Assembly: GCA_944372315.1 (NCBI GenBank)
Contig: CALVYX010000005.1
Span: 1-28,358 of the forward strand
Reading direction: 5' to 3'
DNA: 28,358 nt
From: an uncultured Bacilli bacterium
GTDB taxonomy: Bacteria > Bacillota_I > Bacilli_A > RF39 > UBA660
Positions 1-28,358 of the stretch are shown in pieces (positions within the stretch are counted from its first letter, which is position 1; each line of letters starts with the position of its first letter). The notes beneath the pieces are model-generated. The model was not told the DNA's origin, ran no database searches, and saw only the letters and a list, made by a program, of their open reading frames with translations. A program made the position numbers and the translations under genes.

Positions 1-27
1 GTGAAACATGAATTTATGAACTTGTCA

Positions 28-55
28 TTGACATCAATTGAATAAGTTATATAAT
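28..55 (+). promoter_or_regulatory. Near-consensus sigma-A promoter with no obvious gene
   Basis: TTGACA at 28-33 and TATAAT at 50-55, spaced by 16 bases, read rightward. A transcript would start near 62 and run antisense into the 3' end of truA. No plus-strand ORF with a ribosome binding site follows. Both hexamers are exact, which is uncommon even in AT-rich DNA, but chance cannot be excluded. Confidence 0.45.
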
Positions 56-60
56 TACAA

Positions 61-85
61 ACAAAAACGAGAATATTTTCCCGTT
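61..85 (-). terminator. Rho-independent terminator after truA
   Basis: On the minus strand an 8-bp stem (66-73 with 78-85, one G-U pair) encloses a 4-base loop and is followed by a T-rich run with five consecutive T. On the plus strand the wobble becomes an A-C mismatch and there is no T run, so the site serves the minus strand. It closes the ecf-truA unit. Confidence 0.7.
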
Positions 86-138
86 AATGTTTAAAAAATT
101 TTGAGACATTTTCCTAAATTATTGACACTTTTTTAATA

Positions 139-873
139 CTATTTATATGAAACATCTACTAAATATAATCCTTCTGGTTTCGCTGTGTATACATATTTAT
201 CAGATGCTTCGTTTTTTAGCAATTTTTCAATAATCTCAACCGGTAATTTATCCTTACCTATTTTAATTAAAGTACCAACCATATTTCTTACTTGATACTT
301 CATAAAACCATTACCACCAAAAGTAAATACTACTATATCATTATCTACTTCTATATTAGCTTCGTATATAGTTCTTATATAATTATCTTTAATCGCTTCG
401 TTGGACACAAATATTTTAAAATCATATGTTCCTATAAAACTAGTAATTGCTTTCTTCATTTTATCAATATCTAACTTTTTATTATATTGATAGACGCAAG
501 TTCGCATAAGAGGATTATATTCGCCCATATTTAAATAATATTTATATGTTTTCTTTGTTACCATATATCTAGCATGAAAATCATTATCTACTATTTTAGT
601 TTCTATTACGTGAATATCATCAGGCAATAAACTATTTAAAGCACACTTCAACTTATATAATGTAATATCAATATCTAAATCAAAATGTGCCATTTGTCCT
701 AAGGCATGAACGCCTCTATCCGTTCTTCCAGAAGAAAAGATTCTTGTTTCTTTATGATCATTAATATTATATAATGCTTTTTCTAATTCACCTTCCACCG
801 TTCTTTTATTTGGCTGTTTTTGATAACCGTAAAAGTTCGTTCCATCATAAGAAAATTTAATTACATATCTCAT
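139..873 (-). CDS. truA: tRNA pseudouridine(38-40) synthase TruA
   Basis: TruA converts uridines 38-40 of the tRNA anticodon stem-loop to pseudouridine in the cytoplasm. The 244-residue length is normal for the family. The catalytic motif SSGRTDRGVHALGQ is intact, with the nucleophilic aspartate at residue 52. The N-terminal KFSYDGTNFYGYQKQ segment and the C-terminal YQVRNMVGTL segment are typical TruA blocks. The ATG is preceded by GAAGG. The gene lies 10 bases after the EcfT-like gene, matching the Bacilli order ecfA1-ecfA2-ecfT-truA, so it is probably co-transcribed with them. The usual rplM-rpsI follow-on genes are absent: a terminator comes next. Identification is firm. Confidence 0.97.
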   Translation of the reverse strand: MRYVIKFSYDGTNFYGYQKQPNKRTVEGELEKALYNINDHKETRIFSSGRTDRGVHALGQMAHFDLDIDITLYKLKCALNSLLPDDIHVIETKIVDNDFHARYMVTKKTYKYYLNMGEYNPLMRTCVYQYNKKLDIDKMKKAITSFIGTYDFKIFVSNEAIKDNYIRTIYEANIEVDNDIVVFTFGGNGFMKYQVRNMVGTLIKIGKDKLPVEIIEKLLKNEASDKYVYTAKPEGLYLVDVSYK

Positions 874-883
874 ATCATACCTT

Positions 884-1525
884 CTATCTATAGATTAATA
901 CTAGTGCAAATATTAAAATAGTAACAAATAAAAATGTATTATCACTCTTACCCCATTTCATATCTAGGATAGTTGTCTTTTTATTATAAAACTTATAAAA
1001 ACTTAATTTACTACGATGATAAATATCTTGCATATCATAATTTGTTTTTATTAGAGCTTGATTTACTATATATTTACTATATTTCCTTCTTGTATATTTA
1101 TCAATAGTATTATAAACATTTAAATTACTATTAAATTTTTTATTTTTGAAGCAGTTATTTAAATATACTTTCATTGCTGTTTTAGATTTACTACGATAAA
1201 ACAATTTGTCGACAATATATCTTTTTTCTTTAGGTCTAGTCATAGATTTCATATTTAAATAGAAAACATATAATAACAAAACTTTAACAAGAATTAAAAG
1301 AAAAGGATGAGCATAATAAAACATAGCAATAATTACTAATATGATTGACATCTGGAGTGATTCAAAATTTTTTAATATTGCTGATATTACTATACTAATA
1401 CCTACTAAGGTAAAGACTAAATAAGTATTATCAACTAAAATAATAGATATCATCATCAATAATAATCCTATTAATTTAGCATATAAATTTAATTCTTTCA
1501 AACTATGACACACTTTTGTAAACAT
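884..1525 (-). CDS. Shortened, divergent EcfT-like membrane protein
   Basis: The 213-residue protein has a hydrophobic N-terminal half (about residues 15-90, three to four membrane segments), a long Lys/Tyr/Asn-rich basic middle (about 95-190) and one C-terminal membrane segment (about 195-212). Its place directly after two ABC ATPases and before truA is that of EcfT, the ECF-transporter transmembrane subunit that couples ATPases to substrate-binding S components. It is shorter than usual EcfT (roughly 260 residues) and I cannot find the paired Ala-Arg-Gly coupling motifs. It overlaps the preceding ATPase gene by 23 bases, so translation is likely coupled. The EcfT call rests mainly on position; the sequence alone would be read only as a membrane protein. 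Confidence 0.5.
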   Translation of the reverse strand: MFTKVCHSLKELNLYAKLIGLLLMMISIILVDNTYLVFTLVGISIVISAILKNFESLQMSIILVIIAMFYYAHPFLLILVKVLLLYVFYLNMKSMTRPKEKRYIVDKLFYRSKSKTAMKVYLNNCFKNKKFNSNLNVYNTIDKYTRRKYSKYIVNQALIKTNYDMQDIYHRSKLSFYKFYNKKTTILDMKWGKSDNTFLFVTILIFALVLIYR

Positions 1526-2279
1526 CTTTTATCACATCTCTTACATCTTTTCTATAAAATAAATGAGCACCTTTCTCATTATTTGCTTTATATGCTAATA
1601 ATGAGAAATAAGGAACTTCTATATTATTATTTAATAATACTTCTATATTAGAATAAACATCATTGGTAGGACCACCAATTAATACTTTTCCTTTATTAAA
1701 AATTACTATCTCATCCGTTAATTCATACAAAATATTACTATTAGAACTCGTTAAAATAATTAAAATTCCTTGTTCTTTTAATTCTTCAATCAAATTTTTT
1801 ATTACTTTTTTATTTCTATAGTCCATACCGCTCATAATATCTTTGAAAATTATAATTTTAGGTCTATATATTAAATTAGCGACCAGTTTGATAAAATACT
1901 TCTCAGTATTTGATAGACTATGCGTAATTCTTTTTAAAATACTAAGATCTAAATTAAATTTTTCTAACAAAGTATTAATTTCTTCTTTCATATTACGACT
2001 TTTATAACCTCTTATTTTTGAATAAAATAATATTTCATCTATTACTTTAGAAGTATAAAAAGGCATATCTTTATCAAGAATAGCAATTATTTTAGAATCA
2101 TATTTATGATATATTTTACCATCAATAGAAATATTACCTTTTTCTATTAATTTAGGATTTACTAGTACTTTTATAAAAGTATTATAATTATAAATACCAT
2201 TTATTTTATTACTATTCAAAGTAATATTTACATTATTAAGTTTGGTTTTATAATTCACATCATTAAACTTTATTTCCAT
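1503..2279 (-). CDS. Degenerate ABC ATPase in the ecfA2 position (Walker A lost)
   Basis: The 258-residue protein has the layout of an ECF ATPase but lacks its chemistry. Where the P-loop should be (about residues 27-35) the sequence is NGIYNYNTF, with no GxxGxGKS/T. The signature region reads SLSNTEKYF instead of LSGGQ. The Walker B region reads IIIFKDIMSGMD, so the Asp-Glu pair is replaced by Lys-Asp. The H-loop reads LTSSNSN and has no His. Flanking secondary-structure blocks (RPKIII, the ELTDEIVIFNKGKVL end) remain ABC-like. It overlaps both neighbours, by 10 and 23 bases. An open full-length frame with normal codons argues for a maintained pseudoenzyme rather than a decaying gene. Its likely partner is the upstream ATPase. 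Confidence 0.7.
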   Translation of the reverse strand: MEIKFNDVNYKTKLNNVNITLNSNKINGIYNYNTFIKVLVNPKLIEKGNISIDGKIYHKYDSKIIAILDKDMPFYTSKVIDEILFYSKIRGYKSRNMKEEINTLLEKFNLDLSILKRITHSLSNTEKYFIKLVANLIYRPKIIIFKDIMSGMDYRNKKVIKNLIEELKEQGILIILTSSNSNILYELTDEIVIFNKGKVLIGGPTNDVYSNIEVLLNNNIEVPYFSLLAYKANNEKGAHLFYRKDVRDVIKDVYKSVS

Positions 2280-3076
2280 AATTTATCCACCATCCTATCA
2301 ACATCCGTGATTACTTCGTCAATAATTCCATAGAAACTAAGTTTAAGTGATAAATCAATCATTGGCGGAATTATAAATCCCGCTTTAGATAATTCATTAT
2401 CATGTTGTAAAACATTTTTAGGGCGATCATGAATTAAAATGTTGCCATTATTCATTACTATTACATCATCAAATAATAAAATTTGATCTAAATTACTACT
2501 AGTTATAAAGATAGTTGTATCCTTTTTTATTCTATTTAAAAATTTAAAAATCTTCTTTATTTCTATATCATTTAATTTAGAAAAAGGATTATCTAAAAAA
2601 ATAATTTTAGGTTTATGAATCATAGAAATTCCAATTAATACTTTCACTTGCTCATAATAAGTTAGTTCACTTATTTTCTTATTCAAACAATTTTGTAAAT
2701 CTAAAATATCTCTTATTTCGTATATTCTATTAATAATGACATCTTTTTTATAATTTAAATTTTCTAGTGGAAAAGCTAATTCATCTAATACATTATCAAA
2801 CAAGAATCGATTGGGATCATCAAAAAATACTACTCCTATAGATAACATATATTTTCTTATATTTTGTTTATTTAATTTTATATTATCGATACTAATACTT
2901 CCATTACTTGGAAGAATGCCACTCAAAAGTCTAATTAGTGTTGTTTTACCACTTCCATTAGACCCTAGTAACAGATTAATAGTTTCTTTTTTTATCGAAA
3001 ATTGTAGGTCATTAAAGATAGTTTGATTGCTATTATAAGAATAAGTTAAGTTACTAACTTCTAGTATATTATCCAT
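2270..3076 (-). CDS. ABC ATPase in the ecfA1 position with altered catalytic residues
   Basis: The 268-residue ABC ATPase has an intact Walker A (GSNGSGKTT, residues 38-46, Lys44), so it probably binds nucleotide. The Q-loop Gln is Phe85, the signature is LTYYE (138-142) instead of LSGGQ, Walker B keeps Asp162 but the catalytic Glu is Asn163, and the H-loop His is Ser193. The start at 3076 is supported by GAGGTG five bases upstream. It heads a three-gene overlapping set ending with truA, the syntenic position of EcfA1. In ordinary ECF transporters the two ATPases power vitamin or metal uptake. Here hydrolysis looks weak or absent, so the product may be structural or regulatory, though a highly diverged active pair cannot be excluded. 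Confidence 0.75.
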   Translation of the reverse strand: MDNILEVSNLTYSYNSNQTIFNDLQFSIKKETINLLLGSNGSGKTTLIRLLSGILPSNGSISIDNIKLNKQNIRKYMLSIGVVFFDDPNRFLFDNVLDELAFPLENLNYKKDVIINRIYEIRDILDLQNCLNKKISELTYYEQVKVLIGISMIHKPKIIFLDNPFSKLNDIEIKKIFKFLNRIKKDTTIFITSSNLDQILLFDDVIVMNNGNILIHDRPKNVLQHDNELSKAGFIIPPMIDLSLKLSFYGIIDEVITDVDRMVDKLWK

Positions 3077-3131
3077 AAACCCACCTCGTTTTACTTTTTA
3101 TTATACAACAGTTCTTACGATAAAAAAATAC

Positions 3132-4439
3132 CTAAAAAGGCATTTTCATATTACCGTTTGAAATTTGTTTCATCATCTTTTTCATCTGTTCAAATTGCGT
3201 TAATAATTTATTAACTTCTTGCACAGATAATCCGCATCCTTTAGCGATTCTTGTTTTACGACTAGCCTTAATAATATCTGGATTACGTCTTTCACTAGGA
3301 GTCATGGATAAAATAATGGCTTCTACATGTGCTAATTGTTTAGGATCTACTTTAATATTATTTAATCCTAATTTAGATGCACCCGGTATTAGTTTAAGTA
3401 GATTTTCCAGTGGTCCTAATTTTTTGATTTGTTTCATTTGTGATAGGAAATCATCTAAATCAAATTTACCTGACTGCATTTTCTTAGCGGCTTTCTCTGC
3501 TTCTTTTTCATCAATAGCTTCCGTTGCTTTTTCAACAAGAGAGATAATATCCCCCATTCCTAAAATTCTACCAGCCATACGCTCTGGATCGAAATAATCG
3601 ATTCCATCCATTTTCTCACTAGTACCGATAAATTTAATAGGAACATTAGTAAGATGCCTTACAGATAGCGCAACTCCACCTTTCGTATCACCATCTAATT
3701 TAGTAAGTATAACACCCGTTAATGGTAGAGCATTATTGAATCCTTCAATAACATTAATAGCATCTTGTCCCATCATAGCATCAATTACTAATAATATTTC
3801 ATCTGGATTAACAGAAGCTTTAATGTTATCTAACTCTTGCATTAAATTATCATCAATGTGAAGACGTCCAGCAGTGTCGATCAAAACATAATCATAATTA
3901 TTTTCTTTGGCATATTTAATTGCATTATTAGCAATTTCCACAGGATCTTTTTTTCCTTCTTCATATACTTCAATATTTAATCCACTACCAATTTGTTTTA
4001 ATTGATCAATTGCAGCAGGTCGATATACATCACAAGCTACTAATAGTGGCTTCTTCTTATGTTTCTTTCTAAGTAGATTAGCAAGTTTACCAATCGTTGT
4101 TGTTTTACCACTACCTTGCAGTCCAACCAACATTAAAATTGCAGGATTCCCATTTATTTTTAAATCTTCTTTTTCGCCACCTAATAATTCAGTCAATTCA
4201 TCTTTTACTATTTTTACAAAGACATCTCCCGGTTTTAGGCTTCTTTTTACTTCTTCTCCTAAAGCTTTCTCCTTAACATTATTAATAAATTCTTTTACAA
4301 CTTTATAGTTAACATCTGCTTCTAATAGTGCAAGACGGATTTCTCTTGTCATTTCACTGATGTTTTCTTCCGTTATTTTCCCATAACCTTTTATTTTAGA
4401 TACAACCGTCTGTAATCTATCTCCTAAGCTTTCAAACAT
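3132..4439 (-). CDS. ffh: Signal recognition particle protein Ffh
   Basis: Ffh binds signal sequences and SRP RNA and, with FtsY, delivers nascent membrane proteins to the translocon. The 435 residues show the N domain, the GTPase P-loop GLQGSGKTT, DTAGRLH, and TKLDGDTKGG (G4/G5). The M domain includes FDLDDFLSQ, the SERRNPDII block and RIAKGCG, the RNA-binding helix-turn-helix. The C-terminal tail is short and Met/Lys-rich. The start is supported by AGAGTGAT upstream. It lies in the operon ftsY-ylxM-herA-like-ffh; the usual ylxM-ffh adjacency is interrupted by the HerA-like gene 25 bases upstream. Identification is certain. Confidence 0.98.
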   Translation of the reverse strand: MFESLGDRLQTVVSKIKGYGKITEENISEMTREIRLALLEADVNYKVVKEFINNVKEKALGEEVKRSLKPGDVFVKIVKDELTELLGGEKEDLKINGNPAILMLVGLQGSGKTTTIGKLANLLRKKHKKKPLLVACDVYRPAAIDQLKQIGSGLNIEVYEEGKKDPVEIANNAIKYAKENNYDYVLIDTAGRLHIDDNLMQELDNIKASVNPDEILLVIDAMMGQDAINVIEGFNNALPLTGVILTKLDGDTKGGVALSVRHLTNVPIKFIGTSEKMDGIDYFDPERMAGRILGMGDIISLVEKATEAIDEKEAEKAAKKMQSGKFDLDDFLSQMKQIKKLGPLENLLKLIPGASKLGLNNIKVDPKQLAHVEAIILSMTPSERRNPDIIKASRKTRIAKGCGLSVQEVNKLLTQFEQMKKMMKQISNGNMKMPF

Positions 4440-4464
4440 TTTATCACTCTACTTTCTGTAAATA

Positions 4465-6219
4465 TTATTCTGTCCAGTATCTAACTACATCACTATTTGT
4501 ACTTAATGGCATTGGATCAGGCATTTCCATTCTAGCAATAACTGGTATCTTAAATGCCGTTCCAAATCCTAAACAAGTACCAGATTGTAACCCCTTTTGT
4601 TTTTCTACTATTTCTGTATTAATATTTGGAATCATATTTTTAATATACTCAACGTCTAATGGATGATTTGTTTTAAAAATCAAGAAATTAGAACATTGAG
4701 ATATAACAGTATCGGATAATTCTACTGGTCGCTGAGAAATAACGCCTAACATTACTCCATATTTTCTTCCTTCTTTAGCTACACGATTAAAGATATTAAA
4801 TCCATATAAGAAGTCATCACTATCATTATTTTTAATATATCTATGAGCTTCATCCACTAAGATATTAAAAGGAACTGAGCCTCTATTAGGAATGCGTTTA
4901 GCATAATCAAAAATTAATCTTGTAAAAATTTTAGTTATAACAGCAGCAAACGAATCATCCATATCATCTAAATTTATATTAACAATTTGGCATTTTCTTC
5001 CATTAGGAGCGAACAAATAATTCATATATTGATCAATGTTAATAAATTCAGGAAATGTAAAGATGCTGCTATATGGACCTGTCAATAATGAACGCAATCT
5101 AACTCTTATTGTCATAGCATCTGAATAAGTTTGCTTATTTTTGTACCATCCATCAGATATTAATGTAAACTCTAAAGCTTTTTCAAAATCATTAAGTGTA
5201 AAGTAAGAATTATTGGCTGGCTCATAACTGTCAAATTGGGCATCAATAAATTTAGATACATATTCAGTAACTAAAATACTTTCAGTAAAAGTACCGGTTT
5301 TATCAATATTAAAGCAATCTCTAAATAGCCTAGTATATCCTACTCCTTGAACTACGGAATCCATACTAAATTGCGGAGTACTACAAGAATCAATAATCCT
5401 AAATATATCATTTTTCTTATTTGCTGGAGAAGAATCACTAAATAATACTCCCATAATTGCTTTTGCTATAATATGGTTTTTATAATTAATCGCTTGATCT
5501 CCTGCTTCCGCAAATGATCTAGCTAATTTTAAAGTTTTTTCAATCATTGGAATTTGAGAATGAGTATTGGCCATCAATAAGGAAGAAATATCATTGACAC
5601 CTAGTAGCCAAATAGGAATTCTTAATCTTTCCACAGTATTATCAGTTAAACTAGTTGTAAAAACACGATAATTAAAATTAGGGTTAATACCATTAATCGT
5701 AGAAAAAGCATTAGTATATTCACCAGAAGCATCAAAAATAACAAAATTAGCCTTATATGGTACTACATTAGGATTTTTAAATACATTTTGCATTAATCTT
5801 GCTAATCCACAGGATTTACCACTTCCACTATTACCAAAAATAGCAAAGTGATTACTAAAAAACTTATTAACATCTAAATAAATAGGATGATTATTATAAT
5901 AAGGACTAGCTCCCAACAATAAAGCATTCTTTTGACTTTGACCTAAAATTAAAGGTATTTCATTTTCTAAGAGTGGTCTTATCTCAGCATCTAATAATGG
6001 TTTTCTAATAACACCACCATATAATTCCCCATCTCTAAATTCTCCAAGAAGTTTTATTTTTACCACACGATCCTTAATTTCTTCAATTTCACCTAACAGT
6101 TGTTTTTCATTATCAGATATAACTACATGAACATTCAATAAATTGTTCTTTACTTCAACAGCTTCTTTAATACTAACAAAGATATTAGTATCATTCATAA
6201 AATTAATTTTATTAAACAT
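4465..6219 (-). CDS. HerA-family (DUF87) hexameric ATPase
   Basis: The 584-residue protein has an N-terminal small beta-barrel-like region (about 1-110) that fits the HAS-barrel of HerA. A FtsK/HerA-type ATPase domain follows, with Walker A GNSGSGKS (about 133-140), Walker B NILVDEAHRYI, and a downstream SQRP segment with QCSNFLIFKTNH, typical of HerA sensor and arginine-finger regions. HerA proteins are DNA translocases that work with NurA nuclease in archaea, and in bacteria often with nucleases or Sir2 proteins in defence systems. No such partner is encoded here. It sits 17 bases after ylxM and 25 bases before ffh, so it is co-transcribed with the targeting genes. Family is clear; the cellular role in this context is unknown. 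Confidence 0.85.
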   Translation of the reverse strand: MFNKINFMNDTNIFVSIKEAVEVKNNLLNVHVVISDNEKQLLGEIEEIKDRVVKIKLLGEFRDGELYGGVIRKPLLDAEIRPLLENEIPLILGQSQKNALLLGASPYYNNHPIYLDVNKFFSNHFAIFGNSGSGKSCGLARLMQNVFKNPNVVPYKANFVIFDASGEYTNAFSTINGINPNFNYRVFTTSLTDNTVERLRIPIWLLGVNDISSLLMANTHSQIPMIEKTLKLARSFAEAGDQAINYKNHIIAKAIMGVLFSDSSPANKKNDIFRIIDSCSTPQFSMDSVVQGVGYTRLFRDCFNIDKTGTFTESILVTEYVSKFIDAQFDSYEPANNSYFTLNDFEKALEFTLISDGWYKNKQTYSDAMTIRVRLRSLLTGPYSSIFTFPEFINIDQYMNYLFAPNGRKCQIVNINLDDMDDSFAAVITKIFTRLIFDYAKRIPNRGSVPFNILVDEAHRYIKNNDSDDFLYGFNIFNRVAKEGRKYGVMLGVISQRPVELSDTVISQCSNFLIFKTNHPLDVEYIKNMIPNINTEIVEKQKGLQSGTCLGFGTAFKIPVIARMEMPDPMPLSTNSDVVRYWTE

Positions 6220-6236
6220 AATCGATTCCCTTTCTA

Positions 6237-6530
6237 TTACAATATTTCCTTTATTTGTTCTAAAGTATCACCACTAACTTCCTTTTCTAATAAAGCTAGT
6301 ACTTTTTCTTTTTTAGAAACCAGTCCTAAAATACTCTCCATTTCTTCTAATCTTTCTTCTACAATTTTTAATTGGTTATGTACAGCATTACGACTAACAT
6401 TATTTTCTTCAGCAATCTCACCTAGTGAATAGTTAGTATAGTAATAATCTTCAAAATAATCTTGCTGTTTTGTAGTAAAAAAATCTTTATAATAATCATA
6501 TAACATATTCAATCGTATTCTCTTATCCAT
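6237..6530 (-). CDS. ylxM: YlxM-family SRP-associated helix-turn-helix protein
   Basis: A 97-residue protein with a sigma-70 region-4-like helix-turn-helix: YSLGEIAEENNVSRNAVHNQ at about residues 34-53, followed by an acidic amphipathic helix. YlxM proteins (UPF0122) are small helix-turn-helix proteins found next to ffh/ftsY in Gram-positive bacteria; the streptococcal homologue modulates SRP. The length fits the family. It starts 9 bases after the ftsY stop with AAGAGG upstream, so it is in the same transcript. Unlike in most Bacilli it is separated from ffh by the HerA-like gene. Confidence 0.9.
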   Translation of the reverse strand: MDKRIRLNMLYDYYKDFFTTKQQDYFEDYYYTNYSLGEIAEENNVSRNAVHNQLKIVEERLEEMESILGLVSKKEKVLALLEKEVSGDTLEQIKEIL

Positions 6531-6539
6531 AATAACCTC

Positions 6540-7607
6540 TTACATCATGTCTTTAAATAGACCATAAATATATTTTTCAATATCAAATACTTGCAAATCA
6601 TCTTTAGTCTCACCAAAACCAATATATTTTACTGGAATACCAACATTTTCTTTGATTGCTAATACAATACCACCCTTAGCAGTTCCATCTAATTTCGTTA
6701 AAACAATTCCAGTAATATTAGTTATTTCTTTAAAACTTTTAGCTTGACTTATTCCATTTTGACCAGTAGTAGCGTCTATTACTAATAAAGTCTCATGTGG
6801 TGCACCCTCTATTACTTTACCAATGACTCTATTTATCTTTTCCAACTCATTCATAAGGTTAGTCTTGTTTTGAAGACGTCCAGCAGTATCGATTAAAACA
6901 ACGTCTATTCCATCTTTTTTTGCTTTAGTTAACCCATCAAAAATGACACTAGCAGGATCTGCACCTTCATGGGCTCCTACAAAAGATGCATCAACTCTAT
7001 TAGCCCATTCTTCTAGTTGTTTGGTAGCACCAGCTCTAAACGTATCTCCAGCAACTAACATCACACTTTTCCCTTCTGCTTTTAATTTTTCTGCTAACTT
7101 AGCAATTGTTGTAGTTTTACCTACTCCATTTACTCCAACAAAAAGTACTACTGTAGGTTTTTCTTTCGCAAAATTTATTTTATTAACAATTACCTCATCA
7201 TTAACATAAATAATAAATAATTCATCAACAATAATTTCATTTAAATAAGATACATCTTCAATATGTTCTTGTTTTACTCTTTTTCGAAGACGATCCATAA
7301 AATCCATTACTGTATTGACACCAATATCAGCCATAATTAAAATTTCTTCTAATTCTTCAAAATAATCCTCTGTTATTTTATGATATTTATTTGTTAGATT
7401 AATTAATTTAGAAACAAAATTTTCACGACTTTTAGTTAGACCTTTTTCATAAACTTTGACACTTTCGACATTTTTTTTCGTTTCTTTATCTTCTTTTACT
7501 TCTATTTTTTGCTCTATTTCTTCATTTTTAGCAGATATTTCCTCTTTTTTTACATCTGTTTTAACTTCTTGCTTAAACATATTTTTAATTTTACTAAACA
7601 GTCCCAT
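6540..7607 (-). CDS. ftsY: SRP receptor FtsY
   Basis: FtsY is the membrane-associated GTPase receptor of SRP. An acidic/basic linker (about residues 10-50) follows a short amphipathic N-terminus (MGLFSKIKNMFKQE) that probably touches the membrane. Then come the N domain, P-loop GVNGVGKTT, DTAGRLQNKTNLM, and TKLDGTAKGG. I chose the ATG at 7607 (355 residues) instead of the upstream ATG at 7625: GGTGAT sits 4 bases before 7607, nothing comparable precedes 7625, and the protein then begins with the usual MGLF. The promoter -10 TGTTATAAT (7624-7632) overlaps the terminator of the preceding gene, leaving a 5' leader of only about ten bases. Confidence 0.96.
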   Translation of the reverse strand: MGLFSKIKNMFKQEVKTDVKKEEISAKNEEIEQKIEVKEDKETKKNVESVKVYEKGLTKSRENFVSKLINLTNKYHKITEDYFEELEEILIMADIGVNTVMDFMDRLRKRVKQEHIEDVSYLNEIIVDELFIIYVNDEVIVNKINFAKEKPTVVLFVGVNGVGKTTTIAKLAEKLKAEGKSVMLVAGDTFRAGATKQLEEWANRVDASFVGAHEGADPASVIFDGLTKAKKDGIDVVLIDTAGRLQNKTNLMNELEKINRVIGKVIEGAPHETLLVIDATTGQNGISQAKSFKEITNITGIVLTKLDGTAKGGIVLAIKENVGIPVKYIGFGETKDDLQVFDIEKYIYGLFKDMM

Positions 7608-7623
7608 ATTTATCACCATTATC

Positions 7624-7632
7624 ATTATAACA
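7624..7632 (-). promoter_or_regulatory. Extended -10 promoter element of ftsY
   Basis: Exact TGTTATAAT on the minus strand, with no convincing -35. The -10 lies 16 bases before the ftsY ATG, so the transcript would begin almost at the GGTGAT ribosome binding site. The same 9-mer lies upstream of four other genes in this window. Confidence 0.55.
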
Positions 7633-7660
7633 AAAAAAAAGAGGACAATATACCCCTTTT
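7632..7660 (-). terminator. Terminator after the pilin-like gene
   Basis: An 8-bp stem (7637-7644 with 7653-7660, one G-U pair) around an 8-base loop, followed on the minus strand by a run of nine T that includes the stem end. It overlaps the stop codon of the pilin-like gene and separates ezrA-pilin from ftsY. Confidence 0.75.
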
Positions 7661-8303
7661 ATAGATTTTCTGCAACTAATTCCTTAGTTCTATAAAACGT
7701 TTTAGTAGTAACAGCAAACTCTTTCAAGTCAATTTCTTCAATTGATTCAATATTTTGAGATTCATTTTGATTATAGGACTCAATAAGTTCCTTTTCTGTT
7801 ACATAACTAGATAGAACGTTTTTACCGTCTTTCTGATAATTATATAATTTAGCACTCTGCACTAATTCCGAATTACTTATTTTATCTTTCCAACCAGAAA
7901 CTTTATAAACTTTATATCCATTACTACTTGTATCTTGTCTATCGATCAAATAATTACCACATCTTAAGGTTACATATCTCTCACTACTAGATACTATTTC
8001 AATTTTAGATTCATATATATCGCAGGTAGCACTTCCTCCAAATGGATTCTTAAAAGCTTTTATATAGCCATTATTTACTAAATCAGCTAAATAAATAATA
8101 TCATCATATTTCAAATATTTGTCTCGATATTCTGATACTCTCACAGAAAAATCTCTAGCATTTTCTGCTAAAACTTCATATTTACGCTTATTATTATCAT
8201 TACTTAAAAATAGCCATGCGACTATTGCTACAATTACAATTATAAAAGCTAATGCCAATAATAATTCCATAGAAGCAATTCCCTTTTTATTTTTCTGTTT
8301 CAT
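7659..8303 (-). CDS. Type IV pilin-like protein (class III signal peptide)
   Basis: A 214-residue protein with a prepilin N-terminus: MKQKNKKG, then IASMELLLALAF and a single hydrophobic helix to about residue 30. Cleavage after Gly8 would place Glu13 at the +5 position, the hallmark of type IV pilins and pseudopilins. The globular part has a Cys pair (in GGSATCDIYES and TLRCGNYLI) that could form a disulfide, and the block DLVNNGYIKAFKNPFGG, which I have seen in pilin-like proteins of gut Firmicutes. No pilus assembly ATPase, platform protein or prepilin peptidase is in the window. The start overlaps ezrA by 17 bases, so the two are translated from one mRNA. Pilin-like topology is clear; function is unknown. 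Confidence 0.75.
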   Translation of the reverse strand: MKQKNKKGIASMELLLALAFIIVIVAIVAWLFLSNDNNKRKYEVLAENARDFSVRVSEYRDKYLKYDDIIYLADLVNNGYIKAFKNPFGGSATCDIYESKIEIVSSSERYVTLRCGNYLIDRQDTSSNGYKVYKVSGWKDKISNSELVQSAKLYNYQKDGKNVLSSYVTEKELIESYNQNESQNIESIEEIDLKEFAVTTKTFYRTKELVAENL

Positions 8304-10005
8304 ATGAGTGCATCAACCTCACTTTAATTCCCGGATCGTACGTATCTAAAGTATTAAATGATACTTCTAAAGCTTTCTTATAATTACCTTTGTAAAACAA
8401 TACTTCAGCTTTAGATAGTCCACTATCAATTTCTTTATTATCTTTTCTAAAACGATTGCCATAAATAATAGCATCTTCTACTAATCTTGCCGTTTTTATC
8501 ATCTCATTCGTAGTATTATACAGTTTTAAAACCAAGTCACGGGCTGTATCAACTCTAGTATTTAAAGTTCTAATAGAAATAGGTTTCTTTTCCAATTCTT
8601 TAATAATTTCCAAAATTGCTTCATTTGCTTCCGTCAATTGAACAAAGTATTCATTACCTATTATAGGTAATTTATATCCTCTTATTCTGACTTTAGATTG
8701 ATTTAATAATTCTTGGATCTCATCTAATTGTTCTCTAGCTCTCACTTCATCTTCATACATATTACCTAAAGATTTTAGTGATATATCTAGGTCATTTTCT
8801 ACTTTAGACAATTTAATAGTTAAGTGTTCTAATGCTTTAATAATTTTAGAATAAGGAATTTCTTTTTTCTCTAAGTCAATTAAATCTTTCTTATATTCTT
8901 CATTTATTTCTTGTAATGCATTATTTACTTCATCAATTACTTGAATATCATCATCCGTTAAATCGTACATGCTTTTTATTTCATCTAATTGCCCATATAT
9001 ACCTGATACAATATTATTAATTTTTTCTAATTTTTTATTAAATAAACCGGATTCTTCTTCATATTGTTTACGCGATTTTTTCTCTTTCTCAAACTCATTA
9101 AATAAAGAATCCAAATATTCCAACATAGTTCTTAATTCAAACATACAATCTTCAAGATTTAAAACCTTAATGCGGTCAATTATGGAATTAACATTTTTTA
9201 AAGCTTCTTCCACATTATATTCAATATTCATATAACCAATAGGATAATTTTTTTCAACCATATCTTGATATGTTTCACTGATTTGTTCAATGCGTTTAGG
9301 TATTAACTTTTCTGCTAATAATACTAAATCTGGAACTTCACTTACTACAATTGACATATGATCAATCATATTATCAATCGCTTTTACAATATGAACCACT
9401 TCGCCATATTCATTTTTTTCCATAGATTCTTCAAAGTCTTGAAATCTCTTTTCAATATTTTCAAATTGTAATTCTACTATTTCAGCAATATCTTCGTATT
9501 CTTGTTTATTTTCATTAAATGTACTATTTAATTCACGATATTTGCTTTTTAATTTAGTTATTATACTTCGATATTTTTCTTCACTAGAATTTAATTCTTT
9601 TATTTCATCTAATAAAGTATTCATCATCGTTTTAGCTTTGGCAAGTTCTATTTCTACATCCGCTAACTTTTCTTGATACCCATGATAATCTTTATTATCT
9701 ATAAAAATATCTAAATCAATTATCATATCTGTAATATGAGCAATCTGATTATTTTTGATATCTTCAAATCTTTCTTGCCATTGTTTATATTTTTCTTCCA
9801 ATTTATCATTTTTAATAATAGTCTCAACTTTAGCAAGTTCTAATAAAATTGGAGTACTTTCGATCATATTTTTTTCTTTATCTAATCGTTCAATTGTCTG
9901 TTTAAATTTACCACTACGTTTTTTCTTAATTGCAACCATTGTTATAGTAATTAAAATGATGGCTATTAAAGCATAAGTAACAACTATAAGTATTACTCCA
10001 TCCAT
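8287..10005 (-). CDS. ezrA: Septation ring formation regulator EzrA
   Basis: EzrA is a membrane-anchored coiled-coil regulator of FtsZ ring assembly in low-GC Gram-positives. The 572 residues are close to the usual 560-575. A single N-terminal membrane segment (about 4-26, N-out) is followed by KKKRSGKFKQTIERLDKEKN and then spectrin-like coiled coils over nearly the whole length. The N-terminal layout and the block TPILLELAKVE are typical of EzrA. GAGGTG lies five bases before the ATG at 10005. Downstream, a pilin-like gene overlaps its end. Confidence 0.93.
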   Translation of the reverse strand: MDGVILIVVTYALIAIILITITMVAIKKKRSGKFKQTIERLDKEKNMIESTPILLELAKVETIIKNDKLEEKYKQWQERFEDIKNNQIAHITDMIIDLDIFIDNKDYHGYQEKLADVEIELAKAKTMMNTLLDEIKELNSSEEKYRSIITKLKSKYRELNSTFNENKQEYEDIAEIVELQFENIEKRFQDFEESMEKNEYGEVVHIVKAIDNMIDHMSIVVSEVPDLVLLAEKLIPKRIEQISETYQDMVEKNYPIGYMNIEYNVEEALKNVNSIIDRIKVLNLEDCMFELRTMLEYLDSLFNEFEKEKKSRKQYEEESGLFNKKLEKINNIVSGIYGQLDEIKSMYDLTDDDIQVIDEVNNALQEINEEYKKDLIDLEKKEIPYSKIIKALEHLTIKLSKVENDLDISLKSLGNMYEDEVRAREQLDEIQELLNQSKVRIRGYKLPIIGNEYFVQLTEANEAILEIIKELEKKPISIRTLNTRVDTARDLVLKLYNTTNEMIKTARLVEDAIIYGNRFRKDNKEIDSGLSKAEVLFYKGNYKKALEVSFNTLDTYDPGIKVRLMHSYETEK

Positions 10006-10049
10006 ATAAGCACCTCTATTCCAATATGTTTATTTTATCATTTTTTTAT

Positions 10050-10508
10050 TTAAAAATACAAAAAAGCACCTACTAAAATTAAAAATATTCCTACAGTATA
10101 AAAAATCATTCCATCAAAATCTTCTACAATAAATGCATCTTTTGGCTTTTTAGGATTATATTTTACCATGACTTCTTCACCAATAGGCATCAAATTAGTA
10201 TCATTTACGGAATCCATAATACGATATTTTTTATTTTTAACCATAAACTCTACAATTCCAGCATGAGTATTAATTCCATCTTGAATTAAAAAAGCTTGAT
10301 CATCTTCATCATAATTAATCGCATCATATCCAAATTCTTCATCATCGAATTTTATGTGTCCTTCTTTAGATATATGTTCCACCACACAACCCCTAGTCAT
10401 TTTATATCCTTTAAATTCCTTATTTTTATTTATATATATCAATGTCTTAATAATCCCTAATAAAACAAAAATTCCACCAACAACTAATAAAAGAATACTA
10501 ACAAACAT
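10050..10508 (-). CDS. DUF3592-like two-helix membrane protein
   Basis: The 152-residue protein has membrane segments at each end (about 1-22 and 130-150) and a soluble domain between them. The segment GIVEFMVKNKKYRIMDS followed by GEEVMVKYNPKKPKDAFI matches the DUF3592 pattern (a small beta domain ending in V-Y-N-P). The function of this family is not established. I prefer the ATG at 10508 over the GTG at 10514: AAAGGG lies ten bases upstream of the ATG but only four from the GTG. The -10 element TGTTATAAT lies at 10532-10540. It is 45 bases upstream of ezrA and may be in the same transcript. Confidence 0.7.
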   Translation of the reverse strand: MFVSILLLVVGGIFVLLGIIKTLIYINKNKEFKGYKMTRGCVVEHISKEGHIKFDDEEFGYDAINYDEDDQAFLIQDGINTHAGIVEFMVKNKKYRIMDSVNDTNLMPIGEEVMVKYNPKKPKDAFIVEDFDGMIFYTVGIFLILVGAFLYF

Positions 10509-10531
10509 AATCACACTACCCTTTCATAATG

Positions 10532-10540
10532 ATTATAACA
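10532..10540 (-). promoter_or_regulatory. Extended -10 element before the DUF3592-like gene
   Basis: Exact TGTTATAAT on the minus strand, 23 bases before the ATG at 10508, with no clear -35. It could serve the DUF3592-like gene and ezrA. Confidence 0.5.
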
Positions 10541-10579
10541 AAAAAAATCAATTTAGAGTAGACTAAAATAATAATTTGT

Positions 10580-10623
10580 AGAAGAAAATAATTCCAAAAA
10601 AAGAAGAAAATAATTCCAAAAAA
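10580..10623 (+). repeat. Two tandem copies of a 22-bp A-rich unit upstream of the rpsD promoter
   Basis: Units at 10580-10601 and 10602-10623 are identical (AGAAGAAAATAATTCC followed by six A). They end three bases before the -35 box of rpsD. A period of about two helical turns with phased A-tracts suggests an UP-element or curved DNA. Confidence 0.85.
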
Positions 10624-10626
10624 AGA

Positions 10627-10655
10627 TTGACTATTACAGCATTTTTATATATAAT
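10627..10655 (+). promoter_or_regulatory. Strong sigma-A promoter of rpsD
   Basis: TTGACT (10627-10632), 17-base spacer, TATAAT (10650-10655). Predicted start is near 10662, giving a leader of about 160 bases before rpsD. It is preceded by the A-rich tandem repeat. Confidence 0.85.
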
Positions 10656-10661
10656 TATTAC

Positions 10662-10820
10662 TGCATATTCAATGAACAGCGCATCTTTTATGATAATTAA
10701 CGTGTTTATTAAGTTTATAAGTAATCTGGCTGTTAGATGAAAGTATTAAAATAAACTCCCTAGTTATTGATAAAAGATATCGTCCAGAGTTTATGTAAAT
10801 AAATAAAGGAGGTACAAATA
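10662..10820 (+). ncRNA. Structured 5' leader of rpsD, candidate S4 autoregulatory element
   Basis: The leader can form a pseudoknot: AACAGC (10675-10680) pairs with GCTGTT (10729-10734), and CATCT (10682-10686), inside that loop, pairs with AGATG (10735-10739), directly after the first helix. A second hairpin pairs ATAAACTC (10751-10758) with GAGTTTAT (10787-10794). The ribosome binding site AAAGGAGG (10804-10811) follows. S4 represses its own mRNA through a leader structure in Bacillus subtilis and E. coli (a pseudoknot in the latter). The pairing is visible here; the regulatory role is inferred. Confidence 0.6.
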
Positions 10821-11423
10821 ATGGCAAGATACACAGGGCCTAGTTACAAAAAAGCTCGTCGTGTTGGTTTCTCAATTCTAGAAAATGGCAAAGATATTGC
10901 TAGACGTCCTTACGGACCTGGTCAACATGGTGCTGCTAGAAAAGGAAAACCATCTAACTATGGTGTACAATTAAAAAAAAAACAAAAAGTTAGATTTATG
11001 TACGGTTTAAACGAAAAGCAATTTAGAAAAACATTCGATGAAGCTCGTAAAATGAAAGGTATCCATGGTGAAGACTTCTTAAAATTACTTGAATCTAGAC
11101 TTGATAATTTAGTATATCGTCTAGGATTTGCTTCTACTAGACGTGGAGCAAGACAATTAGTAAACCATGGGCACATCACTGTTGATGGTAAAAAAGTTAA
11201 TATTCCATCATTTAGAGTTAAACCAGGTTCAACAATTGCAGTGAAAGATTCTTCTAAGGATATGAAAGTAATTAAAGAATCTTTAGAAAAGGTAACTAAT
11301 AGAGTTGAATTTGTAACATTTGATGAAAATAAACTTTCTGGTACTTATGTAAGATACCCTGAAAGACGTGAACTAAATGCTGATATTAACGAATCATTAA
11401 TCGTTGAATTCTATAACAGATAA
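10821..11423 (+). CDS. rpsD: 30S ribosomal protein S4
   Basis: S4 binds 16S rRNA early in 30S assembly and represses its own synthesis in several bacteria. The 200-residue protein begins [18 protein letters not shown] and contains [20 protein letters not shown]. The S4 RNA-binding domain (about residues 90-155) includes [20 protein letters not shown] and [17 protein letters not shown]. It has no Cys, so it is the zinc-free type. AAAGGAGG precedes the ATG by nine bases. It is a single-gene unit on the plus strand with its own strong promoter and leader, ending in a terminator shared with tyrS. Confidence 0.98.
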
Positions 11424-11457
11424 AAAAGAAACTCATAAAATCGAGTTTCTTTTTTTT
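11422..11457. terminator. Bidirectional terminator between rpsD and tyrS
   Basis: A 13-bp stem (11422-11434 with 11443-11455) around an 8-base loop. The plus strand has an eight-base T run; the minus strand has six T at the stem end. It starts within the rpsD stop codon and serves both convergent genes. Confidence 0.85.
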
Positions 11458-12688
11458 ATACTAATTTAATTAAATAATATTTTTTCTTTCCCCTTCTCAA
11501 AACAATAAATTTACTGTCTATAGCAATATTACTATTAATTAAATAGCTTTCTTCTTTCACAATTTCTCCATTAACACTAATAGCACCATTACTAATAAAT
11601 TCTCTTCCTTCTCTTTTGCTTGATGCAATTTTATTATTTACTAAGGCATCAATTAAAGTAGTTTCTTCCCCAAGTTCAAAAGTAGGTACTCCCTTAAAAG
11701 CGATTTCTATTAAAGAGGAATCCAAATTTTTAATATCTCCAGTAAATAAAGCTTCACTTATCTTTTTTGCTTTATTATATTCATCACTACCATGCAAATC
11801 AGTAATTATTTCTCTTGCTAAAGCTTGTTGAGCTTCTCTTAATTCCGGATTCTTTTTATGAATTTCTTCTAATTTTTCTATTTCTTCTTTTGATAAGAAA
11901 GTAAATACCTTTAAATAATGAATTACCATCTCATCATCAGTGTTAATTAAATATTGATATAATTCATAAGACGAAGTTTTATTTTTATCTAACCATAAAG
12001 CATTACCTTCACTTTTACCAAATTTATTACCAAATTTATCTAATATTAGTGGCATAGTAAACCCGTATGCCGTCTTATCTAACTTTTTTCTAATAAGATC
12101 AATTCCTGTTGTAATATTTCCCCATTGATCAGAACCCTCTACTTGAAGGATACAATTCTTTTCTTTGAATAAATGTAAGAAGTCATTACCTTGGATAAGA
12201 GTATAAGCAAATTCTGCAAACGTGATTCCTGTATCTAATCTTCTCCTAATAATATCTTTATCTAACATATAATTAACATTAATATATTTACCAACATCAC
12301 GTAAGAAATCTAAGAAACTAACATCCCTTGTCCAATCATAATTGTTTACTACTTCTGCTTTACCTTCAAAAATATCATTTACTTGTTTACTGATTCCTTC
12401 TAAATTCTTTAAAACTGTATCTTTACTTATGATTTCACGTTCTGCTGTAGGTCTAGGATCTCCAATTAACCCTGTAGCACCACCTACTAACAAAATAGGA
12501 TGATGTCCATATTTTGCTAAACGTTTTGCTGTTATTAATGAAGAATAATGTCCTAAATGTAGACTATCTGCCGTAGGATCCGTTCCCCAATAAAAAGTTA
12601 ATTTCTCATTATTTAATTTTTCTTCTAATTCTGGACTAGAAATATCTTTAATTAGTCCTCTCCACATTAAATCATCATATAATTTCAT
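11456..12688 (-). CDS. tyrS: Tyrosyl-tRNA synthetase
   Basis: TyrRS charges tRNA-Tyr with tyrosine. The 410-residue class Ic enzyme shows the HIGH-type motif (GTDPTADSLHLGHYSSL, about residues 35-51), the anticodon-linked QVEGSDQWGNITTG block, the KMSKS-type loop KFGKSEGNALW, and a C-terminal S4-like RNA-binding domain from about residue 345. GGTGAT precedes the ATG. The deoC stop and the tyrS start share one base (TAATG), so the two are translationally coupled and both lie behind the tyrosine T-box leader. Ends at a terminator shared with rpsD. Confidence 0.98.
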   Translation of the reverse strand: MKLYDDLMWRGLIKDISSPELEEKLNNEKLTFYWGTDPTADSLHLGHYSSLITAKRLAKYGHHPILLVGGATGLIGDPRPTAEREIISKDTVLKNLEGISKQVNDIFEGKAEVVNNYDWTRDVSFLDFLRDVGKYINVNYMLDKDIIRRRLDTGITFAEFAYTLIQGNDFLHLFKEKNCILQVEGSDQWGNITTGIDLIRKKLDKTAYGFTMPLILDKFGNKFGKSEGNALWLDKNKTSSYELYQYLINTDDEMVIHYLKVFTFLSKEEIEKLEEIHKKNPELREAQQALAREIITDLHGSDEYNKAKKISEALFTGDIKNLDSSLIEIAFKGVPTFELGEETTLIDALVNNKIASSKREGREFISNGAISVNGEIVKEESYLINSNIAIDSKFIVLRRGKKKYYLIKLV

Positions 12689-13335
12689 TATTTATCACCT
12701 TCCATTATCTTTACTCCATTACTAGTACCAATACGAGTTACTCCCTTATTTATAAAAGCATAAGCAGTATTATAATCCTTTATTCCACCGCTAGCTTTCA
12801 TTTGTAATGAATTACTTCTATAATTGTTAATAATATCAATATCTTCTAAATTTGCACCTTCTGTACCAAATCCAGTAGAAGTTTTTATAAAATCACCCTC
12901 TATTTCATTACATATTTCTGTCATTTTCACTATTTCTTCTTGAGTTAAATAACAAGTCTCTATAATAACTTTAACTATTTTATTATTTGCTACTTCTCTT
13001 ATTGCCTTAATTTCTTTGCAAACATAGTCATAATCTCGATCCTTTAAAGCAGCAATATTAATAACCATATCTATTTCATCCGCACCATTATAAATAGCAT
13101 CCTTTGTCTCTTCTTTTTTTATCAAAGTAGTATTTTGCCCTAATGGGAATCCAATGACAGTACATACTTTTACATTAGAATTAGTTAATAACTTCTTAGC
13201 ATAACTAACATAATATGGATGGATACATACGGATGCAAAATTATATTTTTTAGCTTCATCACATAACTTCTCAATATCTTTTTTAGTAGCATAAGCTTTT
13301 AAATTTGTGTGATCGATATACTTATTAAGTTCCAT
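12688..13335 (-). CDS. deoC: Deoxyribose-phosphate aldolase
   Basis: DeoC cleaves 2-deoxyribose-5-phosphate to glyceraldehyde-3-phosphate and acetaldehyde in deoxynucleoside catabolism. The 215 residues form a class I aldolase with the Schiff-base lysine in DFIKTSTGFG, preceded by VKVIIETCYLT, and with the N-terminal block YIDHTNLKA. I chose the ATG at 13335, which has AGGAGG seven bases upstream; a longer frame from 13398 would translate the T-box and terminator and start inside the leader RNA. It is the first gene after a tyrosine T-box and overlaps tyrS by one base. An aldolase of nucleoside breakdown under control of tRNA-Tyr charging is unexpected. Confidence 0.96.
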   Translation of the reverse strand: MELNKYIDHTNLKAYATKKDIEKLCDEAKKYNFASVCIHPYYVSYAKKLLTNSNVKVCTVIGFPLGQNTTLIKKEETKDAIYNGADEIDMVINIAALKDRDYDYVCKEIKAIREVANNKIVKVIIETCYLTQEEIVKMTEICNEIEGDFIKTSTGFGTEGANLEDIDIINNYRSNSLQMKASGGIKDYNTAYAFINKGVTRIGTSNGVKIMEGDK

Positions 13336-13352
13336 AATATTCCTCCTAAAAT

Positions 13353-13379
13353 AAAAAAAGTCCTTATTTATATAAGGAC
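13353..13379 (-). terminator. T-box-controlled terminator upstream of deoC
   Basis: An 8-bp stem (13360-13367 with 13372-13379, GTCCTTAT/ATAAGGAC) with a 4-base loop and seven T on the minus strand. It competes with the T-box antiterminator. Confidence 0.9.
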
Positions 13380-13546
13380 GAAATTCTCGTGGTACCACCT
13401 TAATTCATAGCAAACACTATGCACTCTAATACTATAAAGCGTAACCTATATGACTCCAAATTTGTATTTCATCATTCTATTAATATTAGTTTCCACCTAT
13501 CACTAATTCTCTATATTTATTAATAGATAATTACTATAATTCTTCA
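13353..13546 (-). ncRNA. T-box leader (tyrosine) controlling deoC-tyrS
   Basis: The minus strand has the T-box AAGGTGGTACCACG (around 13386-13400) followed by the terminator. Upstream is a stem I with loop-E/AGAGAATTAGTG and GGTGGAAACTA signatures. Helix CTATTAATA/TATTAATAG leads to a specifier loop reading GATGAAATACA, where TAC (13464-13466) is a Tyr codon followed by a purine. A -10-like TATAAA lies at 13553-13558. Uncharged tRNA-Tyr would stabilise the antiterminator and allow transcription of deoC and tyrS. The specifier assignment is by alignment with the second T-box in the window. Confidence 0.92.
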
Positions 13547-13574
13547 TTGCCATTTATATCTAACATTTTAACAT

Positions 13575-13598
13575 GAAAAAAGAGTTTATACAACTCTT
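13575..13598 (-). terminator. Terminator after the YtxH-like gene
   Basis: A 7-bp stem (13580-13586 with 13592-13598) with a 5-base loop and six T on the minus strand. It overlaps the stop codon of the YtxH-like gene and separates that operon from the T-box leader. Confidence 0.75.
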
Positions 13599-14019
13599 AT
13601 TTATCTTTCTTTTCAAGTTTATTTAGTACTTCTTTAACAACTATTATTGTTTTTTCTCTTACTTCTTCAGCTGCTTTTTGCAAAACTGGAGTTCCTTTTT
13701 CCACAGCTAAACTAACTAGTTCTTCACTTTTCTTTTTTAAAGCATTCCCTTTTTCTTTAGCAATTTTCAAAACCTTTTCTTTATCAAGATCAGCAAGTTC
13801 CATTTTAATTTCTTCAATTTTAAGTTCAATGGATTCTTTTACATCATCCATATCGATACCTTTTACTTTGTTAGCTAATTCATCTAGTTTTTCTTTTAAT
13901 TCACGTCTTGTTTCACTACCTTTTTTAGGGGCAAATAATATCCCTAATCCTGCACCAATTGCAGCACCTGCTAAAAATTTACCCCAACCTTTTTTCTTTT
14001 TGTCTTTACTCATATTCAT
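13597..14019 (-). CDS. YtxH-like membrane-anchored stress protein
   Basis: The 140-residue protein has a Gly/Ala-rich membrane segment (about 14-32) in the YtxH pattern (GKFLAGAAIGAGLGILFAPK followed by KGSETRRELKEKL). A long charged amphipathic helix runs to the C-terminus. YtxH/GsiB-like proteins are often stress-induced in Bacillus; no biochemical role is settled. The neighbouring YtxG-like (DUF948) gene overlaps by 14 bases, as in the Bacillus ytxG-ytxH pair. The start at 14019 has AGAGGAG four bases upstream; the next ATG at 14013 has it at ten bases and is an equally good choice (138 residues). Confidence 0.82.
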   Translation of the reverse strand: MNMSKDKKKKGWGKFLAGAAIGAGLGILFAPKKGSETRRELKEKLDELANKVKGIDMDDVKESIELKIEEIKMELADLDKEKVLKIAKEKGNALKKKSEELVSLAVEKGTPVLQKAAEEVREKTIIVVKEVLNKLEKKDK

Positions 14020-14308
14020 CCATCTCCTCTTCTTCTTTTTTCTTTTTCCTTTTATGAAAGAAACTAGAAATTAAACCGGTAAAACCGTCAATGATTCTAT
14101 CTCCAACTACAGCTATTGTGTTTGAAAAACTATCAATAACATTGAAGAATCCATTTAATGATTTAGCTTTTTCTTCTAAATCATCTAGTATACTATTAGC
14201 TCTATCAACTGTTTGAATTAGTTTTATACCTAATATTATTAGGACCACTAATAAAATAGAACCTAAAAAGTAAACTAATATAGGTAATACTTCCCCTAAC
14301 ATTTCCAC
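14006..14308 (-). CDS. DUF948 (YtxG-like) membrane protein
   Basis: The 100-residue protein has one N-terminal membrane segment (about 8-30), a coiled region (TVDRANSILDDLEEKAKS) and a Lys/Glu-rich tail. This is the short form of the DUF948 family, usually paired with YtxH. The start is GTG at 14308: AAGGAGG lies seven bases upstream, while the nearby ATG at 14302 is 13 bases away. That ribosome binding site lies inside the end of the preceding acidic-protein gene, and the start is two bases past its stop, so the three genes form one unit. Confidence 0.78.
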   Translation of the reverse strand: MEMLGEVLPILVYFLGSILLVVLIILGIKLIQTVDRANSILDDLEEKAKSLNGFFNVIDSFSNTIAVVGDRIIDGFTGLISSFFHKRKKKKEEEEMDEYE

Positions 14309-14310
14309 AA

Positions 14311-15213
14311 CTATTCCTCCTTATCCTCATACATTGATTCAATTAAATCAAACAAATTATTCTCAAGTGATGTATCTTCATCACTTGGTTGCTTGTCCAA
14401 TTTAGAAGTCCTTCGACCAGTTGCTTTTTCAATACTACTATCTTTATAATCTACATTATATTCTAACCCTAAATCATTAAAATATTCCTCAGCATCCCCA
14501 ACTGTTACCTTTTCTACTGCTGGAGAACTAATATTTAAATCATAGAAAGTATTTTCCTTTTCTTTATCAATATCGTCTTTCTCTTCAACTTTCTCTTCTT
14601 CTTGCATTGAAGCAGTAATATCACTAGCTAAATCACCATATGCTTTTTCACGAACAGTATCTACATCAATTTTTTTAGAAGTAGAAGTAGATAAAACTAT
14701 TGGCTTTTTAGTAACTATTTCTTCTTTTTTATAATTCTTATCTAAAATCCCATATATTGGTGAAATAATTGGTGTAGGTTTAAACACTGGCTTTTCTTTT
14801 TTCTCTTCTCTTCCTTCATATAAAGGTACTCGTTCATTTTCATAAATATATTTAGGAGGTTCCTCCTTTTTAGGTTCTTCTTTTACTACATGAACTGGTT
14901 TTTCTTCTACTATCACTTCTTCTTTAAAATCATCTTCCTCAAAAGTCATAGGAAACTTAAATTTATTTTCTACTTTTGGTTCTTCTTTGATTTCCTCTTC
15001 TATTTCATCTTGTTCAATATCTACATTTCTACGTGTATGTACTTCTACTTCACGTTCCTTTTTAATTTCTGGTAAATCAATCTTTTTAGCTACAGTTACT
15101 TTTTCTTTTTTTACTTCTTTTTTAGATTCCTTTTTTGGCTTTTTAACCTCTTCTTCTACTTCGACATATTCTTCCTCAAAAAATATGTTTTTTATTTTAT
15201 CAAATACTCCCAT
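14311..15213 (-). CDS. Acidic disordered protein with amphipathic N-terminal helix
   Basis: No known family recognised. The ATG at 15213 (300 residues) is preferred over an upstream GTG at 15222, because GAGAGG is eight bases before the ATG. The N-terminus MGVFDKIKNIFFEEEY is an amphipathic helix followed by an acidic stretch, like the membrane-targeting tip of SepF and FtsY. The rest is Glu/Lys-rich low-complexity linker. It is interrupted by the ordered-looking block PTPIISPIYGILDKNYKK (about residues 146-163) and a C-terminal acidic segment NLFDLIESMYEDKEE. There is no SepF core domain. Its operon partners are a lipoprotein upstream and YtxG/YtxH-like genes downstream. A membrane-surface scaffold is an inference from shape. 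Confidence 0.7.
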   Translation of the reverse strand: MGVFDKIKNIFFEEEYVEVEEEVKKPKKESKKEVKKEKVTVAKKIDLPEIKKEREVEVHTRRNVDIEQDEIEEEIKEEPKVENKFKFPMTFEEDDFKEEVIVEEKPVHVVKEEPKKEEPPKYIYENERVPLYEGREEKKEKPVFKPTPIISPIYGILDKNYKKEEIVTKKPIVLSTSTSKKIDVDTVREKAYGDLASDITASMQEEEKVEEKDDIDKEKENTFYDLNISSPAVEKVTVGDAEEYFNDLGLEYNVDYKDSSIEKATGRRTSKLDKQPSDEDTSLENNLFDLIESMYEDKEE

Positions 15214-15227
15214 CGGTAACACCTCTC

Positions 15228-15896
15228 TTATTCGTTTGTTTCTGTCTCTAAGATATCAGAATCTTTTGTTGTTGGTTCATCTTCTATATCACCTTTATAT
15301 TGATAATCTTCTTCATATTGTAAAAATTCATCAGTATTTCTATGTGGTCCAAATATATCAAATATAGTCTCTTTATAATCCAGAGCATTCTCTCCAACTA
15401 AAGTTTCTATCACTTTGTCATTAAATTGAACAGAAGATAATATATAACATGAATTAACAATAGCACTATTTAAATATCTTTCCTCTACTAAAGTTTCAAT
15501 TTTAGCATAATTATACATAATTTCTATAAAATAAAGACCATCAACTTCTGTAATCTCAATATATCCTCTTTTACCATTATAATTTAGCTCTTTAGAATAA
15601 TAACCATTACTAGGTTCAAAATCTTTTTCAACTTTATTATAATAAGCTATTACATCAACAAATAAATAATATGTATTTTTACCACTAACCAGTTTAGCAT
15701 TATAATCTTTTTTTCCAGCTAATCTTAATCCTCGTGGTAAATAATATTTATATCCATCAAAATATGAATTAGACAATTCAATTTCTTTTGTTAAAACACT
15801 ATCTATAATTGAATCTATATTATCATTGTCAATCGGTTTTATATCACATCCTGTTAACAATACAACAAGACAGAGTAAAAGAACGACTCTTTTCAT
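15228..15896 (-). CDS. Lipoprotein of unknown function
   Basis: The 222-residue protein has a lipoprotein signal peptide: Lys2-Arg3, hydrophobic core to residue 14, and lipobox LTGC with Cys17 as the lipidated residue. The mature part has an alternating aromatic pattern (DGYKYYLPRGLRLAGKKDYNAKL, YYLFVDVIAYYNK) suggesting a beta-rich extracellular domain, then an acidic Thr/Asp/Glu tail of about 40 residues. I do not recognise a named family. AGGTGA precedes the ATG. It is the first gene of the unit ending with the YtxH-like gene and has its own promoter overlapping a palindrome. Confidence 0.75.
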   Translation of the reverse strand: MKRVVLLLCLVVLLTGCDIKPIDNDNIDSIIDSVLTKEIELSNSYFDGYKYYLPRGLRLAGKKDYNAKLVSGKNTYYLFVDVIAYYNKVEKDFEPSNGYYSKELNYNGKRGYIEITEVDGLYFIEIMYNYAKIETLVEERYLNSAIVNSCYILSSVQFNDKVIETLVGENALDYKETIFDIFGPHRNTDEFLQYEEDYQYKGDIEDEPTTKDSDILETETNE

Positions 15897-15916
15897 AATT
15901 CACCTACTCTATATTA

Positions 15917-15925
15917 ATTATAACA
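15917..15925 (-). promoter_or_regulatory. Extended -10 element of the lipoprotein operon
   Basis: Exact TGTTATAAT on the minus strand, 20 bases before the ATG at 15896. No clear -35. The right end overlaps the palindrome at 15922-15940. Confidence 0.5.
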
Positions 15926-15940
15926 AACATTTAGTTTGTT
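15922..15940. promoter_or_regulatory. Candidate operator: perfect 7-5-7 palindrome
   Basis: AACAAAC, five bases, GTTTGTT: a perfect inverted repeat that fills the promoter spacer just upstream of the lipoprotein -10. It lies 37 bases past the trmB stop. The AT-rich 7-bp stem followed by ATAATTAATA has no proper T run, so an operator is more likely than a terminator. The regulator is not identified. Confidence 0.45.
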
Positions 15941-15976
15941 TAATATCATTTTATCACTTTTTTTGTAAATTGGACA

Positions 15977-16603
15977 CTATTTTTTTGCGACTAAATAGTA
16001 TATCGTATTATTATTTTTGACAAATTTTTCCTCATATTCACTAGTAATAATATTTTCTCTATTGCTATTATGTAAATCTAGAGAAATATCTTCTAGTACA
16101 TAACCGTTTTTTGTTAAGCTAATAATTGAATACTCAAATAAATTTCTATTATCCGTTTTTTGATGAATTTCTTTAGTATTTTTAAAGACCCTATCATACA
16201 TTTTCAAAAAAGTTGCACTAGTTAATCTTCTTGCTGCATGTCTATCTTTAGGCCAAGGATCAGAAAAGTTTAAGTAAATTCGATCTACCTCTTTATCAAA
16301 AACTTCATTAATATTTTTAGCATCTAGCCTAACAAAACGTAAATTTTTAATATCATTAGGTACTTTTTGAATAGCTCTTGCTAAAACACTATCATATTTT
16401 TCAATACCTACAAAATTAATATTAGGATATCTAATAGCATTCTCAATAATAAATTTACCTTTTCCCATTCCTATTTCAATATAAATAGGATTATTGTTAT
16501 TAAACTCTTTTTGCCATTTACCTTTAATATTATTAAATTCTTTAATTAAAATATCGCAACTATTTAATATTTCTTCTTTATTTTTGACATTTCTAAGTCG
16601 CAT
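15977..16603 (-). CDS. trmB: tRNA (guanine-N7-)-methyltransferase
   Basis: TrmB methylates N7 of G46 in the tRNA variable loop using S-adenosylmethionine. The 208-residue protein shows the SAM-binding motif IEIGMGKGKFI (about 46-56), the acidic strand end FVGIEKYDS, and the family motif NFSDPWPKDRHAARRL with the catalytic Asp. TrmB is a cytosolic single-domain Rossmann methyltransferase of 200-240 residues, so the length fits. GGTGAT lies three bases before the ATG. It is divergent from the plus-strand 85-residue gene, with 75 bases between the starts. Confidence 0.96.
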   Translation of the reverse strand: MRLRNVKNKEEILNSCDILIKEFNNIKGKWQKEFNNNNPIYIEIGMGKGKFIIENAIRYPNINFVGIEKYDSVLARAIQKVPNDIKNLRFVRLDAKNINEVFDKEVDRIYLNFSDPWPKDRHAARRLTSATFLKMYDRVFKNTKEIHQKTDNRNLFEYSIISLTKNGYVLEDISLDLHNSNRENIITSEYEEKFVKNNNTIYYLVAKK

Positions 16604-16618
16604 AAAATCACCAAATTA

Positions 16619-16627
16619 ATTATAACA
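16619..16627 (-). promoter_or_regulatory. Extended -10 element of trmB
   Basis: Exact TGTTATAAT on the minus strand, 15 bases before the ATG at 16603. The predicted leader is only about ten bases and begins at the GGTGAT ribosome binding site. Confidence 0.55.
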
Positions 16628-16678
16628 TCAAATTGAATATATGCATATAATAATACGAAAAGTAAAGGAGATTTGATT

Positions 16679-16936
16679 ATGAACGAACAAAATACGCCAT
16701 TTGGATTTTTCCCAGGTAATCCTGGTCCTGGAGGATTTCCTCCTAGGCAACAATGCAACTGTACTAATGAAATAAGAAATATAAATAATAGAATTAGCAA
16801 TATAGAAAGAGAAATAAATAGACTAGAACGAAGAGTAAGAAGATTAGAATTTGGTAATAGACCAAGTACATTTGCTCCAACTAGTACACAAGCTGAATTT
16901 GCATCTTCCTATGACAACGAAAACTATATAATATAA
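16679..16936 (+). CDS. Small Pro/Gly-rich coiled-coil protein of unknown function
   Basis: The 85-residue protein has a Pro/Gly/Phe-rich N-terminus (FGFFPGNPGPGGFPP), a CNC pair at residues 26 and 28, and then a basic/acidic coiled coil (IRNINNRISNIEREINRL onward to about residue 60). It ends in a Ser/Thr/Tyr-rich tail. It resembles small coat-like or surface-assembly proteins in composition, but no family is recognised. AAAGGAG (16664-16670) lies eight bases before the ATG, and TATAAT is at 16646-16651. A terminator immediately follows. The independent promoter, ribosome binding site and terminator make this a real single-gene unit. Confidence 0.8.
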   Translation: MNEQNTPFGFFPGNPGPGGFPPRQQCNCTNEIRNINNRISNIEREINRLERRVRRLEFGNRPSTFAPTSTQAEFASSYDNENYII

Positions 16937-16965
16937 AAAGAATCTAATTAGTAGATTCTTTTTTT
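16935..16965. terminator. Bidirectional terminator between the 85-residue gene and murJ
   Basis: A 12-bp stem (16935-16946 with 16952-16963) with a 5-base loop and a run of seven T on the plus strand; five T follow the stem on the minus strand. It overlaps the stop codons of both convergent genes. Confidence 0.85.
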
Positions 16966-18614
16966 GTTGTACTATTCTTTCCTATTTTTAATTTTCTTTT
17001 TACTACCTCAAAAATATTATTTCCAAATATATCATAAATTACTTTGCTCTTATAAATAATAAAGAAATAAATACTAGCTCCTATTATTGCATATAGCGCA
17101 ATAGTAAATACTGAACCTATTCTACTCGATGTAAATGGAACAATTATTTTTAATAAACTTAAACTTAATACCATTGTTATAATTCCTAGTAATATAAAAC
17201 CAAATGTTTTATATGATTTAAAGAAATCAATATTATATTTTTTATATAAGAAAATAATTACAATAACAAAGGATACAGTGTTACCAAGTATAGTAGCAGC
17301 GATTGCTCCATAATATGGAGGTAATCCTAAATAATTAAATAAATATATCAATGGTATATCTAAAGTAGCATTGATTAACAAACCAATAATTAAATTAGTA
17401 AATAATACTTTATAATCCTTTAATGTTAATAAAATAGTTGTACATAAAGTTACAATTACACTTACAAATGCTATGAAAATAGAAAAACTAAATACACTTG
17501 GTCCGTATTTACTATATCCATAGAAAACATTCCATACTGGTTCTGCTAAAAAACTTAATCCCACTACCATAGGTAAAGTAATACAAACTATAATCTTAAA
17601 TGTTTTATTTATTTTTAATTTAATATCATGATAATCTTTTTTTACTAAACTATAAGTAATATTAGGAATAATACTTACCATAAATCCTGTTCCTACTGCC
17701 ATAACAATCATATTTAATTTATTTCCCCAAGTTGAAATAACACTCATAACGGATTCAGCATCAGTAGCAGCAAAACCTAATCCGTTTACTAAAGTTCGAA
17801 TTAATAAGAAAGTATCTACTGAATTATATAAAGATTTAAAGACATCTCCAAAAACAAATGGGAATGAATATAACAATATCTTTAAAATAATATCTTTAAC
17901 AGTAATTGACATTGTCTCTTCTTTATTTAAATCAGCACGTAATTCTTTCCTATGTTTAAATACTTTTGCTACCAAATATAAATATGAACATATAGCTCCA
18001 GCTGTTGCACCAAATAATGCTACTCCAACGGCACTTGCTAAACTTAAATTAAATACCTTTAAAGTCAAATAACTTCCAATGATAATAATAAGCACTCTAA
18101 CTATTTGTTCTAAAATCTGACTTGCAGAAGTAGGGGTTATATATTTATGCCCTTGTAAATATCCCCTATAAACACTAAGTATAGGAACAACTAAAATAGA
18201 AAATGATATTACTCGTATTACAAATACTACATCAGATAGAGTATTTCCTCCTTCTACAGTTCCTATTATAAGATCCGCTACCACAGGAGCGAAAATAAAC
18301 AATACTAAAAAGCATACAATTCCAATAGCACTTAATAATCTTTTGGCTATTTTAAAAGCTTTCTCTTTTTCTTTATAATATCCTAATGCATTATATTCAC
18401 TTATAATCTTACTTACTGCCAAAGGTACTCCAGCAGTAGAAAGACTTAAGAAAATTGAATATATATTATAAGCATATCCATATAATGCTCCACCTTGTTC
18501 ACCAATGATAGCATAAAAAGGAATTACATAAATAATTCCTAAAATCTTACTTATTACAATTCCCATAGAAGCAATAAATGCTCCTTGCATAAACGTATTT
18601 TTTCTCAATTTCAT
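16944..18614 (-). CDS. MurJ/YtgP-type lipid II flippase
   Basis: The 556-residue integral membrane protein has about fourteen hydrophobic segments and belongs to the MOP superfamily (polysaccharide export, SpoVB/YtgP branch). The N-terminal pattern QGAFIASMGIVISKILGIIY followed by GEQGGALYGYAYNIYSIFL and TAGVPLAVSKIISEY is characteristic of YtgP, the MurJ of Bacillus subtilis, which flips lipid II for peptidoglycan synthesis. SpoVB is the alternative within the same branch. GTGAT lies three bases before the ATG. The gene follows the MacB-like unit, from which it is separated by a terminator, and converges on the 85-residue gene. Flippase family is certain; the exact substrate is inferred from the branch. 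Confidence 0.88.
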   Translation of the reverse strand: MKLRKNTFMQGAFIASMGIVISKILGIIYVIPFYAIIGEQGGALYGYAYNIYSIFLSLSTAGVPLAVSKIISEYNALGYYKEKEKAFKIAKRLLSAIGIVCFLVLFIFAPVVADLIIGTVEGGNTLSDVVFVIRVISFSILVVPILSVYRGYLQGHKYITPTSASQILEQIVRVLIIIIGSYLTLKVFNLSLASAVGVALFGATAGAICSYLYLVAKVFKHRKELRADLNKEETMSITVKDIILKILLYSFPFVFGDVFKSLYNSVDTFLLIRTLVNGLGFAATDAESVMSVISTWGNKLNMIVMAVGTGFMVSIIPNITYSLVKKDYHDIKLKINKTFKIIVCITLPMVVGLSFLAEPVWNVFYGYSKYGPSVFSFSIFIAFVSVIVTLCTTILLTLKDYKVLFTNLIIGLLINATLDIPLIYLFNYLGLPPYYGAIAATILGNTVSFVIVIIFLYKKYNIDFFKSYKTFGFILLGIITMVLSLSLLKIIVPFTSSRIGSVFTIALYAIIGASIYFFIIYKSKVIYDIFGNNIFEVVKRKLKIGKNSTTKKESTN

Positions 18615-18670
18615 CTAATCACGTCTTTCTTATCTATAAATATAATAACACAAAAAAATCATTAATAAAC

Positions 18671-18697
18671 AAAAGAACAATAAATTATTGTTCTTTT
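18671..18697 (-). terminator. Terminator after the MacB-type ABC gene
   Basis: A perfect 12-bp stem (18671-18682 with 18686-18697) with a 3-base loop, reading AAAAGAACAATA/TATTGTTCTTTT. It lies ten bases beyond the stop codon at 18707; on the minus strand the stem ends in four T and a further T run follows. Confidence 0.75.
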
Positions 18698-18706
18698 GAC
18701 ATATAT

Positions 18707-21022
18707 TTATTCTGTTCTTAATGCTTCGACTGGATCTTTTTTAGCGGCCATCTTGGAAGGTATAAATCCACCAATCATAGTTAAAATCATACTTACAACA
18801 ATTAAAATTAAAGCATGCAATGGATTTAATTTAGCCACATTTGGTAATTCTGTTAAATTCTCAATAATAATATTAGCTGGGAACGTTAATAACCATCCAA
18901 TGAATATTCCAATCAATCCAGAGCATATTCCTATAATAAACGTTTCAGCATTGAATACTCTTGTTATATCTTTTCGTCTTGCACCTAATGCTCTTAAAAC
19001 ACCTATTTCTTTAGTTCGTTCTAATACTGATATATAGGTAATAATTCCAATCATAATAGATGATACAACTAAAGATATAGCAGAAAATGCTATTAAAACA
19101 ATAGTAATGGCATCCATAATAGAACTAGATAAACTAGAAATTATATCTCCCAAATCAGTATATAAAATTTGATCTTCTAACTCTTTATCTTTGTTATAAT
19201 CATCTAAATAATTTAGTATCTCTTCTTTTGCATTAAAATCTACTGGATATAAATTAATAATCAAAGGAATACTATCTCCACCTAAAGTTGCAATTAATGT
19301 TGTCTTTGTTTTTTCTCCTTCTTCATTATTATCAAACTTTTCTCCTGTTAAAACATTATAATCTACAGATTTTTGCATCTTTACAATATTAGAATTTATA
19401 TTTTGAGATACCACATACTCAACTAACTCATTGGTATACCAAAGCCCAGAAGTAGAAGACAATAATGTTTTATCTTCTTTACCACGAATGATACCTACTA
19501 TTTTTAAAGTTAATGCATTATCAGAATGATACAAAGAAGCAAAATCAGTATTAAGAGTAAAATAGTTACCAATTTGTTTGTAGTATTCGTCATTAAATAC
19601 TAATTTCAACTCCGTACCAATTACATCATCAAAAGAAACAGATTCCTCACTAACATCTAATCCCAAAGATGTTAATATTTCTTCACTGATCCTATTTTTA
19701 CTATCTACAACAAGTAATAATTCATTTTTTTCTGTAGGAATCTTACCAGTCAATAAATCATAACTGTCATTGATATAATAATTTTCTGAATCACTATTTA
19801 AATTTTTAGGCATACTAGTAAATTCCATTTGAGATATATTAAATGGTTTATAAGTATCGTTTTGTTTTGTAATAATATTTAAACTAGTAGCACGAGTATA
19901 AGAAATTCCAGATAATAGATCGCCTTCAATATTTTCAATATAATCAATATAATCTTGATTTAATATATTAGTATGAAACATTTGCTCTGTAATAGGCTTT
20001 TGAGAATAAACTAAATTCTCATCTGTATACTCTTTCTTATCATCGTCTGCCATCTGATTACTAAGTTCTAGCATTTTCTCTTCACTTAATTCCATGGCCT
20101 CTTCAGATATCATAATAGGCATAGATAATAGTGCATCACGTTCAAATTTATCTATTTCTATATCAAATCCATTAGATAAAGATAGTATTAAAGCAATCCC
20201 TATAATACCAATACTAGAAGCAAAAGCTGTTAAAAGAGTTCTTCCTTTTTTAGTTCTAATATTATTGAAAGATAATTTTAAAGCGGTTAAAAAACTCATT
20301 GCTGTTTTTTTAATTTTATATTTTTCTTTTAATTTTTCTTCCTTTTTTATTGGATTACTATCACTTGTTAATTCTCCATCTTTAAATTCAACAATACGAT
20401 TAGCATACTTATTAGCTAAATCCGCATTATGAGTAACCATGATTACTAATTTATCTTCAGCTATTTCCTTTATTAAATCCATTATTTGAACACTAGTATT
20501 AGAATCTAATGCTCCTGTTGGTTCATCTGCTAGAATAATATCAGGGTCATTTGCCAAGGCTCTTGCTATAGCAACTCGCTGCATTTGTCCACCAGATAAT
20601 TGATTAGGTTTTTTATGAGCGTGTTCCTTTAGTCCAACTCTATCTAATACCTCTAAAGCCTTCTTTTTTCTTTTAGATGCAGAAACTCCACTTAAAGTCA
20701 TTCCCATTTCCACATTATCTAAAATAGAAATATGACTAATAAGATTATAGTTTTGAAAAATAAAACCAATACAATTATTACGATAAGCATCCCATTCAGT
20801 GGATTTAAATTTTTTAGTAGATTTATTATTGATAATTAAATCTCCACTATCATAACGATCTAAACCACCTATGATATTCAATAATGTAGTCTTACCACTT
20901 CCACTGGGACCTAGAATAGCAACAAACTCATTTTTTCTAAAATCTAGCGTAACATCTTTTAAAGCTTGTTGAACAAAATCACCTGTTTTATAACTCTTAT
21001 TTATTTTATTTAAACTTAACAT
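18707..21022 (-). CDS. MacB/FtsX-type ABC ATPase-permease fusion
   Basis: The 771-residue single polypeptide. Residues 1-225 are a complete ABC ATPase: Walker [10 protein letters not shown] (38-46), signature [15 protein letters not shown], Walker [13 protein letters not shown], and H-loop VTHN. An internal membrane segment (about 255-285, [20 protein letters not shown]) is followed by a large extracellular domain (about 290-635). Three membrane segments form the FtsX domain at the C-terminus, with the [20 protein letters not shown] coupling block. This four-helix layout is that of MacB/LolCDE-type mechanotransmission exporters, involved in peptide or antibiotic resistance or lipoprotein handling. 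The substrate cannot be told. No adaptor protein or two-component system is nearby. AAGGAGG precedes the ATG. Confidence 0.92.
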
Positions 21023-21071
21023 ATTCCCCTCCTTGGGCTATATAATATTCTTATTCCTTGATAACATGACA

Positions 21072-21100
21072 ATTATACCTTTGTTTTAATAACAAATCAA
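21072..21100 (-). promoter_or_regulatory. Sigma-A promoter of the MacB-type gene
   Basis: On the minus strand TTGATT (21095-21100), 17-base spacer, TATAAT (21072-21077). The -10 lies 50 bases upstream of the ATG at 21022. With the preceding terminator this makes a single-gene unit. Between 21101 and 21171 I see nothing further. Confidence 0.75.
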
Positions 21101-21171
21101 TGAACCATTATATTATTTCATTAAAATATCACAATTCAATATTAGAAATTACTACATTAAATTTAATAATT

Positions 21172-21206
21172 AAAAAATACTCTTTACCCAATTTATAAAG
21201 AGTATT
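21172..21206 (-). terminator. Terminator after the Cse60-like gene
   Basis: An 11-bp stem (21176-21186 with 21196-21206) and 9-base loop; on the minus strand a run of six T follows. It overlaps the stop codon at 21205-21207. Confidence 0.82.
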
Positions 21207-21378
21207 ATTTTTTATATAAAATCATTGCAGAAAAACAATAAATTTGTTCTTCACTAAACATTGAAATAGATACTTGATATTTTATATCAATAAAATTGTC
21301 CCCTATTTCTTCTAAAAAATCATTAACACTTGATTCCAAATCTTTTTCATGCATTTCATCAAACACTTTAACTTTCAT
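21205..21378 (-). CDS. Cse60-family small protein
   Basis: A 57-residue ORF below the usual size cutoff. It starts MKVKVFDEMHEKDLESSV and ends with the block EEQIYCFSAMILYKK, which I recognise from Bacillus Cse60 (a sigma-E-controlled sporulation gene). Homologous small proteins also occur in non-sporulating Firmicutes. Its function is unknown. GGTGAT lies three bases before the ATG, and TATAAT lies 15 bases before it, the same compact spacing as ftsY and trmB. It is 44 bases downstream of leuS and may also be read through from it. The stop overlaps a terminator. The family match is from memory of the sequence. Confidence 0.85.
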   Translation of the reverse strand: MKVKVFDEMHEKDLESSVNDFLEEIGDNFIDIKYQVSISMFSEEQIYCFSAMILYKK

Positions 21379-21422
21379 ATTATCACCAAAGTAATTATAT
21401 TAAAGTTAAGTGTCGAAAAATG

Positions 21423-23813
21423 TTATTTCACTACAATATTTATAATTTTTCCTTTAATTATTATAAATTTTACTATCTCTTTTCCGTCAATATGTCTAAT
21501 AACGTTTTCTTCTTTTAATGCTTTCTCTTTAATAATTTCTTCACTATCATTAATATTTACTTTAATAGTAGCACGTACTTTTCCATTTACTTGTACTCCT
21601 ATTTCTTTTTCCTCATCGATTGTTTTAACTTCATCATAGATAGGCCAAGAAGATTCACAAATTGGACTATAACCTAATTCTTCATTTAACTCTTCCGTGA
21701 TATGAGGTGCAATTGGGTTTAAAAGCGTTAATAATAACTTATAATCTTTTTTCGTAATATGATCTTTTTCATCATATTTATTAGCTAAAATCATTAAAGT
21801 AGAAATTGCTGTATTAAATCCCATAGAACACAAATCGTTTTGTACCTTTTTAATACTTTTATTAATGATTACTTCTAAGTCAGTAGAATATTCTTCTCCA
21901 TCAACTACTTTATCTTTTAGACGAATTACTTTATCAATGAACCTTTTACATCCTTTTAATGATTCAGTACTCCATGGACAATCCATTTGATAGTCTCCCA
22001 TAAACATTTCATAAGTTCTTAAAGTATCTGCACCATATTCTTTAACAATATCGTCTGGATTTATAACATTACCTTTGGATTTACTCATTTTTTGATTGTC
22101 AGATCCTAATACCATTCCATGACTTACTCTAGTCCAAATCATTTCTTTACTAGGAACTAATCCAATATTATATAAAAATTGTACCCAAAATCTTGCATAA
22201 AGTAAGTGCCTTGCCGTATGTTCCATTCCACCATTGTACCAATCTACTCTTCTCCAATATTTCATAGCGTCCATGGATGCAAATTCTTTATCGTTGTGCG
22301 CATCCATAAATCTCAAGAAATACCAGCTAGACCCAGCCCAGTTTGGCATAGTATCCGTCTCTCTTCTTGCTTTTCCACCACATTTAGGACAAGTAGTATT
22401 AACCCAATCCGTAATTTTAGCAAGAGGACTTTCTCCATTATCCGTTGGTTCATATTCTGCAACATCTGGAAGTAATAATGGTAAATCTTCTTCGTTCATT
22501 GGCAACCATCCACATTTTTCGCAATAAATCATTGGAATTGGCTCTCCCCAAAATCTTTGTCTTGAGAAAATCCAATCACGCATTTTATAATTTACTTTTT
22601 TAGTTCCTAATTTATTTTTCTCCAAGAACTCAATCATTTTATTGATTGCGTCTTCTTTATTTAATCCATCTAAGAAACCAGAATTAATATGTAATCCATC
22701 ACCTACAAATGGTTCTTTTGAAATATCTCCGCCTTCTAATACAGGAATAATTTCTATATTAAATTTCTTAGCAAATTCATAATCACGATCATCATGAGCA
22801 GGTACAGCCATAATGGCTCCTGTTCCATAACTTGCTAAAACATAATCACTAATATAGATAGGAATCTTTTTGTTATTAACAGGATTAATTGCATAAGCTC
22901 CTGTAAATACTCCTGTTTTTTCTTTGTTTAATTCCGTTCTTTCCATATCATTTTTTAAAGTACAAGCATGCTTATATTCTTCTACTTCTTTTTTATGCTC
23001 TTCGGTAGTTATTTTATCTACTAATTTATGTTCTGGTGCTAAAACACAGTAAGTTGCTCCAAACAAGGTATCGCATCTAGTGGTAAATACAGTAAACTTT
23101 TCATTACATCCATCTACCTTAAAATCAACTTCTGCACCTATGGATTTACCTATCCAATTGATTTGTCCTAGTTTTACTTTTTCTGCAAAATTAGTATCAT
23201 CTAATCCTTTTAATAAGTCTTCAGCATAATCGCTCATTCTAAGCATCCATTGTGATTTTTCTTTTTGTACCACTTGGGAACCACATCGCTCACAAACTCC
23301 ACCTGCAGAGTCTTCATTAGATAATACACTCTTACAAGTTGGACACCAATTTACTGGCACAGTATCTTTATACGCCATACCATGTTTATAAAATTGTAAG
23401 AATTGCCATTGAGTCCATTTATAGTATTCTGGATCTGTAGTTGAAAATTCTCTATCCCAATCAAACGAAAAACCTAATGTTTGCATTTGTCTTTTAAAGG
23501 TTTTAATATTTTCCGCCACTGCTTCTTTTGGATGAATGTGATTCTTGATAGCATATTGTTCTGCTGGCGCTCCAAAAGCATCCCATCCCATTGGAAATAA
23601 TACATTTTTTCCTTGCATTCTCATCATTCTAGCCATAGCATCTTGAGCAGTATAACTTCTAACATGCCCTACATGTAGACCTTGCCCTGATGGATAAGGG
23701 AATTCTACTAATATATAGTAAGACTCTTTACTACTTCCCGTTTCAGCTTTAAAACTTTTATTCTTCTCCCAATAATTTTGCCATTTCTTTTCTATTTCAT
23801 TAATATTACGCAT
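21423..23813 (-). CDS. leuS: Leucyl-tRNA synthetase
   Basis: LeuRS charges tRNA-Leu and edits mischarged products. The 796 residues include HIGH motif FPYPSGQGLHVGHVRSYT (about 35-52), a CP1 editing domain with TTRCDTLFGATYCVLAPEH and GTGAIMAVPAHDDRDYEF, two zinc-type Cys clusters (CPTC/CERC and CEKC/CPKC), and the KMSKSKGN motif. A C-terminal anticodon-binding domain ends in VQVNGKVRATI. The length is normal for bacterial LeuRS. The start overlaps the end of the 134-residue membrane-protein gene by eight bases, with AAAGGA inside that gene. It lies in the leucine T-box operon. Confidence 0.98.
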   Translation of the reverse strand: MRNINEIEKKWQNYWEKNKSFKAETGSSKESYYILVEFPYPSGQGLHVGHVRSYTAQDAMARMMRMQGKNVLFPMGWDAFGAPAEQYAIKNHIHPKEAVAENIKTFKRQMQTLGFSFDWDREFSTTDPEYYKWTQWQFLQFYKHGMAYKDTVPVNWCPTCKSVLSNEDSAGGVCERCGSQVVQKEKSQWMLRMSDYAEDLLKGLDDTNFAEKVKLGQINWIGKSIGAEVDFKVDGCNEKFTVFTTRCDTLFGATYCVLAPEHKLVDKITTEEHKKEVEEYKHACTLKNDMERTELNKEKTGVFTGAYAINPVNNKKIPIYISDYVLASYGTGAIMAVPAHDDRDYEFAKKFNIEIIPVLEGGDISKEPFVGDGLHINSGFLDGLNKEDAINKMIEFLEKNKLGTKKVNYKMRDWIFSRQRFWGEPIPMIYCEKCGWLPMNEEDLPLLLPDVAEYEPTDNGESPLAKITDWVNTTCPKCGGKARRETDTMPNWAGSSWYFLRFMDAHNDKEFASMDAMKYWRRVDWYNGGMEHTARHLLYARFWVQFLYNIGLVPSKEMIWTRVSHGMVLGSDNQKMSKSKGNVINPDDIVKEYGADTLRTYEMFMGDYQMDCPWSTESLKGCKRFIDKVIRLKDKVVDGEEYSTDLEVIINKSIKKVQNDLCSMGFNTAISTLMILANKYDEKDHITKKDYKLLLTLLNPIAPHITEELNEELGYSPICESSWPIYDEVKTIDEEKEIGVQVNGKVRATIKVNINDSEEIIKEKALKEENVIRHIDGKEIVKFIIIKGKIINIVVK

Positions 23814-24210
23814 TTTTTGTCAATCCTTTCTTCTTAAAATATCTTCCTAATAGTGAAAAACTAATCAATATAACAGGTATCACTAAGAGTGCTCCCACCC
23901 CTAATAAAATATACACATTATCAGTATTAATAAAACTTATCACCGTTACAATAAAAGCAATATCTAAACTACAAACAAAACCTAAGAGTTTTAACATTCC
24001 TCTAAAATTAATTTTCTTTAGATCTACTTTATAACGATAGATAAATAACTCTACTTCAGCAGGATATTTAGCCATATCATATTCTTTTTTCTTTTTCTTA
24101 CCTTTTTTCTTTTGCTTAACAATCCTATTTCCTTGAGCATCATACTTTCTAATAATAAAGATATAATATATTAAATATGTAACAGCTACTGTAATTATCG
24201 ACCAAATCAT
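23806..24210 (-). CDS. Small basic membrane protein co-transcribed with leuS
   Basis: A 134-residue protein, unrecognised. It has an N-terminal membrane segment (about 3-20), a strongly basic stretch with consecutive Lys (KQKKKGKKKKKEYD, about 32-45), an amphipathic middle (AEVELFIYRYKVDLKKINFRG) and two C-terminal membrane segments (about 74-96 and 98-120). The start is the ATG at 24210: AAAGGAG lies eight bases upstream, and the longer frame to 24237 begins inside the T-box terminator. It is the first gene after the leucine T-box and overlaps leuS by eight bases, so its expression follows tRNA-Leu charging. The basic loop could contact RNA or lipid; that is only a guess. Confidence 0.75.
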   Translation of the reverse strand: MIWSIITVAVTYLIYYIFIIRKYDAQGNRIVKQKKKGKKKKKEYDMAKYPAEVELFIYRYKVDLKKINFRGMLKLLGFVCSLDIAFIVTVISFINTDNVYILLGVGALLVIPVILISFSLLGRYFKKKGLTKNA

Positions 24211-24226
24211 AAATACTCCTTTCAAT

Positions 24227-24253
24227 AAAAAAAGCATCCTTACATAAGGACGC
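24227..24253 (-). terminator. T-box-controlled terminator upstream of the leuS operon
   Basis: A 9-bp stem (24234-24242 with 24245-24253, one G-U pair, loop effectively about six bases) followed by seven T on the minus strand. It competes with the T-box antiterminator. Confidence 0.88.
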
Positions 24254-24430
24254 TAAAAACACGTGGTACCACCTTAATTCATAGATTAATCTATGCACTT
24301 AATGTTGTTAACGCAAACGTCTGCGATTACTTATAATGAGAACAAGTTCATAAAACAATTATTATAGTTTCCACCTACCACTAATTCTCTTTCAATAATT
24401 AGTTTTACTACTACTTTCCCAAGTAATTAA
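24227..24430 (-). ncRNA. T-box leader (leucine) controlling the leuS operon
   Basis: The minus strand carries AAGGTGGTACCACG (around 24262-24275), identical to the T-box of the tyrosine leader, and the stem I signature AGAGAATTAGTGGTAGGTGG. Helix AATTATT/AATAATT leads to the specifier loop ATGAACTTG; by alignment the codon is CTT (24344-24346, Leu) followed by a purine and then the basal stem GGGAA/TTCTC. TTG one base away is also Leu, so amino acid identity is robust. Uncharged tRNA-Leu would switch on the membrane-protein gene and leuS. Confidence 0.93.
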
Positions 24431-24435
24431 AATAT

Positions 24436-24462
24436 ATTATATAGTATATTAAATTTGTTCAA
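24436..24462 (-). promoter_or_regulatory. Candidate promoter of the leucine T-box operon
   Basis: On the minus strand TTGAAC (24457-24462), 15-base spacer, TATAAT (24436-24441); TAATAT two bases further gives a 17-base spacer. It overlaps the last codons of the GH31 gene. No terminator is visible between the GH31 gene and this leader. Confidence 0.5.
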
Positions 24463-26860
24463 TATATTCAAGTAGATTTAAAAATAATTTTACAAAAGAT
24501 TTATCTAATCCATCACGTTTTAGTTTACGAACAGCAATTCTCTTTTCTTTTATTGTATTATTACTAAAAATTGCATCAGATATTTTTTCTTTCAATACTG
24601 TCTCAATTTGTAAATCTGATAAAATTGCATCGATATCTTCATTTACTAATCTAACGGCATCGATTTCAATATCACTACCCTTACAATTAATCGTTAATTG
24701 TCTAAAGACATTAATATTATTAACCTCAACAATAAAATCAGTATTTTCAATATAACTATTATATTCTATTACTTCATTATCGATGCGACATATAACATCT
24801 TCAGCCATTTTAGTATTTCTAAATCTTATTTTATAATTTCTAGTCTCTGGAACAATTCCTCTTTTATTACCAACATCACTTCTAATAATTAAAGTATAAT
24901 TATTAGGTAAATAATTATAATCAATGATCGTTTTAAAATGATTTCCTTGTTTGTAAGCTTGACTTATTCCATCATCTTCATACAATTCATAAGTATTATT
25001 GTTCCCAGGGAAAACTTGAATTTCTAAATCTGTTGGATTGGTTGTATTATTATAATTACTCTTTAATGACATTGGTATAATAGAACCCTTTCTAGCAAAA
25101 ACCGGATAATCTTCTTCTTTGTAGAATGCTACATATTTTTTATTACCAACAAATTTTTTACCAGTAAAGAAATCATACCATATACCATCAGGTAAATAAA
25201 ATCTATGAATAGTACGATTCATAATAGGATCTTTTTTATTAATAATAGGTGCTACTAAGAGTTCACTTCCATAAAAGTATTCATTACGATACAATAAATC
25301 GTCATATACTTTAGGAATGATATAATATAGTGGTTGAAAAACCATGGTTCCATAGGTTGAATACTTATATGCTTCCGTATATAAATATGGAATTAATTTA
25401 TGACGTAATCTTAAATAATCATTCACTATTTCATACGTCTTTTTATCCCATAACCAAGGTGCACGTTTATAGTATTTACCGTTTGCTGAATGAAATCTTA
25501 AAATAGGACTAAAAATACCTAATTGAACAGATCTTATATACAACTCAGATTCTTCTATTCCTCCGCTAAAGCCACCTATGTCATGACTCCACCAACATAC
25601 TCCAATATTAGATGCTGATAAATTAAAGAATGGAATTAATTTAAAGTTATCCCAACTAACCGTAGTCTTGCCCGAATAAAGGACTGGATATCTATGAGCT
25701 GCTACTAAAGCATTTCTTGATAATAACATATTACGTCTTGTTTGAGTTCTTCCAGAATCTAAATAATGATAATGATTTAATACCCATAAAGTAGTTAAAT
25801 CCTTTAAATTACTATAATCGTTCCAAAAAAAGTCTACTCCCATTCCTTCTAAAGGATGAATGAAAACTTTAAAATAAACGTCTAAAAATCTAGGATTTAA
25901 CGGATCAAATTTTATAATAGTTCCAGCCGTTGTACCTAAATATTGACATGCAGTCTGATAATAATCTTCGAAAGGATAAATACCTTCACTTGGATCAACA
26001 GATAGTCCCACCTTTATTCCTTTGTCGTGTAAAACTCTGATCGTGTTAATAGGATCAGGAAATAAATCTTTATTAAATGAAAATCCACTACTTGTTATTT
26101 TTTTATTATATACATCTCTTTTATGCCAATCTTTATCTAATAAAATTACTGATAATGGTACATCAATAGAATCAAATTTATTTACCAACATTTCTATATC
26201 TTCAAAAGAATAAGGCTTATCACGACACCACCAATTTCCAAGTGCATACCTTGGAATAAAGGATGGCATCCCTGTTAATTTAAAATAATCTTGCATAGCT
26301 AATCCAAAGTCTTTACCATATATAAATACATACATATCAATGCTATCACTATTAGGATTGGTAATAGTACCATTAGCATCTAGCCTTAAAGTATTACTAT
26401 CATCAAAACTAACAAAACCTTCTAATGAATACAATCCTCTATTTTTAACATTACTAGGATTGGCTTCTAGACTATTATTAGAACCAAAATAATTTCTAAC
26501 TTCTGGGTGACCATAATACCAAATCTGTTCTGTACCATTTAATGTTATTTTTAAATTCTTCATTGGATTAACTGCCGTACCTTTATAATTAGATTCTTTA
26601 GTATATTCTAATTTGAAATATCTAGTTGTTATTTCTAAAAATGCATTATCTTGTCTTAGTTGAAAAGGTGGAGTATCAAAATCTCTTGATACAACAAGTT
26701 CTGTAGCTAAATCATTAAATTTTCCTTCCTTATTATATTCAAGACGTACTAAACGTTCAGTTAAAACAGAAATACGATATTTATTCCCTTGTACAATAGA
26801 TTTACTATTAGTTTTTAATTTATCCAAATTAATATGAAATTGCTCACCCAAATCGTACAT
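24449..26860 (-). CDS. GH31 family glycoside hydrolase with altered acid/base position
   Basis: An 803-residue GH31 enzyme (alpha-glucosidase/alpha-xylosidase superfamily). An N-terminal beta domain (about 1-210) is followed by the (beta/alpha)8 barrel, with RYALGNWWCRDKPYSF, DKDWHK, and WNDYSN with nucleophile Asp348. The block WWSHDIGGFSGG and distal beta domains follow, with EDDGISQAYKQG. In the subfamily sharing NHYHYLD and WWSHDIGG the acid/base Asp lies in a SGD motif; here it is SGK (Lys398, codon at 25667-25669). It has no signal peptide, so it is probably cytoplasmic. The ATG at 26860 is chosen because AAAGGGTG sits upstream at proper spacing; the GTG at 26869 overlaps that site. Substrate unknown. 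Confidence 0.9.
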   Translation of the reverse strand: MYDLGEQFHINLDKLKTNSKSIVQGNKYRISVLTERLVRLEYNKEGKFNDLATELVVSRDFDTPPFQLRQDNAFLEITTRYFKLEYTKESNYKGTAVNPMKNLKITLNGTEQIWYYGHPEVRNYFGSNNSLEANPSNVKNRGLYSLEGFVSFDDSNTLRLDANGTITNPNSDSIDMYVFIYGKDFGLAMQDYFKLTGMPSFIPRYALGNWWCRDKPYSFEDIEMLVNKFDSIDVPLSVILLDKDWHKRDVYNKKITSSGFSFNKDLFPDPINTIRVLHDKGIKVGLSVDPSEGIYPFEDYYQTACQYLGTTAGTIIKFDPLNPRFLDVYFKVFIHPLEGMGVDFFWNDYSNLKDLTTLWVLNHYHYLDSGRTQTRRNMLLSRNALVAAHRYPVLYSGKTTVSWDNFKLIPFFNLSASNIGVCWWSHDIGGFSGGIEESELYIRSVQLGIFSPILRFHSANGKYYKRAPWLWDKKTYEIVNDYLRLRHKLIPYLYTEAYKYSTYGTMVFQPLYYIIPKVYDDLLYRNEYFYGSELLVAPIINKKDPIMNRTIHRFYLPDGIWYDFFTGKKFVGNKKYVAFYKEEDYPVFARKGSIIPMSLKSNYNNTTNPTDLEIQVFPGNNNTYELYEDDGISQAYKQGNHFKTIIDYNYLPNNYTLIIRSDVGNKRGIVPETRNYKIRFRNTKMAEDVICRIDNEVIEYNSYIENTDFIVEVNNINVFRQLTINCKGSDIEIDAVRLVNEDIDAILSDLQIETVLKEKISDAIFSNNTIKEKRIAVRKLKRDGLDKSFVKLFLNLLEYIEQI

Positions 26861-26886
26861 AAATAACACCCTTTCTATTTTATTAC

Positions 26887-26895
26887 ATTATAACA
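26887..26895 (-). promoter_or_regulatory. Extended -10 element of the GH31 gene
   Basis: Exact TGTTATAAT on the minus strand, 26 bases before the ATG at 26860, again without a clear -35. Confidence 0.5.
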
Positions 26896-26928
26896 TGTTT
26901 TTAATTGGATAGAAACTACCAAATTATT

Positions 26929-26954
26929 AAAAAAGAGATTATATAAATCTCTTT
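26929..26954 (-). terminator. Terminator after the surface protein gene
   Basis: A 9-bp stem (26932-26940 with 26946-26954) with a 5-base loop. On the minus strand the stem ends in three T, followed by more T. It overlaps the stop codon at 26953. Confidence 0.75.
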
Positions 26955-28358
26955 ATTTTGTAATAACATATGGATTACTAGATGTACCATCTCCTCCCGT
27001 GATCTCTATTCCAGATTTCAGATTGACAGACGGACGGATCCCAACAGAACTGACGTTCACATTTAAACCTCCTAACAACTGACCCTCCAGATAGACAATC
27101 AACTCACCGGCAGAGGAATAGAAACTATGGGGAGACATTGTCCAATAAGCGCCTCCTGTATATAAATAATAATTGCTATTACTTACTTCAGCTACACCAC
27201 CAGCATAAGCTACTTCATCGGCTGTTATTAATCCTATTGGATAATCTAATGCTTTATTCCCTTTATTACTACTATCAGTCGTATATAAATCATTACTTTG
27301 TGGACAACTAAATTGTGGTTCTGATATTTGATATGGAAGTGAAAATCTGCTATATGCCCCATAATATGTACAATTTGTTCCATATCCTAAAGCTGTATCA
27401 GCAGGAGCCCACAATCCTGCTTCGCTTGCTACACTTCTGTCTCCACAGAATCCTGTGTCTGCTAAATAAGAAGCATAACTTATTAAATTGTTTCCATACC
27501 ATGTATCTAATACTGTCTTAACTGTACTATCATTAACATTAGCATGAGTTTCTGCATATGTTGATGTTCCTGTTGCTCCATGCATATATCCCGCATAAGC
27601 GTTATCCGATTTATTATCATTAAATGCACTACTTCCTATTGTTGCAGCATCTCCTGTTGCATGCACAGTTTCCCCTTGATAAATTAATCTTACTGATCCA
27701 TCTTCATTAATTCTTATAATTCTCCAATAAAATCCTGCAAAACTTACATAATTATTCTCTACTGCTCCCCTATAATAGTATACTGTTTTATTGTCTTCTG
27801 TATTTGTACTTGTATAATATAATCCCTTCGTTCCATCTTCTGCACTTGTTTTACTAAAATCTATACTTGCATCTGATTGAACCTCATTATCTTTTAATAT
27901 CTGCTCAACTAATGTTGGGTATCCTAATTCTGGTAATAATTCTCCATCTGGTGTTGGATTACTTGATACATATTGTCCTATATCTAACGTAATACTAATA
28001 TCTTTAGTCTTCTCTTCTGGATCACTTGTTACACTTGCATCATATCCTACTTTTACTGTTACTGTTACTTTAGGACAGATGCTTTGTCCCTCACAACTTG
28101 CTATCCTTGTTCCTTTCCTTATTCCATCAAATCTTACATAAATAGCATCACTTCCTGTTCCAGTATAAGTTGCTCCTTTTACTTCTGCTTCAATATCACC
28201 ATAGTTAGTAATATCTATCTCATAGGTTACTTCATCCCCTGGTTGCACTAAATCTACTTCAAAGTTTGCTGTGGTCTTACTTACTGTTGGTGTTACTTTA
28301 TTCGTGGCTCCTCCTTTTAGAGATACTGTTCTTATATCGCTAAACTCTACTTGCCAAT
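26953..28358 (-). CDS. Surface protein, 5' end cut by the window (TasA-like repeat plus DUF6273-like C-terminal domain)
   Basis: The frame is open to the window edge, so the true start lies beyond 28358; at least 467 residues are present. The visible N-terminal part (WQVEFSDI, VDLVQPGDEVTYEIDITNYGD) resembles TasA/camelysin-type extracellular beta domains. The C-terminal half has the block NYVSFAGFYWRIIRINEDGS followed by RLIYQG, four Cys (FCGD, NCTYY, FSCPQ and an earlier pair in SCEGQSICP) and the end YWTMSP, GIRPSVNLK, GGDGTSSNPYVI. Such C-lectin/FGE-like ends are common in extracellular proteins of gut Firmicutes and in targets of diversity-generating retroelements. Bases 27001-27120 contain 54 G/C of 120, against 15 of 60 in 27241-27300. 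Confidence 0.72.
   Translation of the reverse strand, partial: WQVEFSDIRTVSLKGGATNKVTPTVSKTTANFEVDLVQPGDEVTYEIDITNYGDIEAEVKGATYTGTGSDAIYVRFDGIRKGTRIASCEGQSICPKVTVTVKVGYDASVTSDPEEKTKDISITLDIGQYVSSNPTPDGELLPELGYPTLVEQILKDNEVQSDASIDFSKTSAEDGTKGLYYTSTNTEDNKTVYYYRGAVENNYVSFAGFYWRIIRINEDGSVRLIYQGETVHATGDAATIGSSAFNDNKSDNAYAGYMHGATGTSTYAETHANVNDSTVKTVLDTWYGNNLISYASYLADTGFCGDRSVASEAGLWAPADTALGYGTNCTYYGAYSRFSLPYQISEPQFSCPQSNDLYTTDSSNKGNKALDYPIGLITADEVAYAGGVAEVSNSNYYLYTGGAYWTMSPHSFYSSAGELIVYLEGQLLGGLNVNVSSVGIRPSVNLKSGIEITGGDGTSSNPYVITK

Follow-up and report, generated by a model that had tools for sequence, protein, structure and literature searches.

An apparently catalytically dead EcfA1–EcfA2 pair beside truA in uncultured Bacilli, probably kept for a role other than transport

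The 28,358-nt stretch of DNA analysed here (the window), from an uncultured Bacilli bacterium, carries next to truA what is probably a catalytically dead, ATP-clamped EcfA1–EcfA2 heterodimer, descended from a group II ECF energising module and kept for a non-transport role. EcfA1 and EcfA2 are regarded as the motor subunits of vitamin transporters and have hence been proposed as antibiotic targets. The evidence was computed: catalytic residues were lost, purifying selection was found in a trio of genomes, EcfT is repeatedly absent where both ATPases (A1 and A2) are retained, and the C-terminal tails tend to persist longer than the catalytic core.

The locus and its ATPase sites

The block at 884–3076 has the order ecfA1-ecfA2-ecfT-truA on the minus strand (Table 1), which is that of a group II ECF module and is ancestral in Bacilli (PMC8046335). 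The A2 frame overlaps that of the protein in the EcfT position (T) by 23 nt, and the stop codon of T lies 10 nt upstream of truA. These coordinates, with one terminal stop in each frame, bear out the sequence-only reading of three intact, overlapping frames adjoining truA.

Table 1. Features of the block and its neighbours in the window
Feature	Position	Strand	Remarks
EcfA1-like gene (A1)	2270..3076	minus	268 aa; ATG start; single terminal stop
EcfA2-like gene (A2)	1503..2279	minus	258 aa; ATG start; single terminal stop
EcfT-position membrane protein gene (T)	884..1525	minus	213 aa; ATG start; single terminal stop
truA	139..873	minus	synteny anchor; TIGR00071, 227 bits, above cut-off
ffh (SRP GTPase)	3132..4439	minus	upstream neighbour; named by eye from sequence; omega control
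A1 stop/A2 start overlap	2270..2279	minus	10 nt (WK stop/ME start); coordinates
A1 Walker A GSNGSGKTT, residues 38–46	2939..2965	minus	homologue alignment, 51 rows
A1 degenerate signature LTYYE, residues 138–142	2651..2665	minus	homologue alignment
A1 Asn163 at catalytic Glu place	2588..2590	minus	Asn 45, Asp 5, Ser 1, Glu 0 of 51
A1 C-terminal tail, about residues 216–268	2273..2431	minus	best-conserved part in relatives without EcfT; limits approximate
A2 lost Walker A place GIYNYNTF, residues 28–35	2175..2198	minus	reads NGIYNYNTF; homologue alignment
A2 signature stub LSNTE, residues 122–126	1902..1916	minus	homologue alignment, 48 rows
A2 Lys146-Asp147 replacing Walker B Asp-Glu	1839..1844	minus	reads FKD; homologue alignment
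A2 C-terminal tail, about residues 208–258	1506..1658	minus	identity by segment; limits approximate

Both ATPases belong to the EcfA family by sequence, their best NCBIfam matches being ECF ATPase models at scores far under the equivalog cut-offs: TIGR04520 (ECF_ATPase_1) for A1, with E 1e-44 and 153 bits (cut-off 315), and TIGR04521 (ECF_ATPase_2) for A2, with 78 bits (cut-off 330). The structure model of A2 (pLDDT 92.9) had EcfA/CbiO as its best PDB matches. A search of the close relatives G001 and G002 with ECF_ATPase_1, meant to reveal a second ecfAAT set, gave nothing over the cut-off (0/2), a weak negative given that only 3/14 control genomes reached this cut-off.

To follow the residues of A1 we used an alignment of 51 rows, consisting of the window and 50 of 120 homologues among the matches listed. 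Lys44 of the Walker A is kept in 50/51 rows, Gly43 and Thr45 in 51/51, and the Walker B Asp162 in 51/51. The Walker B of the window reads IIFLDNPF, with Asn163 where a catalytic Glu would stand, the Q-loop position is Phe85 and the switch region is ITSSN; the switch His occurs in 0/51 rows. The sequence-only reading had named the retained Lys44, the Phe, the LTYYE signature and Asn163, all as found here. It was also right that the switch His is gone, but the column aligns with Ser194 and not, as it had proposed, with Ser193.

A2 has lost more. Its Walker A, its Walker B Asp-Glu and its switch His (the region reads TSSN) had already been described as replaced or gone, and the alignment agrees: amongst 48 rows, Walker A is present in 1 and Asp-Glu in 2, all of them at ≤35% identity. 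A feature absent from that earlier description is the LSNTE stub, where Leu122 and Ser123 are found in 48/48 rows and Glu126 in 46/48. Judged from these alignments, the A2 stub and the A1 Walker A together form one putative half-site. In the window, neither a Walker A nor a catalytic Glu is present in both ATPases, as they are in group II ECF modules, and the locus has no complete ATPase site, where degenerate-site ABC proteins have one intact.

T had been called short and without coupling motifs. Both statements held: at 213 aa it lacks the coupling x-Arg-x of EcfT, with neither the Ala-Ser-Arg-Gly nor the second x-Arg-x motif, both of which are present in three related loci (L106, L123 and L129). 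The top match of its structure model in Foldseek and VIA was the EcfT of 8BMS (VIA rows 1–4 being tied), and the 11 best VIA rows were all EcfT/CbiQ; VIA and Foldseek rows other than EcfT/CbiQ were discounted as unspecific helical matches. At the profile level, the window-clade T profile gave only chance matches, and no EcfT, among PDB sequences, a wider family profile that includes long EcfT proteins does match EcfT there, and a profile from 13 long EcfT proteins scored the window T at just 8.6 bits. Across 41 rows of window-clade T, 34 columns are invariant.

Selection and the C-terminal tails

We estimated omega in a trio comprising the window, G002 and G001. Values were 0.03–0.06 for A1, 0.06–0.12 for A2, 0.04–0.05 for T and 0.03–0.04 for truA, and omega = 1 was rejected for A1, A2 and T by 2dlnL of 49–147; beyond the trio dS was saturated (5 to 57), and from those comparisons nothing but the rejection of omega = 1 was retained. 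When neutral evolution was simulated to 0.25 substitutions per site, a stop-free frame survived in 0 to 0.1% of runs. The same block was found in two separate MAGs with 84–90% ATPase identity. The low omega, the open frames in relatives and the same losses throughout the clade (A1 Glu in 0/51, A2 Walker A in 1/48) fit the earlier statement that the module has not simply decayed. On this sequence evidence, the loss of catalytic residues in the window clade appears to be neither decay nor assembly error, and suggests an A1–A2 pair that is catalytically dead, preserved by selection and may have a second job.

Identity was also compared by segment. The A1 tail was the better conserved part in clade 2 (60% versus 24–41% elsewhere in the protein) and in clade 1 (45% versus 19–31%); in 18 full-motif loci it stood at 48% versus 41–56%. 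The A2 tail was weakly favoured, with a tie with the signature region at 49% in clade 2. The 10-nt overlap with A2 partly dictates the final WK of A1, and conservation of the A1 tail extends beyond this overlap. In one genus (G096), an eroded A2 was present in 5/5 genomes, one copy being truncated by a contig end; over six pairs, A2 identity was 56–70%, TruA 67–74% and A1 44–49%, placing A2 somewhat below TruA in conservation and A1 far below.

truA-anchored loci in relatives

A survey of 90 truA-anchored loci found both ATPases kept in 84. Both are absent from 5/90 (L088, L104, L126, L136 and L152), which shows that some lineages can do without the pair; a tblastn search using six related proteins revealed no A1–A2 remnants at these five, and among the matches listed, the A2 matches in these genomes stop short of the tail. 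Frequent frameshifts in relatives were not seen, though these five loci lack both genes. Canonical loci, with both Walker A motifs and both Glu residues, do exist (18/84). In the TruA tree none of them falls inside the clade of the window; the catalytic loss is therefore old.

EcfT was not found in 41/84 A1–A2 loci, one of which has a short membrane ORF. In 39/41 the end of A2 lies ≤131 nt from the truA start or overlaps truA, and thus there is no room for EcfT between them. A family EcfT profile matched 45/98 genomes, none of which has an EcfT-less locus. By this profile, the membrane part appears dispensable, being absent both from these loci and from elsewhere in their genomes. On the TruA tree the EcfT label calls for 10 changes, at least four of these being forced by starred branches; EcfT loss needs several events. 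As a side observation, PF02361 was present in 12/60 genomes of an order-level sample that overlaps the family sample.

A complete ATPase site occurs in 0/41 of the EcfT-less loci. Walker A remains in A1 in 34 and in A2 in 6, an LSxxE-type signature in A2 in 36 and in A1 in 15, the A1 Walker B Asp in 37 and the A1 Glu in 2, with Asp-Asp in A1 in 20. The half-site most often retained is hence that of the EcfA1 Walker A/B with the EcfA2 signature, an asymmetry given as plain counts. A tree-aware independent-pairs test of the joint loss of site-2 parts rested on 4 pairs on starred branches, with which significance is unreachable, and was not significant. Five loci (L095, L140, L158, L168 and L169) were eroded the opposite way, with the A1 Walker A lost and EcfT kept; in 4/5 of them the A2 Walker A is also kept.

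What the pair may do

The scheme we favour, with the confidence stated at the outset, is one in which a general (group II) ECF energising module ceased to be a transporter motor, perhaps triggered by S-component loss. Selection would have maintained the dead EcfA1 and EcfA2 as an obligate heterodimer joined through the C-terminal tails. In the window clade, ATP would be bound in composite site 1, where the Walker A and the Walker B Asp of A1 face the signature stub of A2, whilst site 2 is gone and the catalytic Glu is replaced by Asn. ATP may then clamp the pair shut without hydrolysis, with the short EcfT as a membrane anchor unable to drive an S component; in relatives without EcfT the A1–A2 pair would be soluble. 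In the most eroded relatives ATP binding is lost too and the dimer itself would persist longest, possibly as a scaffold or regulatory partner of another protein. Because the A1 Walker A is also lost in the most eroded lineages, an ATP clamp is not the general function. The sequence-only reading had proposed repurposing, perhaps as a sensor that binds ATP or as a structural complex in the membrane. The retained A1 Walker A and the lack of simple decay support this in part; both suggested roles are putative, and relatives can dispense with the membrane part.

The closest laboratory parallel is the 2EQ (Glu-to-Gln) solitary ECF module (PDB 8BMS), which, in the excerpts of the report considered here (PMC10368641), binds ATP and closes yet neither hydrolyses ATP nor transports. 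The likeness lies in an amide in place of the A1 Glu, a retained A1 Walker A and, as far as four Pfam models searched in G001 show, no S component. The window module differs in being natural and fixed, in having at most one composite site that can bind ATP and in its shortened coupling region. In heterodimeric ABC exporters (TAP, TM287/288, ABCB11 and ABCC7) one site has lost its Walker B Glu and in many cases also its H-loop (excerpts of PMC7756269 and PMC7544095); they keep the other site, whereas the window has none complete. The group II module itself (for example L. delbrueckii, PDB 5JSZ, 7NNU and 8BMS) is matched in gene order by truA, in the homology of both ATPases, and in the folds predicted for A2 (EcfA) and, tentatively, for T (EcfT-like). 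Unlike it, the window lacks a complete ATPase site and the coupling Arg motifs, EcfT was not found in 41/84 related loci, and none of four S-component Pfam models (PF12822, PF07155, PF07456 and PF09515) matched anything in G001, a close relative.

A wider version, plausible though somewhat short of probable, is that EcfA1–EcfA2 has become a free-standing pseudo-ATPase in this bacterial family. Here the transporter would have been taken apart repeatedly and independently, losing its S component, its catalytic residues and one of its nucleotide sites, then EcfT and finally ATP binding, and selection would have kept the tail-held heterodimer owing to a second job, unrelated to transport, that it already had when the common ancestor's transporter still worked.

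The alternative of slow decay under relaxed selection supposes that the client was lost and that the frames persist only via translational coupling of A1, A2 and T to truA-rplM-rpsI. The commonest S component found was PF07456 (EetB-like flavin exporter), at 17/41 searched loci with EcfT and 0/41 without, and degeneration tracks its absence. The A1/A2 overlap is exactly 10 nt in 76/84 loci, A2 overlaps truA by 4 nt in 11/41 loci without EcfT, the eroded proteins show little conservation in their cores and, as above, some loci lack both genes. Coupling keeps a frame, however, not an amino-acid sequence: the omega of 0.03–0.12 in the trio, the A1 tail conserved beyond the overlap, the eroded A2 of the G096 genus not far under TruA and the invariant columns of T all argue against decay, which we consider unlikely.

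We regard as rather improbable a still working ECF transporter, using replaced catalytic residues or ATP-binding-only transport, with an S component missed by the four models. T is kept and conserved in the window clade, Asp for Glu is common in EcfT-less loci, and within the trio the S-component search covered G001 alone, with four families. Set against this are the A2 without Walker A, the A1 Asn, the loss of both switch His residues and the coupling Arg motifs, the unmatched models in G001 and the inactivity of Glu-to-Gln modules (PMC10368641, excerpts); a transporter of this type is impossible where EcfT is gone. An assembly or binning artefact, or other ABC proteins merely adjoining truA, is vanishingly improbable and refuted as far as sequence allows: the genomes include MAGs, but the block recurs in two separate ones, the ATPases adjoin truA in 84/90 loci and their best matches are ECF ATPase models.

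If the preferred reading of a dead, retained heterodimer is true, EcfA1–EcfA2 persist after motor activity, the S component and the membrane subunit have all gone, and the pair would have a second role, possibly in ordinary Bacilli too. The graded intermediates make this role testable, through what the tails alone still do, and the window module would be a natural counterpart of the engineered ATP-locked ECF module. Among the literature matches listed, with most subscription journals outside their scope, no title or opening of an abstract described ECF ATPases that lack catalytic residues or an EcfT, and the excerpts of two papers on these bacterial orders (PMC7301438 and PMC10868615) do not mention energy-coupling or ECF.

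The EetB-type ECF flavin exporters (PF07456; PMC9973259) resemble this family in that PF07456 is its most frequent S component; they differ in that it is absent from G001 and from all 41 genomes with an EcfT-less locus. In L079 and L080 the PF07456 gene sits in an ApbE cluster, and by eye L172 resembles this arrangement.

The ffh-truA block and its selection

The coordinates of the block and of other features in the window are collected in the table. In line with the sequence-only reading, which had described three intact reading frames, all three module genes are open in the window sequence. For both ATPases the best model match was an ECF ATPase, with scores of about half and about a quarter of the cut-off, and the EcfT-position protein matched no family in Pfam or NCBIfam.

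Features of the window, with the block listed in transcription order
Feature	Positions	Strand	Remark
ffh	3132-4439	minus	named by eye; first in transcription order
EcfA1-like gene (A1)	2270-3076	minus	after ffh; open frame, ATG start
EcfA2-like gene (A2)	1503-2279	minus	after A1; open frame, ATG start
EcfT-position gene (T)	884-1525	minus	after A2; open frame, ATG start
truA	139-873	minus	after T
HerA-type ATPase (DUF87)	4465-6219		between ffh and ylxM-/ftsY-like genes (neighbours by eye)
T-box leader	13371-13556	minus	
T-box leader	24243-24427	minus	

The gene order with the HerA-type ATPase next to ffh was also found in the loci of the two close relatives (L001 and L002), where truA is followed by two ribosomal-protein-like genes, by eye rplM and rpsI.

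Selection was estimated with a purpose-written pairwise codon model for the pairs among the window and two close relatives (G002 and G001). Omega was 0.03-0.06 for A1, 0.06-0.12 for A2, 0.04-0.05 for T, 0.03-0.04 for truA and <0.01 for the control ffh, and omega = 1 was rejected in every comparison. When neutral evolution was simulated at 0.25 substitutions per site, a frame stayed open in ≤0.1% of runs. The earlier contention that the module has not simply decayed is borne out by these low omega values (0.03-0.12) and by the rarity with which neutral frames survive. On the basis of conservation, we claim that the A1-A2 pair probably has a second function.

Catalytic residues of the window clade

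We aligned the window EcfA1 with 50 of 120 listed homologues (51 rows) and the window EcfA2 with 47 of 51 (48 rows). The losses of catalytic residues first read from the window are real, except that the EcfA1 switch position aligns at Ser194 and not at Ser193. EcfA1 retained Walker A (Gly43 in 51/51 rows, Lys44 in 50/51, Thr45 in 51/51) and the Walker B Asp (51/51); the catalytic Glu was found in 0/51, replaced by Asn (45), Asp (5) or Ser (1), and the switch His also in 0/51. In EcfA2, Walker A was present in 1/48 rows (P0050) and the Walker B Asp-Glu in 2/48 (P0046 and P0050, each ≤35% identical to the window protein), and a signature stub was kept (Leu 48/48, Ser 48/48, Glu 46/48). In ABC dimers, composite site 1 combines Walker A/B of EcfA1 with the signature of EcfA2. 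Since these are kept, the components of one ATP-binding site remain, minus the catalytic base. The second composite ATP site is gone.

The window T scored only 8.6 bits against a profile from 13 long EcfT sequences in the family, and joined the iterated EcfT profile in later rounds; an intermediate (locus L117) scored 36 bits against the 13-protein profile, with a composition bias of 40. The window protein is labelled a probable EcfT from its gene position, the intermediates and its predicted fold.

According to PMC10368641, a solitary ECF module in which Gln replaces both catalytic Glu (2EQ) binds Mg-ATP and closes, hydrolysis being impossible, and its EcfT then gives S components no fitting place. 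The window module resembles half of this state, but natural and fixed. In the window clade, the EcfA1-EcfA2 heterodimer is probably clamped by ATP and non-transporting, with the short EcfT as its membrane anchor. Across the whole family, the retained element would be a heterodimer scaffold with a putative partner.

Loss of EcfT and of ATPase motifs across the family

We sampled 98 genomes from the family of G001. TruA was matched in 92, and 89 truA regions were taken, G020, G067 and G089 being omitted for an incomplete truA or one at the edge of a contig. A readable truA was present in 88 of these regions; adding the window and L002 brought the total to 90 loci. Iterated profiles found EcfA1 in 84, EcfA2 in 85 and EcfT in 44. 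Both ATPases were present in 84 loci, 43 with EcfT and 41 without. In one of the latter, L143, a membrane ORF of 187 aa occupies the EcfT position and by eye resembles a short EcfT, so 40 is the safer count. In 39 of the 41, the EcfA2 end lies ≤131 nt from the truA start or overlaps truA, leaving no room for EcfT. Across the 98 genomes, the family EcfT profile found a copy in 45 (Pfam PF02361 in 32), and none of these 45 was a genome whose locus lacks EcfT. On the TruA tree, which is built from one gene by a quick method with less trustworthy stars, 10 changes of the EcfT label are required, no fewer than 4 of them forced by starred branches.

Both Walker A motifs and both catalytic Glu were found in 18 of the 84 loci (full-motif loci), every one with EcfT, and a complete ATPase site in none of the 41 without. 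In those 41, Walker A remained in 34 EcfA1 and 6 EcfA2, the EcfA1 Walker B Asp in 37, the catalytic Glu in 2 EcfA1 and 10 EcfA2, the switch His in 1 and 2, and an LSxxE-type signature in 36 EcfA2 and 15 EcfA1; tree-aware tests of the motifs had 4 pairs and were without power. There are exceptions to this pattern: L095, L140, L158, L168 and L169 still have EcfT but no longer the EcfA1 Walker A, and in each of them except L140 the EcfA2 Walker A survives.

Five loci (L088, L104, L126, L136 and L152) have neither ATPase, with no detectable ecfA1-ecfA2 remnants, and occupy at least two separate positions on the TruA tree. They are possibly the end state of the erosion series.

Conserved tails and a putative lost client

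In ECF structures the ATPases dimerise through their C-terminal tails, and the tails of this family would do the same. EcfA1 tail identity was 45% (versus 19-31% elsewhere in the protein) in one clade lacking EcfT (19 loci), 60% (24-41%) in another such clade (12 loci), 59% (44-57%) in the window clade (6 loci) and 48% (41-56%) in the full-motif loci. The effect was weaker for EcfA2, at 37% (21-33%), 49% (29-49%, the signature region tying), 59% (37-51%) and 48% (44-62%), respectively. In 76 of 84 loci the A1-A2 overlap was exactly 10 nt long (2270-2279 in the window), and 39 of these 76 overlaps read ATGGAAATAA, which codes for WK-stop in the A1 frame and for ME in the A2 frame, so that the A1 end and the A2 start are mutually constrained. 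The conserved tail interior lies outside this overlap. In the genus of G096, the eroded EcfA2 was matched in 5/5 genomes (the G103 copy is cut by a contig end); across the six pairings of the remaining four genomes, identity was 56-70% for EcfA2, 67-74% for TruA and 44-49% for EcfA1.

Among S components, PF12822 matched 10 of the 98 genomes at E 1e-3 (2 above the cut-off), PF07155 matched 2 (1 above) and PF09515 none. The one detected most often in the family was PF07456, in 19 of the 98. Among loci whose genomes were searched (all but those of the window and G002), it occurred in 17 of the 41 with EcfT versus 0 of 41 without, counts uncorrected for the tree; the two remaining positive genomes had no usable locus. 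Eleven of the 18 full-motif loci were positive. The PF07456 gene adjoins ApbE in L079 and L080, the latter also with NusG_II and a sub-threshold FMN_bind match nearby, and the L172 neighbourhood looks similar by eye. In Listeria, FAD export to ApbE uses EetB, of the PF07456 family, as its S component and needs the ECF ATPases (PMC9973259). The three neighbourhoods suggest that flavin export may have been a late client of the module. We infer that, across much of the family, the final client of the module was a PF07456 S component, whose loss came before erosion.

A separate S component (PF12822/PF07155 match) was seen in G094, a genome with a very degenerate truA-linked module; it adjoins an intact-looking EcfA and an EcfT-like ORF, both named by eye (L077, 143-1968).
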